From: Altererythrobacter sp. H2
GTDB taxonomy: Bacteria; Pseudomonadota; Alphaproteobacteria; Sphingomonadales; Sphingomonadaceae
Reading direction: 5' to 3'
Assembly: GCF_035319885.1 (NCBI RefSeq)
Contig: NZ_CP141285.1
Coordinates: 2,418,001-2,482,000 of the forward strand
Length of the DNA stretch: 64,000 bases
In this document: in pieces, positions 1 through 64,000 of the stretch
How the letters are laid out: every line of letters begins with the position of its first letter
How positions within the stretch are numbered: the stretch's first letter is position 1
The notes under the pieces: model-generated
The model's database searches: none
Told to the model about the DNA's origin: nothing
The model's input: the letters and a program-made list of their open reading frames with translations, nothing else
Position numbers and translations under genes: made by a program

Positions 1-171
1 GCCGGTGATACCCGGCTGGAGGCGCTGACCGGCGCCCGCGAAGTCGAACTGACCATTCCCGGCGCGGGAACGACCGTCCTCAATCCGTCGAGCGAGCCGG
101 CGCAGCTGATTGACCGCTGCCGGGGGACAGCGGCACTGCCTCTGCCCGCTCCACCAGCAACCCCGCAGTAA
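1..171 (+). CDS. 3' end of an unidentified protein (partial)
   Basis: Frame 1 is open from the first base to a TAA at 169-171 and gives 56 C-terminal residues, including GAREVELTIPGAGTTVLNPS and a final proline/alanine-rich tail. The codons up to about position 123 end mostly in G or C, as expected for real coding sequence in this GC-rich genome. The frame runs convergently into dsbD and overlaps its last 92 bases. I do not recognise the family. The start lies outside the window, so length and function are unknown. Confidence 0.45.
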   Translation, partial: AGDTRLEALTGAREVELTIPGAGTTVLNPSSEPAQLIDRCRGTAALPLPAPPATPQ

Positions 172-2236
172 GCACCTGCGGCAGCTGCTCGGGCGCGCGG
201 TTCGGCGCATACCACAGGTAGAGCGGCACGCCCGCCGCGCCTTGTCCGGCCAGGAATTCGGTAATCGCCGGATCGCGGCGGGTCCAGTCACCGCGCATGG
301 TGACGACCCCGGCGCGGTCGAACGCCTGCTTCACCGCTTCCCGCTCGATCGCGGCGCTTTCGTTGACCTTGCAGGTCACGCACCAGTCGGCGGTGAACCA
401 CACGAACACCGGCTTGCCCTGTGACTGGACCGTGTTCATCAGTACGAATTCGTCGAACGGAACCGGATCGTGGATCGACTCCGCTGCGCCGGCAGACGCC
501 GGGTCATGGCTGGCCGGGAGGGCAAAGGCGGCAAAAATCGCGAACGGCGCGGCAATCAGGCCAAAGGCGGGCCAGGCCAGCTTGCCATGGCGCTGCAACC
601 GCCCGACGACCGCCAGCGCCAGCAGCACCCCGAACAGCGCGACCAGCGCGACCAAGGCGAAGCCCTGTCCCCCCAGCCGCGCGGTGAGCCAGACCAGCGC
701 CAGCGCGGTAAGCCCCATCGGGATCGCCATCGCCTTGCGGAACCGCTCCATCCACGGCCCCGGCCTGGGCAGGCGGCGGCGCAGGGCGGGCGAGAGGCCG
801 ATCGCCAGGAACGGCAAGGCCAGCCCCAGCCCCAGGGCGGCGAACAGGAGCAGCGCCTGCGCTGCCGGCAGGACCAGCGCCGCGCCCAGTGCCGCCGCCA
901 TGAACGGGCCGGTGCAGGGCGTGGCGACGAAAGCGGCGAGGAAACCGGTCGCAAAACCACCGGCAGACTGCCCGCCGCGCGTCAGCGGCAGCGAAGGCAA
1001 CTGGAACAGGCCCGCAAAATTGGCGGTGATGACCGCCGCCAGCAGCAGCAGCGCCACCACCACGCCCGGTTCCTGCAACTGGAACGCCCAGCCAACCTGC
1101 TCGCCCGCCGCGCGCAGGGCCAGCAGCACGGCGCCGAGGCCGACGCAGGCGAGCACCGCGCCCGCCGTGTAGGCAATCCCTTCACGCCGGGCGACCGCCT
1201 CGCTCTGCCCGGACTTTACCAGGCTGATGGCCTTGAGGCTGAGGATCGGGAAGACGCAGGGCATCAGGTTCAGGATCAGCCCACCCGCCAATGCCGCGAG
1301 GAGCAAGGCCCACAGGGCGGGCTCTGCCGGTCCGGCCAGCGGTGCCTTGCCTTCGAGCGGAACCTCGCCTGCCCGCGCCCCGAACCGTACCCCTTCGCCC
1401 TCGGCAAAGGACAGGATGCCCTGCACGGAAGCCGGTTCGGGCGGCACTGCCGCGCCCTCAGGCAGTGGCAAGCGCCGCAAGGGCACTTCGGCGACAAGCA
1501 GGTCGCCTTCGCGCCGGAAAGTCTGCGCCTCGACATAGGCGGGCTGCCAGCCCTGCCCCAGGTCGGTCGTTTCGAGGAAGACATGCGGCCGGGCCAGATT
1601 GACCGCAGCAGGCAAGGGAATGCCGATCCGGAGCAGCGCGCCGGTCCGCTCCCACGCGCCGTCCTGGTCGAGCGGCGGCACAAGAGCCGCCCGCCATGCG
1701 CCGAAAGCGCTGCTGGCCGGCACATCACCGAGCCTGCGGGTGACAGTGGCCTGCTGGGGCACGCAGATCGTGTCGGTACAGGCCAGGTATTCGAGCGTGA
1801 CCGACACCATCTGCGCCGGGTCGATCCGGCTCCCCGCAGGCACCCGCACCGGGACGAAGACGGTATAGGCGCCCTTGAACACATGGTTCATCAGGCCGCT
1901 GGTCACCAGCGTGCGCGGCATCGGATAGAGCGGCGCGCCCGCCTGCCAACCGTCCGGCAATTGCCAGTCGAGCGTCATCCCCAGCCCGGCGTCGCCGGGA
2001 TTGGACCAGTAGCCGTGCCATTCGTCGGCCACCGGGATGAAGCGGAAGGCAAGCAGCCATTCCTCGCCTGCACGAGGCGGCCCGTCCGCATAAAGTTCCA
2101 CGGAAATCCGGTCGTCGCCCGGCCCGCTTCGCACCGCGGCCGGTTGCGCCTGCGCAGCAGCGCCGAACAGCGCGAACGCCGCAACCAGCACGAGCCAAAT
2201 CGCGCGCCAGCCGCCCAATGTCCTTGCCTCGATCAC
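80..2236 (-). CDS. dsbD: Thiol:disulfide interchange protein DsbD-like
   Basis: This 718-residue inner-membrane protein should carry electrons from cytoplasmic thioredoxin to periplasmic thiol proteins. A signal segment (about residues 10-30) precedes a periplasmic DsbD-alpha-like domain with a cysteine pair (LACTDTICVP). About eight membrane segments follow (about 300-560) with the two conserved transmembrane cysteines (NLMPCVFP and ATPCTGPF). The C-terminal thioredoxin domain has WCVTC (active cysteines at 619 and 622). I chose the GTG at 2236 because an AGAGGG ribosome site precedes it and the signal sequence follows closely. An upstream in-frame extension would run into the divergent ubiH-like gene. 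The C-terminal tail overlaps the convergent partial gene at the window edge. Confidence 0.9.
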   Translation of the reverse strand: MIEARTLGGWRAIWLVLVAAFALFGAAAQAQPAAVRSGPGDDRISVELYADGPPRAGEEWLLAFRFIPVADEWHGYWSNPGDAGLGMTLDWQLPDGWQAGAPLYPMPRTLVTSGLMNHVFKGAYTVFVPVRVPAGSRIDPAQMVSVTLEYLACTDTICVPQQATVTRRLGDVPASSAFGAWRAALVPPLDQDGAWERTGALLRIGIPLPAAVNLARPHVFLETTDLGQGWQPAYVEAQTFRREGDLLVAEVPLRRLPLPEGAAVPPEPASVQGILSFAEGEGVRFGARAGEVPLEGKAPLAGPAEPALWALLLAALAGGLILNLMPCVFPILSLKAISLVKSGQSEAVARREGIAYTAGAVLACVGLGAVLLALRAAGEQVGWAFQLQEPGVVVALLLLAAVITANFAGLFQLPSLPLTRGGQSAGGFATGFLAAFVATPCTGPFMAAALGAALVLPAAQALLLFAALGLGLALPFLAIGLSPALRRRLPRPGPWMERFRKAMAIPMGLTALALVWLTARLGGQGFALVALVALFGVLLALAVVGRLQRHGKLAWPAFGLIAAPFAIFAAFALPASHDPASAGAAESIHDPVPFDEFVLMNTVQSQGKPVFVWFTADWCVTCKVNESAAIEREAVKQAFDRAGVVTMRGDWTRRDPAITEFLAGQGAAGVPLYLWYAPNRAPEQLPQVLTAGLLVERAEAVPLSPGSGQSAAPARSTD

Positions 2237-2282
2237 GCGCGACCCTCTAGGGCTATTGCCACCCGATGACAACGAGGCTGCA

Positions 2283-3512
2283 ATGGTCGACACGAGCATG
2301 GACGAGAAGCGCGATCTCCTGATCCTGGGCGGCGGACTGGTCGGCATGACGCTGGCTCTGGCAGCGGCCACGCGCGGGCTGTCCAGCCATGTGGTGGACC
2401 GGGCCGATCCGGCCGAGCTGACCGCTGACGGTTACGATGTGCGCGCCTCGGCCATTTCCACCGCCAGCTGGAACCTGTTCACCAATATCGGGATCGCCGA
2501 CCGGCTCGAGCCGCTGGGTTGCCCGATCGAGGCCATCGCCGTCACCGACCAGATGAAGCCCGGGCGGATCGACTTCCGCCCGGAACCGCACGAGGGCACG
2601 CTCGGCCGGATGTTCGCCAACCGCGATCTGCGCCTGGCCCTGTTCGAAGCCGCCGCCGCCCAGCCACTCATCGCCTGGCACAGCAATGCCCGGATCATCG
2701 ACCGGGACCGCGCCGAACACGGCGTCAGCGCGACGCTGGCCGATGGCGCGGTGCTGCGTGCCGAGCTGCTGGTCGGCGCCGAGGGGCGTGCCTCACCCAC
2801 TCGTGACGAGGCAGGCATCTCGCTGGCAAAATGGGGCTACGGCCACCGCGCGATCATTGCCGGGCTGGTCCACGAAAAACCGCACGGCGGGGTGGCGTGG
2901 GAAATCTTCTATCCGGATGGCCCCTTCGCCTTGCTGCCCCTGCGCGACACGCCCGAAGGCCGCCATCGCTCCGCGCTGGTGTGGACCGTCTCGGAGAAAG
3001 ACGCTGCCGGTGTCCTCGCCCTTTCGCCGCGTGCCTTCCTGGCAGAAGTGGCAAAGCGGATGGGCGACGTGTTCGGCACAGTGGAACTGGTGGGTGAACG
3101 GTCGTCCTATCCGCTCAGCTTCCAGCACACCGCGCGGATGGTGGAACAGCGCATGGTGCTGGTCGGCGATGCGGCGCACGGGATGCACCCCATAGCCGGG
3201 CAGGGCCTGAACCTGGGCCTGCGCGACGTCGGCGCGCTGGTCGAGGTGCTGGCAGAAGCACGGCGACTGGGGCTGGATCTGGGCGATGCCGAAATGCTGC
3301 GCCGCTACGAAACCTGGCGGGGGCTCGATACCTTCAGCGTCTCGTTCGCGACCGACGTGCTGACCCGCCTGTTCGGCCTGCCCGGACGCACGGCTTCGGC
3401 AGTGCGCCGGTTCGGCATGGGCGGGGTCCAGCGGATGCCGGTGCTGAAACGCTGGTTCATGGACGAGGCGCGCGGCGTTTCTGGCGAAGTGCCCGAACTG
3501 CTCCGGGCCTAG
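2283..3512 (+). CDS. UbiH/UbiF/VisC-family FAD-dependent hydroxylase
   Basis: This 409-residue flavoprotein monooxygenase very likely hydroxylates a ring position in ubiquinone biosynthesis. Visible motifs are the N-terminal dinucleotide-binding GGGLVG, and the second FAD motif GDAAHGMHPIAGQGLNLG near residue 290, whose HPxAGQGxNLG form is typical of the UbiH/COQ6 family. The ATG at 2283 has GAGG five bases upstream; a TTG at 2256 is a weaker alternative. Which ring carbon is hydroxylated (UbiH, UbiF, UbiI or UbiL type) cannot be told from this sequence. It is divergent from dsbD with about 46 bases between the starts. Confidence 0.88.
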   Translation: MVDTSMDEKRDLLILGGGLVGMTLALAAATRGLSSHVVDRADPAELTADGYDVRASAISTASWNLFTNIGIADRLEPLGCPIEAIAVTDQMKPGRIDFRPEPHEGTLGRMFANRDLRLALFEAAAAQPLIAWHSNARIIDRDRAEHGVSATLADGAVLRAELLVGAEGRASPTRDEAGISLAKWGYGHRAIIAGLVHEKPHGGVAWEIFYPDGPFALLPLRDTPEGRHRSALVWTVSEKDAAGVLALSPRAFLAEVAKRMGDVFGTVELVGERSSYPLSFQHTARMVEQRMVLVGDAAHGMHPIAGQGLNLGLRDVGALVEVLAEARRLGLDLGDAEMLRRYETWRGLDTFSVSFATDVLTRLFGLPGRTASAVRRFGMGGVQRMPVLKRWFMDEARGVSGEVPELLRA

Positions 3513-3521
3513 CCTCCGGCC

Positions 3522-4430
3522 TTACCCCGCCGGGCTGGGCTGCTCCACCGGCGTGCCGGAACTGTCCCGCAGTCGCCGCGGTTCAAGCACGGCCGAGGTT
3601 TCGATCAGATCGAGCGCGCGCTGTGCTTCGGCATAGCGCGCCGCATCCCTGGTCCAGGCGTCTGCGTTGGTGGCCCCGGGCAGGTTGCGGACTTCCTCGA
3701 TCGCCTTGTTGACCCGCCCGCTTTCGAGGAAATAGCGCGCCCGTTCGATTCGCATAGCCGGTTGCGGCGAAGGGGTGCTTTCGCGCCGGATGACAAACAG
3801 GCTGGTCACCTCGCGCCGGACCCGTTCGACCAGGTTCATCTGCGCCGGATCGGACAGTTTCGGCGCAAGGCCATCAAGGCGCGCCATCAGCTCATCCAGC
3901 GTCACAGGCTCGCGCGAGAAGGCGATGACCGTCTCGACCGCATTGGGCAGGGCATCGCCAAAACGCAGCCGCAACTGGTCTGCCAGATAGCCGAGCTCCG
4001 CGCCCCGGCTGATCGACCGGCGGGTGGCGAAGGCGATCAGCAGGCCTTCCGCCCGCGCTGCGTTGCCGGAAGCGGCCTGCGACTGGAGATCGAGCCGGGC
4101 AAGCCGTTGCTCGGCTGCTGCAAGGCGCTGTTCGATGCCACCCTGTTGCTCTGCCACCCGCTCGACCGTCGCTTCGGCTGCGGCCTGGGTCGCGGTGACG
4201 CTGGGCACAGGTGCCGGGATAGCCATGCCGGATGCAACCGCCGCAGGGGTTGAGCTGCGCCGCTCGACCTGTTCCTCAGCAGGTGCACCAAATCCGAACA
4301 GGCCGGGGTCACTGCGCCACGCAAGGTAACCTGCCAGCATGGCCCCCAACACAAAGCAGGCAAGCCCGACCCAGAGATAGGGTTTGAGCGATGTGCGGGC
4401 TGGGCCCTGGGTGCTGTACTGGTCCATCAT
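3522..4430 (-). CDS. HemX/mitofilin-like membrane protein
   Basis: The 302-residue product has one membrane segment near residues 18-40 (YLWVGLACFVLGAMLAGYLAW). A proline/alanine-rich linker and a coiled-coil stretch follow (for example VAEQQGGIEQRLAAAEQRL), then a helical periplasmic domain. This layout, and the position directly after hemC and hemD, match the HemX/mitofilin-like proteins (COG4223) of alphaproteobacteria. These share only architecture with enterobacterial HemX, and no enzyme motif is visible. Two adjacent ATG codons (4430 and 4427) could start it. The stop is only nine bases from the convergent ubiH-like stop. Function is inferred from context. Confidence 0.7.
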   Translation of the reverse strand: MMDQYSTQGPARTSLKPYLWVGLACFVLGAMLAGYLAWRSDPGLFGFGAPAEEQVERRSSTPAAVASGMAIPAPVPSVTATQAAAEATVERVAEQQGGIEQRLAAAEQRLARLDLQSQAASGNAARAEGLLIAFATRRSISRGAELGYLADQLRLRFGDALPNAVETVIAFSREPVTLDELMARLDGLAPKLSDPAQMNLVERVRREVTSLFVIRRESTPSPQPAMRIERARYFLESGRVNKAIEEVRNLPGATNADAWTRDAARYAEAQRALDLIETSAVLEPRRLRDSSGTPVEQPSPAG

Positions 4431-4479
4431 TATCCGTTCTGCGCCCCGCATGGGCCTTGTGAGCGGCCCTCCGCCGGAA

Positions 4480-5163
4480 TCATTGGCACATGTCGCGCGC
4501 CATTTCCAGCAAGGCACGGTCGTTCGCTTGCGCCGCAACACCAACCTGGCGCCAGCCGTGGCCTGCCGACTCGGCAATGCGGGGGGCCAGCGCGGCAATC
4601 GCGATTCCGGCCCGCTCCAGCCCGGCGCGGTCACACTCCGCCGCGAAATGGCTCGCCGCCTCGCCCGAATGGAGCAAGGCCAGCGCGCCACCTTGCAGGG
4701 CCTCGACCGCTTGGGGAGCGAGCGGGAAGTAGGCGACCCGGTAGACCACCCGCGTCTCGATCAATACGCCGGCGGGCGCGCTCAGGGGCACCCGGTCTTC
4801 TCCTGCCAGGCGCAAAAGACGTTTGAATTCGGAGCCTGCAATCCGGTCAAGCACCGACTGAAGCCCGCCCGTGCCGGTTGCCACCACGTCCAGCCCCGCA
4901 TCGCGAGCGACGCGTGCAGTCGCCTCGCCCACCACCAGCGCGCGGCACCCCCGATAGTCCGCCAGGGCAGCGCCGCCATGCCGGATTGCATTGGCGCTGC
5001 CGAGCAGCAGGGCATCAAAGCTGGCAGGCGGGGGAACCTGCCACGCAACCGGCTGAACCTCTGCCATGGGGGCCGCGGTCACGGTGAAACCATCTGCCCG
5101 GGCAAGGTCAACGGTGGCCGAAAGTCCGGGCTCGGGCCGCAAGACCACGAGTGCGCCGCTCAT
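4480..5163 (-). CDS. hemD: Uroporphyrinogen-III synthase
   Basis: This 227-residue protein should cyclise hydroxymethylbilane to uroporphyrinogen III in heme synthesis. The family is poorly conserved, but the N-terminal LVVLRPEPG, the two-lobed length and the central VVGEATARVARDAG segment fit HemD. The ATG overlaps the hemC stop (ATGA), indicating translational coupling, and this adjacency is the strongest evidence. A small gap separates it from the HemX-like gene. Confidence 0.85.
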   Translation of the reverse strand: MSGALVVLRPEPGLSATVDLARADGFTVTAAPMAEVQPVAWQVPPPASFDALLLGSANAIRHGGAALADYRGCRALVVGEATARVARDAGLDVVATGTGGLQSVLDRIAGSEFKRLLRLAGEDRVPLSAPAGVLIETRVVYRVAYFPLAPQAVEALQGGALALLHSGEAASHFAAECDRAGLERAGIAIAALAPRIAESAGHGWRQVGVAAQANDRALLEMARDMCQ

Positions 5164-6104
5164 GCAGCGCCGTCGAAAGCAGTCCCGTCGAACAGGGCCT
5201 GGATGGCGGGCGGTGCCTGGCCGAGCAGTTCACGCGCCAACCGGGCCGGGCCGGCCGCATCGTGCGCCGCGAACCGTGCCTGCCCTTCGACCCGCTCGAT
5301 CCCGTCAGCACTGTAGATTGCCGCGCGCATGACGATGGAATCGTCATCGATCCGGGTCAGCACGGCGATCGGGCTATGGCAATTGCCCCCCAGCGCCGCC
5401 AGCAGCCCGCGCTCGGCCATGACCTGCAACCGCGAAGACGCATGGTTGATGGCACCGATCAGGTCGCGCACCCGGCTGTCATCCGCGCGGCACTCGATTC
5501 CGATCGCCCCCTGCGCCGGGGCGGGCAGCCAGTCATCTTCCGGCAGCGGTGTACCCACGCCGCTTTCGCCCAGCCGCGCCAGCCCTGCGGCAGCGAGCAG
5601 AGTGACATCTGCCTCTCCCGCCGCGAGCCGCGCCAGCCGGGTGGCCACATTGCCGCGGAACAGCACCACGGAGCAGTCCGGGCGGGCATGGAGCATCTGG
5701 GCGGCGCGGCGCGGGGCGCTGGTTCCGACCCGTGCCCCGGCCGGAATTGCCGCCACGCTCGGCGCGCCAACCAGCACGTCCCGCACGTCCTCGCGCGGCA
5801 GAATCGCACCGATGGTGAGCCAGTCCGGACGCAGTGTTTCCACATCTTTCATCGAATGGACCGCTGCATCGATCCGGCCTTCGTGCAGCCAGCCATCGAG
5901 TTCCTTGGTCCACAGCGCCTTGCCGCCAATCTCTGCCAGCGGGCGGTCAAGCACCTTGTCGCCGCTGGCCCGGACGGGGACCAGTTCGACGGCATCCTCC
6001 GTCCATCCATGGGCGGCGCACAGGCGCTCGCGCGTTTCGCGGGCCTGGGCCATGGCAAGCGGGGATTGGCGGGTTCCGAGGCGGATCGTGGGCGTCTTGG
6101 TCAT
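5160..6104 (-). CDS. hemC: Hydroxymethylbilane synthase (porphobilinogen deaminase)
   Basis: The 314-residue enzyme joins four porphobilinogen units into hydroxymethylbilane. Typical motifs are IRLGTRQSPLAMAQ at the N-terminus, AVHSMKDV (residues 81-88), VGTSAPRRAAQ (127-136), and the loop GGNCHSP, where Cys242 should carry the dipyrromethane cofactor. Length is normal for the family. It is the first gene of a minus-strand hemC-hemD-hemX-like operon. The divergent tsaD starts 46 bases away, so the promoters of both units must lie in that short gap. Confidence 0.96.
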   Translation of the reverse strand: MTKTPTIRLGTRQSPLAMAQARETRERLCAAHGWTEDAVELVPVRASGDKVLDRPLAEIGGKALWTKELDGWLHEGRIDAAVHSMKDVETLRPDWLTIGAILPREDVRDVLVGAPSVAAIPAGARVGTSAPRRAAQMLHARPDCSVVLFRGNVATRLARLAAGEADVTLLAAAGLARLGESGVGTPLPEDDWLPAPAQGAIGIECRADDSRVRDLIGAINHASSRLQVMAERGLLAALGGNCHSPIAVLTRIDDDSIVMRAAIYSADGIERVEGQARFAAHDAAGPARLARELLGQAPPAIQALFDGTAFDGAA

Positions 6105-6150
6105 GGTGCAACGCTTGCCCTAGCGGCGCAATTTGTTCAGGGGAAGCACC

Positions 6151-7191
6151 ATGGGCCTGGTCCTCGGCATAGAATCAAGCTGCGACGAGACGGCAGCAGC
6201 CCTGGTGACCACCGGGCGGGTGATTCTCGCCCAGCGGATTGCCAGCCAGGACGCGGAACACGCCCCCTACGGCGGCGTCGTGCCGGAAATCGCCGCCCGC
6301 GCCCATGTCGAGCGGCTGGCTCCGATGATCGAGGCCGTGCTGGCCGATGCCGGGGTCGAACTGCGCGATTGCGATGCCATTGCCGCCACCGCCGGGCCCG
6401 GCCTGATCGGCGGGGTGATGGTGGGGCTGGTCACGGCCAAGGCGCTGGCCATGGCCAGCGCAGTGCCGCTGATCGCGGTGAACCATCTGGAAGGGCATGC
6501 CCTGTCCCCCCGGCTGGCCGATCCGGGGCTTGAATTTCCCTATGCCCTGCTGCTGGTTTCGGGCGGACATTGCCAGATCCTGCGGGTGGACGGGGTTGGC
6601 CAGTATCGCCGCATCGCCACCACGATCGACGATGCGCTGGGCGAAGCCTTTGACAAGACCGCCAAGATCCTCGGCCTCGGCTTTCCCGGCGGCCCGGCGG
6701 TAGAGCGGCTGGCGCAGCAAGGCGATCCGCGCGCCGTTCCCCTGCCCCGCCCGCTCAAAGGCAGCGCCGAGCCGCATTTCAGCTTCGCCGGGCTGAAGAG
6801 CGCGGTTCTGCGGGCCAGCGAAAGCGGGCTTCACGCTGACGCCGATATTGCCGCCAGCTTCCAGCAGGCCGCGCTCGACTGCGTGCTCGACCGGCTGACC
6901 CGCGCGCTTGACGCGATGGAGCCGGTCCCGGCGCTGGTCGTGGCGGGCGGCGTGGCGGCCAACCAGCGCATCCGCACCGCGCTGGAGGAACTGGCGGACG
7001 AGCGGGGAATGCGTTTCGTTGCCCCGCCACTGGCCCTGTGTACCGACAATGCCGCGATGATCGCCTGGGCGGGATGCGAGCGGTTGGGGCTGACGGATTT
7101 CCGCGCCGACCCGCTCGATTTCGTCGCCCGCCCGCGCTGGCCGCTCGATCCGCTGGCTGAACCGGTGCGCGGTGCGGGGTACAAGGCATGA
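6151..7191 (+). CDS. tsaD: tRNA N6-threonylcarbamoyladenosine transferase TsaD
   Basis: This 346-residue ASKHA-fold protein transfers threonylcarbamoyl to A37 of ANN-decoding tRNAs, working with TsaB, TsaE and TsaC. The N-terminus reads [14 protein letters not shown]. The metal-binding HLEGH motif supplies His112 and His116, and the C-terminal VAGGVAANQ phosphate loop is intact. The ATG at 6151 has AGGGGAAG nearby. Its stop overlaps the gpsA start by four bases. The downstream partners gpsA and a flippase are unrelated in function, so the operon looks like a housekeeping string. Confidence 0.96.
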
Positions 7192-8192
7192 GTGCGGCAA
7201 GCGAACGGGTCGGCGTAATCGGCGCCGGTGCCTGGGGCACGGCACTGGCGCAGATGCTTGCATCGGACGGGCGCGAGGTGATCCTGTGGGCGCTGGAACC
7301 GGAACTGGTCGAGGCGATCAACCGGGACCGGCGCAACCCGCTCTACCTGCCGTCTGCCACGCTGGCCGACACGCTCAAGGCCACCGGCGATCTGGCCGAT
7401 CTGGCCGCGTGCGAGACGGTGCTTGCCGTTACCCCGGCCCAGCATCTGGCACGGGTCCTGGGCGGGCTGGCACCGGCCCCGCGCGACCTCGTCCTGTGCA
7501 GCAAGGGGATCGAGGCAGGCAGTGGCCGGCTGATGAACCATGTCGCCAGCGAAGCCATGCCGCAGAGCGCCGTCGCCGTCCTGTCCGGCCCGACGTTCGC
7601 GCACGAGGTGGCCGCCGGATTGCCGACAGCGGTGACCCTCGCCTGCAGCGGCGGTCAGGCGCAATGGGCGCGGCTCGCCCCTGCCATCGCAAGGCCCGCG
7701 TTCCGGCCCTACTATTCCGACGACGTGACCGGGGCGGAAATCGGCGGCGCGGTCAAGAACGTCCTCGCGATTGCCTGCGGGGTGGTCGACGGGCTGGGCC
7801 TGGGGCAGAACGCCCGCGCCGCGTTGATTGCGCGCGGCTATGCCGAGATGCTGCGGTTCGGCGAGGCGCTGGGCGCGCGGGCAGAAACGCTGTCGGGCCT
7901 GTGCGGCCTCGGCGATCTCGTGCTGACCTGCTCCTCCACCGCCAGCCGCAACTTCTCGCTCGGCAAGGCGCTGGGCGAAGGCGGTTCGGCGGCCGCGCTG
8001 ATGGCTGACCGGCGCACCGTGGCCGAGGGCGCGCATACTGCCCCGGTGCTGCGCGACCTCGCCCGCCAACACGGTGTCGACATGCCGATTGTCGCCGGTG
8101 TGACTGACCTGCTCGCCGGTGCCCCGGCCGTCGCCGTGGTCACCGCTCTGCTGAACCGCCCCTTGCGCGCCGAAAGCCACCCGGCAGCGTGA
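7188..8192 (+). CDS. gpsA: Glycerol-3-phosphate dehydrogenase [NAD(P)+]
   Basis: The 334-residue enzyme reduces dihydroxyacetone phosphate to sn-glycerol 3-phosphate for phospholipid synthesis. It shows the Rossmann motif [10 protein letters not shown] at residues 11-20, the conserved [10 protein letters not shown], and the catalytic-lysine region [11 protein letters not shown] followed by [11 protein letters not shown]. The start ATG overlaps the tsaD stop and the stop overlaps the next GTG start, so the three genes are translationally linked. Confidence 0.96.
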
Positions 8193-9685
8193 CCGAACAG
8201 GCCAACCAGGGCGATATCGCCGCGCTGGCCAAGGGCGGGCGGACCAATTTCATCGGCTTCCTGCTGCGCCTGCTGGCGCGCCTGCCGTTCCTGTTCATCG
8301 CCGGTCGGCTCTACGGGGCAGACGCGCTGGGCCGGTTCGCCTCGGCCCTGGTGGTGGTCGAACTGCTGGCGATGCTGTGCTCGCTCGGCGAGAAGCGCGG
8401 GCTGGCCCAGCGGCTGAGCGAGGGCGAAGGCCTGCGCCCGGCCAACGTGGTGTTCGACGGCATCCTGCTGGCGCTGGCCTATTCGGTGGTTGCGGGCATC
8501 GTGCTGTGGTTCTTTCCGGAACCGATGTTCCCGTCGGGCCAGTACAGCGAGCTCGACAAGCTGCTGGTGCTGGCCATCCCCGCCTTTGCCCTGACCGAGA
8601 TCCTGCTCGCGGCGCAGGCTTACCGCTATGACATAGCCACCACCGTCCGCGCCCGCGCGGTGATCGAGCCGTGGACGATCTCGATCATGGCCGGCGTGTT
8701 TTTCTACACCGGTTTTCGCGAAGCCGGGCTGTCACTGGCCTATATCGTTTCGATCTACGCCGGGCTGGCCGCCGCGGCCTGGTCGTTCCTGCGCGACTAC
8801 GGCCTGCCGAAGGACTGGCGGCCGCAACCGCAGGCCCTGTGGCGCCAGACCATGCGCGCACTGCCGCTCGCCACGGCCGACGCGGTCGAGTGGGGCACCC
8901 GGCGGCTCGACATCTTCATCCTCGGCTTTTTCGCCGCTCCGGCAGCGGTAGGCATCTATTACATCGCCCAGCAGGTCGCCAGCCTACCGCAGAAGCTGAA
9001 GACCAGCTTCGAGCCGATCCTCGGCCCGGTCATCACCCGCAATCTCAAGGAAGGCAATCTCGGCGCGATTGCCAAACAGGTCGCGCAGGTCGGCTTCTGG
9101 ATTGTCGCCGCGCAGGCCGGTATCGCTCTGGCGCTGGGCGTGCCGGGCGAAGCGGTCATGGGGCTGGTCGGGCCGGAATTCGTCGGCGGCACGGGCGCGC
9201 TCGCATTCCTGCTCGCCGCCGAAGTGGTTGCCGCCACTGCGGTCGTCTCCGAAGCGGCACTGGTCTATGTCGCCCGCAAACGGAACCTTGCCATCTCGCT
9301 TGCCACCATCGCACTTCAGGCCGCGCTGACGGTGGGCCTGATCGTGCTGGTCCAGAACCTCGGCTACGGCGAGCCCCACAAGGCAGCAGCAGCGGCCATT
9401 GCCCTGATGCTGGCGCTTGGCGCGGCCTCGCTGGTCAAGGCGTGGCTGCTGTCCCGCATCCTGGGCCACCGGGTCAACAACTGGCGCTGGGCACTGGTCT
9501 GGGCTGCGGCACCGGCGGTGCTGGTCGGCTACCTCGCCACCCTGATGCCCGAATGGGTGGAACTGATCGTCGGCGTGCCACTGATCCTGCTGACCTATGG
9601 TTGGGTGATCTGGAACCGCGGGTTCGGCCCGGAAGACCGGGTGCTGTTCCGCAAGAACCTGAGCGGCGACAAGCCACAGGATTAG
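8189..9685 (+). CDS. Oligosaccharide flippase-like membrane protein (MOP superfamily)
   Basis: This 498-residue polytopic protein has about 12-14 hydrophobic segments spread along its length and resembles the Wzx/MATE-like polysaccharide exporters. The N-terminal helix region FLLRLLARLPFLFIAGRLYG and the later TADAVEWGTRRLDIFILGFF are typical of this fold. It probably flips a lipid-linked glycan across the inner membrane, but no glycosyltransferase is nearby to name the substrate. The GTG start overlaps the gpsA stop (GTGA). Confidence 0.75.
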   Translation: MTEQANQGDIAALAKGGRTNFIGFLLRLLARLPFLFIAGRLYGADALGRFASALVVVELLAMLCSLGEKRGLAQRLSEGEGLRPANVVFDGILLALAYSVVAGIVLWFFPEPMFPSGQYSELDKLLVLAIPAFALTEILLAAQAYRYDIATTVRARAVIEPWTISIMAGVFFYTGFREAGLSLAYIVSIYAGLAAAAWSFLRDYGLPKDWRPQPQALWRQTMRALPLATADAVEWGTRRLDIFILGFFAAPAAVGIYYIAQQVASLPQKLKTSFEPILGPVITRNLKEGNLGAIAKQVAQVGFWIVAAQAGIALALGVPGEAVMGLVGPEFVGGTGALAFLLAAEVVAATAVVSEAALVYVARKRNLAISLATIALQAALTVGLIVLVQNLGYGEPHKAAAAAIALMLALGAASLVKAWLLSRILGHRVNNWRWALVWAAAPAVLVGYLATLMPEWVELIVGVPLILLTYGWVIWNRGFGPEDRVLFRKNLSGDKPQD

Positions 9686-9734
9686 GCGCATGTGCAGGGT
9701 TCCGTCTGCGCCCCTCCCCCGCTAAGCCGGACCA

Positions 9735-10475
9735 ATGCCGATCCGCCCCGCCCTTGCCCTGACTGCCGGTGCCGTGCTGACCGCAGCGCTGGCCGTTACC
9801 GGCGCGCGCGTCACCACCCCGGCATTGCTGGAACGGTTCGAACAGGATGCGGTTGCGGCCATTGCTGCAGCGGGCGGCACGCCAGTCTCGCCCGATTTCC
9901 GCGGACTCGGTGACCTCGCATCTCGCCACCCGACCCTGTCAGGCGGGGAAGCGATGGACGATGCTCTACGCGAACAGATTGCCCGCGCGATCGCTGCCGT
10001 ACCTGGCGTCGGCGGCGTGCGCTGGGCCGACAGCGAAATGAAGGCACAAGGCAACGAACCGGTGTTCGCGCCGCTGCACTGCCAGGATGACGTCAATGCC
10101 CTGCTCAAGGCGCGCAGCATCCGGTTCGACGAAGGCCGCAGTTCCATCGATGCAGGCAGCCGCCAGTTGCTGGATGAAGTTGCCGCCGCGCTGCGCCCGT
10201 GCCTGGGCAGCATTATCGCGATCACCGGCCACACCAACGGCACGGGCAACGAAGCCGCAAACCTGGCCCTGTCTCAGGAACGGGCCGATGCGGTGCTGGC
10301 CGCGCTGATCGCGCGGGGCATCCCTGACGAAGGCTTGCGTTCGGTGGGGGTCGGCTCGGCCCGGCCCGTCATCGGCCTGCTGCCCGAAGACCCGGCGAAC
10401 CGCCGGATCGAGTTTTCCGTGGTTGCGACAGTGCCGCTGCAACCGACCCCGATCGATACGCCGAGCGCGCGGTAG
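9735..10475 (+). CDS. OmpA-family peptidoglycan-binding protein
   Basis: The 246-residue product has an N-terminal hydrophobic segment (LALTAGAVLTAALAV), which is either a signal peptide or a membrane anchor. The C-terminal half is an OmpA-like domain with IRFDEGRSSID, the ITGHTNGTGNEAANLALSQERA motif split over residues about 160-185, and NRRIEF. Such domains bind the diaminopimelate of peptidoglycan. The two small genes after it (a 38-residue membrane protein and a helix-hairpin-helix protein) appear to be in the same operon. No beta-barrel domain is present. Confidence 0.82.
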   Translation: MPIRPALALTAGAVLTAALAVTGARVTTPALLERFEQDAVAAIAAAGGTPVSPDFRGLGDLASRHPTLSGGEAMDDALREQIARAIAAVPGVGGVRWADSEMKAQGNEPVFAPLHCQDDVNALLKARSIRFDEGRSSIDAGSRQLLDEVAAALRPCLGSIIAITGHTNGTGNEAANLALSQERADAVLAALIARGIPDEGLRSVGVGSARPVIGLLPEDPANRRIEFSVVATVPLQPTPIDTPSAR

Positions 10476-10488
10476 GAGCCCCGGGACC

Positions 10489-10605
10489 ATGCCGATCGTG
10501 TTCGAACTCGTACTGATGGCGCTGGCGGCTTATGCTGCAGGGTTCGGGCTCGGCTGGCTCGTCTGGGGGCGCGTCGGCCGCAAGGAAGGAGAAGACACCG
10601 CATGA
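10489..10605 (+). CDS. 38-residue single-pass membrane protein
   Basis: A short frame starts with ATG at 10489, preceded by TAGGAG, and encodes one strongly hydrophobic helix (LVLMALAAYAAGFGLGWLVW) followed by a basic, polar tail ending KEGEDTA. The stop overlaps the next ATG by four bases, which supports translation of both. I do not recognise it beyond being a small inner-membrane protein. It may be a partner of the neighbouring helix-hairpin-helix membrane protein. Confidence 0.6.
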   Translation: MPIVFELVLMALAAYAAGFGLGWLVWGRVGRKEGEDTA

Positions 10606-11081
10606 TGGAACTGGTGGAAGCAAACTGGATATTGCTGGTCGCCGCGCTGCTGATCGGCCTGCTGGTGGCATGGTGGATCTTCGCCGCCAGCCGCAAGACG
10701 CGGGTCTCGGGTGACAGGCGCGATGTGCTTGACGAGGGTGCCGATCCGGCCACGCGCAACCAGGCGCTGATTGACAGTGCGGCGGCAGCCCGGGCCGATA
10801 CACCCGTCCCCATTCCGCAGGCGATTCCGGTTGCGGCCGCCGCAGGGGACGACCTGACCCGGATCAAGGGCATCGGCCCCAAGCTGCGCGACGTGCTGGT
10901 CAGCCTGGGGGTGACCCGGTTCGACCAGATCGCAGGGTGGAGCGATGAGGACATCGACCGGATCGACGCCCGGCTAGGCCGGTTCGAGGGGCGCATCCGG
11001 CGCGACAACTGGGTTGAACAGGCAAAACTGCTCGCCGCCGGCGACACGGCAGGATACGAGAACCGCTTCGGCAGACTCTGA
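10602..11081 (+). CDS. Membrane-anchored helix-hairpin-helix protein
   Basis: The 159-residue product has one N-terminal membrane helix (residues 8-28), a polar linker, and a C-terminal domain beginning DDLTRIKGIGPKL. IKGIGPKLRDVL is a helix-hairpin-helix signature, as in COG3743-type proteins predicted to bind DNA or act as a nuclease-like scaffold. The catalytic residues of a nuclease are not evident. It is coupled by ATGA overlap to the preceding 38-residue protein and follows an OmpA-like gene. A weak hairpin (TTGCAGG with CCTGCAA, 11085-11109) lies after the stop. Confidence 0.72.
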   Translation: MMELVEANWILLVAALLIGLLVAWWIFAASRKTRVSGDRRDVLDEGADPATRNQALIDSAAAARADTPVPIPQAIPVAAAAGDDLTRIKGIGPKLRDVLVSLGVTRFDQIAGWSDEDIDRIDARLGRFEGRIRRDNWVEQAKLLAAGDTAGYENRFGRL

Positions 11082-11140
11082 CCCTTGCAGGCATAAGCCA
11101 TCCCTGCAAAGGGGCATAAAACTAGTTACAGGAGAAACTT

Positions 11141-12325
11141 GTGGCAGGCATGGTTCCCTTCAATTGGGAAGATCCGTTCGACCTCGAAACCCAGCTGACC
11201 GAGGACGAGCGGATGATCCGCGATGCCGCGCACGGGTTCGCCCAGAGCGAACTCCAGCCGCGCGTGCAGCAGGCTTTCCGGGATGAAGCCGATGCCCCCG
11301 AACTGTTCCCGCTGTTCGGGCAGGCTGGCCTGCTCGGCGCGACCATTCCGGTTGAATATGGCGGCGCGGGCGCCGGCTATGTCGCCTACGGCCTGATCGC
11401 GCGGGAGATCGAGCGGGTCGATTCCGGCTACCGTTCGATGGCCTCGGTCCAGTCGTCGCTCGTGATGTATCCGATTTATGCCTACGGTTCGGAAGATCAG
11501 CGCCGCAAGTACCTGCCCGGCCTTGCTTCGGGCCAGCTGATTGGCTGCTTCGGCCTGACTGAGCCCGACGCTGGATCGGACCCGGCCGGGATGAAGACCG
11601 TCGCCCGCAAGGATGGCGATGGTTACGTGCTCAATGGCACCAAGACGTGGATTTCCAACGCGCCCTTTGCCGACGTTTTCGTGGTCTGGGCCAAGAGCGA
11701 GGCACATGGCGGCGGCATTCGCGGCTTCGTGCTGGAGAAAGGCATGGCCGGTCTTTCCGCCCCTAAGATCATGGGCAAGGTTTCCCTGCGCGCCTCCACC
11801 ACCGGCATGATCGTGATGGAAGACGTGAAAGTGGGCGCCGACGCACTCCTGCCCGATGTCCAGGGGCTGAAGGGGCCGTTCGGCTGCCTCAACCGCGCCC
11901 GCTACGGCATCAGCTGGGGCGCGATGGGCGCGGCCGAGTTCTGCATGGCCGCCGCGCGCCAGTATGGTCTGGACCGCAGGCAGTTCGGCCGTCCGCTCGC
12001 CGGAACGCAGCTCTACCAGAAGAAGCTGGCCGATATGCTGACCGATATCGCGCTGGGCCTGCAAGCCTCGCTGCGGGTCGGCCGCCTGATGGACGAAGGC
12101 CGCTTCGCGCCCGACATGATTTCGGTCGTCAAGCGCAACAACGTCGGCAAGGCGCTGGAAATCGCCCGCGCGGCGCGGGACATGCACGGCGGCAACGGCA
12201 TTTCGGACGAATACCACGTGATCCGCCACATGGTGAACCTGGAGACGGTCAACACCTACGAAGGCACGCACGATGTCCATGCCCTGATCCTGGGGCGCGG
12301 GATTACCGGGATTCCGGCATTCTGA
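11141..12325 (+). CDS. gcdH: Glutaryl-CoA dehydrogenase
   Basis: This 394-residue acyl-CoA dehydrogenase should oxidise and decarboxylate glutaryl-CoA to crotonyl-CoA in lysine and tryptophan breakdown, passing electrons to ETF. Diagnostic stretches are [35 protein letters not shown], the [12 protein letters not shown] region, and the C-terminal [20 protein letters not shown], where the EGT glutamate is the catalytic base. The GTG at 11141 has AGGAG six bases before it; an ATG nine bases later is possible. It stands alone, and the following maiA gene is 174 bases away. Confidence 0.93.
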
Positions 12326-12461
12326 TGCGGGCCGGCCGCAAGCTCTGTCCTACATCGCCGCAATGTGTCACGGTGATGCCATGATGCACTGTTCTTCCGC
12401 TTCGGTCTGGCTCGTTTCCGGGCAGCAGAGGCCCCTGACTTTTTTGCTTCAGGACAGTGTA

Positions 12462-12476
12462 ACATGTGGTCCATGT
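12462..12476. repeat. Small dyad upstream of maiA
   Basis: ACATG and CATGT form a 5-base inverted pair with a 5-base spacer, 24 to 38 bases before the maiA ATG. It could be an operator for the tyrosine-catabolism genes, but it is short and may be chance. Confidence 0.25.
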
Positions 12477-12499
12477 CTACCGCCGAGGGGGGTGACCGC

Positions 12500-13150
12500 A
12501 TGATACGCCTGCACGGCTACTACCGCAGTTCGACCACCTACCGCCTGCGTATCGCGCTGGAGCTCAAGGGGCTCGCCTACGACTACGTGCCGGTGAACCT
12601 GCTGACCTCGCAGCAGAAGGACGCGGGCTTCACTACCCGCAACCCGTTCGGCAGCGTGCCCTTGCTGGAAGCGGGCGGGCGTGACCGGGCGCAGTCGATG
12701 GCGCAGCTGGAATGGCTGGAGGAAGCCCACCCCGCGCCGCCACTGCTGCCTGCAGGGCTGGAGGACCGGTTCACTGCGCGCGAGCTGACCTACGCCATCG
12801 CGACCGAGCTCCATGCGCCGCTCAACCTGCCGGTGCTCAAGTACCTCAAGGACCCGCTGGGCCATTCGCAGGGCGAGATCGACGTGTGGTATCGCCACTG
12901 GCTTGCCCGCACCCTCGGGCCAGTCGAGCAGCGGCTGGCCCAGCTTGGCACCGGTGACTTCCTGTTCGATGCGCCCGGCCTGTTCGAGGTCGTGCTGCTG
13001 CCGCAGGTCTACAATGCGCAGCGGTTCGCGTTCGACTTTGGCGCCATGCCCCATATCCGCCGGATCGAGGCGGCCTGCCTCGCCATGCCCCAGTTCCAGC
13101 GCGCCCATCCCGACAACCAGCCGGACAACCCGGAAAGGACCATGCCATGA
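12500..13150 (+). CDS. maiA: Maleylacetoacetate isomerase
   Basis: The 216-residue protein belongs to the zeta-class glutathione S-transferases. The diagnostic N-terminal motif YYRSSTTYRLRIAL (residues 6-19) is the SSxxxRVRIAL-type glutathione site. NPFGSVPLLEAGG and the C-terminal helical domain follow. It should isomerise maleylacetoacetate to fumarylacetoacetate with glutathione. The ATG at 12500 has a GAGGGGGGTG region just upstream. The stop overlaps the start of the fumarylacetoacetase gene (ATGA), so the two last steps of tyrosine breakdown are coupled. Confidence 0.93.
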   Translation: MIRLHGYYRSSTTYRLRIALELKGLAYDYVPVNLLTSQQKDAGFTTRNPFGSVPLLEAGGRDRAQSMAQLEWLEEAHPAPPLLPAGLEDRFTARELTYAIATELHAPLNLPVLKYLKDPLGHSQGEIDVWYRHWLARTLGPVEQRLAQLGTGDFLFDAPGLFEVVLLPQVYNAQRFAFDFGAMPHIRRIEAACLAMPQFQRAHPDNQPDNPERTMP

Positions 13151-14157
13151 AGCTCGCCAGCCTGAGAGACGGAACCCGCGACGGCAAGCTCGTGGTGGTA
13201 TCCAGGGACGTGACCCGGTGCTGCGCGGCGGACAACATCGCCCCTACGCTTCAGGCCGCGCTCGACGATTGGGACAACCTCGCCCCGCTGCTCGAAGCGC
13301 TCTACCGCGACGTCGAGCACCAGACCGTGCCGTGCGAGCGGTTCCACGAGCGCGATGCGCTCTCGCCCCTGCCCCGCGCCTACCAGTGGGCTGACGGCTC
13401 GGCCTACATCAACCATGTCGAGCTGGTGCGCCAGGCGCGCGGGGCCAAGGTGCCGGAGAGCTTCTACCACGATCCGCTGATGTACCAGGGCGGCAGCGAC
13501 GGCTTCCTCGCTCCGCGTGAGGACATCCCGCTCGGCGATGTGGCCTGGGGCTGCGACATGGAAGGCGAGATCGCCTGCATTACCGGCGACGTGCCGATGG
13601 GCGTGACCAGCGCCGAGGCACTGGGCCACATCCGCCTGCTGACGCTGGTCAACGATGTGAGCCTGCGCGGGCTGATCCCGGGCGAGCTGGACAAGGGCTT
13701 CGGCTTCTTCCAGTCCAAGCCCGCCAGCGCCTTCTCGCCAGTGGCCGTAACGCCCGACGAGCTGGGCGACGCCTGGGCGGACGGCGTGATCAGGCTACCG
13801 CTGAATGTCGACCTCAACGGACAACCGTTCGGCCGCGCGAACGCGGGTGAGGACGCGACCTTCAGCCTGGCGGACCTTGTCGCTCATGCGGCCAAGACCC
13901 GCAGCCTGTGCGCCGGTTCGATCATCGGTTCGGGTACGGTTTCGAACAAGGGTGCCGATGGCGGCCCCGGGAAGCCGGTGGCGCAAGGCGGCCTCGGCTA
14001 CAGCTGCATCGCCGAAATCCGCATGATCGAGACGATCCAGCAGGGTGCGCCCAAGACCCCGTTCATGCAGCCGGGGGACCGGGTGGCAGTGTGGATGGAC
14101 GACGAGCACGGCCACTCGATCTTCGGCAAGATCGAGCAGACCGTGGTGCCTGTCTGA
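13147..14157 (+). CDS. Fumarylacetoacetate hydrolase
   Basis: The 336-residue enzyme should cleave fumarylacetoacetate to fumarate and acetoacetate. It has the N-terminal extension of bacterial FAA hydrolases (MKLASLRDGTRDG) and metal-binding acidic residues in DMEGEIACITGD. SIIGSGTVSNKG and a C-terminal QPGDRVAVWM complete the fold. It is translationally coupled to maiA. The upstream enzymes (homogentisate dioxygenase and 4-hydroxyphenylpyruvate dioxygenase) are not in this window. Confidence 0.92.
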   Translation: MKLASLRDGTRDGKLVVVSRDVTRCCAADNIAPTLQAALDDWDNLAPLLEALYRDVEHQTVPCERFHERDALSPLPRAYQWADGSAYINHVELVRQARGAKVPESFYHDPLMYQGGSDGFLAPREDIPLGDVAWGCDMEGEIACITGDVPMGVTSAEALGHIRLLTLVNDVSLRGLIPGELDKGFGFFQSKPASAFSPVAVTPDELGDAWADGVIRLPLNVDLNGQPFGRANAGEDATFSLADLVAHAAKTRSLCAGSIIGSGTVSNKGADGGPGKPVAQGGLGYSCIAEIRMIETIQQGAPKTPFMQPGDRVAVWMDDEHGHSIFGKIEQTVVPV

Positions 14158-14167
14158 AAACTTGGGT

Positions 14168-14404
14168 CTAGATCACGAAGTCCATCACGCTGGGCATCTT
14201 GGAGCGATTGACCACCATCCGGTCATGCAGGGTGCGGATCTGCTGGCTGCCGGTCTTCACGAACAGGAACGGCAGCAGCCCGTGGAGGAGGCAGGCAATC
14301 CCGCCCGCAATCATCCGCAAGCCAAAGCCGCTCGCATGGGCGAGATGCTCGCCATAGGTCTCGCCGACTGATGCGGGGTGTTCGGTGAATGCCTTGCGGA
14401 TCAT
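14168..14404 (-). CDS. DUF6356-like small membrane protein
   Basis: This 78-residue protein starts MIRKAFTEHPASVGETYGEH, continues into a hydrophobic stretch (MIAGGIACLLHGLLPFLF, about residues 31-48) and ends in a polar tail. The E-H-P-x-S-V-x-E-x-Y pattern matches small alphaproteobacterial proteins of the DUF6356 type, whose function is not established. The ATG at 14404 follows a GGGAGA sequence. It is divergent from the Lrp-family gene, with which it shares about 100 bases of promoter DNA containing direct repeats. Confidence 0.7.
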   Translation of the reverse strand: MIRKAFTEHPASVGETYGEHLAHASGFGLRMIAGGIACLLHGLLPFLFVKTGSQQIRTLHDRMVVNRSKMPSVMDFVI

Positions 14405-14455
14405 GCGATGCGTCTCCCTGTTGAGGGGCACAATGCCACTGGTGCCGGGCAATAT

Positions 14456-14506
14456 CATCCCAAATGCATCGCTTTCATCCGAAAAATGTGCAATACCATC
14501 CCAATG
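14456..14506. promoter_or_regulatory. Three-copy direct repeat at the Lrp-family gene start
   Basis: CATCCCAAATG (14456-14466), CATCCGAAAAATG (14476-14488) and CATCCCAATG (14497-14506) occur at spacings of 20 and 21 bases, close to two helical turns. The third copy contains the ATG of the downstream Lrp-family gene. This phasing is what an oligomeric regulator that wraps DNA would need, so autoregulation is a reasonable inference. Confidence 0.5.
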
Positions 14507-14983
14507 AAGGACATTACCTCGCAAATTGATGCTATCGACTGGCGTATCCTGCGCGTCCTGCAACGCGACGCCAGCCTGCCGGTCGCGGCGGTTGGCGAGC
14601 AAGTGGGCCTGTCTGCCAATCCGTGCTGGCGGCGCATCCGGCGGCTGGAGGAACTGGGTGTGATCCGCGGCCGGGTCGCTCTGGTTGCGCCTGAGGCGAT
14701 CGGGCTCGGCACCTCGGTGATCGTCGCCATCCGCACCCGCCGGCACGATCCCGAGTGGCTCGAAGCCTTCTCCCGCGCGGTCGAGGCGATCGACGAGATC
14801 GTTGAATGCCACCGCATGGCGGGCGACATCGATTACCTGCTGAAACTCCGCGTGCGCGACATTGCCGACTATGACCGCATCTACCAGCGCCTGATCGCCC
14901 GCGTGCCCGACCTGTCGGACGTGACCTCCAACTTCTCGATGGAGCGGCTCAAGGAAACCACCGCCCTGCCCCTGCCGCTCTAG
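14504..14983 (+). CDS. Lrp/AsnC-family transcriptional regulator
   Basis: The 159-residue protein has the N-terminal helix-turn-helix of the family (IDWRILRVLQRDASLPVAAVGEQVGLSANPCWRRIRRLEE, spanning residues about 9-48). The C-terminal RAM ligand-binding domain includes VECHRMAGDIDYLLKLRV. The ATG at 14504 begins MKDITSQ and sits inside the third copy of a phased repeat. It lies between tyrosine-catabolism genes and a divergent DUF6356 gene, so it may answer to an amino acid, but the effector is not predictable. Confidence 0.9.
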   Translation: MKDITSQIDAIDWRILRVLQRDASLPVAAVGEQVGLSANPCWRRIRRLEELGVIRGRVALVAPEAIGLGTSVIVAIRTRRHDPEWLEAFSRAVEAIDEIVECHRMAGDIDYLLKLRVRDIADYDRIYQRLIARVPDLSDVTSNFSMERLKETTALPLPL

Positions 14984-15027
14984 ATTGGCAGTTGGACCCG
15001 CCCGCCAATCCATGCACAAGGCAGCCC

Positions 15028-16005
15028 ATGACCTATCAGCGCGCGCTCATCACCGCCCATGGCGGCCCCGAAGTGATCGAATGGCGGGAGGAACCCCTAC
15101 CCGCCCCAGGCCCCGGCGAAGTGCTGATCGCGCACGAGGCAGTGGGGCTCAACTTCATCGACACCTACCGCCGGCGCGGCATCTACCCGATCCCGCTGCC
15201 GAGCGGCCTGGGCATCGAAGCGGCCGGGCGGATCGTCGCGCTGGGCGAAGGGGTAACCGGCCATGCGGAGGGTGACCGGGTCGCTTACATCGGCCCCGGC
15301 CTGGGGGCCTATGCCACCCACCGGGTGATGCCCGCCGCCGCGCTGTTCCCACTCCCCGATCACGTCTCGTGCGAGGTGGCTGCTGCCGCACTGGTCAAGG
15401 CGTTTACGGTCGAGGCGCTGGTGGAGCGCTGCGCCCACGTAAAGGCGGGTGACACCGTACTGGTCCACGCGGCGGCCGGCGGGGTCGGCCTGCTGATGGT
15501 GCAGTGGCTGACGCATCTAGGGGTCGAGGTGATCGGCACAGTCTCCAGCGCGGCGAAGGAAGGGCTGGCCCGGGAAGCCGGGGCGGCCCACGTGATCCGC
15601 TATGACCGCGAACCGGTCGCGCCGCGCGTGCGAGACCTGACCAGTGGCAAGGGCGTGCCTGTGGTATTCGACGGGGTCGGCATGGACACATGGGAAGCCT
15701 CGCTCGATTCGCTCAGCCCGCGCGGATTGCTGATCAGTTATGGCAACGCCAGCGGCCCGGTCGAGGGCATCGGCCTCGGCGCGCTCGCAGCGAAGGGCAG
15801 CCTGTTCGTCACCCGGCCGACGATCTTCCACTACTACGCCACACCGGAGGAGCGCGATCTTGGCACCAGCCGGGTTTACGACCTGCTGCGCGCAGGCGCC
15901 CTGACCGTCACCATCGGTCAGCGTTATCCGCTGCTGGAAGCAGCACAGGCGCACCGCGACTTCGAGGCTCGGGTGACGACCGGCTCAGGCGTCCTGCTGC
16001 CCTGA
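15028..16005 (+). CDS. Quinone oxidoreductase (zeta-crystallin-like, NADPH)
   Basis: The 325-residue MDR-superfamily protein has LNFIDTYRRRGIYPIPLPSG split around residues 35-55 and the NADPH-binding VHAAAGGVGLLMVQW near residue 150. It ends LEAAQAHRDFEAR, as usual for quinone reductases of the QorA type. Zinc-binding cysteines of alcohol dehydrogenases are absent, consistent with a zinc-free quinone reductase. It should reduce quinones by one electron using NADPH. The stop is four bases from the convergent SulP stop. Confidence 0.88.
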   Translation: MTYQRALITAHGGPEVIEWREEPLPAPGPGEVLIAHEAVGLNFIDTYRRRGIYPIPLPSGLGIEAAGRIVALGEGVTGHAEGDRVAYIGPGLGAYATHRVMPAAALFPLPDHVSCEVAAAALVKAFTVEALVERCAHVKAGDTVLVHAAAGGVGLLMVQWLTHLGVEVIGTVSSAAKEGLAREAGAAHVIRYDREPVAPRVRDLTSGKGVPVVFDGVGMDTWEASLDSLSPRGLLISYGNASGPVEGIGLGALAAKGSLFVTRPTIFHYYATPEERDLGTSRVYDLLRAGALTVTIGQRYPLLEAAQAHRDFEARVTTGSGVLLP

Positions 16006-16009
16006 TGCC

Positions 16010-17851
16010 TCAGATCATCCCGCGCGCCATGTCGGGCGTCGGTTCGTCGCCCCTGCCGTCGTCGGCGGCCAGCTCTGCAAAGGCGCGGTCCTGCGACAGG
16101 TAGACCCGGCCGTTCAGCTCTTCGAGGAAATGGGTCCGCTGGAGGTGGTCCATCACCGGCCCCTTCACTTCCGACAGGTGCAGGCCGATGCCGCCATCGA
16201 CAAGGCGGTGGTTGATTGCTTCCAGGCTTTCGAGGCCTGACGCGTCGATCTCGTTCACTGCGCTGCACATCAGGATGACATGGCGCAGCTCGGGCCGCTC
16301 AGCGACGCGCTCCAGCACATATTCCTCCAGCCAGCGGGCGTTGAGGTAGGTCAGGCTCTCGTCGATCCGGATCGACACCACGTGCGGCACGGTGAACACC
16401 TTGTGCCGCAGCACATTGCGGAAATGCTCGGTCTCCGGCACCCGCCCGACAATCGCCGCGTGCGGCCGCGAGGCGCGCCACAGGTAGAGCAGCAGGCCGA
16501 CGCCAACGCCCGCGATCACGCCAAGCTCGACCCCGGCCAGCAGGGTAATCCCGATGGTCGCCATGTGCGCGGCGAAATCCGGCTTCGAATAGCGCCACAG
16601 CTTGCCGGGTGTCTGGAAATCGACCAGGCTCAGCACCGCGACGATGATGGTTGCGGCCAGCGTGGCAATCGGCAGGTAGAACAGCAGCGGGGTCAGGAAC
16701 AGCGAGGCGAGCGCGATGCCCACCGCGGTATAGGCCCCGGCGGCAGGTGTTTCCGCCCCCGCATCGAAATTGACCACCGAACGGGCAAAACCGCCCGTCA
16801 CCGGGTAGCCGCCCGAGAAGGCGCTGGCGATGTTGGACGCCCCCAGCCCGACCAGCTCCTGATCCGGGGCAATCCGCTGGCGCCGCTTGGCAGCCAGTGT
16901 CTGCGCCACCGAGACGCTTTCGACAAAGCCGATGATGGAGATCAGCAGGGCGGGCACCCATAACTGTTCGATCAAAGTCAGGTCCGTCGATGGCAGGGCA
17001 AACGGCGGCAGGCCTTGCGGCACCGCGCCAACCAGCTTGACGCCCTTGCCCGACAGGTCGAGCAGGACCGCTGCCAGGATTGTCAGCGCCACTGCGACCA
17101 CCGGCCCGGCCTTGGCCACGATATCGGCCAGGCGCGGCTTGAGCCCCAGCCGCACCAGCGCAGGCTTGGCCCCTTTGCGCACCCAGAACAGGAACAGGGT
17201 GGCGGGGACGCCAATCGCCAGTGTCCAGGAATTGGTCTGGGCAATCGACCGCGCCAGCGCGCCGAGCATTTCCGGCCAGGTCTCCCCGCCGGCCGACACG
17301 CCGAGGACATGCTTCAGCTGACTGGTGGCAATCAGCACGCCGCTTGCACTGATGAAACCGGAAATGACCGGATGCGACAGCAGGTTGGCAAGGAACCCCA
17401 GCCGCAGCAGGCCCATGATCACCAGCATCACACCCGAAAGCGCGGCCAGGGTGATCGCCGCCTCAAGATAGAGCGCGGTGCCCTGCGCCGCCACCGCGCC
17501 GGCGGCCGAGGCGGTCATCAGCGAGATCACCGCCACCGGCCCCACCGCCAGCGTGCGGCTGGTCCCGAACACGGCATAGGCGAATAAAGGGAGGATCGAG
17601 GCATAGAGGCCGACCACCGGCGGCAGGCCTGCCAGCAAAGCATAGGCAAGGCTCTGCGGGATCAGCATGATGGTGACGATCACCGCCGCCACCAGGTCGC
17701 TGGTCAGAACGCCCGTGTTGTAGGTTCGGCCCCATTCGAGAATGGGGAAGTAGCGCACCAGGGCCGGAGCGAACGGCCCCGGCCCCGGCGCGCGCCCGTT
17801 ATGCGGGGCACCACCTTGCGGTGACGCTTGCGACCCGTCGGGCATTGTCAT
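16010..17851 (-). CDS. SulP-family anion transporter with STAS domain
   Basis: The 613-residue protein has about 12 membrane segments (about residues 55-430), including the SulP signature region PVVGLYASILPLFAYAVFGTSRTLAVGP (read in two parts). A C-terminal STAS domain begins near residue 455 and contains EIDASGLESLEAI. The family carries sulfate, bicarbonate or other anions. The ATG overlaps the stop of the sulfide:quinone oxidoreductase gene (ATGA), which suggests it moves a sulfur oxyanion made by the sulfide pathway. That substrate is an inference from position. Confidence 0.9.
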   Translation of the reverse strand: MTMPDGSQASPQGGAPHNGRAPGPGPFAPALVRYFPILEWGRTYNTGVLTSDLVAAVIVTIMLIPQSLAYALLAGLPPVVGLYASILPLFAYAVFGTSRTLAVGPVAVISLMTASAAGAVAAQGTALYLEAAITLAALSGVMLVIMGLLRLGFLANLLSHPVISGFISASGVLIATSQLKHVLGVSAGGETWPEMLGALARSIAQTNSWTLAIGVPATLFLFWVRKGAKPALVRLGLKPRLADIVAKAGPVVAVALTILAAVLLDLSGKGVKLVGAVPQGLPPFALPSTDLTLIEQLWVPALLISIIGFVESVSVAQTLAAKRRQRIAPDQELVGLGASNIASAFSGGYPVTGGFARSVVNFDAGAETPAAGAYTAVGIALASLFLTPLLFYLPIATLAATIIVAVLSLVDFQTPGKLWRYSKPDFAAHMATIGITLLAGVELGVIAGVGVGLLLYLWRASRPHAAIVGRVPETEHFRNVLRHKVFTVPHVVSIRIDESLTYLNARWLEEYVLERVAERPELRHVILMCSAVNEIDASGLESLEAINHRLVDGGIGLHLSEVKGPVMDHLQRTHFLEELNGRVYLSQDRAFAELAADDGRGDEPTPDMARGMI

Positions 17852-19089
17852 GCGGCATCCCGCAGCGTGAGCCTGGGTTTCGGCCGCACCAGCCACTCAT
17901 GCCCCTTGAGCATTCCGTTCCAGTAGACCCACGGCAGCACTTCAGATTTGAGCAACCACGAAAGCCGCGCCGGGCGGGTTCCGTCGATCAGCCATTCGGG
18001 AAAACTCGGCAGGAGTTTCCCGCCATAGCCGAACTCCGCCAAGATGATCTTGCCGCGTTCGACCGTGAGCGGACAGGAGCCATAGCCGTCATAATCGATC
18101 GGCGGTGCCTTGCCGTCCAGCACGGCCAGCGCATTGACTGCGACCAAAGGCGCTTGCTTGCGGGCGGCGGCAGCGGTCTTCGCGTTGGGCATCGAACCGG
18201 CATCACCGGCACCGAACACGTTGGGATAACGCACGTGCTGGAGTGTGAACTGGTCGACATCGACGAAGCCGCTTTCCGCCGCCAGCGGGCTGTCGGCCAC
18301 GAATTGAGGAGCCACCTGCGGCGGAACCACGTGCAGCATGTCGAAGGTGCGCTGCACTTCACCCTCGGCGGTCGCGAATGTGGCCGTGCGGGAGGGCCCG
18401 TCAACTGCAACCAGATTGGATCCCAGTTTCAGCTGGATTCCATAGCGTTCGACATATTCCATCAGCGCCGGGACATAATCGGCCACGCCGAAAAGCACGG
18501 CGCCCGCATTGCGGAACTCGACGTCGATATTGCCCAGAACGCCCGCTTCCTCCCACGCATCGCACGAGAGATACATCGCCTTCTGCGGCGCACCGGCGCA
18601 TTTGATCGGCATCGGCGGCTGGCTGAAGATTGCGCGGCCAGACTTGAGGCCCTGCACGAGCTCCCAGGTGTAAGGCGCCAGATCATAACGGTAATTGGAG
18701 GTGACGCCGTTGCTGCCGAGCGTCTCTTCCAGCCCCGCGATCTTTTCCCAAGCGAGGCGGATGCCGGGGGCAACGACCAGGACCTGGTAAGTCAGCGTAG
18801 CGCCATCTGCCAGTGTCACCTGGTTGTGGTCGGGCTGAAACGTGGCTGCTGCCTGCCGTACCCAGGTTACCGCCTTCGGCATGACGCTCGCCATGGCCCG
18901 CCGGGTGACAGGTGCCTGGAACACACCGGCACCGACCATGGTCCAGCCAGGCTGGTAGAAGTGGTCCTCGCTTGGCTCGATGACGGCGATATCGAGCGAC
19001 GGCCTGCGCCTGAGCAGCGAGGACGCGGTCGCGATGCCGGCAGCTCCTCCGCCAACGATGACGATATCATGATGCCTGGCAGTGGTCAT
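17848..19089 (-). CDS. Type II sulfide:quinone oxidoreductase
   Basis: The 413-residue flavoprotein has the FAD motif IVIVGGGAAGIATA near residues 8-21. The segment IKCAGAPQKAMYLSC with Cys164 closely matches the mitochondrial SQOR-type enzyme, and a second redox cysteine, Cys339, lies in YGSCPLTVE. The C-terminal MLKGHEWLVRPKP is also typical of type II enzymes and may help membrane attachment. It should oxidise sulfide to protein persulfide or sulfane sulfur and pass electrons to ubiquinone. An excellent ribosome site (GAAGGAGAGACC) precedes the ATG at 19089. It is coupled to the SulP gene and lies 76 bases after the YeeE genes, in the same direction as the persulfide dioxygenase. Confidence 0.9.
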   Translation of the reverse strand: MTTARHHDIVIVGGGAAGIATASSLLRRRPSLDIAVIEPSEDHFYQPGWTMVGAGVFQAPVTRRAMASVMPKAVTWVRQAAATFQPDHNQVTLADGATLTYQVLVVAPGIRLAWEKIAGLEETLGSNGVTSNYRYDLAPYTWELVQGLKSGRAIFSQPPMPIKCAGAPQKAMYLSCDAWEEAGVLGNIDVEFRNAGAVLFGVADYVPALMEYVERYGIQLKLGSNLVAVDGPSRTATFATAEGEVQRTFDMLHVVPPQVAPQFVADSPLAAESGFVDVDQFTLQHVRYPNVFGAGDAGSMPNAKTAAAARKQAPLVAVNALAVLDGKAPPIDYDGYGSCPLTVERGKIILAEFGYGGKLLPSFPEWLIDGTRPARLSWLLKSEVLPWVYWNGMLKGHEWLVRPKPRLTLRDAA

Positions 19090-19165
19090 GGGTCTCTCCT
19101 TCCCGTGAGAGGGGGCACATGACAGCGAGGCCAGACGGGGAAACCGGCCTTGCTGGCGAATACGC

Positions 19166-19591
19166 TTACCGTTCGACCAGGCGAACCAGACCCATCCCGG
19201 CGAGCATGGCGGCAATGAAGGTTGCTGCCCCTGCGGGCTCCAGCACCAGCGCTGCAACGCCTGGCCCGGGGCACAGGCCGGCAATGCCCCAGCCGATTCC
19301 GAACAGGGCAGACCCTGCAACAAGCTTGAACGTGAGGTCGCTGCGATCAGGCAGGGCGAACTTTTCCGCGAACAGCGGATGGGCCAGGCGCGGCTGGATG
19401 CGCCAGGCAATGGCCATCACGATCACCGCCCCGCCCATCACGAACGCCAGCGTCGGATCCCAGGCCCCGAACAGGTCGAGGAAGCCGCGCACCCGGGCCG
19501 GATCGGTCATCCCGCCCAGCGCCAGACCGGCACCGAACAGGCTGCCCGATGCCAGAGGCGGCAGCAGCCGCCGAATCATGCCTTCCCGCAT
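19166..19591 (-). CDS. YeeE/YedE-family sulfur transporter, C-terminal-half type (PmpB/DUF6691-like)
   Basis: The 141-residue membrane protein has four hydrophobic segments and motifs LFGAGLALGGMTDPARVRGF and GIGWGIAGLCPGPGVAAL. The GLCPGPG cysteine matches the conserved cysteine in the second half of YeeE/TsuA thiosulfate transporters. It is half the length of full YeeE, and its partner half lies two genes upstream. The start is either 19591 or the ATG at 19579 that overlaps the DUF2892 stop. It probably imports or exports thiosulfate or persulfide-type sulfur. Confidence 0.85.
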   Translation of the reverse strand: MREGMIRRLLPPLASGSLFGAGLALGGMTDPARVRGFLDLFGAWDPTLAFVMGGAVIVMAIAWRIQPRLAHPLFAEKFALPDRSDLTFKLVAGSALFGIGWGIAGLCPGPGVAALVLEPAGAATFIAAMLAGMGLVRLVER

Positions 19592-19779
19592 GTGTCCATC
19601 CCCATCAGCCGGTAGAGCGGGCAGAAGCTCACCAAAGTGGTTGTTACGAAAACCGCCACCACGATCCAGGCCCCCAAGGCGAGCGGGCCGGCCAGGGTGC
19701 CGTTCAACGCCAAGACGGCCAGTATGGCAGCCACGATCAGCCGCATGGCACGGTCAAGCGGGCCCATGTTCTTCGTCAT
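19576..19779 (-). CDS. DUF2892 (YgaP-like) small membrane protein
   Basis: The 67-residue protein starts [14 protein letters not shown], has two hydrophobic helices and ends [15 protein letters not shown]. It matches the DUF2892 membrane unit that in other bacteria is fused to rhodaneses such as YgaP. Both its start and its stop overlap neighbouring YeeE-type genes by a few bases, so it is made together with them. The two C-terminal cysteines (in CPLY and DTCGK) could take part in sulfur handling; this is inference. Confidence 0.85.
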
Positions 19780-20225
19780 TGCAGGATCTCCAGTCCAAGA
19801 GCGTTCATCGCCGCCACCGTGGCAATGCCTGCCGCCATGAATGTGGCGGTGGCGACAATCGAACGTTGCGACAGGCGGCTCACCCCGCAAACGCCATGGC
19901 CGCTGGTGCAGCCGCTGCCGAGCCGGGTGCCAATCCCGACCAGCACGCCGGCAATGACCAGCGGCACCGGTCCGGCGAAGCTGGCTGGCAAACCGCCCGA
20001 CGCCAGCGCGACAATCAGCGCACCGAGCGGCAGGCCGAGCAGGAACATCCACGCGCTCGACTTCGACATGCCGCTGTCGCTGAGGCCGGTTGCGCGAGCA
20101 GCAATGCCGGACACACCAGCGATCCGCCCTGCTCCAAGCAGCATCAGCGCAGCGGCCAGGCCGATCAGCACGCCGCCGCCCAGCCCCGCCAGCGGAGCCG
20201 CATCGGGAAATCCGGCCAGAGTCAT
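19776..20225 (-). CDS. YeeE/YedE-family sulfur transporter, N-terminal-half type (PmpA-like)
   Basis: The 149-residue membrane protein has about four helices. It carries the motif [20 protein letters not shown], which is the conserved cysteine-bearing signature of the YeeE/TsuA thiosulfate transporter family. Two cysteines sit in [10 protein letters not shown]. It starts with an ATG overlapping the persulfide dioxygenase stop and ends overlapping the DUF2892 start. With the second half (19166-19591) it should form a heteromeric sulfur transporter. Confidence 0.88.
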
Positions 20226-21154
20226 ACCGCGTTCACCGGAATCTTGAGGTAGCGCACGCCGTTGTCCTCCGGCTCAGGCATATGGCCGGCGCGCATGTTG
20301 ACCTGCACGCTCGGCATGATGAGAGTGGGCATTCCCAGCGTCTTGTCGCGCGTGGTCCGCATGGCGACAAATTCGTCTTCCGAGATGCCGTCATGCACAT
20401 GGACATTGGCGCGGCACTGCTCACCCACGGTGGTCTCCCACGCAAAGTGATCGCGTCCGGGTGCCTTGTAATCGTGGCACATGAACAGCCGGGTTTCCTC
20501 CGGCAACGACAGCAGGCGGCGGATCGACTGGAACAGGTGCCTAGCGTCACCCCCGGGGAAATCGGCCCTCGCTGTCCCGTAATCGGGCATGAAGATCGTG
20601 TCGCCGGCAAAGACGGCATCACCGATCACGAAGGCCATGTCGGCCGGGGTATGGCCGGGTACATGAAGGGCTATGCCTTCCAGCGCACCAATCCGGAACG
20701 TGTGGCCGTCCTCGAACAGGGCATCGAACTGCGATCCGTCACGCACAAAAGCACTGCCTGCGTTGAACAGGTTGCCGAACACTTCCTGCACAGTGGTGAT
20801 GTGGCGGCCAATAACGATCTGCCCGCCGAGGATCCCCTGCAGGTAAGGTGCGGCCGACAGATGGTCGGCGTGGGCATGGGTCTCGATCAGGAGCACGACT
20901 TTCAGATTATTTGATTTCACGTAATCGATGATTGAATCAGCTGAATGGGTCGAAGTGCGGCCGGAAGGCGCATCGTAATCGAGCACCGAGTCGATAATAA
21001 CCGCCTCGCTCGATGCAGCGTCGTGCACGACGTAGCTGACGGTGAAGGTCGCCTCGTCAAAGAATGCCTTGATTTCCGGACGGAGGGACGGGTCTGCTTG
21101 AGCGCGGGCCACCTGTCCGGCCGCCGCTTGAAGCACTGTGTCAGCATGTTCCAT
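20222..21154 (-). CDS. Persulfide dioxygenase-type metallo-beta-lactamase-fold hydrolase (ETHE1/Blh-like)
   Basis: The 310-residue protein has the iron-binding motif THAHADH (His93, His95, Asp97, His98), HVPGHTP (His168), AGDTIF (Asp185) and CHDY (His227). The family-specific segments [13 protein letters not shown] and [21 protein letters not shown], read in parts, match the Blh/ETHE1 group. These oxidise glutathione persulfide to sulfite. No rhodanese domain is fused. It is the first gene of the minus-strand sulfur operon, preceded by TTGGAG. The divergent peroxiredoxin-arsR pair starts 75 bases away. Confidence 0.92.
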
Positions 21155-21164
21155 CGGGCATCTC

Positions 21165-21187
21165 CAATTTACTTTCGTAAAGTGTGT
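21165..21187. promoter_or_regulatory. Candidate ArsR operator between the sulfur operon and peroxiredoxin gene
   Basis: The gap between the divergent starts holds an AT-rich dyad. TTTAC (21168-21172) pairs with GTAAA (21177-21181), and ACTTT pairs with AAAGT in the same site. A TATAT element (21186-21190) that could be a -10 box follows at once. ArsR repressors bind such AT-rich palindromes, so it is the likeliest target of the regulator encoded at 21883. Confidence 0.45.
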
Positions 21188-21229
21188 ATATGTCTTGATT
21201 TCTGTCTGTCAAGCGGTATTGGAGAATGC

Positions 21230-21886
21230 ATGACTGACCCCACCTCCCGCCCTGCCCCTTGTGCCGGCCTCCGCATTGGCGACCAGGCCCCTGATTTTAC
21301 GGCGCGCAGCACGACCGGGCAGATCCGCCTGTCTGATTTCCGGGGCCAGTGGTTGATCCTGTTCTCGCACCCGGCCGACTTCACCCCGGTGTGCACCACG
21401 GAGTTTGTGGCGCTTGCGCGCAACGCAGCCGCGTTCGAGAAGCGCAGGTGCGCACTGATGGCCCTCTCGGTCGACAGCCTTTTCTCGCATTTCGCGTGGC
21501 TGAGACTGATCCGTGACCGGTTCGGGCTGGAAGTGCGCTTTCCCATAGTCGAAGACCCGACCCTGGTGATCGGCCGCGCCTACGGGATGGTTTCGGCGTT
21601 CGATACCGACAGCGCGACAGTCCGCACGACGTTCTTCATCGATCCGGAAGGCACGATCCGGGCGATGACGTGCTACCCCGCCAATGTCGGCCGCTCGACA
21701 GCGGAGATGCTGCGCATCCTCGATTCCTTGCAGGCAGTCGATGCCGAGGACGCGCTGGCCCCGGCCAACTGGGTGCCGGGCGAGCCGCTGCTGCGCCAGC
21801 CTGAAGCAACGCTCGACCGGGTCTATGCAGCAGATGGCGAAGCCGACTGGTTTCTTGGTGACGCCGGCAAAAAGGGTGCGCAATGA
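21230..21886 (+). CDS. 1-Cys peroxiredoxin (Prx6 type)
   Basis: The 218-residue thiol peroxidase has the motif PADFTPVCTTEF with peroxidatic Cys55. TVRTTFFIDPEG and a long C-terminal arm containing VNWxPGEP-like sequence (PANWVPGEP) are typical of Prx6. Other cysteines (11, the CALM segment and TCYPANVGRS) could act in resolution. The ATG at 21230 has GGAG five bases upstream. It overlaps the arsR start by four bases and is divergent from the persulfide dioxygenase operon. A role in reducing peroxides or polysulfides made during sulfide oxidation is an inference. Confidence 0.93.
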   Translation: MTDPTSRPAPCAGLRIGDQAPDFTARSTTGQIRLSDFRGQWLILFSHPADFTPVCTTEFVALARNAAAFEKRRCALMALSVDSLFSHFAWLRLIRDRFGLEVRFPIVEDPTLVIGRAYGMVSAFDTDSATVRTTFFIDPEGTIRAMTCYPANVGRSTAEMLRILDSLQAVDAEDALAPANWVPGEPLLRQPEATLDRVYAADGEADWFLGDAGKKGAQ

Positions 21887-22215
21887 ATCGCGACGGCCTG
21901 ATCGAAGCGCTCAAGGCGCTCGCCCATCCGCTGCGCTACCGCATTCTGGAAGTGCTGCAGGATGCCGAACGCAATGTCGGCGAAATCGAGGAACTGACCG
22001 GCATCGGGCAGCCAGGCCTGTCACAGCAGTTGGCCGTGCTGCGCAGCGCCGGGCTGGTGCATACACGCAAATCGGCCAAGCTGGTATTCTATCGGCTCGA
22101 TCCCGCCACCATGGGCGAAGTGCGGGGCGCGATCGGCAGGTTCGCGCGAGCGGCAGACGCGCCCAAACCGGCAAGGGCAGCCCCGGGCGCGGCCAATTTC
22201 GCCCGGTTGTCCTGA
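21883..22215 (+). CDS. ArsR-family repressor, BigR/SqrR-like but cysteine-free
   Basis: The 110-residue winged-helix protein starts LIEALKALAHPLRYRILEVL and has the recognition region GIGQPGLSQQLAVLRSAGLV. This closely follows the IGQPxLSQQLxVLR signature of the persulfide sensors BigR and SqrR. Those proteins sense sulfane sulfur with two cysteines. Here the first position is occupied by Glu and the second is absent, and the whole protein contains no cysteine. It is coupled to the peroxiredoxin gene and most likely represses the divergent sulfur operon. The C-terminal tail is alanine/proline-rich. Confidence 0.9.
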   Translation: MNRDGLIEALKALAHPLRYRILEVLQDAERNVGEIEELTGIGQPGLSQQLAVLRSAGLVHTRKSAKLVFYRLDPATMGEVRGAIGRFARAADAPKPARAAPGAANFARLS

Positions 22216-22217
22216 CT

Positions 22218-22655
22218 TCAGACGGCCCGCAGTTTCTCGTAAAGCACGCGCGTTTCGAGCAGGTTGGAAATGCGCAAGGCGACCTCGATGACGTCGAACG
22301 GCTTGGCGACAAAATCCTTGGCTCCAAGTGACAGCGCCCGCCGACGGGCCTGAATGGTGGTATCGGCAGTCAGGACAAGAACCGGGCGGAACTCGTCCGG
22401 CCGATCATGCCGGGCAAAGGCTTCGAGCAACTGGAAACCATCGACCCCGGGCATCATCAGATCGAGCAGAACGAGGTCGGGCTCAAGCTCGACATAGGCA
22501 GCCAGCGCCCTTTCCGGATCGGTCAGGCCGTACACGTCGCTGTATCCTTCACGCTCCAGCAGGCTGCGTAGCAGGAGCACGTTGGCCTCCTCGTCATCGA
22601 TGGCGAGTATTCGGCGCGACAGGATTTCGCTGCTGTCGATCAGGCGGGCGGGCAT
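22218..22655 (-). CDS. Single-domain response regulator
   Basis: The 145-residue product is a receiver domain only. It has the acidic pair in AIDDEEANV (about residues 18-26), the phosphoacceptor Asp65 in LVLLDLMMPG, and the conserved lysine in DFVAKPF. There is no output domain, so it signals by protein contact or serves as a phosphate sink. AGAGGT precedes the ATG at 22655. Its start lies inside the end of the upstream kinase gene (16-base overlap), so it is the natural partner of that kinase. Confidence 0.9.
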   Translation of the reverse strand: MPARLIDSSEILSRRILAIDDEEANVLLLRSLLEREGYSDVYGLTDPERALAAYVELEPDLVLLDLMMPGVDGFQLLEAFARHDRPDEFRPVLVLTADTTIQARRRALSLGAKDFVAKPFDVIEVALRISNLLETRVLYEKLRAV

Positions 22656-24619
22656 GGTTTGACCTCTGGGGATGCAGATGAAACACTGGAATTCGCGACA
22701 GAACCGGCGGCGTTTGCCATTGGCAATGTGAACCAGAAGCACGCTCCGTGCCCGGGCGCCTCGTAGCCGATCCTGCCGCCCATCGATTCGACCAGGCCTT
22801 TGGACAGGGCAAGCCCCAGCCCGGTGCCCTCGACCTTGGCCCTGTCCTCATGGCCCAGGCGGTCAAACGCCGTGAAGAGCCGCGGCACATCGGCCGGTTG
22901 TATGCCGGGGCCATCGTCCACCACCTCGACCCTGATCTCGCCGTTTCGCGGTTCGCTCGAGAGGCGGACAAAGGTGCCGCTGCGATTGTACTTTGCCGCA
23001 TTGGCCACGAGGTTGAGGATGACCTGGATAACCCGGCGCCGGTCAGCCTGCGCGGCGGTGGGTGTGGAAGGGCGGACCAGATTGAATTCAAGCCCGGCAT
23101 TGGCAACAATCGGCGCTGCCAGGGCATGGACCTCTTCCAGCAGGTCGTGGAGATCGATCTGCTCGATCCTCAGTTCTGCCCCGCCGGCCTCGATGCTGGA
23201 AATGTCGAGCAGGTCATTGATCAGCGAAAGCAGGTGGCGGCCCGCCTTGGTTATCTGGCCAATCGCCACGCGGTGCCGTTCGGGAAAGTCATCCTCGTCG
23301 ATCTCCAGCAATTGCCCGAAACCGAGAATGGCATTGAGCGGTGTGCGCAGTTCATGGCTGGTGCGCGACAGGAATTCGCTCTTGGCGAGATTGGCCGAGA
23401 CTGCCTCTTCCCGCGCCAGGCGCAGCGCCACTTCCGAGCGGCGCCGTTCGGTCATGTCGCGGGTCACCTTGGCGAAGCCCTGGAGCCGGCCCCGATCATC
23501 CCGCAGCGCGGTGATCACCACGTTGGCCCAGAAACGCGAACCGTCCTTGCGCAGCCTCCATCCCTCATCTTCGGCGGTGCCTCCCTCGCGCGCACGGTCC
23601 AGCATCCGGGCCGGTAGGAATGCGCGTGTTTCAGGCGGGTAGAACCTGCTGAAATGCTGGCCGAGAATTTCCTCGGCGTGCCACCCCTTGATCCGTTCCG
23701 CGCCCAGATTCCAGCTCGCCACCACCCCATCCGGATCAAGCGCGAAGATGCCGTAATCGCGCACCTGCTCCACCACCAGCCGGAACCGTTCCTCGCTCTC
23801 GCGGAGGGCCTGCTCACGCGCCCGCAGCAGGGCGCTGGCACGCGCGAGCCGCTGTGCAAGTCGGCCAAGTTCGTCGGCTTCCTCGGGCAACTGCGTCAAC
23901 GGCTCGCCCCGGGCCAGGCTTTCCGCATTGCTTTCGAGGTTCCGCACCCGGCGGACAATGCCGGTCGAAAACAGATAGACTGCGGCAAAGCTTCCAAGCA
24001 ATCCGACCAGCGCACTGATGGCCGTGAGCAGCAGGAAACGGTCCCGCACATCCTGCACCCGCCCGCGCCGCTGGTCGAGCAGCACGGCCTCACGACGCTG
24101 GATGTTCTCGATCTCGGTCCGCATCCGGTCGAGCACGATCTTGTTGGCGATCAGCGCCTCTTCCAGCTCCGGCGCACTGTTGCCTGCCGGCCCCGCCAGT
24201 TCAACGATCCGGCGCAAGCCTTCCCGCTTGCGCACGGCCAGGGCGCGCAATTGCTCGAACTGGCGGCGCACCACGGGATCGCGAATGTCACCATCGAGCC
24301 GCGCCATGGTTGCAGGCAGCACGTCCTCGGCCTTGCGGTAGGGTTCCAGAAACCGCTCTTCGCGGGTCAGCACATAACCCCGTGCCCCGGCGGCGGCTTC
24401 TGCCAGCAGGGCATGGACCTGATAGGTGTCGCGCTGGATGGCGAAGGCACGGCGCACATCGTCTTCAGCCCGTTCCTCGGCATTGCTGGCCAGATAGAGC
24501 GATCCCAGCGCACCGAGCAGGATCGCCAGCGGCAGGGCAACCACGACCAGCCCCTTGAAGGCCAGAGGTCGGTCGGTCCAGTACCGGGTCAGCGAGCGGG
24601 CGGGGCGAGCAGGAAGCAA
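22640..24619 (-). CDS. Sensor histidine kinase with CHASE3-like and PAS domains
   Basis: The 659-residue membrane kinase has one transmembrane helix at about residues 20-42, a helical periplasmic CHASE3-like region, and a second helix at about 195-220 followed by a HAMP-like linker. A PAS domain follows (ESEERFRLVVEQVRDYGIF onward). The kinase core shows the phosphoaccepting histidine in SHELRTPLNAI, NLVANAAKYN (N box), VDDGPGI (G1), LFTAFDRLG and GTGLGLALSKG (G2). The start appears to be TTG at 24619, just after the LuxR-type regulator stop; no ATG precedes the first helix. It is third in a four-gene signalling operon. Confidence 0.9.
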   Translation of the reverse strand: MLPARPARSLTRYWTDRPLAFKGLVVVALPLAILLGALGSLYLASNAEERAEDDVRRAFAIQRDTYQVHALLAEAAAGARGYVLTREERFLEPYRKAEDVLPATMARLDGDIRDPVVRRQFEQLRALAVRKREGLRRIVELAGPAGNSAPELEEALIANKIVLDRMRTEIENIQRREAVLLDQRRGRVQDVRDRFLLLTAISALVGLLGSFAAVYLFSTGIVRRVRNLESNAESLARGEPLTQLPEEADELGRLAQRLARASALLRAREQALRESEERFRLVVEQVRDYGIFALDPDGVVASWNLGAERIKGWHAEEILGQHFSRFYPPETRAFLPARMLDRAREGGTAEDEGWRLRKDGSRFWANVVITALRDDRGRLQGFAKVTRDMTERRRSEVALRLAREEAVSANLAKSEFLSRTSHELRTPLNAILGFGQLLEIDEDDFPERHRVAIGQITKAGRHLLSLINDLLDISSIEAGGAELRIEQIDLHDLLEEVHALAAPIVANAGLEFNLVRPSTPTAAQADRRRVIQVILNLVANAAKYNRSGTFVRLSSEPRNGEIRVEVVDDGPGIQPADVPRLFTAFDRLGHEDRAKVEGTGLGLALSKGLVESMGGRIGYEAPGHGACFWFTLPMANAAGSVANSSVSSASPEVKPCPPA

Positions 24620-24622
24620 GGG

Positions 24623-25273
24623 TCAGCCGTCCATCGCCTGCATCCGGGTGGCCATGACGGCGGCCTGGGTCCGGTCGGCCACCCCAAGCTTGCTGATGAT
24701 GCGCTCGACATGGACCTTCACCGTGGCCGGGCTGATCCCCAGCCGCCGCGCAATCTCCTTGTTGGTCAGGCCATCCGCGATAAGCCCTACGACGTCCCTT
24801 TCCCGCGCGGTCAGCAAGGTGGTCACGTCGGCATTGCGTCCGGGCAAGGGTGCTGCCCGCATGGCGGCATTGACCAGATCAAGCGGAATGGCAGAATTTC
24901 CGGCCATGACCTGTTCGATCGCGGTAGTCAGGCCGCCGATGGCGGTGTCTTTCAGCACATAGCCAGATGCTCCGGCCGCCAGCGCCTCGCGCACATAAGC
25001 GGGCATATCGTGAAGCGTCAGCACGATGACTTTCACCTCAAGCCCCAGCGCAGCGATCTGCCGGGTAGCTTCCAGCCCGTCGATGCCGGGGCCGAGCCGG
25101 ACGTCCATCAGCACCACGTCCGGCATCAGTTCGCGCACCAGGCCAATCGCTTCTTCACCGGTCGCAACTGCGCCCACGACCTCGATCCCGCTGGCCGAGA
25201 GCACTGCCCGCAACCCTTCGCGGGCCAGTTGGTGATCGTCGACGATCACGATGCGCGGGGCGGCCTTCGCCAT
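24623..25273 (-). CDS. NarL/FixJ-family response regulator
   Basis: The 216-residue protein has a receiver domain with phosphoacceptor Asp57 (VVLMDVRLG) and Lys108 (GYVLKDT). A C-terminal LuxR-type helix-turn-helix reads LTARERDVVGLIADGLTNKE and SPATVKVHVERIISKLG. It should bind DNA when phosphorylated by the HisKA_3-type kinase encoded immediately upstream. Two bases separate the two genes. A perfect 20-base palindrome before the kinase gene is a candidate binding site. Confidence 0.93.
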   Translation of the reverse strand: MAKAAPRIVIVDDHQLAREGLRAVLSASGIEVVGAVATGEEAIGLVRELMPDVVLMDVRLGPGIDGLEATRQIAALGLEVKVIVLTLHDMPAYVREALAAGASGYVLKDTAIGGLTTAIEQVMAGNSAIPLDLVNAAMRAAPLPGRNADVTTLLTARERDVVGLIADGLTNKEIARRLGISPATVKVHVERIISKLGVADRTQAAVMATRMQAMDG

Positions 25274-25275
25274 TG

Positions 25276-26382
25276 TTACAGATTCTCCGGGAGATGGGCG
25301 GTCACGGACACCCCGCCTTGGATGCCCGCCAGCCAGTCGAGCGAGCCGCCAATGGCGGTCATCCTTTCCCGCATGACCTCGATTCCGACGTGGTTCCCGC
25401 CTGCTGTGCCATCGGCAGCCGCATGATCCGCAGCCAGCCCCCGTCCGCCGTCGCGGATGCGCAGAAAGCGGGCTCCGTTATCACCGGGTATGCGAAGCTC
25501 CAGCGCCACCATGCACGGTCCGCCAGCGTGTTTGCGAATATTGGAGACGGCTTCCTGCGCCACACGGAACAGAGCGGTTTCGACATGTGGCTGCAACAGC
25601 GCCACTTCGCCTTCAACGCTGAACCGGATGGTATAGCCGTCCGCCGCCAATCCGTCGGCCAGCGCGCGCAGGGCCGCCTCCAGCCCGAGATCGTCCAGCA
25701 GGGTCGGCCTGAGATTGCCGATCACCGCGCGCAATTCTGTCACCAGTTCGCGGGCGACGCCTGCCAGCCTTGCCCGATCGGTTACAGACAAAGCCTCGGC
25801 CCGATGTCCTTCTGCTCCTTCGAGAATGCGGACCAGAGCAGTCGCAGTCTGGGCAACGCCGTCATGCAGTTCGCGCGAAACCCGGCGGCGTTCGTCTTCC
25901 TGCGCGCTGAACATCCGTCCAACAAGAACTCCAAGACGTTGCTCCCGCTCTCGCAGGGCGGCGAGCAGCCGGGTGCGTTCGTGCTCGCGGCCGATACGGT
26001 CGATTGTCGCACCCATCAGTTCAAGATGCATTCGCACGGCGTCGCGATCTTCGGGATCGGGAATGCTCTCCAGCCCGGGCAGACCTTCAATCGATATCCG
26101 GCCAACCGGTTCGCCCCTGGTGCCAGGCCCCGGGATTGCGATACCCTCGCCGACACCACCCAGACTGACGGCAGCTCTGCGGGCGCCGACGAAAAAGGCC
26201 AGACGCTCACCGCTGCGCCTGAGCGCTTCTTCGATTGTGCTGGCCTCTGCCCGCGCCAGGTCCTGGGCCGTCTGCGACAGGAAGCGCATCCGGGCGGCGC
26301 GCGATTCTGCTGCGCGATAGAGCTCCCGCAGTTCGGCAATCGTCTCGATTGGCGGTTCCAGATGCTGCAGGTCGTCGCGCAT
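25276..26382 (-). CDS. Cytoplasmic NarX-type sensor histidine kinase (HisKA_3)
   Basis: The 368-residue kinase shows no membrane segment. Its N-terminal half (about residues 20-160) may be a GAF-like sensor, but I see no definite ligand motif. The dimerisation domain has the histidine in RRVSRELHDGVAQTATALV. The ATPase domain has FRVAQEAVSNIRKHAGG (N box), IRDGGRGL (G1) and NHVGIEVMRERM (G2). It pairs with the adjacent NarL-family regulator. The first gene of the signalling operon, it is divergent from a secreted-protein gene across a 190-base promoter region. Confidence 0.9.
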   Translation of the reverse strand: MRDDLQHLEPPIETIAELRELYRAAESRAARMRFLSQTAQDLARAEASTIEEALRRSGERLAFFVGARRAAVSLGGVGEGIAIPGPGTRGEPVGRISIEGLPGLESIPDPEDRDAVRMHLELMGATIDRIGREHERTRLLAALREREQRLGVLVGRMFSAQEDERRRVSRELHDGVAQTATALVRILEGAEGHRAEALSVTDRARLAGVARELVTELRAVIGNLRPTLLDDLGLEAALRALADGLAADGYTIRFSVEGEVALLQPHVETALFRVAQEAVSNIRKHAGGPCMVALELRIPGDNGARFLRIRDGGRGLAADHAAADGTAGGNHVGIEVMRERMTAIGGSLDWLAGIQGGVSVTAHLPENL

Positions 26383-26413
26383 GGCGCCTTTCTACCTGCT
26401 GGCGCGCAAAGCG

Positions 26414-26433
26414 CATAGGCCATCCGGCCTATG
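26414..26433. promoter_or_regulatory. Perfect 8-4-8 inverted repeat in a divergent promoter
   Basis: CATAGGCC and GGCCTATG flank the spacer ATCC, giving a 20-base perfect dyad 32 bases upstream of the HisKA_3 kinase start. It also lies in the promoter region of the divergent secreted protein. It could be the binding site of the co-encoded NarL-type regulator. Confidence 0.5.
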
Positions 26434-26572
26434 TCGGACGGCTCGCCAAGCGGCAGATTTTCGCCCTGTCCCGCTCACCTATCTCGCTGCCGATGGACAG
26501 GAGAGTGGCCCGGCGACCCCGGGTGACCGAATTCTTGTTCACACCGCCTGATCTTGCACAAGGAGCTGTGAC

Positions 26573-27172
26573 ATGAAGACTTTTTCGATCAAGACCCTCG
26601 GCCTCGCCGCTGCCCTACCTCTCGCTGCACTCGCTTCGCCGGCCATGGCACATGACCACGCCGGCCACAGTGCCGCCATGACGGCTGCCACCTACGCCCC
26701 CATAACTGTTCAGGAAGTCGAAGCAGCCCAGCGCGCCTGGGGCGATGCCCTGGTTGCGATTGCCACCGAATACGACACCAAGGGCCACGCTGCGGCCAAG
26801 AAGCTGGCTGGCGACGTGCTCGACAGCGCCTATGGCTACAACATGGGCCCGGTCCTGTTCAAGCCGACCCTGGCTGCCGCGCCCCAGACCTTCCGCACCG
26901 AGCGGGAAGGGGCGTTGGCCTACTTCGTGGGCGGGGACAGCAAGTTTGCCGGTGATACAGGCTTCGCGCTGAAGGGCTGGCGCAGCTACGAGATCAAGAA
27001 CGCCGGCATCCTGATCGCCGGTAACTCTGCCACCTCGATGGGCAATGTCACCGTGATTGACGCCAAGGGCAACCGCACCACCGTCGACAAGACCTGGGGC
27101 TATGTCCGCGGGCCGGACGGCAAACTGCGCATCGTGCTGCACCACTCCTCGCTGCCGTATCAGGCCAACTGA
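26573..27172 (+). CDS. Secreted protein of unknown function (possible NTF2/SnoaL-like fold)
   Basis: The 199-residue product has a clear signal peptide (LGLAAALPLAALASPAMA, cleavage near residue 26). The mature N-terminus is histidine-rich (HDHAGHSAAM). The body has alternating helices and strands, including YEIKNAGILIAGNSATSMG and a terminal LRIVLHHSSLPY, consistent with a SnoaL/NTF2-like fold. Similar proteins are sometimes labelled phosphoribosyl-AMP cyclohydrolase, but no catalytic motif for that is visible. A good AAGGAG precedes the ATG. It is divergent from the NarX/NarL-type system, which may control it. Confidence 0.7.
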   Translation: MKTFSIKTLGLAAALPLAALASPAMAHDHAGHSAAMTAATYAPITVQEVEAAQRAWGDALVAIATEYDTKGHAAAKKLAGDVLDSAYGYNMGPVLFKPTLAAAPQTFRTEREGALAYFVGGDSKFAGDTGFALKGWRSYEIKNAGILIAGNSATSMGNVTVIDAKGNRTTVDKTWGYVRGPDGKLRIVLHHSSLPYQAN

Positions 27173-27188
27173 CGGCAGCCTCCCCCGT

Positions 27189-27234
27189 CCGGTCATGCCA
27201 GCGCGCCTCCCGCCATTGGCGCAGGCATGACCGG
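27189..27234. terminator. 11-base perfect inverted repeat after the secreted-protein gene
   Basis: CCGGTCATGCC (27189-27199) and GGCATGACCGG (27224-27234) are perfectly complementary around a 24-base loop, 17 bases after the stop codon. No T-run follows, so it is either a weak terminator, an mRNA-stabilising hairpin or an operator for the OmpW gene. Confidence 0.45.
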
Positions 27235-27302
27235 GCACCCCCTTCCCTGATCCCTCCCCACCCTTCCCTGGCATTGCCGTCGGGGAACAAGGAAAGCGCG
27301 TC

Positions 27303-27980
27303 ATGAACACCAAGCGTAGTCTGGCCATCACCCTTGCTGCTGCGACCATGTCGTTGGCCGCCCCTGCCGTTGCCCAGAGCAATGACGTGGCCATTCAGAT
27401 CAAGGGCTTCGTCACCGGAGTCCTGCCCGACGGGGCCATCACCGATGTCGAGACCGACCTGATCGGGCTGCCGGCCGGTTCGCAGACCCGCGCTACGGAC
27501 TCGGTGGTACCCACGGTGGCAGTCGAGTACTTCCTCTCGCCCGGCTTCTCGCTTGAGACCATTTGCTGCATCACACCGCATGATGTGCGAGGCACAGGTG
27601 CGCTGGCCGGGGCCGAACTGATCAACAACGCGATCATCCTGCCCGCCACCGTAACCGCCAAGGTCCACTTCGATCTGGGCGGCGTGAAGCCCTATATCGG
27701 CGCAGGCCCGACCTACTTCCTGATCTTCAGCGAAGACGTAGGCGCGGATGCCGCCACGCTGGGCGCCACCGATGTCGACCTGTCGGACGAGCTCGGCTTC
27801 GTGTTGCAGGCCGGAATGGATATTGCGCTTAACGATCGTGGCCTCGGCCTCTCGCTCGATGCCAAGCGTTATTTCATCGGCACCACCGCCACCTTCCGCG
27901 CCGGGAACACGGTCGCACTCCAGACCGAGCACGACCTTGACCCATGGGTCCTCAGTGGCGGTCTCAGCTACCGCTTCTGA
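27303..27980 (+). CDS. OmpW-family outer-membrane protein
   Basis: The 225-residue product has a signal peptide ending AAPAVAQ. An eight-strand beta-barrel pattern follows, with SVVPTVAVEYFLSPGFSLET, KPYIGAGPTYFLIF and a terminal aromatic residue (LSGGLSYRF). These are features of OmpW, a small hydrophobic-channel protein. Two adjacent cysteines (ETICCIT) are unusual for an outer-membrane barrel. AAGGA lies upstream of the ATG. A strong terminator follows the stop. Confidence 0.88.
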   Translation: MNTKRSLAITLAAATMSLAAPAVAQSNDVAIQIKGFVTGVLPDGAITDVETDLIGLPAGSQTRATDSVVPTVAVEYFLSPGFSLETICCITPHDVRGTGALAGAELINNAIILPATVTAKVHFDLGGVKPYIGAGPTYFLIFSEDVGADAATLGATDVDLSDELGFVLQAGMDIALNDRGLGLSLDAKRYFIGTTATFRAGNTVALQTEHDLDPWVLSGGLSYRF

Positions 27981-27992
27981 TCTCTCACGAGC

Positions 27993-28027
27993 ATGGCCGG
28001 GGGCAAGCCGACCTCCCGGCCATTTCG
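27993..28027 (+). terminator. Rho-independent terminator after the OmpW gene
   Basis: ATGGCCGGG (27993-28001) pairs perfectly with CCCGGCCAT (28015-28023) and is followed by TTTCGATT. It lies 13 bases after the OmpW stop and before the DUF2490 gene. Confidence 0.7.
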
Positions 28028-28068
28028 ATTCTCACCAGCTTCATCGTGTCCATCAATGGAGTGTTGCC

Positions 28069-28725
28069 GTGCTCAGACCCCTTATCGCACTCTCCGGCTT
28101 TGCCTTGATGACTTCCCCGTCATCCGCCCTCGCCAGTGACGAAGCGTTCGAATTCTGGCTCAATCCCTCGGTCAGCACCGGCCTCGATGAAAATACCGGC
28201 ATCGAAATCGAAACTGCCCAGCGTTTCCGCGATGCTGATGACGGCCGCGCTGACACCTACTTTGCCCGCCTGTGGCTGAACCAGCAGGCCAGCGATACGG
28301 TTACCGTGAGCGGCGCGTTCGAACGGCGGATCAATGATGGCAGCGCGAACGAAACGCGCCTGATCCAGCAGATCACCACCCGCCACAGCATTGTGCGCAC
28401 GCGGTTGCGACTGGAGCAGCGTTTCGTCGACAGCGCCGACCGGATGGGACTGCGCCTTCGCCCTCGCCTGGGTTTGTCCGTGCCACTGGACATCGATGGA
28501 CGCTGGAGCCTGAAAAGCGATGCCGAGCTGTTCCTGACCTTGCGCAGCAACAACCGCGGAGGGGACCAGGGTCTGACCGGGCTTCGCACCCAGGTCGGGA
28601 TTGGCTATGATTTCAACGATCGCCTGTCGATCAGTGCGGCGTATCTGCGCCAGCAGGACTTTGTGGATCGCGGGCCAGACGATGTGGGCCACGCCCCGGT
28701 CATCGGCCTGGAGTTCGCCTTCTGA
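28069..28725 (+). CDS. DUF2490-like predicted outer-membrane protein
   Basis: The 218-residue product has an N-terminal signal segment (LIALSGFALMTSPSSALA). Repeated beta-strand stretches with alternating hydrophobic residues follow (for example FEFWLNPSVSTGLDENTGIE and YFARLWLNQQASDTVTV), and it ends VIGLEFAF. This fits the DUF2490 family of predicted outer-membrane barrels of unknown function. GGAG lies seven bases before the GTG at 28069. It follows the OmpW terminator, so it probably has its own promoter. Confidence 0.75.
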   Translation: MLRPLIALSGFALMTSPSSALASDEAFEFWLNPSVSTGLDENTGIEIETAQRFRDADDGRADTYFARLWLNQQASDTVTVSGAFERRINDGSANETRLIQQITTRHSIVRTRLRLEQRFVDSADRMGLRLRPRLGLSVPLDIDGRWSLKSDAELFLTLRSNNRGGDQGLTGLRTQVGIGYDFNDRLSISAAYLRQQDFVDRGPDDVGHAPVIGLEFAF

Positions 28726-28794
28726 CCGGGCCCGGACCTGAACGCTGTGCCCGAAAGGCTTTCTAAGTTCCCGGGCAAACGCTAACCGGCGCCC

Positions 28795-29229
28795 ATGACC
28801 AGCACGATCTATGTCCTCAACGGCCCCAACCTCAACCTGCTCGGCCTGCGCGAGCCGGAGATCTACGGCACCGCCACGCTCGACGATATTGCGGGAATGC
28901 TGGAAGACCGCGCGCGTGATCTGGGCTTTGCCATCGACATGCGCCAGTCCAACCACGAGGGGCACCTGATCGATTGGTTACACGAAGCCCAGGCTGAAGG
29001 CGCGCGAGCGGTCTTGCTCAACGCTGGCGGATATACCCATACTTCGGTTGCCCTGCACGATGCGATCAAATCGATCACGGTGCCGGTGATCGAAGTTCAC
29101 CTGTCCGACCCCAAGGCACGCGAAGCGTTCCGGCACCATTCCTTTGTTGGCCTTGCTGCAGCGAAAACAGTGGAGGGCCACGGCCCGCAGAGCTACCTGC
29201 TCGCGCTTGAGGCCGTAGCGGAATTGTAA
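28795..29229 (+). CDS. aroQ: 3-dehydroquinate dehydratase, type II
   Basis: The 144-residue enzyme converts 3-dehydroquinate to 3-dehydroshikimate in the shikimate pathway. Signatures are YVLNGPNLNLLGLREPEIYG at the start, FRHHSFVGLAA near the end, and the SNHEGHLIDWLHEA segment. The GGYTHTSVAL motif supports catalysis. Size is normal for the type II dodecamer. It precedes accB by 75 bases, the common aroQ-accB-accC order of proteobacteria. Confidence 0.97.
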   Translation: MTSTIYVLNGPNLNLLGLREPEIYGTATLDDIAGMLEDRARDLGFAIDMRQSNHEGHLIDWLHEAQAEGARAVLLNAGGYTHTSVALHDAIKSITVPVIEVHLSDPKAREAFRHHSFVGLAAAKTVEGHGPQSYLLALEAVAEL

Positions 29230-29304
29230 CTTTCCCGCTCCGCCCCCTTGCCAGCCACGCCCCAGCCGCGCATAGGCGGCGCGACATATTAACAAGGGGC
29301 TCTC

Positions 29305-29790
29305 ATGGCCGATACCAAGGGCGCGTCCGGGCAAAAGTCCGGCATGAATGTCGATACCGCACTCGTGCGCGAGCTGGCGGAACTGCTGGCCGAAACAGGC
29401 CTCACGGAAATCGAGGTGGAAGACGGGACACGCAAAGTCCGCGTCTCGCGCGGTGGCAGCGTTGCCGCCCCGGCGATGTATGCTGCCCCGGCGGCAGCGG
29501 CCTCTTCGCATGCGCCGGCAGCACCTGCGCCTGCTGCGCCCGCCCCGGCGAACAACGCCAATGCGGTGAAATCGCCGATGGTGGGAACGGTCTATCTTGC
29601 CGCCGAGCCGGGTGCCGCGAACTTCGTCAGCGTTGGCCAGACGGTCAAGGCGGGCGACACGCTGGTCATCGTCGAGGCGATGAAGGTGATGAACCCGATC
29701 ATCGCCGACCGTGCAGGCACGGTCGAAGCGATCCTGGTCGAGAATGCCCAGCCGGTCGAGTATGACCAGCCGCTGGTCGTGATCGCGTAA
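29305..29790 (+). CDS. accB: Biotin carboxyl carrier protein of acetyl-CoA carboxylase
   Basis: The 161-residue protein has an N-terminal helical part, an alanine/proline-rich linker (about residues 55-85), and a C-terminal biotinyl domain in which Lys127 of VEAMKVMNP is the biotin attachment site. It carries carboxyl-biotin between AccC and AccAD in fatty acid synthesis. ACAAGGGG precedes the ATG. It lies four bases from accC. Confidence 0.97.
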
Positions 29791-29794
29791 ACCC

Positions 29795-31144
29795 ATGGGC
29801 ATTTCGCGCATCCTGATCGCCAACCGCGGCGAGATCGCCCTGCGCATCCACCGCGCAGCGCACGAAATGGGGATCGAAACGGTCGCGGTTCACTCCACTG
29901 CCGATGCCGATGCAATGCACGTGCGGCTGGCGGACCACGCGGTATGCATTGGCCCGCCGTCGGCGACCGACAGCTATCTGAACGTCGCTGCGATCATCTC
30001 GGCCGCAGAAATCGCCCACGCCGACGCCATTCATCCGGGCTACGGCTTCCTGTCCGAGAACGCCAAGTTCGCCGAGATTGTCGAAGCGCACGATCTCAAA
30101 TGGATCGGCCCCAAGCCCGAACACATCCGGACCATGGGCGACAAGGTCATGGCCAAGAAAACCGCCGGCGACCTTGGCCTGCCGCTGGTGCCAGGCTCTG
30201 CCGGTGCCGTGTCCGAAATCGGCGAAGCACGCCAGATCGCGGCCGAGATCGGCTATCCCGTCATCATCAAGGCCGCCAGCGGCGGCGGCGGGCGCGGGAT
30301 GAAGGTCTGCGAGAGCGAAGACACGCTCGAAACCCTGATGCAGCAGGCCGGAAGCGAGGCCAAGGCCGCATTCGGCGACGCCACCGTCTATATCGAGAAG
30401 TACCTCGGCAACCCGCGCCACATCGAATTCCAGGTATTCGGCGACGGCAACGGCAATGCCATCCACCTCGGCGAGCGTGACTGTTCGCTCCAGCGCCGCC
30501 ACCAGAAGGTGCTGGAAGAAGCCCCCTCCCCGGTTCTGACCTCGGAAGACCGGGACCGGATGGGGGAGGTCTGCGCCGACGCCATGCGCAAGATGAGCTA
30601 TCGCGGTGCCGGGACGATCGAATTCCTGTGGGAAAACGGCGAATTCTACTTCATCGAGATGAACACGCGTCTGCAGGTGGAGCATCCGGTAACCGAAGCG
30701 ATCACCGGGGTCGATCTGGTGCGCGAGCAGATCCGCATAGCCGACGGCAAGCCGCTGTCGGTCACGCAGGACCAGATCGAATTCAAGGGCCACGCGATCG
30801 AGTGCCGCATCAATGCCGAAGATCCGTGGACCTTCGCCCCCAGCCCCGGCAAGATCACTGCCTATCACGCGGCCGGCGGGATGCATGTGCGGGTCGATTC
30901 CGGGCTCTACGCCGGTTACTCGGTGCCGCCTTATTACGACAGCATGATCGCCAAGCTGATTGTCTACGGCCGCAGCCGCGAAGGGTGCATCATGCGCCTG
31001 CGCCGCGCGCTGGAGGAAATGGTGGTCGAAGGGGTCAAGACCTCGATCCCGCTCCACCAGGAACTGCTGCGACAGCCCGACGTACTGAGCGGGGACTACA
31101 GCATCAAATGGCTGGAGGACTGGCTGCGGGAGCGGGCGGGCTAG
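29795..31144 (+). CDS. accC: Biotin carboxylase subunit of acetyl-CoA carboxylase
   Basis: The 449-residue enzyme carboxylates the biotin on AccB using ATP and bicarbonate. It starts [20 protein letters not shown]. The ATP-grasp features [12 protein letters not shown], the catalytic [20 protein letters not shown] region (read in parts) and [14 protein letters not shown] are present. Length is normal. The stop is shared with a convergent lipoprotein gene stop, with a few overlapping bases. Confidence 0.97.
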
Positions 31145-31515
31145 ACGCCGGACTTTTCGGCGTATTCGATACAGGCGACAACTGCTGCCCGAAGTTCGCC
31201 CGGCTGCACTGACCCCAAGAGCTCGTCTCTCAGTTGATTAAGCGCCGCGAACGCCTCCGGCTCACCGATTCCTTGCGGTATCGCGTAGGCATTCAGGTGC
31301 GTCATCAAGGCTACGAGCGACTTCGAGACGATTTGCGGATCGCGCTCGGCCTCACCGCTTGCCATCAGCCGATCGTAACTGCTGATCTGAGCGGCACAGC
31401 GCAGATGATCGTCATGCGACATCGCGCCGAAGGAAATGGCGCCAGCACTTTCCGCTGAGCATCCCGCCAAAGCGCTGGCGAGCGCGGCGACCATGACGGT
31501 GCAGGCCCCTCTCAT
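31141..31515 (-). CDS. Putative lipoprotein of unknown function
   Basis: The 124-residue product has a short signal sequence with a lipobox ([10 protein letters not shown]) placing a lipidated cysteine near residue 19. A helical body follows that includes [19 protein letters not shown] and ends [14 protein letters not shown]. Two further cysteines (in LRCAAQ and VVACIE) could form a disulfide. I do not recognise the family. It is translationally coupled to the Lrp-family gene upstream (ATGA), which is an odd partner for a lipoprotein. Confidence 0.65.
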
Positions 31516-31976
31516 TCCAGCGGAACCCCCGGCTCGTGCTTACTGGTACGGATCGTAAGGCTGGTCTTCACGCTAGCCACGTTGGGGGCCGGCGTGAGTT
31601 TGCTGGTGAGGAATTCCTGAAAGCTCTGCAGGTCACGGCTGACGATCTTGAGGATGAAATCGATTTCGCCGTTGAGCATGTGCACTTCGCGCACTTCAGG
31701 CAGCATCTTCATTGCCGCCTCGAATTCGCGCAGCGCATCCTCAGCCTGGCTCTTCAGGCTGACCATGGCGAATACGGTAATGGCAAAGCCGAGCTTGGTT
31801 GCATCGAGTTCGGCGTGATACCCCTTGATCACCCCATCTTCCTCGAGCGAGCGGACCCGCCGCAGGCACGGTGGTGCCGTCAGCCCCACCCGCTGGGCGA
31901 GTTCGACATTGGTAATCCGGCCCTCATCCTGCAATTCGGCCAACAGCCGCCGGTCGATGAAATCAAGATTGGACAT
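31512..31976 (-). CDS. Lrp/AsnC-family transcriptional regulator
   Basis: The 154-residue protein has the helix-turn-helix FIDRRLLAELQDEGRITNVE and VGLTAPPCLRRVRSLEEDGV. The C-terminal RAM domain includes VHMLNGEIDFILKIV. It differs from the other Lrp-family protein in this window. It is divergent from the degenerate histidine kinase over a 230-base gap that holds an AT-rich dyad. Its effector is not predictable. Confidence 0.92.
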   Translation of the reverse strand: MSNLDFIDRRLLAELQDEGRITNVELAQRVGLTAPPCLRRVRSLEEDGVIKGYHAELDATKLGFAITVFAMVSLKSQAEDALREFEAAMKMLPEVREVHMLNGEIDFILKIVSRDLQSFQEFLTSKLTPAPNVASVKTSLTIRTSKHEPGVPLE

Positions 31977-32064
31977 GCACTCACCCCTGTAAACTTACGC
32001 GGAGAAGGCATATTCGCTCCACCACCCGCAACGAATGCCACGCTCCAGGTCGGGTGGCGATAAT

Positions 32065-32085
32065 ATTGTTGTTTCTGGCAGCAAT
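32065..32085. promoter_or_regulatory. Candidate Lrp-family operator
   Basis: ATTGTTG and CAGCAAT are separated by seven bases and match as an inverted pair with one mismatch. The site is AT-rich in a GC-rich gap between the lrp-type gene and the kinase gene. No other clear feature is seen in the 230-base region, apart from a GGAG-type ribosome site before the kinase. Confidence 0.35.
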
Positions 32086-32206
32086 TGTCCCGCTTTGCAA
32101 CGCCTGCCATGTCTGTGCATACGCCCGGCCCGCCCCTTGCTAGTATCCAAGCGGGCAGGCACCTCGCGGAGGTTCGAGCGTATTCACCTCGCCCGCCGGA
32201 GAACCC

Positions 32207-33904
32207 ATGCGTTTCGATGACCGCCTTGCCACTGTGCTGCGCCACCGCGCCGCCGGTGCGCGCGCGGCGCGTACGCAGTTTCGGCAATTGCTCGATCTGC
32301 TCGATCAGCCGCGCGATTCGCGGGACCGGAGCCTGCTGGCATCGGCGTGGCTGCGGCTCGGTGCGCTCGGGGAAGCTATCCCTGCCAGCGAACGGGCGGC
32401 CCTGCTGCGCGATCCTTCGGTGCGCATCCGCAACGCCGAACTGGCCGCCCATTTGGCCGAGGACGAGCCGGACGTGGCCGCTGCTGCACTGGCGAGAGCA
32501 CACCTGTCGCAAGACGACTGGGAGGCCCTGATCCCGCGCTTGCCGATCCGCGCACGCGGATTTCTGCGCTTTCGCCGGGATTTGCCCGAGGGAACGGTAA
32601 GGTTGCTTGACCGGCTGGGCATTCATGACCGGGGCCTGCCTCAACCGGTAGCGACTGAACTGGCGGCGGCCCAGCCGGATGCCGGAACTGCCCCGCCCCC
32701 TCCCACCGATGCGGATCCCGAAGAGACAGCGTTGGCCGAAGCCGAAGCAGAGGACAGCGAAATCGGCGCGCTGGTCAAGCGCATCGAGGCGTTCCGCCAG
32801 GCCCGCTTTGCGCCTTCATCGGTTGTCGAAGCCCCGCGCCTCCCCCTCGGTGATCGGACGGGCGAGAATGATCGCCCACGGGTTGCCAGCTTTGCCTTCA
32901 GCACCGACGTCGCAGGCCAGCTTGACTGGGCCGATCCCGCCATTGCCCCGGCAGTTGTCGGTATGCACCTTGCCGATTGCATTGTCGGTCGGGTAGCCCC
33001 GCTCGCTCTGCGGCAGCCCTTGCGTAGCGCCCCGGCCACAGTGGCGGGGGCCCCCGCGATTGCGGGCGACTGGATCATCGATGCAGCCCCGCGCTTTGCC
33101 CGCGAAACAGGCGCGTTCGCCGGCTTTGTCGGGCGATTCTGCCGGCCGCCGGAACCGGCTGCGAATGATGCGGCCGCAGAACCCTCCGAAGGCGATCGGA
33201 TGCGCCAGCTGCTGCATGAATTGCGCACCCCGGTAAACGCGATCCAGGGATATGCCGAAATCATCCAGCAGCAATTGTTCAGCGCTGTGCCGCACGAATA
33301 CCGCGCGCTGGCGGCCACCATCGCAGGCGATGCCGCACGGATCATGGCCGGCTTCGACGAGATGGACCGGCTGGCCCGGCTGGAGACCGGATCGTTCGAG
33401 ATCGAACCCGGCGCCTGCGATCTGGGCGCCGTGATCGAGCGCCAGCTCGCGTTGTTGCGCCCTGTCATCGAGCCGCGCATGGCCGATATACATGCCACGA
33501 TGGCGACCGGGCCCTGCCCGGTAGCCCTCGCCCCGGCTGACGGCGAAGCGCTTGCCTGGCGACTTCTGGCAACCCTGGCAGGATCGCTGGCTGCCGGCGA
33601 GCGTCTGGTGTTGTCGCTCAGCCGCACCTCGCGCGAAGTCCTGCTCAGCTGCGATCTGCCTGCCGCCCTTGCTGGCGAAGACGACGTATTTGCGGCGACT
33701 GCGCGGGCGGCAAGCGGGGCGCTCTCCGCCGGTGCGTTCGGTGCAGGCTTTGCGCTGCGGCTGGTCCGCGCCGAGGTGCGGGCCGTCGGCGGTTCGCTTG
33801 CCCGGGTTGACGACAGCTTGCTGCTGGTACTTCCACTCTTGACCGGCATCGTGCCGGTTCCTAGCGCTCTTGCCGGTGCCGGAGGGGAAGCCGGGACCGG
33901 GTAA
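32207..33904 (+). CDS. Histidine kinase-like protein with degenerate ATPase domain
   Basis: The 565-residue cytoplasmic protein has an N-terminal helical region (about residues 1-125) that resembles HEAT/DUF2336-type repeats. An acidic, proline-rich linker and a PAS-like middle (about 220-310) follow. A HisKA domain with an intact phosphoacceptor region LLHELRTPVNAIQGYAEII comes next. The following ATPase domain keeps a G2-like GAGFALRLVRAEVRAVGGSL, but the N box is replaced by LLATLAGSLAAGE without asparagine, and no DxGxG box is visible. ATP binding is therefore doubtful. It is divergent from an Lrp regulator and followed by a WalW-like gene. Confidence 0.75.
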   Translation: MRFDDRLATVLRHRAAGARAARTQFRQLLDLLDQPRDSRDRSLLASAWLRLGALGEAIPASERAALLRDPSVRIRNAELAAHLAEDEPDVAAAALARAHLSQDDWEALIPRLPIRARGFLRFRRDLPEGTVRLLDRLGIHDRGLPQPVATELAAAQPDAGTAPPPPTDADPEETALAEAEAEDSEIGALVKRIEAFRQARFAPSSVVEAPRLPLGDRTGENDRPRVASFAFSTDVAGQLDWADPAIAPAVVGMHLADCIVGRVAPLALRQPLRSAPATVAGAPAIAGDWIIDAAPRFARETGAFAGFVGRFCRPPEPAANDAAAEPSEGDRMRQLLHELRTPVNAIQGYAEIIQQQLFSAVPHEYRALAATIAGDAARIMAGFDEMDRLARLETGSFEIEPGACDLGAVIERQLALLRPVIEPRMADIHATMATGPCPVALAPADGEALAWRLLATLAGSLAAGERLVLSLSRTSREVLLSCDLPAALAGEDDVFAATARAASGALSAGAFGAGFALRLVRAEVRAVGGSLARVDDSLLLVLPLLTGIVPVPSALAGAGGEAGTG

Positions 33905-33917
33905 CAGCCGCGGATGT

Positions 33918-34943
33918 GTGCGGCCAAATACGGGAACCAGCCAGGTGGGACCATCGCTGCGCGAACCGCCCGCCCGTGGAGCGCGGGCACGATTTGCTGA
34001 CGGGTTCGGCCAGCGGGCCTTGCTGACAATCGATACCGAAGAAGAATTCAACTGGGGAGGCGAGTTCTCCAAGAGCGGCTATGGTCTTGACCATGTGACC
34101 CGCCTGGCGAAGTTCCAGGAGTTCTGCGAGAACCTCGAGGTCGTGCCGGTCTATCTGGTGGACTGGCCGATTGCGACGTCGCGCGAGGCAATCGATATCC
34201 TTGCGCCTGCCGCTGCCGCTGGCAAGGCAGAGATCGGAGTGCAGTTGCACCCCTGGGTCAACCCCCCGCACCAGGAAGACGTCAACACCCGCAACTCGTT
34301 TGCGGGCAACCTTCCTTACGAGCTCGAACGTGCGAAGCTGCTGCGCCTGCGCGACGAAATTGCCCGCGCCTTCGGCGTCAATCCGCTGATCTACCGCGCA
34401 GGCCGTTACGGCACCGGCCCACGCACCGCCGAAATCCTGATGGAGGCGGGTATCGCGATCGACACCTCCGTCCGCAGCAATTTCGATTACAGTGCTCAGC
34501 AGGGTCCGGATTACAGCAGTCACCCGCTGGAGCCCTACTGGCTGGGCAAGGACAAAGTGCTGCTCGAACTGCCCGTTACCACCGTGTTTTGGGGCATTCT
34601 GAGGCGGCAGGGCCCGATGCTCCACCGGCTGGCGAAAAACCTGCCGCTGTTGCGCGGAGCACTTTCGCGCCTGGGCCTGCTGGAAAAGATCGCTCTGACG
34701 CCTGAAGGCGTGCGGCTGGATGAGGCGATCCGTGGGATCGATATCGCGATTGACGACGGGCTTCCGGTGATCGTGCTGTCTTTTCACAGTCCTTCGCTGG
34801 TGCCAGGCTTCACGCCTTACGTTCACACGGAAGCCGACCTCGACCGGCTCTATGGCTGGTTGCGCGGGGTCTATGCCTACCTGCGCCAGCGAGGGATAGC
34901 ACCCACGACGGTTACGGAAATCATGCAGGCCGTCGCACGATAA
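33918..34943 (+). CDS. WalW-like polysaccharide deacetylase-fold protein
   Basis: The product (about 341 residues) has the NodB-fold motifs LLTIDTEEEFNW near the start, GVQLHPWVNPP, YRAGRYGTGP and VLSFHSPSL. These match the WalW subgroup of polysaccharide deacetylase-like proteins. The aspartates and histidines of the metal site appear present. The target glycan is unknown. The start is uncertain: TTG 33870, GTG 33876, GTG 33918 and GTG 33945 are all in frame with no strong ribosome site, and the longest form overlaps the kinase gene. It is followed by the tRNA genes. Confidence 0.75.
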   Translation: MRPNTGTSQVGPSLREPPARGARARFADGFGQRALLTIDTEEEFNWGGEFSKSGYGLDHVTRLAKFQEFCENLEVVPVYLVDWPIATSREAIDILAPAAAAGKAEIGVQLHPWVNPPHQEDVNTRNSFAGNLPYELERAKLLRLRDEIARAFGVNPLIYRAGRYGTGPRTAEILMEAGIAIDTSVRSNFDYSAQQGPDYSSHPLEPYWLGKDKVLLELPVTTVFWGILRRQGPMLHRLAKNLPLLRGALSRLGLLEKIALTPEGVRLDEAIRGIDIAIDDGLPVIVLSFHSPSLVPGFTPYVHTEADLDRLYGWLRGVYAYLRQRGIAPTTVTEIMQAVAR

Positions 34944-35049
34944 AAGCGGTCCTGCTGCGCACCGGGTGCCGAAATCGTGGCTATGCCTCCAGCCTGCTTG
35001 CCCTCCGCAGGGACAGCGGCTAGGGGCCACAGGCCTCTCGGCATCGGGA

Positions 35050-35123
35050 GGGCCTGTAGCTCAGTTGGTTAGAGCTGGCCGCTCATAACGGCTAGGTCGC
35101 GGGTTCGAGTCCTGCCGGGCCCA
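35050..35123 (+). tRNA. tRNA with CAT anticodon, probably tRNA-Ile2 (lysidine type)
   Basis: The sequence folds into a full cloverleaf: acceptor GGGCCTG with CGGGCCC, D arm GCTC/GAGC, anticodon stem GGCCG/CGGCT with loop CTCATAA (anticodon 35084-35086), and T arm GCGGG TTCGAGT CCTGC. The discriminator is A at 35123, and CCA is not encoded (ACCG follows). The body resembles tRNA-Ile2, whose C34 is changed to lysidine by TilS. Elongator tRNA-Met in alphaproteobacteria usually starts GGCGGGG, so methionine is less likely. Confidence 0.88.
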
Positions 35124-35146
35124 CCGGATGCAAAAGGCAAGTCAAG

Positions 35147-35229
35147 TTGGCCCTCAGGCCGCCGCAAGGTGGTAGGCCAGAAAGAGCATTGGCCTCAAGC
35201 AGCCGCGAGGCGGTAGGCCAGAAAAGAGC
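35147..35229. repeat. Two tandem hairpin-forming repeats between tRNA genes
   Basis: Two copies of about 41 bases (35147-35187 and 35189-35229) share TTGGCC near the start and GGTAGGCCAGAAA(A)GAGC at the end. Each can fold with an outer stem TGGCC/GGCCA and an inner stem: CCGC-AAG-GTGG in copy one and CCGC-GAG-GCGG in copy two. The changed bases keep pairing (G-U becomes G-C). They lie exactly between the two tRNA genes and probably form RNA hairpins in the primary transcript. Confidence 0.6.
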
Positions 35230-35231
35230 GT

Positions 35232-35308
<77 letters not shown>

Positions 35309-35362
35309 CTTTCTACAATCCGCCGCCTCCGGAAGATATGGGCCGCAGGCTCAGGCCCTCGA

Positions 35363-35752
35363 TCACTGCACCACGAAATTGACCGTTCCGGTCATGCGGT
35401 GCGCATCGGCTCCCACGGCATGCCATCGCACCTCGTACGTCCCCGCCCGAAGGGGTTGCCGCAGGTTGAGCGTCATGGTCCGGTTTTCATCCGACCAGGC
35501 CGTGGTGAAATTGCGGATCGCCATCTCGCCGTGGTTCTTCACCCCCGGCATGGCCGTCATCACAATGCTGGCGGCGGTGGTGGCAGGTTGCAGCGGATCG
35601 CTGAACGTGAGCGTGATCACCCGGGGCGACGAGACTGTCGAACCGTCCGCCGGGGTGGACGCCGCCACATCGGCCTGGGCAAAGGCAGCGTGCGGCATGG
35701 CGAGCGAGCTTGCAACGAGAGCGAGGGCGGCAAACCGGAAGGGACGTGTCAT
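35363..35752 (-). CDS. copC: CopC-family copper resistance protein
   Basis: The 129-residue periplasmic protein has a signal peptide ending HAAFA and a small beta-sandwich with STPADGSTVSSPRVITLTFS and YEVRWHAVGADAHRMTG. The late His of the DAHxxTG motif is present. Classical CopC has a histidine at mature position 1, but the predicted mature start here is Gln-Ala-Asp, so the usual Cu(II) site would be incomplete. It is the last gene of the copA-copB-copC operon. Confidence 0.88.
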   Translation of the reverse strand: MTRPFRFAALALVASSLAMPHAAFAQADVAASTPADGSTVSSPRVITLTFSDPLQPATTAASIVMTAMPGVKNHGEMAIRNFTTAWSDENRTMTLNLRQPLRAGTYEVRWHAVGADAHRMTGTVNFVVQ

Positions 35753-35782
35753 GAGGCTATTCCTTGTTCTTCAGGGCGTTCT

Positions 35783-36796
35783 TCAAAACCAGAAGCGTAC
35801 GCCGACGACGTAGTGGGTGACGCTTGAATCTTCGCCGGCTGCCCGGGCCAGGCGGGCACTGCGGCCGGTGCGCCAGCTTTGCTCAACGCCAATGTACGGG
35901 GCGAACTCGCGCGTGATTTCGTAGCGGAGCCGCACTCCTGCTTCAACTTCATCAAGTCCGGCACCAATGCCAAGCTCCGGCACGTCCTGCGCGGCAAGCT
36001 GGACTTCGGCCCGGGGCTGAATGATCAGGCGCTGGGTGATCCGCTGATCAAGTTCGGCCTCGACCTTGGCGGTAATGTCCCCCCGGTGGGAGAGAAATAC
36101 CGCCGCATCGATCTCGAACATGTAGGGCGCCAGCCCTTGCACACCGAGCACCCCATAGGTCGTGTCGTGCTCGCCGAAATCCTGCCGCACACCTGCCTGC
36201 ACATCCCAGAACGGGTCTATCGCGGCCGAATAGAGCGCCTGGAGCCCGGCCTCTTCGATATCGCCGCCAAACGCGCCCTCGCCTTCGCTCTTGAACCAGA
36301 AGCGACGGGTTGGGCCGCCATAATAGCCCTGCAAATCCCACAGGTAGCTCTCGCTGCCTTGGCTGAACTGAGCTTCGAACCGGTCCGCCTGGAACCAGAA
36401 TGTGGCGAAATCGCCATGGGTCCGCCGCAGCTCGTCGCGTGCCGCCTGCATCGCCGCTGCGCCCCAGATCGCATCGGCGGCGCGCGGCGGCCCGCTGCCT
36501 GCTTCGGGCGGCGCGGGGGTCTCCATCGTCGGACCGGGCGACGGATCTCCCGGTTCATGGTTCATTTCGGCATGATTCATGTCGGCATGGTTCATCGAGC
36601 CATGATTCATCGCGTCATGATTCATGGTGGAGTGATCGGGTTCGCTTGGCTCGGGTGCGTGCCCTTGGTGGGCCTCATGGCTCTCGGCACGTAGCGCTTC
36701 CTCAGACTGATGGGCAGAGTGGTCCTGCGCCACTGCGGAAACGGACCAGCCCAGAAGGGACAGGGCGGCTGCCGCAAAGGTGATACGCGCGATCAT
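35783..36796 (-). CDS. copB: CopB-family copper resistance outer-membrane protein
   Basis: The 337-residue product has a signal peptide and then a histidine/methionine-rich mature N-terminus. The key part is five tandem MNHxx repeats (about residues 58-82), probable copper ligands. The C-terminal two thirds form a beta-barrel with FWFQADRFEAQF, LYSAAIDPFWDVQAGVRQDF and a terminal phenylalanine (VVGVRFWF). The ATG overlaps the copA stop (ATGA). Copper is inferred from family and context. Confidence 0.93.
   Translation of the reverse strand: MIARITFAAAALSLLGWSVSAVAQDHSAHQSEEALRAESHEAHQGHAPEPSEPDHSTMNHDAMNHGSMNHADMNHAEMNHEPGDPSPGPTMETPAPPEAGSGPPRAADAIWGAAAMQAARDELRRTHGDFATFWFQADRFEAQFSQGSESYLWDLQGYYGGPTRRFWFKSEGEGAFGGDIEEAGLQALYSAAIDPFWDVQAGVRQDFGEHDTTYGVLGVQGLAPYMFEIDAAVFLSHRGDITAKVEAELDQRITQRLIIQPRAEVQLAAQDVPELGIGAGLDEVEAGVRLRYEITREFAPYIGVEQSWRTGRSARLARAAGEDSSVTHYVVGVRFWF
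36560..36634. repeat. 15-base tandem repeat coding the MNHxx array of CopB
   Basis: On the minus strand a 15-base unit (ATG AAY CAY plus two codons) occurs five times in the copB gene, producing MNHDA, MNHGS, MNHAD, MNHAE and MNHEP. Such in-frame repeats can change copy number by slippage, altering the number of copper ligands. Confidence 0.75.
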
Positions 36797-38583
36797 GCCC
36801 CACCCTCCGGCCCGACCACGGTGACTGTCTGCATCATGCCGCCATGCATGTGGTAGAGCAGGTGGCAGTGAAACGCCCAGTCGCCCGGCTCATTGGCGGT
36901 CAGGTCGAACGTAGCGCTGGCCCCGGGCTGCACCACAACCACATTCTTGCGCGGCTGACGGGCGGGAACCTGGCCGTTGACCACTTCGAAGAACATGCCG
37001 TGGAGGTGGATCGGATGCGCCATCATGGTGTTGTTGACCAGCTTCACCCGCACCCGCTCGTTCCAGGCAAACCGGATCGGCACATCGCTGACCGCGCTGA
37101 ACATCTTGCCGTCGAACGACCACATGTAGCGTTCCATGTTCCCGGTCAGATGGATTTCCAGCAGGCGGCTGGGCTCCCGCGTATCGCGGTTGGGTTCCAG
37201 CGCGGCAAGCATACGGTAGTTGAGCACGCGGTGTTGCACGTCGCGCAAGCCGAGCCCGGGGTCGCCCGTCTTGTCGACCGGCGCCATAGAGACCATGTCG
37301 AGACCTGGGCCAATGGCCACATCCGGCGGCAGCAAGGCGGTATCGCGCATGCTCATGCCATCCATGCTGTGACTGGCCTCAGTTTCCGGGCTGGCGTTCC
37401 CGTGATCACCGTGTCCGCCGTGTCCTCCTGCATGACCTCCGTCCCCCTCGGCCGGGCCGTGGTTCATCCCCATATCGGCCATGGTAAGCAGAGGCGGATC
37501 GCGCAGCGCCGGGACTGTTGCCCGTGCGCCTGCGCGGCTCGCCAGCATTGCCAGAGCCATGCCGGAGCGGTCCATGCTTTCGGCCACGATCGGGTAGGCT
37601 TCGGCCGAGCCGCATTCGATGATCACGTCATAGGTTTCAGCCGTGGCAATCTGAAGCTCGTCGACTTCGACCGGCCGCACGTTCTGCCCGTCAGCGGCGA
37701 TCACGGTCATTGGCAGGCCCGGTATGCGGACGTTGAAAAAGGTCATGGCGGACCCGTTGATCAGCCGCAGCCGGATGCGCTCACCGGGTCGGAACAGGTA
37801 TTCGAGCCCTTCCTCCGGACCGCGCCCGTTGGCAAGATAGGTGTAGGTCGGCGCGCTTACGTCCGCGATGTCGGTCGGCATCATGCGCATCTGCGCCCAC
37901 ATGCGGCGCTCTGCCCCGCTCATCGGATATTCGTCGGTCCAGGCCGAAAGCTGGCGGTTGAAGTAGCCTTCTCCGGTGCGCAGCCTGCTCATGATGAAAT
38001 GCGGGTGGAGCGGGGTAAACTCGCTCAGCAGCAGGATGTAGTCGCGATCGTATTCGACTGGTTCGGTACCTGCGGGATCGATCACCAGCGGCCCATAATG
38101 GCCTGCCTGTTCCTGGAGCCCGGAGTGGCTGTGATACCAATAGGTGCCTGATTGCCGGATCGGAAACTCGTACCCGAAAGTCTCATGCGGCTTGATGCCC
38201 GGAAAGCTTACGCCGGGAACGCCGTCCATCTGGAACGGCAGCAGCAATCCGTGCCAGTGGATCGAAGTGTCCTCACCCAGATGGTTGGTCACGTTGAGCC
38301 GGACGTTCTGCCCCTCGCGCAGGCGGATCAGCGGCCCGGGCACGCTGCCGTTGACGGCAATGCCATGCCCCCTGCGCCCCTGCACCACGCGCCGCCCGCC
38401 GGCCACGGAAAGATCGATAACCTCTCCGCTGAGCTGGTCGAAGCCGACGCGGATCGGGGGGCCATCGTGGTTCATCAGGCTGTGCCCCTGCGCCCAGGCC
38501 GGCAACGCCGGGAGGCTCGCCAGCGCAGCGCCTCCGCCAAGTCCACCAAGCACAGCACGGCGCGAAAGATTATTCACTGTCAT
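36793..38583 (-). CDS. copA: CopA-family multicopper oxidase
   Basis: The 596-residue exported oxidase has a Tat signal (NNLSRRAVLGGLGGG). It contains the copper-binding motifs HWHG (type 2/3 site), the HxH of YHSHSG, HPIHLHGMF, and WAFHCHLLYHMHGGM with the Cys-His-His-Met type 1 site. A histidine/glycine-rich insert lies in the middle (GGHAGGHGGHGDHG), followed by a methionine-rich stretch (MDGMSM). It should oxidise or sequester periplasmic copper. The ATG at 38583 starts MTVNNLS; a GTG 24 bases upstream is less likely. Confidence 0.95.
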   Translation of the reverse strand: MTVNNLSRRAVLGGLGGGAALASLPALPAWAQGHSLMNHDGPPIRVGFDQLSGEVIDLSVAGGRRVVQGRRGHGIAVNGSVPGPLIRLREGQNVRLNVTNHLGEDTSIHWHGLLLPFQMDGVPGVSFPGIKPHETFGYEFPIRQSGTYWYHSHSGLQEQAGHYGPLVIDPAGTEPVEYDRDYILLLSEFTPLHPHFIMSRLRTGEGYFNRQLSAWTDEYPMSGAERRMWAQMRMMPTDIADVSAPTYTYLANGRGPEEGLEYLFRPGERIRLRLINGSAMTFFNVRIPGLPMTVIAADGQNVRPVEVDELQIATAETYDVIIECGSAEAYPIVAESMDRSGMALAMLASRAGARATVPALRDPPLLTMADMGMNHGPAEGDGGHAGGHGGHGDHGNASPETEASHSMDGMSMRDTALLPPDVAIGPGLDMVSMAPVDKTGDPGLGLRDVQHRVLNYRMLAALEPNRDTREPSRLLEIHLTGNMERYMWSFDGKMFSAVSDVPIRFAWNERVRVKLVNNTMMAHPIHLHGMFFEVVNGQVPARQPRKNVVVVQPGASATFDLTANEPGDWAFHCHLLYHMHGGMMQTVTVVGPEGGA

Positions 38584-38619
38584 TGACCCTTGATTCCGGA
38601 TTGGCACGGGACATATAGG

Positions 38620-38636
38620 ATACCCCAGTAGGGTAT
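38620..38636. promoter_or_regulatory. CsoR-type operator between copA and csoR
   Basis: ATACCC (38620-38625) and GGGTAT (38631-38636) flank CAGTA, forming the TACCC-N5-GGGTA dyad known for copper-sensing CsoR repressors. It lies 36 bases before copA and 20 bases before csoR, so one site could control both directions. Confidence 0.8.
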
Positions 38637-38655
38637 ATCAAGTGGGGAATGGGCG

Positions 38656-38928
38656 ATGGCCAGGGACAAGCAGGATACGATCAACCGCCTCAGGCGGATC
38701 GAAGGACAAGTGCGTGGTGTGGCGCAGATGGTGGCGGATGATCGCTATTGTATCGACATCATGCACCAGATGCAGGCCATCAAGGCTGCGCTGGCGAAAG
38801 TCGAAAGCGGCATTCTGAAGGAGCACGCTGCCTGCTGCGTTGCCGAAGCCATTGCCTCTGGCGACGTCGCCGAACAGCGGGACAAGTTCAATGAGCTCAT
38901 CGACCTGTTCGAAAAAGTAAGACGCTGA
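38656..38928 (+). CDS. csoR: CsoR/RcnR-family copper-sensing repressor
   Basis: The 90-residue all-helical repressor has INRLRRIEGQVRGVAQM at the start. The Cu(I) ligands fit the Cys-His-Cys pattern: Cys32 (RYCIDI), His57 and Cys61 (KEHAACC). TGGGGAATGGG precedes the ATG. It is divergent from copA over a 72-base gap with a matching operator, which gives a self-contained copper switch. Confidence 0.93.
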   Translation: MARDKQDTINRLRRIEGQVRGVAQMVADDRYCIDIMHQMQAIKAALAKVESGILKEHAACCVAEAIASGDVAEQRDKFNELIDLFEKVRR

Positions 38929-38955
38929 GCGGGCCCGGGCCCAGGAGAATCTGCC

Positions 38956-39699
38956 ATGAGCAAGTCTGCCACAATTTATCGCATGGTCATGGACGGCCAC
39001 ATCTGCCCGTGGGGGCTGAAGTCGCTCCATGTGCTGCGGTCCAACGGCTTTGCTGTCGATGATCGGTGGCTTGCAACCCGCAGCGAAACAGATGCCTTCA
39101 AGGAACAGCACGGGGTAACGACCACGCCCCAGGTGTTCATCGATGGCCAGCGGATTGGCGGGCATGACGACCTGTTGCGCTATCTCGGCAAACCCGTCCG
39201 CGATCCCGAAGCGCTGACCTATGCACCGGTGGTGGCGATCTTCGCCATGGCGGCTTTCATGGCCCTGGCGGCCCACTGGGTGGTAGCCGGGACCTTGTTC
39301 TCGGTACTCGCTGCGGAATGGTTTATCGCCTTTTCGATGTGTCTGCTGGCGCTGCAGAAGCTGCGCGACGTGGAAAGCTTTGCCACCCAGTTCCTTGGTT
39401 ACGATCTGCTCGCCCAGCGGTGGGTACCCTATGCCCGGCTCTATCCGTGGCTGGAAGGGCTGGCAGGCGTACTGATGATTGCCGGTGCGCTCCACTGGCT
39501 GTCAGTGCCGGTGGCGCTGTTTATCGGTTCGATCGGTGCGGTGTCGGTGTTCTACGCCGTCTACATCCAGAAGCGGGAACTCAAATGCGCCTGCGTTGGG
39601 GGCAACTCGAACGTGCCTCTCGGATTTGTTTCCCTGACTGAAAACCTGATGATGATCGCCATGGCGCTGTGGATGGTGGCCAAGCCGCAGCTTCTTTAA
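38956..39699 (+). CDS. Glutaredoxin-MauE fusion membrane protein
   Basis: The 247-residue protein joins an N-terminal glutaredoxin domain (residues about 6-80) to a four-helix MauE/DoxX-like membrane domain (about 90-245). The glutaredoxin has a single active-site cysteine in HICPWGL and TTPQVFIDG as the cis-proline motif. The membrane domain ends with KCACVGGNSN. It should act in thiol-disulfide or metal-related redox at the membrane. It follows csoR by 27 bases with AGGAG, so it is likely copper-controlled. A 12-base palindrome GGGCCCGGGCCC (38931-38942) sits just before the ribosome site. Confidence 0.85.
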   Translation: MSKSATIYRMVMDGHICPWGLKSLHVLRSNGFAVDDRWLATRSETDAFKEQHGVTTTPQVFIDGQRIGGHDDLLRYLGKPVRDPEALTYAPVVAIFAMAAFMALAAHWVVAGTLFSVLAAEWFIAFSMCLLALQKLRDVESFATQFLGYDLLAQRWVPYARLYPWLEGLAGVLMIAGALHWLSVPVALFIGSIGAVSVFYAVYIQKRELKCACVGGNSNVPLGFVSLTENLMMIAMALWMVAKPQLL

Positions 39700-39773
39700 G
39701 CTGCGGCGCCGCTGGAACGAGCCTGCGCGTGCTGCGTTACCATCCTATCCTGAACCCAGAATAGGAGAGTTCG

Positions 39774-40028
39774 ATGCTCTACCGCGCACGCAAAATGGTA
39801 TCTGTCTTCGCTGCTTCTGCCGCCGCCCTTGCACTGGGCGCCTGCGATGTGGAGCAGACCGAAGAAGGCGAAATGCCGGAGATCGAGGTCGAAGGCGGCA
39901 ACATGCCTGAATACAATGTCGATGCACCCGATGTCGACGTCACGACCGAAGAGCGCACGGTCGAAGTGCCCGTGATCGACGTAGAGCCAGCGGACGCGAG
40001 CGAGGAACCCGCCGCAGAGCGCGAGTAA
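39774..40028 (+). CDS. Small acidic lipoprotein
   Basis: The 84-residue product has a lipobox (ALALGACD) with lipidated cysteine at residue 24. The mature part is very rich in Glu and Asp (for example EQTEEGEMPEIEVEGG and DAPDVDVTTEERTVEVP), with almost no lysine. It has no known domain I can name. A strong TAGGAG precedes the ATG. It lies after the csoR and glutaredoxin-MauE genes and could bind cations at the outer membrane; that role is speculative. Confidence 0.65.
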   Translation: MLYRARKMVSVFAASAAALALGACDVEQTEEGEMPEIEVEGGNMPEYNVDAPDVDVTTEERTVEVPVIDVEPADASEEPAAERE

Positions 40029-40084
40029 CGCGCAACTCATGGGTAGGCCCGGCAGAACAGCCGGACCGCCTGCCAATCCAGCGA

Positions 40085-40133
40085 AAACAAGCCTGCCGGA
40101 GCGCCAGTTGTCGCTCCGGCAGTGCCTTGTTTA
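40085..40133. terminator. Bidirectional terminator
   Basis: TGCCGGAGCG (40094-40103) and CGCTCCGGCA (40112-40121) form a perfect 10-base stem with an 8-base loop. AAAACAAG lies on one side and CTTGTTT on the other, so it can end transcription in both directions between the lipoprotein and the convergent peptidase gene. Confidence 0.85.
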
Positions 40134-41501
40134 AGGCTTGATCGTGCCAGCCTCGTTGGCGAGGATGCCGACCACCTGAGTCCAGACTGCCACATTCTGC
40201 CTCAACTGGACCGGGTCGATCATGTCCAGAGTATCATTGGCTGTGTGGTGAAGATCGAAGTAGCGGGTGCCGTCCTGCTGCAGATCGATGATCCCCGTCT
40301 TCTGGTCTCGGGCAATGTCAATGTCCGCACCGCCCGTTGCCACAATGGCCGAATCCGCCACGCCGAACCGTGCGACAGATTTCGCGATGCGATCATGCAA
40401 GGCGCGGTTGCCATCGCGGAAATTGCTTTCAAAGCGCCAGATCCGGTCTGCCCCGAAATCGCTTTCCAGGCCTACCGCAATCGGTTCATCGATGTGCGCC
40501 GCAGAATAGGCCTTGCTGCCCCACAGGCCGGTTTCTTCCGCGCCTGCCATCAGCACGCGGATCGTGCGCAGCGGCTGTCCGGTCAGGCTGACATGCTTTG
40601 CCGCCGCCGCCACGATGCCGCAGCCGGCACCATCGTCGATCGCGCCCGTGCCGTTCCACCAGCTGTCGATATGACACGCCACCAGCACCGGCGGCAGCGA
40701 GGGATCGCGCCCCACGATCTCGCCCACGACGTTGCCGCTCATCGTGGTGCCCAGGCTGCGCGGGGTGAGGGTCAGCTTCATGGTAACCGGCTTGCCGTCT
40801 GCGCGGGCGAACATCCGCTCAAGGTTACGCGCATCGGGCATTGACAGCGCCCCTGCAGGGGTCGGTGCAACACCTTGCGGGAAATCGGTCCCGCCGGTGT
40901 GCGGTGTGCGGTCGCTATCGGTTCCTACCGACTTGATGACCGTTGCCACCGCCCCCTTGCTGGCCGCGATCCCGGCACCGACCCACCGCGCCGGCCCGGC
41001 AAAGCCATACTGGCTGCCGTCCTGCGTTTGGGTCATGGAATGGCTGATATAGGCGATCTTGCCCTTCAGGCTGCCAGCCGGGGCAGCGCGCAGTTCATCC
41101 ACTGTGCGGAAGAAGACGACCTCGGCCGTTACACCTTCCGGTCCGGTCGAAGCAGTATCGCCCAGCGCCAGCACTTCGAGCGGCTGGGGGAACGGGCTGA
41201 CGATTTCGGCCTTCGCCTCGCCCGGCACCCAGGTTTGCATCGGGAACGGTTCGTCTGCCACGTTGGCAAAGCCATGGCGCGTCAGCCAGCGCATCGCCCA
41301 CTCACGCCCGCGCTTCTCCGCTTCGGTGCCGGCCTGCCGCGGACCGACTTCGGTGGTGATGCCTTCCACGAAATCCCACGCCAGCGCGTCGGACTTCAGG
41401 GCCATGTCGGCCTGCTGGTCCAGCGTCCGGGGCATGGGGGTGGTGGCCAGTGCCGGTGCGGCAAGCGAAAACGCGGCGAGCGCGAGGAGCGATGTCTTCA
41501 T
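40131..41501 (-). CDS. M28-family metallopeptidase
   Basis: The 456-residue secreted peptidase has a signal peptide (SLLALAAFSLAAPALA). A PA-like insert is followed by the M28 zinc site: His in VACHIDSW, Asp in GAIDDGAG, Glu-Glu in GAEETGLWG, Asp in ESDFGADR and His in DLHHTANDT. It probably acts as an aminopeptidase or glutamate carboxypeptidase-like enzyme outside the cytoplasm. It ends at a bidirectional terminator and is divergent from ettA. Confidence 0.9.
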   Translation of the reverse strand: MKTSLLALAAFSLAAPALATTPMPRTLDQQADMALKSDALAWDFVEGITTEVGPRQAGTEAEKRGREWAMRWLTRHGFANVADEPFPMQTWVPGEAKAEIVSPFPQPLEVLALGDTASTGPEGVTAEVVFFRTVDELRAAPAGSLKGKIAYISHSMTQTQDGSQYGFAGPARWVGAGIAASKGAVATVIKSVGTDSDRTPHTGGTDFPQGVAPTPAGALSMPDARNLERMFARADGKPVTMKLTLTPRSLGTTMSGNVVGEIVGRDPSLPPVLVACHIDSWWNGTGAIDDGAGCGIVAAAAKHVSLTGQPLRTIRVLMAGAEETGLWGSKAYSAAHIDEPIAVGLESDFGADRIWRFESNFRDGNRALHDRIAKSVARFGVADSAIVATGGADIDIARDQKTGIIDLQQDGTRYFDLHHTANDTLDMIDPVQLRQNVAVWTQVVGILANEAGTIKP

Positions 41502-41614
41502 GCGGCAGACTGCTATCGCTGTGCCACAGCCAAGTCCAGCTTGCCCCCGCGTCGTCCACCGCCTATCTGCGCGCCAACCCTGCAACCGCTGAAATACCCG
41601 AAGGACCCCGCCCG

Positions 41615-43288
<1,674 letters not shown>

Positions 43289-43311
43289 TCCGGTAAAATC
43301 AGGGAACGGAA

Positions 43312-43332
43312 GGGACCGGCCGCGCCGGTCCC
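43312..43332. terminator. Hairpin between ettA and the DUF885 gene
   Basis: GGGACCGGC and GCCGGTCCC form a perfect 9-base stem with a 3-base loop, 24 bases after the ettA stop and seven before the convergent gene stop. No long T-run is present on either side, so it may be a weak or factor-assisted terminator. Confidence 0.6.
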
Positions 43333-43339
43333 AGCGTAG

Positions 43340-44629
43340 TCACAAATCCCCCGGCAGGGTCGGCTCGCTCAGCAGGCGGATCATCCGCGCCCAGCGTTCG
43401 GCCTGCCCCGGTCCGGACCGCTCGATGCTCGCCTGCACCATGTCGCGGCCCAGACCGTAGTTGATGATGTAGCTGCGATAGGTGTCGGTGAAACGCAGCG
43501 ATTGGGCCGCGCGCTCGGGCGAGAGAAGCTGGTATTGCTGGAGCAGCGCCTTCGCTTTTTCCGCATCGATTTCGCCGGCGAGATACTGCGCGGAAATGGT
43601 GTAGCGCGCGGGGCCAAGCGCGCGGGTGGCGGCATTCAGCTTGCGGTAAGTGGCAAGGTCCGCGCCTTGCAATCCGGCCAGCGGGGCGAGCACGCGGGTC
43701 TCGAACTCCAGCTGCTCGTTACCCGGAAAAGCCAGGTCGATACCGTAATTGGCCGAGCCTTCCGCGATCAGCGACTGCGGCGAATAGAGCGGATAGACCG
43801 CGAATTCGACCCACCCCTTCCCGTTGACCAGATCGCGCTCCAGCAGGGCGTTGAACACGTGGTGGCCGGGGTAGCCTTCGTGGCAGCCGAGATCGACCGC
43901 GCGGTTCAGCCGGGTCGGCAGGTCGGTGTTGATCTCGATCCGCGAATGGTACTGGCCCTTGTAGTAATTGTACCCGCTCCACGGCTTGTCGGTGACATAG
44001 CCGAGGTCGAAGCTCTCGCCCGCCGGCAGCGTGAGGTGTTCGAGCGTACGGCGCTTGCATTCGGCAATCGCGGCATCGAACACGTCGGACAGACGGTCGG
44101 CGGGAATGTCGAACTGGCGGTTGAACCTGTCGAGCCGCTGCCACAGCGGGCCTTCGCCGGGGACCAGCGCGTCGATTTCAGCCAGCGCCGGGTCGAAGCT
44201 CTCCAGCGGCGGCGTTTCCGGGGTCACCCCGAACAGCCCCTGCGCTTCCTCCACGAACGAGAATTGCTCCCCGCGCATCATCCGGATGCGGGTGCGGGCG
44301 GCGGTCATCTGCGCGGCAAGGAAGCGCGCGCGGCGCTCGTCCATGCCGAGGCCTTCAACTCCGTCGTCGGCGAACTGCTCAGCCCGGAGCTTGAGCGCGG
44401 CCGTGCGCGCCTCCAGCATCGGAAGGCTCTGGCCGGGCGCCTCGGTCTTCGCCTTGTCCTGCACTGCCGGATCGCCGTAATAGGCGTCGATATAGCCAGC
44501 TTCCTTCTCGCCAATGGTCAGCTGGAGCAGGACGTAGTCGCTGGCGATGGCATCGAGACTGTCTGTCTTTGCCGGAACAGTGGCACAGGCGGACAGGGCG
44601 AGCGCACAAAATACTGCTAAGGACCGCAT
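43340..44629 (-). CDS. DUF885-family predicted metalloprotease (lipoprotein)
   Basis: The 429-residue product has a lipobox (ALALSACAT) with Cys15 or so, then a helical domain with the motif CHEGYPGHH (the HExxH-like pattern of DUF885 peptidases). Further features are a conserved EGSANYG and LNAATRALGPARY. A zinc peptidase role is expected from the HEGYPGHH motif, but the substrate is unknown. Its ATG overlaps the stop of the upstream membrane-protein gene (TGATG). Confidence 0.87.
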   Translation of the reverse strand: MRSLAVFCALALSACATVPAKTDSLDAIASDYVLLQLTIGEKEAGYIDAYYGDPAVQDKAKTEAPGQSLPMLEARTAALKLRAEQFADDGVEGLGMDERRARFLAAQMTAARTRIRMMRGEQFSFVEEAQGLFGVTPETPPLESFDPALAEIDALVPGEGPLWQRLDRFNRQFDIPADRLSDVFDAAIAECKRRTLEHLTLPAGESFDLGYVTDKPWSGYNYYKGQYHSRIEINTDLPTRLNRAVDLGCHEGYPGHHVFNALLERDLVNGKGWVEFAVYPLYSPQSLIAEGSANYGIDLAFPGNEQLEFETRVLAPLAGLQGADLATYRKLNAATRALGPARYTISAQYLAGEIDAEKAKALLQQYQLLSPERAAQSLRFTDTYRSYIINYGLGRDMVQASIERSGPGQAERWARMIRLLSEPTLPGDL

Positions 44630-45144
44630 CACTCGCCTTTCCCGGTAAGCCAGCGGAACACGTGTTTCCAGAACCGTGCCTCGGCCAGCATGAGGTTCAC
44701 GACAATGGGCGGGATCCCTTGGTCAATCAGTGCCTGCTCATTCGGGCTTTCACCGTAGACATAGCGAACCACCGCGACCAGCGCCGCAAGTTCGATGGCA
44801 ATGATTACCGGTAGAGCGACCCACCGGAGCCATGCAAGGATCGGGAGCACCTCCCCTTCGCCGATTGGCATCAGCCATGCTGCGAGCGCGAGGCCCGCTG
44901 CCGCCATCCCAACCGAACGAATCAACGCCGCGCGCAGGGTGACGCGGCTGCGAAGGAACACGAAATAGAGCAGCGGGAGAAACACCCCGAAATCGAACAG
45001 GAACACGCGCTCCATCATGATCGGGTCGGCGATCGCATCTGGTGTGGTCGACAGGTTCCACCCGGCCGCAAGCCACAGCGGGAGCAGAAGATAAAACCAG
45101 TGGTTCCGTGCCGTTTCGACAATCCGAGAGTGTACTCTGACCAT
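44629..45144 (-). CDS. Unknown membrane protein with about four to five helices
   Basis: The 171-residue product has hydrophobic segments at about residues 16-28, 50-65, 75-93, 105-120 and 115-128, with polar ends. The N-terminus is short and basic (VRVHSRIVETARNHW). I recognise no family. It lies between dapA and a DUF885 peptidase and is coupled to the latter. A partnership with that lipoprotein is possible, but only context supports it. Confidence 0.7.
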   Translation of the reverse strand: MVRVHSRIVETARNHWFYLLLPLWLAAGWNLSTTPDAIADPIMMERVFLFDFGVFLPLLYFVFLRSRVTLRAALIRSVGMAAAGLALAAWLMPIGEGEVLPILAWLRWVALPVIIAIELAALVAVVRYVYGESPNEQALIDQGIPPIVVNLMLAEARFWKHVFRWLTGKGE

Positions 45145-45155
45145 TTCGTCTTCTC

Positions 45156-46037
45156 CTACAGCAGCCCCGCAATCTCGAGCGCTTCGTCCACCGCCTTCTT
45201 CGCCGCGTCAGAACACTCGACCAGCGGCAGGCGTACCTGCGGGCGGAGCCAGTCGTGCACCCGGCTCAGCGCGTATTTCACCGGCGCGGGAGAGGCATCG
45301 CTGAACATCGCATAGTGGAGCGGGAACAGCCGGTCGTTCAGTTCGCGCGCCTTTTCCAGTTCGTTGGCAGCAATCGCGGCATGGAATTCGGAGCACAGCT
45401 TCGGTGCAACGTTGGCGGTAACCGAGATGCAGCCCGAGCCGCCGGCTGCCGAGTGCGGCAGCCACAGCTCGTCATTACCGGACAGCTGGCAGAAATGCTT
45501 GCCGATGCCCATCCGGTGGTCCGCCACGCGGGAAAGGTCGCCGCTGGCATCCTTGATACCCACGATCCGGTCGGGATACTTGGTCACCAGTTCGACCACG
45601 GTCTCGTCGAGCAGGTCGGTAACGGTGCGCCCGGGCACGTTGTAGAGCACGATCGGCAGATCGCTGTGCTCGGCCAGATAGCTGAAATGCGCGATCAGCC
45701 CCGCCTGACTGGGGCGGTTGTAATAGGGCGCGACGCACAGCCCCGCCTTGGCCCCGGCCTTGCGGCTGAACTGCATGTGCAGCAGCGCGTTCATCGTGTC
45801 GTTGCTGCCGCACCCGGCGATTACCGGCACGCGCCCTGCGGCCTGTTCGATGCAGACTTCGATCACCCGGTGATGCTCGGCATTGGACAGGGTCGAGGCC
45901 TCACCCGTGGTGCCGCAGGGGACCAGCGCGCTCGATCCGTTCTCGATCTGCCAGTCAACCAGCTTGCGAAAGGCTGCCTCGTCAAACACTCCGTCGCGAA
46001 AAGGAGTCACCAGGGCAGGGATTGAACCGGAGAACAT
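45156..46037 (-). CDS. dapA: 4-hydroxy-tetrahydrodipicolinate synthase
   Basis: The 293-residue TIM-barrel aldolase condenses pyruvate with aspartate semialdehyde in lysine and peptidoglycan synthesis. It shows GSIPALVTPF, GTTGEASTLSNAEH, YYNRPSQAGL, LYNVPGRT (catalytic tyrosine) and GIKDASGD (Schiff-base lysine). Size is normal. It is divergent from the lytic transglycosylase gene slt, with about 100 bases between the starts. Confidence 0.97.
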   Translation of the reverse strand: MFSGSIPALVTPFRDGVFDEAAFRKLVDWQIENGSSALVPCGTTGEASTLSNAEHHRVIEVCIEQAAGRVPVIAGCGSNDTMNALLHMQFSRKAGAKAGLCVAPYYNRPSQAGLIAHFSYLAEHSDLPIVLYNVPGRTVTDLLDETVVELVTKYPDRIVGIKDASGDLSRVADHRMGIGKHFCQLSGNDELWLPHSAAGGSGCISVTANVAPKLCSEFHAAIAANELEKARELNDRLFPLHYAMFSDASPAPVKYALSRVHDWLRPQVRLPLVECSDAAKKAVDEALEIAGLL

Positions 46038-46138
46038 TTACACGCATCCTCAAACACCGCATGACCGGGGCGAACCTGCCCAAGCCACCCGAACCGGCGC
46101 AAAGCCATTCAGCGCCTGATAAGGAGCCGCCTACCATT

Positions 46139-48097
46139 ATGTCCAGCATGGACCGCTTTTCTGCCTTTTCGCTGCTCGCCCTCACCGCTTCCCTGCTGGC
46201 TTCACCAGCACCGGCCCTGGCGCAGGATGCGGCGTCGTGGGATCGTGCCCGGGCAGATATGGTGGCCAAGGCGCCGACACGGATGGCGCAGGCGATCGAA
46301 CGCTGGGAGCACCTGACCAAGTACGACAATCTCGGTTTCGAGCCCTACGCCGAATTCGTCATGGCCTATCCCGGTTTTCCCCGCGAAGACCTGCTGCGGC
46401 GCCGCGCCGAGAAGGCTCTGGCGGACGAGCCGCTGCTGCCGGAACGGATTGTCGCATACTTTGACCAGTACCCGCCCCTGACCAATCAGGGTCGGGCGCG
46501 CTATGCCCTTGCCCTGTCGACTCTGCAGCGGCCACAATCGTTCGACATCGCACGCGAAGCATGGCGCGGCGGGCCGATGAGCGGCCAGTCAGAGCTCTAT
46601 ATCGAGGGCGTTTACGGCATCCGCTTCAATGGCCGCGACCATGCCGAGCGGATGGACGCGCTGCTATGGAACGATTCGCTGGAGGCAGCGGGTCGCCAGC
46701 TCCTGCGCCTGTCTGACGAGCAGCAGCCGATCTATCGCGCACGCCTGCGGATCCTGACCGGCGGGCTCGAACAGTCGGGCGAAATGGGCGTGCCGGGCGA
46801 AGCCATGCGCGACGCCGGTTTCGTCTACGACCTCGCCCGCCATTACCGCAAGACCGGGCAGGCGGGGCGCGCCGCCAACCTCCTGGCCACCCGGCCGCAG
46901 CTTGACCGGCCAGCCCGCTATCCGGAGCGGTTCGTCAGCGAGATGCTCAGCGTCGCGCAGGGAGCGAGCGCCAGCGAAGCCGCCCGCATCGCGGCGCGGA
47001 TCGACGACCTGTTCGAACCGGGCGCAGACATTTCGCGCATGTCGTTTGCCTTGCGGGACGATTACACCTCGCTGATGTGGCTCGGCGGAACCAAGGCGCT
47101 GTGGACCAATGGCGATGCGCGATCTGCCGCCCCACTGTTTTACCGCTACGGGGCGGCCGCGCAGACCCCGCAAACCCGCTCCAAGGGGTTCTACTGGGCC
47201 GGGCGCGCGGCCGAGCAGGCAGGCGACCGCGCTGCCGCAGAGAATTATTATGCGCAGGCCGGGCAATACCCTGACCGGTTCTACGGTCAGCTGGCTCTCG
47301 GCAAGCTGGGCCGGACACCGGTCATTCCGCCGGAGGACAATTCTGCCCGGCCAAGCGCCGAACAGGTTGCCGCTTTCCGGGCCGCCCCGCTCACCCGGGC
47401 GGTGGAGGAACTGGCCAAGGGCGCGCCCTGGCGCACCGGCATCCTGTTCTACCGTGAGCTTGCGCAGTGGGCCACGACGCCCGAAGAACATGCCATGGTC
47501 GCCGATTTCGCCCGACAGATCGGCAGGCGCGATCTCGCCGTGAACCTGGCCGATGCGGCCGGGTCTGACGGGCACAGCCAATTCATCGCGCAGGGCTATC
47601 CCACGATTCAGACACCGCCGGGCGGCGAATGGACGATGATCCATGCGATCAGCCGGCAGGAAAGCCAGTTCGCCCAGAATGCCATCAGCCACGCCGGGGC
47701 GCGCGGACTGATGCAGCTGATGCCCGGCACTGCGCGCGAAGAAGCAGGCAAGGCGGGGATGCAGTACATGGAAGCCTCGCTGATCCAGGATGCGGGCTAC
47801 AACGTTCAGCTTGGCAGCAATCACATCCAGCGACTGCTGGCGCGCTACAACGGCAGCTATCCGCTCGCCATCGCGGCCTACAACGCCGGGCCCGGCCGGG
47901 TGAACCAGTGGCTGCGCGCCAATGGCGATCCGCGCACCGGCTCGATCGACTGGGTGACATGGATCGAGCGGATCGGCATCACCGAAACGCGCACGTATGT
48001 GCATCGAGTGATCGAGAACGCAGTGGTCTACGAACAGTTGCACCCCGAGCGCGCGCCCTACGGCAAGCCGCGCACCGCTGCCGACTTCCTGCGCTAG
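46139..48097 (+). CDS. Soluble lytic murein transglycosylase (Slt-like)
   Basis: The 652-residue periplasmic enzyme has a signal peptide (FSLLALTASLLASPAPALA) and a long alpha-superhelical region (about residues 40-470). The C-terminal lysozyme-like domain contains the catalytic glutamate in ISRQESQFAQNAISHAGARG and the AAYNAGPGRVNQW motif. It cleaves peptidoglycan glycan strands with 1,6-anhydro ends. AAGGAG lies 12 bases before the ATG at 46139; a second ATG (46148) is an alternative. GreB follows. Confidence 0.93.
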   Translation: MSSMDRFSAFSLLALTASLLASPAPALAQDAASWDRARADMVAKAPTRMAQAIERWEHLTKYDNLGFEPYAEFVMAYPGFPREDLLRRRAEKALADEPLLPERIVAYFDQYPPLTNQGRARYALALSTLQRPQSFDIAREAWRGGPMSGQSELYIEGVYGIRFNGRDHAERMDALLWNDSLEAAGRQLLRLSDEQQPIYRARLRILTGGLEQSGEMGVPGEAMRDAGFVYDLARHYRKTGQAGRAANLLATRPQLDRPARYPERFVSEMLSVAQGASASEAARIAARIDDLFEPGADISRMSFALRDDYTSLMWLGGTKALWTNGDARSAAPLFYRYGAAAQTPQTRSKGFYWAGRAAEQAGDRAAAENYYAQAGQYPDRFYGQLALGKLGRTPVIPPEDNSARPSAEQVAAFRAAPLTRAVEELAKGAPWRTGILFYRELAQWATTPEEHAMVADFARQIGRRDLAVNLADAAGSDGHSQFIAQGYPTIQTPPGGEWTMIHAISRQESQFAQNAISHAGARGLMQLMPGTAREEAGKAGMQYMEASLIQDAGYNVQLGSNHIQRLLARYNGSYPLAIAAYNAGPGRVNQWLRANGDPRTGSIDWVTWIERIGITETRTYVHRVIENAVVYEQLHPERAPYGKPRTAADFLR

Positions 48098-48121
48098 GCA
48101 GACAACGGCGGGGGCAAGGCA

Positions 48122-48598
48122 TTGAACGGCAGTAATCCAATCACCCCGGCGGGATATTCTGCCATGCGCGCGCGCTACGACCTTTTGCTGGGTACCGAGC
48201 GGCCCGCGATCGTGGAGATCGTCAGCTGGGCTGCGGGCAACGGTGATCGCAGCGAGAACGGCGATTACCTCTATGGTCGCAAGCGAATGCGGGAAATCGA
48301 CCGCGAACTGGCGCACCTCGCGCGGCGGATGAAAACAGCCCGGGTGATCGAACCATCCAGCCAGCCGGAGCAGGACCGGGCCTATTTCGGCGCCACCGTC
48401 ACCATCCTCGATGAGGACGACAGCGAGAAAGTGGTCACCATCGTCGGCGACGACGAGCAGGACGCCAGTGCCGGGCGGGTTGGCTGGTCCAGCCCGCTTG
48501 CCCGCGCGCTGCGCGGGGCGGCTGTGGGTGACGTCCGCCAGGTCAGGCTGCCGGTGGGCACCAAGGAATGGGAAATCACGGCCATCCGCTATGATTAA
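48122..48598 (+). CDS. greB: Transcription elongation factor GreB
   Basis: The 158-residue protein has the N-terminal coiled-coil with GDRSENGDYLYGRKR, whose two acidic residues (Asp, Glu) at the tip direct transcript cleavage. The C-terminal domain has GWSSPLARALRGAAVGD. It rescues backtracked RNA polymerase. The start is TTG at 48122 with AAGG just before, since the next in-frame ATG would remove part of the coiled coil. It overlaps the following gene by eight bases. Confidence 0.93.
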   Translation: MNGSNPITPAGYSAMRARYDLLLGTERPAIVEIVSWAAGNGDRSENGDYLYGRKRMREIDRELAHLARRMKTARVIEPSSQPEQDRAYFGATVTILDEDDSEKVVTIVGDDEQDASAGRVGWSSPLARALRGAAVGDVRQVRLPVGTKEWEITAIRYD

Positions 48599-49082
48599 GC
48601 GCGGCGCGATAGCAATGGCGGTTCTGATGATCCTCGCCGCCCCTGCCTCAGCGCGGGACAGCCTGGGTGTATTTTCCAGCTGGGGCGCTTTTCGCGATCC
48701 GCAGGTGCCGCGCTGCTATGCCATCGCCAAGCCGCGTCCGGGCGAGATCCGGCGTGATTACCAGCCCTATGCCAGTGTCGGAACCTGGCCCAGGCGCAAC
48801 ATTCGCGGCCAGGTTCACTTCCGCCTTTCCCGCAAGCTTGCCACCGAGCCTCGCATCCAACTCGCGATCAGCGGCAAGCGCTTCACCCTGACGGGCGGCG
48901 GCGGGGACGCCTGGGCCCCCGACCGCGCAACCGACGCAGCGGTAGTGGCCGCGATGCGCTCTGCCGGATCAATGTCGGTCAGTGCGACCGACAGCCGGGG
49001 CCGGCGGTTTTCGAACATCTATGATCTTGCCGGGGCTGCGACCGCGCTCGATGCCGCAACCGTCGGCTGCGCCCGGCGGTAA
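48591..49082 (+). CDS. IalB-like secreted protein
   Basis: The 163-residue product has a signal peptide (IAMAVLMILAAPASA). The mature protein starts SLGVFSSWGAFRDPQVPRCYAIA, resembling the invasion-associated-locus-B family of alphaproteobacteria, with single Cys residues in PRCYA and VGCARR that could pair. A basic, threonine/glycine-rich middle and an alanine-rich end follow. Its ATG overlaps the greB stop. Function is uncertain; the family name does not imply virulence. Confidence 0.6.
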   Translation: MIKRGAIAMAVLMILAAPASARDSLGVFSSWGAFRDPQVPRCYAIAKPRPGEIRRDYQPYASVGTWPRRNIRGQVHFRLSRKLATEPRIQLAISGKRFTLTGGGGDAWAPDRATDAAVVAAMRSAGSMSVSATDSRGRRFSNIYDLAGAATALDAATVGCARR

Positions 49083-49123
49083 AAAGCAAACGGCCGAGGC
49101 AAGTGCCCCGGCCGCTGCCTTTA
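49083..49123. terminator. Bidirectional terminator
   Basis: CGGCCG (49092-49097) with CGGCCG (49110-49115), extended by GGC/GCC around loop AAGT, is flanked by AAAAAGC on one side and GCCTTT on the other. It ends transcription from the IalB-like gene and from the convergent outer-membrane gene. Confidence 0.8.
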
Positions 49124-49139
49124 CCCGTTGCGTTTCCGA

Positions 49140-49808
49140 TCAGAAGCGCATCCCCAGACCAACCGCCACCTGGTGACGGTCAAGGTCAACCTTGAAGCGT
49201 TCGGTATCGGGCAAGGTGCCCTCGAAATCGACTTCGGCCTTGGAATAGTTCGAATAGCGGTACTCGGCATTGATGAACATGTTCTGGCTCAGAGCCACCT
49301 CGACGCCGCCGCCGATGCGGTAGCCGTCGGTGTCATACCCTTCGCGGAACTCCCGCGTGCCATCGTTCGAGCGGATGTCGAATGTGGCGTTGGTGTAGCC
49401 ACCCTTGACGTAGGCCAGAGCATTCTCGCCCACCTTCGCGCCGATCCGGGCACCGAGGTAAAGGTCACGCTCTGCCGAGACATTGCCGAAGCCGAAATTT
49501 TCGAAATCGCCGTCGTTGAAATCGGTATCGGCGCTCGAAAAGGTGAATTCGGCTTCCGGCCCCACCACCACACCGCCAAAATCGATGTCGTACCCGACCG
49601 CGGCACCATAGAGGATGCCATCGGCCGTCTGATCGTTGTTGTCGTTGATATCATCGTCGTCATCGCTGCCGGCGGTCACGCTGTCGTAACCGGTGACGGC
49701 CTGAACCCGCAGGCCGGTGAACGGCGATTCATCGACCGCCTGGGCCGATGCGGGGACTGCCACCAGAAACGTGCTGCCGGCAAGCAGAGCTGCAATGGTC
49801 TTTTTCAT
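49140..49808 (-). CDS. Outer-membrane beta-barrel protein (opacity/OmpA-like porin fold)
   Basis: The 222-residue product has a signal peptide ([16 protein letters not shown]). An eight-strand barrel pattern follows: [48 protein letters not shown] and a terminal VAVGLGMRF. An acidic surface loop ([15 protein letters not shown]) may bind cations. GGAG precedes the ATG at 49808. The 5' region holds a long dyad. It ends at the bidirectional terminator. Confidence 0.88.
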
Positions 49809-49885
49809 GGGACTATCTCCATTCATGCCGCAGGCGAGGTGCCTGCATGGGCAATCAAATGGATGGCGAGAGGTCCGGTTTCATG

Positions 49886-49920
49886 AACCTCACACAACAA
49901 CAAAGTGTTGTTTTCAGGTT
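49886..49920. promoter_or_regulatory. Nested dyad upstream of the outer-membrane barrel gene
   Basis: AACAACA (49896-49902) and TGTTGTT (49906-49912) form a perfect inner stem around AAG. AACCT (49886-49890) and AGGTT (49916-49920) form an outer pair. It lies about 78 bases before the barrel start and 112 before rlmN, in an otherwise empty 223-base gap. It may be an operator or an RNA hairpin in the 5' leader. Confidence 0.5.
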
Positions 49921-50031
49921 ACATTCTTTCGACAGGGCGATAATCGTCAACGACGAACGGATGGAACGAAGCTGATCGCAGCGGCAGTTCGCTGGATTTC
50001 GCAGGCCAGCAAGACTATATGCGCGATCTCC

Positions 50032-51279
50032 ATGGCCGACACAGCTCTCATGCCGATCCCCGGACAGGTGGATCCCGTTCCCATTGCGCGCGACATCACG
50101 CCGCGTGCCGATGGGCGTATCGACCTGCTGGGCCTGCCAAAGGCCCGCATTCGCGAACTGTTCGAGGCTGCGGGGCTTGATACCCTGCAGGCCAAGCTGC
50201 GGGCCAAGCAGGTGTTTCACTGGCTCTACCATCGCGGCGTGACCGACTTCGAGGCGATGACCGATATCGCCAAGACCATGCGTCCGTGGCTCGCTGAGCG
50301 CTTCGTGATCGGGCGGCCCGAGGTGGTTGAGGCCCAGCATTCGGTTGACGGCACCCGCAAGTGGCTGCTGCGCACGGCGGACGGCCACGATTTCGAGATG
50401 GTGTTCATCCCCGATGCTGACCGGGGTACGCTGTGCGTGTCCAGCCAGGTCGGCTGCACGCTCAACTGCACCTTCTGCCATACCGGCACCATGAAGCTGG
50501 TCCGCAACCTCACGCCCGGCGAAATCGTCGGTCAGGTCATGCTCGCCCGCGATGCACTGGGCGAATGGCCCAAGGGCAGCATGGCCAGCGACGCTGATGA
50601 CCAGGATGACGAAGCGGGCCACTACACCGCCGACGGGCGCCTGCTGACCAATATCGTGATGATGGGCATGGGCGAACCGCTCTACAATTTCGACAATGTG
50701 CGCGATGCGCTCAAGCTGGTGATGGACGGTGACGGGCTGGCCCTGTCCAAGCGCCGCATCACCCTTTCGACCAGCGGCGTGGTCCCGATGATGGCCCGCT
50801 GCGGCGAGGAAATCGGGGTCAACCTGGCAGTCAGCCTCCACGCGGTGACCAAGGAAATCCGCGACGAGATCGTGCCGATCAACCGCAAGTACGGCATCGA
50901 GGAACTGCTCGGAGCCTGCGCCGCCTACCCCGGCGCCAGCAATGCGCGGCGGATCACCTTCGAGTATGTCATGCTCAAGGACAAGAATGACAGCGATGCG
51001 CACGCGCATGAACTGGTACGCCTGATCCGGGAGTACGACCTGCCTGCCAAAGTGAACCTGATCCCGTTCAACCCCTGGCCCGGTTCCGCCTATGAATGTT
51101 CGACGCCGGAACGGATCCGGCGCTTTTCGGATATTGTCTTCGAAGGCGGGATCAGCGCGCCGGTCCGCACCCCGCGCGGGCGCGATATCGATGCTGCCTG
51201 CGGCCAGCTCAAGACCACGGCGGAAAAGAAGAGCCGCGCCGAACGCGACCGCGAGGCGGCAGAAGCAGCAGCCGGGTGA
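50032..51279 (+). CDS. rlmN: 23S rRNA (adenine-2503-C2)-methyltransferase RlmN
   Basis: The 415-residue radical SAM enzyme methylates A2503 of 23S rRNA and A37 of some tRNAs. It has the CX3CX2C iron-sulfur motif (Cys142, Cys146, Cys149) in [12 protein letters not shown], the GMGEPLYN motif, Cys135 just before, and the later mechanistic cysteine in YECSTPERI. The C-terminal tail is charged. The ATG at 50032 is the best start; the region before it lacks RlmN-like sequence. It overlaps the MOSC gene (GTGA). Confidence 0.96.
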
Positions 51280-51926
51280 ACCCGCTCGTCAGCGCGATCT
51301 GCATCGGCCAGCCGCGCCCCTTCCGCGGCGAAGAACAGAGCGCGTTCGCCAAGCAACCGGTCGATGGTCCGGTGACTTTCGGGCCAGAAGGCATCCTTGG
51401 CGATGCACAGGCTGACCGCAAGCACCATGGCGGGCCGCATATGGCAGTGCATCTCTACCCGCTTGCCCACCATGCCTTCTGGGAAACCGAACTGGGCGGG
51501 CACGAACTGCTGGCCGAACCCGGCGCGTTCGGCAGCAACCTGGCCGTTGACACGATAACCGAAACCGAGGTGATGCTGGGCGATCGTTTCCGGCTTGGCA
51601 CTGCTCTGCTGGAAGTGAGCCAGCCACGCCTGCCATGCTGGAAGATCGAGCACCGCTTCGGCTGCAAGGGCATGGTCCGTACGATCATCCGGACCGCCCG
51701 CTGCGGCTGGTATTTCCGCGTGATCGAACAGGGCATGGCGCAGGCGGGAGACAGCCTTGAGCGGATCGAAACCGGGTGCACCCCGTGGACAGTTGCCGAA
51801 GTGTTTGCCGAGATCGCCAACCCGAAGGCAGGCACCACATCCACGCGCCTTGCGGCAATGGCCCGGAGTGACGTTCTCTCGCCCAGCTGGCGCGAAGCCG
51901 CCCGCGAGAAAGCGGCCGCGCTTTAG
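51276..51926 (+). CDS. MOSC-domain protein (YiiM-like)
   Basis: The 216-residue protein has [20 protein letters not shown] and the conserved cysteine in [15 protein letters not shown], both usual in MOSC proteins of the YiiM type. These bind molybdopterin-sulfur centres and can reduce N-hydroxylated compounds. The GTG at 51276 overlaps the rlmN stop. A molybdenum enzyme is encoded two kilobases downstream, but not in the same operon. Confidence 0.87.
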
Positions 51927-52053
51927 CAATCCGTCCCGCCAGGGCCACAGCTGGTCCCGCCCTACCGGCGGCACGCCGTCCGTTCATCAGGCGTTGTGGA
52001 CCTGCGGCACAGTTCGTTGGTTAAACCCGCAACACACGTTGAGGAGACCTGCG

Positions 52054-52425
52054 ATGAAGAAAGCATTTCTGGCAATTGCGGCTGCGGCCCTGGCCGTTCC
52101 CACCGCCCCGGCCATGGCTGATCCCCCGCCATGGGCACCGGCCCACGGCAAGCGCGCGAAGGACCGCGCCTATGACTCGCGCGGCTATTATGTCGAACCG
52201 CGCCGGATCACCCGCAACTCGCGCATCTGGCGCGGTGACGACGGGCGCTATTATTGCCGCCGCGACAACGGCACCGCCGGCCTGGTGATCGGCGCGGGCG
52301 TGGGCGCACTGGCCGGGCATGAGCTGGCCGGGCGCGGAGACAAGACCCTTGGCGCCGTTCTGGGCGGAGTCGTAGGCGGCCTCCTTGGCCGCGAGATTGA
52401 CCGGGGCAGCCTGCGCTGCCGCTAA
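52054..52425 (+). CDS. Glycine-zipper outer-membrane protein
   Basis: The 123-residue product has a signal peptide (AFLAIAAAALAVPTAPAMA), a basic/aromatic middle, and a C-terminal glycine zipper (GLVIGAGVGALAGHELAG and LGAVLGGVVGGLLGREID). Such proteins insert into or link the outer membrane. TTGAGGAG precedes the ATG. A GGTTAA/AACC sequence lies at 52017-52025. A terminator-like hairpin follows the gene. The exact role is unknown. Confidence 0.82.
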   Translation: MKKAFLAIAAAALAVPTAPAMADPPPWAPAHGKRAKDRAYDSRGYYVEPRRITRNSRIWRGDDGRYYCRRDNGTAGLVIGAGVGALAGHELAGRGDKTLGAVLGGVVGGLLGREIDRGSLRCR

Positions 52426-52456
52426 GGCTGCGCCACCACCCAACAATTGCATGACG

Positions 52457-52486
52457 CCGGCGGCGCGGGCTTTCCAACGCCGCCGG
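52457..52486. terminator. Hairpin after the glycine-zipper gene
   Basis: CCGGCGGCG (52457-52465) and CGCCGCCGG (52478-52486) form a perfect 9-base stem with a 12-base loop, 32 bases after the stop. A T-run is missing, so termination strength is uncertain. Confidence 0.55.
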
Positions 52487-52505
52487 GTTATGCTCCAAGG
52501 CGGGG

Positions 52506-53267
52506 ATGCCTCGCCCCTCCGTCCTCATCACCGGCGCCGCGCGACGCCTTGGCGCAACCGTGGCCCGGGCGTTTGGCGAATCCGGCTGGCACGTCGTGCT
52601 TCACTACGGCAATTCCGCCCGCGAGGCCGAGGCATTGGCTGCCAGCCTGCCGAGCGCCGAAGCGATCCACTGCGATCTGGCCGACAGCTTGGCATCCTCG
52701 CAAATGGTAGAGCGGCTGGCGCTGCGGCTCAATGACTGGCGAGTGCTGGTCAACTGCGCGGCAATTTTCCGCCCGGACGATGTAACCGCGCTCGACTCGA
52801 ACACCTATGACCGGTCGATGGCCATCAACGCCAAAACCCCGGTGCGCATGGCGCAGGCGTTCCTCCGGCTCGCCCGGTCGAAACAGGGGCGCACGGTAAT
52901 CCAGTTCACCGACCAGAAGCTGGAGAACACCAATCCGGATTTCTTCAGTTATACCCTCAGCAAACATGCCGTCGCCGGGGCCCTGCCCATGCTCGCCATG
53001 GGGGCCGGTTGGCCGGAGGACCGGATCTATGGCCTCGCCCCCGGCGCGATCCTCGCCAGCCATGACCAGACCGAAGAAGAGGTGGAAATATCTCACCGGC
53101 TCAATCTGCTGCAGCGCAAGACCGGGGCGGACGAAATCGCCGATGCCTGCCTGTTCCTGGCGCAAGGTCATCTCGCCAGCGGTGAGACCCTGTTCATCGA
53201 CAGTGGCCAGCACCTGATGCGCCAGCCGCGCGACGTGATCTATCTCGCCCGCGAGCACATGGAATGA
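52506..53267 (+). CDS. Short-chain dehydrogenase, pteridine reductase/FolM-like
   Basis: The 253-residue SDR enzyme has LITGAARRLGATVARAF, where TGxxRRLG replaces the common TGxxxGxG and is typical of pteridine reductases and FolM. NCAA and the catalytic tyrosine and lysine in YTLSKHA are present. It should reduce a dihydropterin or similar pteridine with NADPH. It is coupled by ATGA to a cytochrome b gene and a molybdopterin enzyme, which suggests a pterin-related role; this is inference. Confidence 0.82.
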   Translation: MPRPSVLITGAARRLGATVARAFGESGWHVVLHYGNSAREAEALAASLPSAEAIHCDLADSLASSQMVERLALRLNDWRVLVNCAAIFRPDDVTALDSNTYDRSMAINAKTPVRMAQAFLRLARSKQGRTVIQFTDQKLENTNPDFFSYTLSKHAVAGALPMLAMGAGWPEDRIYGLAPGAILASHDQTEEEVEISHRLNLLQRKTGADEIADACLFLAQGHLASGETLFIDSGQHLMRQPRDVIYLAREHME

Positions 53268-53926
53268 AGCGCCACCCGCTTTCGACGCGGGTCTGGCACT
53301 GGGTCAACCTGCCCTGCCTGGTCGTGCTGTTCATGAGCGGGCTGACCATCTCCAACGCGCACCGCTATCTCTACTGGGGTGACTGGGGCTTCGCGCCGGA
53401 GCAGGCCTGGCTGGCGGTCCCGCGCTTTCCCGGCTGGATGACGATCCCCGCGAACTACAACCTGGCCGAAGCGCGTGACTGGCACATCCTGATGGCCTGG
53501 CCCTTCGCGCTCGGGCTGCTGTTCGTCTGGCTCGCCATGCTCGGCAACCGGCACTTCTGGCGGCGCCTGCGCACCCGGCGCGACGAATGGTCCCCGGCGG
53601 CAGTCTGGCGTGAGGTCAGGGCCCACCTGCGGCTCGATTTCGACCATCCCGGCGGCGGCTACAACTTCCTCCAGCGGCTGGCTTACGGGCTGGTGCTGGG
53701 GGTGATGCTGCCGATGATGGTGTTCACCGGCATGGCGATCAGCCCGGGGATCGAACCGGCCATGCCGTGGCTGGTCGATGCGCTGGGCGGGCGACAGAGC
53801 GCGCGCAGCCTGCACTTCCTGTTCGCCTGGGCACTGATCGCGTTCCTCGTCGTCCACGTGGTGCTGGTCCTGCTCAACCGGCCGCTGGCCCTGCTGCACG
53901 ACATGGTGACGGGGGGCAGCCGATGA
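53264..53926 (+). CDS. Cytochrome b/b6-like membrane subunit
   Basis: The 220-residue protein has four membrane helices and likely heme-binding histidines in RHPLSTRVWHWVN, ARDWHILMAW, RSLHFLFAW and VVHVVLVLL. The pattern matches the cytochrome b561/b6-type subunits of molybdopterin oxidoreductases. It should pass electrons between quinone and the following periplasmic enzyme. Both its start and its stop overlap neighbouring genes (ATGA). Confidence 0.88.
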   Translation: MKRHPLSTRVWHWVNLPCLVVLFMSGLTISNAHRYLYWGDWGFAPEQAWLAVPRFPGWMTIPANYNLAEARDWHILMAWPFALGLLFVWLAMLGNRHFWRRLRTRRDEWSPAAVWREVRAHLRLDFDHPGGGYNFLQRLAYGLVLGVMLPMMVFTGMAISPGIEPAMPWLVDALGGRQSARSLHFLFAWALIAFLVVHVVLVLLNRPLALLHDMVTGGSR

Positions 53927-54663
53927 GACGCCGCAACGTCCTCGCCGGCCTTGGCGCACTTTTCGCGGGCGGATGCGCCAAAGTGGCCGACACCGGAACG
54001 GCGCAGTCGCTGTTCGATCTGGCGGAAGGCTGGCACCGCAAGGCGCACCGCCTGCTGGCCAATCGCGAGGCGCTGGCCCCGGAATATCCCCGCGCAGCGA
54101 TCTCGCCCTATTTCCGTGGCAATGGTTCGCTTACGGTAAGCAGCGATTTCTACCGCGCTCAGCTCACCGCCGGTTTCCCCGACTGGCGGCTGGAAGTGCG
54201 CGGGCTGGTCAAAAGCCCGCTCAGCCTCTCGCTAGACGATCTGCGCGCCCTGCCCCAGCGCACCCAGGTCACCCGCCACGATTGCGTGGAAGGCTGGAGC
54301 GCGATCGGCGAATGGACCGGGCCGCAGCTTTCCACCCTGCTCGAAATGGCCAGGTTGCGCGAGGACGCGCAGTTCATCGTGTTCCGCTGCGCTGACCGGC
54401 TGGCGAACCGCGACTATTACGAGAGCGTTGACCTGGTCGATGCCTGGCACCCGCAGACAATCGTCGCCCACGCATTGAACGGCCAGCCGCTGCCGGAAAA
54501 GAACGGCGCTCCCTTGCGGATGCGGATCGAACGCCAGCTCGGCTACAAGCACGCCAAATATGTCACCGCGATCGAAGCGGTCGCCAGCCTCGACGAGATC
54601 GGTGACGGCAAAGGCGGCTATTGGGAAGACCGCTCCGGCTACCAGTGGTATGCGGGGATTTAG
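53923..54663 (+). CDS. Sulfite-oxidase-family molybdopterin oxidoreductase (MsrP/YedY-like)
   Basis: The 246-residue enzyme has a short N-terminal basic-hydrophobic leader (RRRNVLAGLGALFAGGC) with a possible lipobox. The molybdopterin-binding core contains the molybdenum-ligand cysteine Cys121 in RHDCVEGWSAIGEW and the later LGYKHAKYV. It resembles MsrP/YedY, the periplasmic methionine sulfoxide reductase. The partner here is a cytochrome b of the b561 type rather than an obvious MsrQ. Its stop overlaps the convergent DUF1801 gene by four bases. Confidence 0.88.
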   Translation: MRRRNVLAGLGALFAGGCAKVADTGTAQSLFDLAEGWHRKAHRLLANREALAPEYPRAAISPYFRGNGSLTVSSDFYRAQLTAGFPDWRLEVRGLVKSPLSLSLDDLRALPQRTQVTRHDCVEGWSAIGEWTGPQLSTLLEMARLREDAQFIVFRCADRLANRDYYESVDLVDAWHPQTIVAHALNGQPLPEKNGAPLRMRIERQLGYKHAKYVTAIEAVASLDEIGDGKGGYWEDRSGYQWYAGI

Positions 54664-55097
54664 GGATAGAGCCGTGCCATCGTCGCCCAGTCGGCGGCGG
54701 CAATCTCCTCCAGCACCGCCATATCGATATCGGCCAGCTTGTTCACATAGAGGCAACTCGCCCCGGTCGAATGCCTGCCCAGCCGGGCGAGCAATTCGTC
54801 GCGGTGCTTGCCGGTCAGCGCGTCGCAATAACCGCCCATCAGGTAAAGCGAGAGCCGGGCCTTGCGCGGGCTGAACCCGATCCGCATCCAGTGCACGTCG
54901 CGCCCGCTGGCATAGGTGGTGCGGTATTCGCCATAGCCGATCATGCTCGGCCCCCACATTTTCGGGACCTCGCCGGTTACCCGCCGGAACAGGGCATCGA
55001 GCACAAGTGCTTCGTCACGACGCCGTTCAGGCTCGACTGATGCAATAAAGTCGGCCGGATCAACCGGCGTGATTTGCGTCTTGGCTTCGCCCATCAT
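54660..55097 (-). CDS. DUF1801-domain protein
   Basis: The 145-residue soluble protein has the segment PKMWGPSMIGYGEYRTTY, followed by WMRIGFSPRKARLSLYL and GASCLYVNKLADID. These are typical of the DUF1801 fold, which is related to frataxin-like or YdhG-type proteins. No catalytic residue set is known. Two adjacent ATGs (55097 and 55094) follow GGGGAGAGCC. It is expressed convergently to the molybdopterin oxidoreductase gene. Confidence 0.85.
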   Translation of the reverse strand: MMGEAKTQITPVDPADFIASVEPERRRDEALVLDALFRRVTGEVPKMWGPSMIGYGEYRTTYASGRDVHWMRIGFSPRKARLSLYLMGGYCDALTGKHRDELLARLGRHSTGASCLYVNKLADIDMAVLEEIAAADWATMARLYP

Positions 55098-55138
55098 GGC
55101 TCTCCCCGTACGCCAGTCTAGTGCGCCGGGAGAGGGTT

Positions 55139-56179
55139 TCAATCGATCGCGATGCCAAGCTTGCGCGCTTCCGCTATCCGCACCGCGTTGGCTCTGGCGA
55201 TCCGGCGCGCCTCGCGCTCTCCGGACTCGCGGGCCCCGGCGAACAGCGAGCGTGCCGCCGTGCACCGCGCCTTGCCATCACCACCCTTCTGCGCTTCGAT
55301 CAGCGCAGTGGCGGTCAAAAGGAAATCGGTAACATCTTCGGCGGATTCGCGGCTATCATAAGAAACCGCGCGATCCTCGATCTCCAGGCTTTCCTCGAAA
55401 GAGAGTTTGCCAGAGGTGCGGATTTTCCACCGCAACCACATTTCAAGTCGGCGCTGATAGTCCCCCTCCGCCCCTAGATCGGGCGGCTGGCCGATATGCG
55501 CGATGACAACCGGTGCGGTCTGATCGAGCTTTTCCACCTGATCAAGCCGCGCAAGCAATGTATCGTCATCACAATCGAAACGCGCCAGCCAGGAATCGGC
55601 TACGTTCGCCCAATCCGCTGGCGGCGGCAGTGGGCGCGGAGAACCTTCGGCCAGATCGCCCAGGGCCTCTGCCGCCGACAGGTCCAGCAACGCCGCATCA
55701 CCGCACGTCAGTTCGAAGTTCCCATTGCTGGCAGCCTTGACCGCAAATGTGCGCGGTCCGTCCGCAGTGGCAATTTCCTTGCGGTATTCGACAGGCTCGA
55801 ACAGGCCATCTTCTTCGCCGTGGAGAGACCATCCCGCCGCTTCCAGCTCTTCCGAGATCCCATCAAGCCATGGGAAATGTTCCATCCCTTCGAACCCCGG
55901 ACCTTGCCACTCGATTGCAGCCAGGCGGTTCGACCAGGTCGTGAAGATCAACGAGGCATCAACCAGCGGAGCGGGCGCCTGCGTTTCGACTTCGGCCAGT
56001 TCAGCCCAGTGCGCGCTGGTTTCGACCGCTCCGAGCAGGTAACCATTGAGCCCGATTTGCGGGCAAAGCAGCTCTATCTGCTCCACATCCGGGATGAAGC
56101 GGCCCTGCGCGGATGCCGGGGTCGTCAGCGGCAGGGCAAGCGCTGCGAGCGCCAGCGCATTAACGGAAATTGTCCGCAT
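55139..56179 (-). CDS. Secreted protein of unknown function
   Basis: The 346-residue product has a signal peptide (MRTISVNALALAALALPLTTPASA). An acidic mature part follows, with two pairs of cysteines (IELLCPQI, ELTCGDA, RFDCDDD, ARCTAAR). The C-terminal third is charged and helical, ending AIRIAEARKLGI-like (NAVRIAEARKLGIAID). I recognise no family. It starts inside the end of the NDUFS4 gene and shares its direction. Confidence 0.65.
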   Translation of the reverse strand: MRTISVNALALAALALPLTTPASAQGRFIPDVEQIELLCPQIGLNGYLLGAVETSAHWAELAEVETQAPAPLVDASLIFTTWSNRLAAIEWQGPGFEGMEHFPWLDGISEELEAAGWSLHGEEDGLFEPVEYRKEIATADGPRTFAVKAASNGNFELTCGDAALLDLSAAEALGDLAEGSPRPLPPPADWANVADSWLARFDCDDDTLLARLDQVEKLDQTAPVVIAHIGQPPDLGAEGDYQRRLEMWLRWKIRTSGKLSFEESLEIEDRAVSYDSRESAEDVTDFLLTATALIEAQKGGDGKARCTAARSLFAGARESGEREARRIARANAVRIAEARKLGIAID

Positions 56180-56438
56180 AAGCCTGCAACTTGATCGCCT
56201 TGGGCGGAGTCGCATGGACACGGGCAGCAATCCCGTACCGCTCGGCATAGGCTTTCGCCTCGTCCTTGCTCGGGAACGTGAGCACGACCTGCGACTGGGT
56301 GTCGGCGCTGCCGGTCCAGCCCATCAGCGGATCGGGGCGGCGCGCTTCGGACTGCTCGAATTCGAGCACCCACTCCTCGGTGCGGGCCTTGCCGGACTGC
56401 ATCGCGTTTTTCGGGCGTTGATAAATGCGGGCGCTCAT
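56160..56438 (-). CDS. NADH dehydrogenase accessory subunit, NDUFS4-like
   Basis: The 92-residue protein has ARIYQRPKNAMQSGKARTEE and DPLMGWTGSADTQSQVVLTF, followed by KDEAKAYAERYGI. These closely match the NDUFS4/ETC-C1 family, an accessory subunit of complex I in alphaproteobacteria and mitochondria. It should help assemble or stabilise the NADH-binding arm. No complex I operon is in this window. It overlaps the start of the unknown secreted-protein gene by 20 bases. Confidence 0.93.
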   Translation of the reverse strand: MSARIYQRPKNAMQSGKARTEEWVLEFEQSEARRPDPLMGWTGSADTQSQVVLTFPSKDEAKAYAERYGIAARVHATPPKAIKLQAYADNFR

Positions 56439-56453
56439 GGGCTGCGCTCTAAA

Positions 56454-58874
56454 TCACGAATCGCTGCGTGAAAAGGCGTTCTTGGTCTTCAGGCTGGGCT
56501 TTTCCGCCCATGGTTCATCGGGCCAGCGGTGCCTGGGGTAGCGCCCTTTCATCTCTTTCTTCACGTCCGCCCACGATCCGCGCCAGAAACCGGGCAGGTC
56601 GCGGGTCGACTGGAGCGGGCGACCAGCCGGACTGGTGAGCTTGAGGAGCAGGGGCGTATCGCCCACCATCGGGTGGCGCTCAAGCCCGAACAGCGCCTGC
56701 ACCCGGACCTCGACGCTAGGGGCATCATCCCCGGCATAGTCGATCGCATGGTGCGTGCCTGCAGGCGAGGCGAACTCGCGCGGGGCGAGCCGGTCGAGCA
56801 GTTGGCGCGCATCCCAGTCGAGCAGGGCCAGCAGGGCGTCGGCAAGCTTGCCCCTGGACACATCGAGATCGCGGCGACCGGCGAGCAGGGGCCGCAACCA
56901 CTGGTCGGCACTGGCGCGCAGCGCAGGCTCCTCCCACCCGACAATCCCGGCGTAGCGCCCGCGATTGACCAGCTCGCGCGGGAGAATGGCTGACAGGTTG
57001 TCCAGCGCCTTGTCCACAAGCATGTCCACAACCGCCACCGGGTCGGGCGCGGGATCAGGACCGGTAGCCAGAGTGATTGCGCCGAGCCGCCGTTCGAGCC
57101 GGGCTTCAACACGCTCACCGGTCCAGCGCAACACGCTGCGCCGCTCGATGCGGGGTGCCAACCAGAGTTCGACCTCGGTTTCCTCCAGAGCCAGCGCTGC
57201 GGTAATTCGTGCGCCCTTGGCCTGCCCCTGAGCATCGCCGATCACCAGCCATTCGGCGCGCGCCAGCGAGCTTGTGGGATCGAGCACGAACCCCCGCCCG
57301 CCCGCTGAAAGCCAGTGCTCGCCCGAAGGATCGCGGCGGCGCGCCACATTGTCTGGGTAACCTGCCGCGAGAAGGACGGCGGGGGGCGGCTCCTGCCTTG
57401 CCGGCGTTGCCTTGCCTGCCAGTTCATCCCACCGTGCGGCGAGCTTGCGGCTGGCCTCCGCGCGCGGGGAACGGTCGGCATCCCAGCGCTGGAGGCGCGC
57501 GGCGAGGTCCTCGCCCCGCCCGCCAAGACCACGCTCCTGCAGCAGCAGGGCGAGCCTGGCCGCCGTGCGCCCTGCCCCATGCTCCGCCCCGTAAAGCACC
57601 ATCGCCGCCTGCGCCGGGTCGAGCGGCAAGGCGGCCAGCGCTTCCCCCCGCCCGGTAATCCGCCCCGAATCGTCCAGCGCGCCGAGTGCTTCCAGCCGCG
57701 CCCGTGCCGCCGCGACCGAGGCCGCAGGCGGCGGGTCAATCCACGGCAGGCTGGCCGCGTCCGCCGTGCCCCACCGTGCCAGCGCCAGGACCAGCGGCGC
57801 GAGGTCGGCGGTCTCGATCTCCGGCGGCGCGAACGGCGGCCTGCCCGCGTGCCCGGCCTCTTCCCACAGGCGATAGGCCACCCCCGGCCCCTGCCGCGCT
57901 GCCCGGCCCGCGCGCTGGGCGGCCGAGGCCTGGCTGGCGCGCCGGGTGACAAGATGGGTGGTCCCGGCAGCCTTGTCGAATTCGGCATGGCGAGCGAGGC
58001 CGCTGTCGATGATGATATCGACACCGTCGAGGGTCAGCGACGTCTCGGCAATCGCGGTCGCGAGCACGATCCGCCGCCGCCCTTGCGGGTCACGCCGGAT
58101 CGCCGCGCGCTGGGACGCCGGTTCGCACTGCCCGTGAAGCGGGAGGATCGGCACCTCGGGCAAGCGCTCGACCAGCCGCTCGCGGGTGCGCTCGATTTCG
58201 CCTACGCCGGGGAGGAACGCGAGAATGTCGCCACCCTCTTCGCGCCAGGCAGTCAGCACGGCACCCGCCATGGCGTCTTCAATCCGTTTCTCAGGAGCGG
58301 AGCCCAACCAGCGGATTTCAAGCGGGAAAGCCTTGCCTTCGCTTTTGACAACCGCCGCACCATCGCCCAGCAGACGTGCGAACCGCGCGCCGTCGAGCGT
58401 GGCCGACATCACGCAGACCCGCAGGTCCTCGCGCAGCACGGCGCGGCTCTCCAGTGCCAGCGCGAGGCCAAGGTCGCTGTCGAGGTGGCGTTCGTGCGCC
58501 TCGTCGAACAACACCGCAGACACACCCGGCAGTTCGGGATCGGCGACGATCCGGTTGACGAAAATCGCCTCCGTCATCACCAGCACCCGCGTCTTGCCTG
58601 AGGCCCTGCTGTCGAGCCTCGTCAGATAGCCGATTGTTTCTCCCGGCTTTTCGCCCAGCAACTCGGCCATCCGCTCGGCCGCTGCGCGGGCCGCCACCCG
58701 GCGCGGGCTGAGCAGAATGACCTGCCCCGTGCACCAGCCCTCGCCCAGCAGCGCGGGCGCGACCGCCGTGGTCTTCCCGGCTCCCGGCGGCGCGATAAGT
58801 ACGGCAGCACCCTTGTCGGCAAGGGCGCCGAGAAGATCGGACAGGACGCCGTGGATGGGGAGGTCGGGGATCAC
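56454..58874 (-). CDS. hrpB: ATP-dependent helicase HrpB
   Basis: The 806-residue DEAH-type helicase has APPGAGKTT (Walker A), DEAHERHLDSDL (motif II), SATLDG (III), and RIVLATAIAETSLTLDGV and QRAGRAARQGPG (motifs V and VI). The C-terminal HrpB-specific domain includes GRYPRHRWPDEP. It unwinds nucleic acid, with an unclear role in vivo. I chose GTG 58874 (VIPDLPIHGVL). The longer ATG at 58922 would run into the REP-like element (VSTSLGTTG), which is unlikely to be translated. Confidence 0.93.
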   Translation of the reverse strand: MIPDLPIHGVLSDLLGALADKGAAVLIAPPGAGKTTAVAPALLGEGWCTGQVILLSPRRVAARAAAERMAELLGEKPGETIGYLTRLDSRASGKTRVLVMTEAIFVNRIVADPELPGVSAVLFDEAHERHLDSDLGLALALESRAVLREDLRVCVMSATLDGARFARLLGDGAAVVKSEGKAFPLEIRWLGSAPEKRIEDAMAGAVLTAWREEGGDILAFLPGVGEIERTRERLVERLPEVPILPLHGQCEPASQRAAIRRDPQGRRRIVLATAIAETSLTLDGVDIIIDSGLARHAEFDKAAGTTHLVTRRASQASAAQRAGRAARQGPGVAYRLWEEAGHAGRPPFAPPEIETADLAPLVLALARWGTADAASLPWIDPPPAASVAAARARLEALGALDDSGRITGRGEALAALPLDPAQAAMVLYGAEHGAGRTAARLALLLQERGLGGRGEDLAARLQRWDADRSPRAEASRKLAARWDELAGKATPARQEPPPAVLLAAGYPDNVARRRDPSGEHWLSAGGRGFVLDPTSSLARAEWLVIGDAQGQAKGARITAALALEETEVELWLAPRIERRSVLRWTGERVEARLERRLGAITLATGPDPAPDPVAVVDMLVDKALDNLSAILPRELVNRGRYAGIVGWEEPALRASADQWLRPLLAGRRDLDVSRGKLADALLALLDWDARQLLDRLAPREFASPAGTHHAIDYAGDDAPSVEVRVQALFGLERHPMVGDTPLLLKLTSPAGRPLQSTRDLPGFWRGSWADVKKEMKGRYPRHRWPDEPWAEKPSLKTKNAFSRSDS

Positions 58875-58888
58875 GGCACCGCCATATC

Positions 58889-58972
58889 CGGTCGTGCCGA
58901 GCGAAGTCGAGACACGATGCACTGTGCGCGATGTCTCGGCTGCGGCCTACGGCCTGCGCTCGATACGAACGG
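58889..58972. repeat. REP-like imperfect inverted repeat
   Basis: The left arm GTCGTGCCGAGCGAAGTCGA and the right arm, read in reverse as GTATCGAGCGCAG then GCAGCCGAGAC, are inverted copies with an extra GGCC-TAC-GGCC insert in the right arm. A central region of about 20 bases includes CGATGCACTGTGCGCG. CGAGACA and TGTCTCG pair exactly. It fills the gap between hrpB and the polyprenyl synthase stop and resembles dispersed repeats known in sphingomonads. Confidence 0.7.
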
Positions 58973-58981
58973 GCCGGGTAA

Positions 58982-59992
58982 TCAATACCCCCGCGCGACC
59001 GCGAATTGCGCCGCTTCGGCCATCGCGGCGCGGGCTTTGCTGTCGGGGAAGATCGATATGGCGTTGATCGCCCGCTCGGCAAAGTGGCGTGCCCGTTCGC
59101 GGGTGGTTTCGACGGCGTCATACTTGCCGATCAGGCGGATCGCCTCGGCAAGTTCGGCATCGCCGGCGCGGTGGCCTGCGATCGCCAGCTGCCAGAACTT
59201 GCGTTCTTCTTCCGTCCCGCGGGCATAGGCGAGGATCACGGGCAGGGTCATCTTGCCTTCGCGGAAATCGTCGCCCTGGTCCTTGCCCATTTCGGCGGCG
59301 TCGGAATCGTAATCGATCGCATCGTCGACCAGCTGGAACGCCACACCGAGGTTGCGACCATAGTCTTCCAGCGCCCGCTCCTGCTGTTCGTCGCACTCAG
59401 CCACCACAGCCGCAATCCGGCTGGCCGCGGCGAACAGGGCGGCGGTCTTGGCGCCGATAATCGACAGATAGCGTTCCTCGCTGGTGCCGATCTGGCGCTG
59501 GGCGGTAAGCTGCGACACCTCGCCTTCGGCGATGATGGCGCTGGCGCTGGAAAGGATCTTGAGCACCTTGAGGCTGCCGTCCTCGGTCATCAGCTCGAAG
59601 GCGCGGCTGAACAGGAAATCGCCGACCAGCACGGTCGCCGGATTGCCGAAGATGATGTTGGCCGCAGCCTTGCCCCGGCGCAGTTCGCTGCCATCGACCA
59701 CATCGTCATGCAGCAAGGTGGCGGTATGGATGAATTCCACCGCGGCGGCGAGCTTGTGGTGGCGGGCGCCCTGGTAGCCGACCAGCTCCGCCCCCGCGAG
59801 CGTCAGCATTGGGCGCAGCCGCTTGCCACCACCCGAAATCAGGTGTCCTGCCAGCGCCGGGATGAGCGGAATCTCGCTCTGCATCCGGTCAAGGATCACC
59901 GCATTGACCGAATTCATGCCCTGCGCGGTCAGCGCCAGCATCGGGTCGAGCGAGGGCCGCTTGCGCGGCAGGGGGACGATTTCGGCAGTCAT
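58982..59992 (-). CDS. Polyprenyl diphosphate synthase (IspB-like)
   Basis: The 336-residue enzyme should build the long isoprenoid chain of ubiquinone. It has GGKRLRPML, the first aspartate-rich motif HDDVVDGS and the second VDDAIDYDSD, with ATLLHDD just before. Chain length cannot be told from these motifs. The ATG at 59992 follows GGCGGGG. An upstream GTG (60040) would overlap the divergent gene. It is divergent from the chorismate mutase gene. Confidence 0.92.
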   Translation of the reverse strand: MTAEIVPLPRKRPSLDPMLALTAQGMNSVNAVILDRMQSEIPLIPALAGHLISGGGKRLRPMLTLAGAELVGYQGARHHKLAAAVEFIHTATLLHDDVVDGSELRRGKAAANIIFGNPATVLVGDFLFSRAFELMTEDGSLKVLKILSSASAIIAEGEVSQLTAQRQIGTSEERYLSIIGAKTAALFAAASRIAAVVAECDEQQERALEDYGRNLGVAFQLVDDAIDYDSDAAEMGKDQGDDFREGKMTLPVILAYARGTEEERKFWQLAIAGHRAGDAELAEAIRLIGKYDAVETTRERARHFAERAINAISIFPDSKARAAMAEAAQFAVARGY

Positions 59993-60078
59993 CGCCCCGC
60001 CATGCGACTGCGGGGCGGGCTTGGCAAGAGTTGAGAACACTTGGAAACCCGGCTGCCCCCGTGATAGGCAGCGCCGCG

Positions 60079-60372
60079 ATGACCGACACAGCTCCCGATC
60101 CTCAGCTCGCCGCTTTCCGCCGCAGCATCGACAATATTGACGCCGCGATTGTCCATATGCTGGCAGAGCGGTTCCGCATCACGCAGGCAGTCGGCGCCTA
60201 CAAGGCAGCGAATGCCCTGCCCCCGTCCGACCCCGGGCGCGAACAGGCCCAGATCGAACGACTGCGCAAACTGGCAGAGGAATCGGATCTGGACCCGGAG
60301 TTCGGCGAGAAATTCATCCGCTTCGTGATCGATGAAGTGATCCGTCACCATGAAAAGGCGCGGCAAGGATAG
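60079..60372 (+). CDS. Chorismate mutase (AroQ class)
   Basis: The 97-residue all-helical protein has FRRSIDNIDAAIVHMLAERF (where Arg and the IDxxI helix contribute to the active site), then ITQAVGAYKA, and EFIRFVIDEVIRHH-like FGEKFIRFVIDEVIRHH. It converts chorismate to prephenate for phenylalanine and tyrosine. Size fits a single-domain AroQ-alpha enzyme. The upstream divergent gene is a polyprenyl diphosphate synthase. Confidence 0.92.
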   Translation: MTDTAPDPQLAAFRRSIDNIDAAIVHMLAERFRITQAVGAYKAANALPPSDPGREQAQIERLRKLAEESDLDPEFGEKFIRFVIDEVIRHHEKARQG

Positions 60373-60406
60373 GCAGAGGCCCCTGCCCCGCGTTTACGGC
60401 TCTTTC

Positions 60407-60429
60407 ATGGTTGCCGCGCTATTAACCAT
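60407..60429. promoter_or_regulatory. Paired AACCAT/ATGGTT half-sites before the PilZ gene
   Basis: ATGGTT (60407-60412) and AACCAT (60424-60429) are inverted around an 11-base spacer, and the second is part of TTAACC, the core of the CtrA half-site. The pair ends four bases before the PilZ gene ATG. CtrA control is only a suggestion. Confidence 0.3.
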
Positions 60430-60432
60430 GCC

Positions 60433-60831
60433 ATGGCAAGCGCACCGCATCTCCCCCTGGCATCGGCACCGGACTTGTCCGCCGTTCTTGGCCGCCGCCG
60501 TTCGGAACGGCTGACGGTCTGCCTGCCGGGCAAAGTGGTCCTGCTCGATGGCGAGTTTGACTGTGCGCTGGACGATGTTTCCCAGACCGGCGCCCGAATC
60601 ATTACGGATGCGCCGCTGCCGGTTGGCCGACGGGGCATCCTTTCCTGTTCTCCGCTTGAGGCGGTCTTTTCGGTCGTCTGGACCAGAGGCCGGTTTGCGG
60701 GGCTCGAGTTCGAGGAAGATGAGCCGCTCGGCACCATCCGCCTGCTGCGCTGGCACAATGACCGTGATCGTGAGCGGCATGATGCCACCTTGCGCCAGCT
60801 GGTCCAGAGATGGGGCTCGGGCGGCTGGTAA
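60433..60831 (+). CDS. PilZ-domain protein
   Basis: The 132-residue soluble protein has the c-di-GMP-binding pattern RRRSERLTVCLPG followed by DVSQTGARII, which match the RxxxR and D/NxSxxG signatures. Its single PilZ domain should bind c-di-GMP and act on an unknown partner. The start is the ATG at 60433. It lies between chorismate mutase and a convergent sensor kinase. Confidence 0.9.
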   Translation: MASAPHLPLASAPDLSAVLGRRRSERLTVCLPGKVVLLDGEFDCALDDVSQTGARIITDAPLPVGRRGILSCSPLEAVFSVVWTRGRFAGLEFEEDEPLGTIRLLRWHNDRDRERHDATLRQLVQRWGSGGW

Positions 60832-60841
60832 GGCGGCCGTT

Positions 60842-62242
60842 TCAGGCTGCCCGCGGCAAGCTCAGCTTGACCAGCAGGCCGCCAAGATCCTCGCTCTCGC
60901 CCAGCGAAACCTCCCCCCCGTAGATTTCCGCCACGTCCCGCACGATCGCCAGGCCGAGGCCCGTTCCGGGCTTGCCGGTATCGAGCCGCGCGCCGCGATC
61001 AAAGATCCGCGGCCATTCCGCTGCCGGAATACCGGTTCCGTCGTCCTCGACCCAGATCACGCACTGTTCCGCCTCGCGCTCGGCGTCGACCGTCACAAAC
61101 ACGCTGCCGCCGCCATATTTGGCGGCATTTTCAATCAGGTTACCCAGGATCTCGTCCAGATCCTGCCGTTCGATCGCGACTTTCGCGGCGCGGTTACCGT
61201 CAATGTCGAACCGGACATCGGGATAGAGCCGCTCGACCGCACGCCGCACGCCCTCTGCGCTGTCGCACACCGGGGTGCTGGCCAGGCCAACCGCGCGCCG
61301 CCCCACGGCCCGCGCCCGTGCCAGATGGTGCTCCACATGGCGCTGCATGGTCCGGGCCTCGCGGATCACCGTTTCCGCCAGATCGGGCGCATGGGCGGTG
61401 GCCGCATTGGTGACCACGGTCAGCGGAGTCTTGAGCGCGTGGGCCAGATTGCCGGCATGGGTCCGGGCTTCCTCCGCCTGCTGTTCCGAATGGGCCAGAA
61501 GCATGTTGAGTTCCTGCACCAGCGGCTGCACTTCCAGCGGCAGGGGATCAGTCACCCGGTTGGTTCCGGTGGTGCGGATGCGCTGGATTGCCGCCCGCAC
61601 GCGCCGCAGGGGACGCAGGCCATACCAGCTCTGCAGGGTGGCCATCAGAAACAGCCCCAGACCCAGAACGATAAAGCTCCACAGCAGGATGTTGCGGATC
61701 TGCGCCTGCTGCGCCTGGCGTTCTCCGGTGGCGGAGGCAACGGCGAAGGTCCAGCGCGTCTCGCTGTCAGGCAGGATCACGGTGCGCTCGACCACCCGCA
61801 AAGGCTCGCCCGGGAACTGGTTACTGTCGTAATAGTGGGGATCGTTGTCGACATGGTCGCCCTGAACACGGAGCGTGCGATCCCACAGGCTGCGCGAGGG
61901 CCAGGAATCGTGCCCGGCGCCGTCGATCTGCCAGTAGAGCCCACTGTTCGGTTCAAGGAACCGCTGGTCGCCCAGCGCGCGGTAGAACAGCACCTCTCCG
62001 TCCTGCCCGATCTCGGCCGAGGCGATCATGGCGGTAAGCATGTATTCGAGCTGGTCGTCGAAATTGCGCTGGACCAGGTTGCTGAGGGCCCGGTCCAGCG
62101 CGAAGCCGCCGGCCAGCAGGAGGACGAGAATCCAGCCCGCCGCGATCATCATCATCCGGCGCGAAAGGCTGCCGGTATGCGGCGTGCCCCCGATGGGCGG
62201 GGTGTCGGATGCCCCTGCGGAATTCTCGGCCGGGGCGCTCAC
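60842..62242 (-). CDS. PhoQ-like sensor histidine kinase
   Basis: The 466-residue membrane kinase has two helices, at about residues 30-50 and 185-205, flanking a periplasmic domain of about 130 residues. The cytoplasmic part has the phosphoacceptor histidine in LAHALKTPLTVV, NLIENAAKYGG (N box), VEDDGTGIP (G1) and GTGLGLAIVRD (G2). The ALKTPL motif is typical of PhoQ-related kinases. The GTG at 62242 follows TGAGGGTGAT. It lies eight bases after the response-regulator stop. Confidence 0.92.
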   Translation of the reverse strand: MSAPAENSAGASDTPPIGGTPHTGSLSRRMMMIAAGWILVLLLAGGFALDRALSNLVQRNFDDQLEYMLTAMIASAEIGQDGEVLFYRALGDQRFLEPNSGLYWQIDGAGHDSWPSRSLWDRTLRVQGDHVDNDPHYYDSNQFPGEPLRVVERTVILPDSETRWTFAVASATGERQAQQAQIRNILLWSFIVLGLGLFLMATLQSWYGLRPLRRVRAAIQRIRTTGTNRVTDPLPLEVQPLVQELNMLLAHSEQQAEEARTHAGNLAHALKTPLTVVTNAATAHAPDLAETVIREARTMQRHVEHHLARARAVGRRAVGLASTPVCDSAEGVRRAVERLYPDVRFDIDGNRAAKVAIERQDLDEILGNLIENAAKYGGGSVFVTVDAEREAEQCVIWVEDDGTGIPAAEWPRIFDRGARLDTGKPGTGLGLAIVRDVAEIYGGEVSLGESEDLGGLLVKLSLPRAA

Positions 62243-62249
62243 ATCACCC

Positions 62250-62927
62250 TCAGCCGCGCGTGCCTTCGGCCGGATCGTCGAGGCTGTAGCCCAGGCCGCG
62301 GATGGTGGTAATCACATCGGCTCCCAGCTTTTTCCGGATGCGCGTTACGAAGACTTCGATCGTATTCGAATCACGGTCGAAATCCTGATCGTAAATGTGC
62401 TCGATCAGCTCGGTCCGGCTGACCACCTTGCCCTTGTGGTGCATCAGGTAGCTGAGCAGCTTGTATTCCTGCGCAGTCAGCTTGACCGGCTCGCCGTTCA
62501 GGGTGACCCGGCCGGAGCGGGTATCGAGCCGCACGTCGCCAGCGGTCATTTCGGCAGAGGTGTTGCCGGAAGCGCGGCGGATCAGCGCCCGCAGGCGGGC
62601 GATCAGCTCTTCCGTGCGGAACGGCTTGGCCAGGTAGTCGTCAGCACCGGCATCAAGGCCGGCCACTTTGTCGGACCAGGAATCGCGCGCAGTCAGCACC
62701 AGCACGGGAAACTTGCGGCCTTCCTTGCGCCACATGCCGAGCACGGTCAGCCCGTCGATCTCCGGCAGGCCGAGGTCGAGGATCACCGCATCATATTCTT
62801 CGGTCGAGCCCATGAAGTGGCCGTCTTCGCCATCGGTCGAAAGATCGACCGCATAGCCGGTCTGTTCAAGCGTGGACTTGAGCTGTTTGCCGAGTGTTGG
62901 TTCATCCTCAACGATCAGGATACGCAT
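62250..62927 (-). CDS. PhoP-like OmpR-family response regulator
   Basis: The 225-residue protein has a receiver domain with phosphoacceptor Asp51 (AVILDLGLP), the threonine in LTARDSW and the lysine in DYLAKPF. A C-terminal winged helix follows with LTAQEYKLLSYLMHHKGKVVSRTELI (read in two parts) and FVTRIRKKLGADVI. It should activate or repress genes when phosphorylated by the downstream-encoded PhoQ-like kinase. Confidence 0.94.
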   Translation of the reverse strand: MRILIVEDEPTLGKQLKSTLEQTGYAVDLSTDGEDGHFMGSTEEYDAVILDLGLPEIDGLTVLGMWRKEGRKFPVLVLTARDSWSDKVAGLDAGADDYLAKPFRTEELIARLRALIRRASGNTSAEMTAGDVRLDTRSGRVTLNGEPVKLTAQEYKLLSYLMHHKGKVVSRTELIEHIYDQDFDRDSNTIEVFVTRIRKKLGADVITTIRGLGYSLDDPAEGTRG

Positions 62928-63035
62928 CGATGCTGGCTCCCCTGTGGTGCCGATGATTAAGGTTGCTCCTAAGTGGTCGCTTGAAGGAATGGCGTCAACA
63001 CGGCCGACATCTGCTGCCCCCGCCTATTCGCGATG

Positions 63036-63341
63036 CTATTGGGTGCGCCGAAGCACCCGACCGGTGCGCGCATCGACATCGACGAACAGCACCCGCCCCT
63101 GACGGATGAACTTGAGGCGATAGGCCATTGCGGTGGCATCGTAGGCGAACCCCAGATATTCCGAACCGCGCATCGTCGGCAGGATACGCGCCTCGATCTC
63201 GCGCGAACGCAAGATGTTGCCCGCCTGCATTTCCTTGCGCGCCTCACCCTGATCAGAGCGCGGCTGGGCCAGTGCAGGTGCGGCCACGCCGGTAAACACA
63301 AGCGCACCGGCCAGACAGGGGAGGATGAGCTTTTGCATCAT
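63036..63341 (-). CDS. Small secreted PepSY-like protein
   Basis: The 101-residue product has a signal peptide (LILPCLAGALVFTGVAAPALA). A single small domain follows, ending MAYRLKFIRQGRVLFVDVDA then RTGRVLR, which is the strand pattern of PepSY domains. AGGAAAGC precedes the ATGs at 63341 and 63338. It lies just upstream of the PhoP-like gene in the same direction, so it may modulate the PhoQ-like sensor; this is inferred only from position. Confidence 0.75.
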   Translation of the reverse strand: MMQKLILPCLAGALVFTGVAAPALAQPRSDQGEARKEMQAGNILRSREIEARILPTMRGSEYLGFAYDATAMAYRLKFIRQGRVLFVDVDARTGRVLRRTQ

Positions 63342-63376
63342 GCTTTCCTGCCTAGGCCTGAGGCATTGAACAAGTT

Positions 63377-63404
63377 CTGAATGCTGCGGTTGCCGCCCAT
63401 TCAG
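63377..63404. terminator. Hairpin after the SIMPL-domain gene
   Basis: CTGAATG (63377-63383) pairs with CATTCAG (63398-63404), and inside it GCGG pairs with CCGC around TTG. It lies just past the SIMPL-gene stop on the minus strand. There is no clear T-run, so it could be a weak terminator or a processing hairpin. Confidence 0.5.
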
Positions 63405-63421
63405 GTTTGACGCACTTAATA

Positions 63422-64000
63422 TTAACGTGTCATTTCATAGGTGACTGATACGCTGACGGACGTCCCCACCAGACCGGGCTCCACCGGAGTGGGCGCGGAG
63501 GAAGCTTCCATCGCCTGCGCGCGCATATAGGGCACAGGCATTCCGCCCTGCATGGATTCGCTGATCTTGAGCACCCTCACGCCCGTATAGCCGCTCCATT
63601 CGGCATATTGCCGCGCCATCGCCCCGGCCTTTTCCACGGCTGCCTTGCGAGCCTGCGCCTGGGCGGCCGTGTCATCCTCGATCGAGAAGCTGGGGCCCGA
63701 CAGATCGGTCGCCCCGGCTGCGACCAGCGCATCCAGTATCCGCCCGGTTTCGTCCACCTTGCGCAAGGTTACACTCACCCGGTTGGACGCCTGATAACCG
63801 CGGAATACCTGACGCTGGCCGTTGTAATCGTAAGCCGCGTTGAGATTGATCCCGGTGGTCTGCACATCGTCTGCGGCAATTCCGAGCGAGCGGATGCGCT
63901 GGACAACGCGCGCCATCTGTTCGGCATTCAGCCGCATGGCCTCGACTGCCGTGGCGGCTTCGGTCGTCACCCCTGCGCCGACCTCAACCAGATCGGGCCG
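63422..64000 (-). CDS. SIMPL-domain (DUF541) protein, N-terminus cut by window end
   Basis: The visible 192 residues begin RPDLVEVGAGVTTEAATAVEAM. They include VVQRIRSLGIAADDVQTTGI and end TSVSVSVTYEMTR, all typical of SIMPL-domain (DUF541) proteins. These are exported, and the family is linked to envelope stress, but its activity is not settled. The reading frame stays open through base 64000, so the signal peptide and start lie outside. Confidence 0.9.
   Translation of the reverse strand, partial: RPDLVEVGAGVTTEAATAVEAMRLNAEQMARVVQRIRSLGIAADDVQTTGINLNAAYDYNGQRQVFRGYQASNRVSVTLRKVDETGRILDALVAAGATDLSGPSFSIEDDTAAQAQARKAAVEKAGAMARQYAEWSGYTGVRVLKISESMQGGMPVPYMRAQAMEASSAPTPVEPGLVGTSVSVSVTYEMTR

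Follow-up and report, generated by a model that had tools for sequence, protein, structure and literature searches.

Here we describe a predicted ArsR/SmtB-family repressor of Altererythrobacter sp. H2 that contains no cysteine, is encoded in overlap with a 1-Cys peroxiredoxin next to an operator-like element, and ends in a conserved tail that among its relatives is found only where a peroxiredoxin gene adjoins. As this cysteine-free protein is made together with the peroxiredoxin and the tail occurs only in such pairs, the enzyme is probably the sensor. The fuller reading, which we regard as evenly balanced and which draws on comparative sequence evidence, is that the peroxiredoxin serves as the thiol sensor and may influence the repressor non-covalently, by way of the tail. 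Within the window (the whole 64,000-nucleotide stretch of DNA that was analysed) the pair comprises the following features.

21230..21886, + strand: 1-Cys (Prx6-like) peroxiredoxin of 218 residues, from family models, with peroxidatic Cys55 plus Cys11, Cys74 and Cys148
21883..21886, + strand: ATGA overlap of the prx stop and the arsR start, a frame relation shared by nearly all relatives
21883..22215, + strand: predicted cysteine-free ArsR/SmtB-family winged-helix repressor of 110 residues, from the ORF, family models and an AlphaFold2 model
22183..22212, + strand: conserved C-terminal tail PGAANFARLS (residues 101-110), from alignments, low-confidence or disordered in the model, with Phe106 invariant

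The initial annotation had described a 110-residue protein devoid of cysteine, and the translated ORF, which runs intact from ATG to TGA, bears this out. The host genome measures 3.24 Mb and has an Erythrobacter MAG as a close relative; a MAG of the same species encodes the same cysteine-free ArsR with two substitutions, and in the Sphingomonadales clade containing the window protein 63 of the 74 sequences in the tree have no cysteine at all. An isolated mutation, chance, pseudogene formation or decay, and a sequencing artefact were ruled out, given the clade-wide state, the intact ORF and the matching MAG. With zero cysteines in the sequence, direct dithiol sensing by this protein is impossible, as had been anticipated.

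Sequence, fold and phylogeny support kinship with the persulfide sensors BigR and SqrR. BigR ranks first among the PDB matches (3pqj, E 2e-17, query residues 7-84), followed in order by Rv0081, HlyU, NolR and SqrR, and the AlphaFold2 model (pLDDT 89) is confident over residues 1-90, where it adopts the standard ArsR fold with a Z of 14 against ArsR structures, the tail being unordered. In phylogenetic trees the protein is nested in a BigR-containing group with a support of 90, alongside BigR and peroxiredoxin-linked two-cysteine relatives from other families, and it still falls inside the BigR/SqrR-like set in a larger tree whose deep forks are weak; a position away from BigR and SqrR was not observed. 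The kinship claimed by the initial annotation stands to this extent but does not make the protein a BigR equivalog: the protein scores 67.4 bits on NF040642 against a cut-off of 155, which rules out a true BigR by family model, while membership of the ArsR/SmtB family is clear from the 'metalloregulator' subfamily model NF033788 (81.7 bits, cut-off 55) and PF01022 (44.4, cut-off 22). Neither of the two conserved cysteines that define BigR and SqrR is present. Glu23 does lie opposite the first sensor cysteine of BigR, as previously noted, but the position is unconserved (A, T, R, S, Q or E in relatives), and Glu23 as a new sensor residue was rejected for this reason; the second position corresponds approximately to Arg88/Ala89, outside the aligned stretch.

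A different explanation, which we consider improbable, is that the ArsR directly senses a metal or a small ligand that is not thiol-reactive, with the tail stabilising the protein or its dimer. ArsR/SmtB proteins sense many ligands, the curated match is to a model of metalloregulators, and the structural neighbours of the model include both metal and redox sensors. Against this, histidine is found only at positions 15 and 60 and none lies in alpha5, the alignment shows no conserved cluster of His, Cys, Asp or Glu, and nothing corresponds to the alpha5/alpha3N sites of CzrA, SmtB and NmtR; a metal site was ruled out for want of ligand residues, and the metal ligand site that would have counted against the initial annotation is not there. 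The free variation at the lost cysteine position likewise gives no hint of a new ligand site, and the restriction of the tail to neighbours of peroxiredoxins would be left unexplained.

The loss of the sensor cysteines follows the presence of the peroxiredoxin. Both cysteines are present in all 41 relatives that lack an adjoining peroxiredoxin gene (five unlinked rows flagged as odd were misses of the cysteine pattern, their sequences showing both residues), whereas in most peroxiredoxin-linked ArsRs, from several lineages, the pair is absent or incomplete. It is missing from the window clade and from L239-L241, reduced to a single cysteine in L154-156, L178 and L225-L227, shifted in position in further linked families, and present in some others (L095, L096, L098, L103 and L182). 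Since every unlinked relative retains both residues and losses occur only among linked members, the pair is dispensable only in the company of a peroxiredoxin.

The distribution of the tail shows the same dependence. Its consensus is approximately (A/G)xxFAR(L/M/V), preceded by a variable low-complexity linker, and Phe106 is the sole invariant residue among the last 40 in an alignment of 26 sequences. In a dereplicated set the tail is present in 64/64 peroxiredoxin-linked ArsRs and in 0/40 unlinked ones, and among 20 borderline family members, picked as the likeliest source of exceptions, all 19 linked proteins are tailed and the one unlinked protein is tail-less. Retrieval that took no account of the tail, designed to avoid circularity, agreed with this split: of BigR-profile matches from 289 alphaproteobacterial genomes, the tail is carried by 5/5 with a nearby peroxiredoxin and by 0/25 without, and a search anchored on the peroxiredoxin recovered additional prx-arsR pairs, every one of them tailed. 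A phylum-wide profile search, with a profile that included the tail, added more linked and unlinked members with an identical division. The motif was loosened once, after divergent members had been seen (FPAV in L200). A genome scan for the tail by means of a degenerate DNA pattern was uninformative, with 58 matches compared with 38 for the control, and among the 20 matches that were read the only other near-terminal one was an AVFASVDMIS ending in L220. The proposed group of tailed, peroxiredoxin-linked ArsRs is defined by an upstream-adjacent prx and a FAR-type tail, and the window protein has both.

Linkage to prx changes about five times on the best tree, with two of the changes on supported branches, and with so few independent events a sign test cannot reach significance. 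Such a small number would suit a scenario in which the tail binds another target (RNA polymerase or the protein's own dimer) and is simply co-inherited with the linkage; we hold this to be very unlikely, as the unlinked, tail-less L092 and L108/L192 sit inside linked, tailed groups, L092 on a supported branch. Many linked ArsRs keep two cysteines, and the tail may therefore serve something besides sensing. Both the loss of cysteines and the tail with its invariant Phe track the peroxiredoxin, which is most simply read as a sign that this enzyme would carry the chemistry and bind the tail. The partnership with the peroxiredoxin raised by the initial annotation is thus strengthened by two features confined to linked members, the contact itself being something that we infer.

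The peroxiredoxin is of the 1-Cys, Prx6-like type (1-cysPrx C-terminal domain PF10417, 24.0 against 21.1; NF009668, 216.7 against 211), and its peroxidatic Cys55, in the motif PVCTTEF, is invariant across the peroxiredoxins compared. R26 and E108 are common to the linked enzymes (R116/A117 mostly) and rare in unlinked ones. The overlap of the two genes is predicted to couple their translation; neither natural prx-arsR fusions nor in-frame read-through were found among the relatives, the frame never matching. In Sphingomonadales, peroxiredoxins beside a cysteine-free or single-cysteine ArsR possess an extra Cys148 in 65 of 67 rows, the exceptions being one unrelated second peroxiredoxin and L063. 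A sister group from Novosphingobium, with two-cysteine ArsRs, has Ala or Thr at position 148, and the single-cysteine ArsRs of L154-L156 adjoin a peroxiredoxin with Trp148. This correlation is suggestive only, because Aurantiacibacter (L040, L053, L054 and L056) and L055 combine Cys148 with a two-cysteine ArsR. Cys148 is unusual for 1-Cys peroxiredoxins, whose representatives among the relatives show Tyr, Thr or Leu, and it lies just before a conserved YP motif on the strand beside the presumed active-site Arg132. Its role could be that of a resolving cysteine. A study of persulfide formation in a 1-Cys peroxiredoxin is cited by PMC7315123 (its reference 18).

In other alphaproteobacterial families a similar peroxiredoxin is followed by a different protein of ~90-108 aa (L159 2794-3087, L163 3775-4044 and L164 2792-3118), which starts with (M)PCLNPDGTL or MACINPDGTL and looks winged-helix-like by eye; these loci possibly represent a second pairing of a peroxiredoxin with a regulator.

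The assignment to a sulfide locus made by the initial annotation proved correct, as the opposite strand encodes a complement of sulfur genes that diverges from prx-arsR across the candidate operator.

16010..17896, - strand: SulP-family permease, from family models
17848..19089, - strand: SQR-like FAD/NAD(P) oxidoreductase, from family models
19166..19591, - strand: DUF6691, second YeeE-like half, from a family model
19576..19779, - strand: YgaP-like TM protein, from a family model
19776..20225, - strand: YeeE/YedE sulfur-transport half, from a family model
20222..21154, - strand: Blh-type metallo-beta-lactamase (persulfide dioxygenase-like), the first divergent gene, from family models
21173..21193, no strand assigned: operator-like element TTTCGTAAAGTGTGTATATGT (clade consensus TTaCATAAAttgTGTATATGTaTTGC), conserved between blh and prx
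21185..21212, - strand: probable blh promoter TTGACA-N16-TATACA, with the -35 at 21207-21212 and the -10 at 21185-21190, read by eye

The ~75 bases that separate blh from prx contain the block TTaCATAAAttgTGTATATGTaTTGC followed by tGTCAAG, conserved to a degree equal to coding DNA. Allowing up to 3 mismatches, the candidate operator occurs genome-wide only at two prx-arsR/blh sites, with 0 matches for a reversed control; in the window it occurs once, where 0.00 occurrences were expected. The putative blh -10 box lies inside the operator, and the conserved TGTCAAG supports the promoter reading, the scan at the threshold of the promoter tool having returned zero matches, with the blh promoter falling below it. 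By eye, the operator covers the blh -10 and borders on the -35 region of prx, so that a single repressor bound there could silence both units. In the segment 21195-21230 a mere 8-12 bases or so separate the probable prx -10 from the ATG in most relatives, an arrangement which suggests that the prx mRNA may be leaderless or nearly so.

Under the reading we favour, the ArsR would repress, as a dimer, both the blh-yeeE-sqr persulfide-oxidation operon and the divergent prx-arsR unit to which it belongs, and would bind the single conserved operator overlapping the blh -10 box and abutting the prx -35 region. Itself unable to read sulfur or peroxide, it would depend on the co-translated 1-Cys peroxiredoxin as the chemical sensor, whose Cys55 (and in this clade perhaps also Cys148) would become oxidised or persulfidated, and the state of the enzyme would be relayed by non-covalent binding of the flexible tail PGxANFARL/M, thereby switching DNA binding. 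That the protein represses, which signal induces and which way the switch would turn are, like the contact, what we infer. More tentatively, and with the balance somewhat against it, the tailed proteins may form a repressor subfamily that uses a metabolic peroxidase as its receptor for reactive sulfur or peroxide by way of the tail, so that their own thiol switch would have become dispensable and been repeatedly lost.

The arrangement is widespread. Among ~80 related loci from genome collections, blh and prx-arsR diverge from one another throughout Sphingomonadales, and the layout of the clade is nearly uniform: the persulfide-dioxygenase operon on one side of the operator and the overlapping prx and arsR on the other. 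Cysteine-free relatives next to peroxiredoxin genes, which the initial annotation had proposed looking for, thus exist in number. Within the host genome a second cysteine-free ArsR, 57% identical and with its own prx, is encoded at 838 kb (L090 8822-10589, genome 829-849 kb). Its blh is shortened to 228 of ~310 aa and adjoins genes for an IS66-type transposase and a TraA-like relaxase, so that this second prx-arsR/blh copy is probably mobile or decaying. A two-cysteine, HlyU/NolR-like ArsR at 808 kb (L089 6520-8696, genome 806.5-808.7 kb) has its own blh-yeeE-SulP operon; as each type of regulator stands at its own sulfide operon in one genome, thiol-switch and cysteine-free regulators exist side by side. 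The locus of the two-cysteine ArsR adjoins copper-resistance-like genes with MGH repeats.

This two-cysteine homologue could do the sensing if the window protein were a signal-blind autorepressor that caps expression, with induction by dilution, proteolysis or another regulator, and with the tail as a possible recognition site for turnover. NolR, a member of the same subfamily with no cysteine in its aligned part, may itself be a signal-blind autorepressor. We judge this explanation unlikely: no copy of the operator was seen upstream of the two-cysteine homologue at up to 3 mismatches, a tail serving turnover alone need not be restricted to peroxiredoxin-linked members, and the conserved residue of the tail keeps its place with or without residues after it (L042, L077, L093 and L095). 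What the initial annotation had missed is the tail, the spread across the clade and, within the host genome, a paralogue and a distinct two-cysteine homologue. The reading of the peroxiredoxin as sensor makes predictions about a partner enzyme, an operator and a peptide motif. If true, it would give the ArsR family a mechanism with an enzyme as sensor, and would show how a thiol switch can pass from one protein to another in evolution.

In the open-access literature we found no description of a peroxiredoxin-ArsR pair or of the tail. ArsR repressors of sulfur-oxidation genes have been characterised in the alphaproteobacterium Hyphomicrobium, where SoxR and sHdrR, unlike the window protein, need both cysteines and have no described peroxiredoxin pairing or tail (PMC10451225, PMC12423496). 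It has been remarked that the two cysteines are missing from many of the ArsR-type regulators near shdr genes, whose mode of action may differ, with no mechanism given (PMC12423496), and our reading offers a candidate answer to how cysteine-less ArsRs at sulfur loci work. RexT of Nostoc, an ArsR repressor associated with genes of thiol redox function, senses H2O2 through its own cysteines (PMC8960804), whereas the window ArsR has none. BigR (Xylella, Acinetobacter) and SqrR (Rhodobacter) have in common with it the fold, the subfamily, a near-identical recognition-helix segment and a target operon of the same kind, with a persulfide dioxygenase; the window protein differs in its absence of cysteines, its FAR tail, its co-translated peroxiredoxin and its score below the BigR cut-off. 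NolR of Sinorhizobium, of the same wider subfamily and likewise cysteine-free in its aligned part, is only ~30% identical, has no FAR tail that we could see, falls on the HlyU-like side of the tree and, to our knowledge, is not near a peroxiredoxin. In Bacillus, glutamine synthetase is a sensor enzyme that acts on the flexible C-terminal tails of GlnR and TnrA, which are MerR-type regulators answering to a nitrogen signal and share no kinship with the ArsR described here, but whose enzyme-as-sensor principle would be alike.
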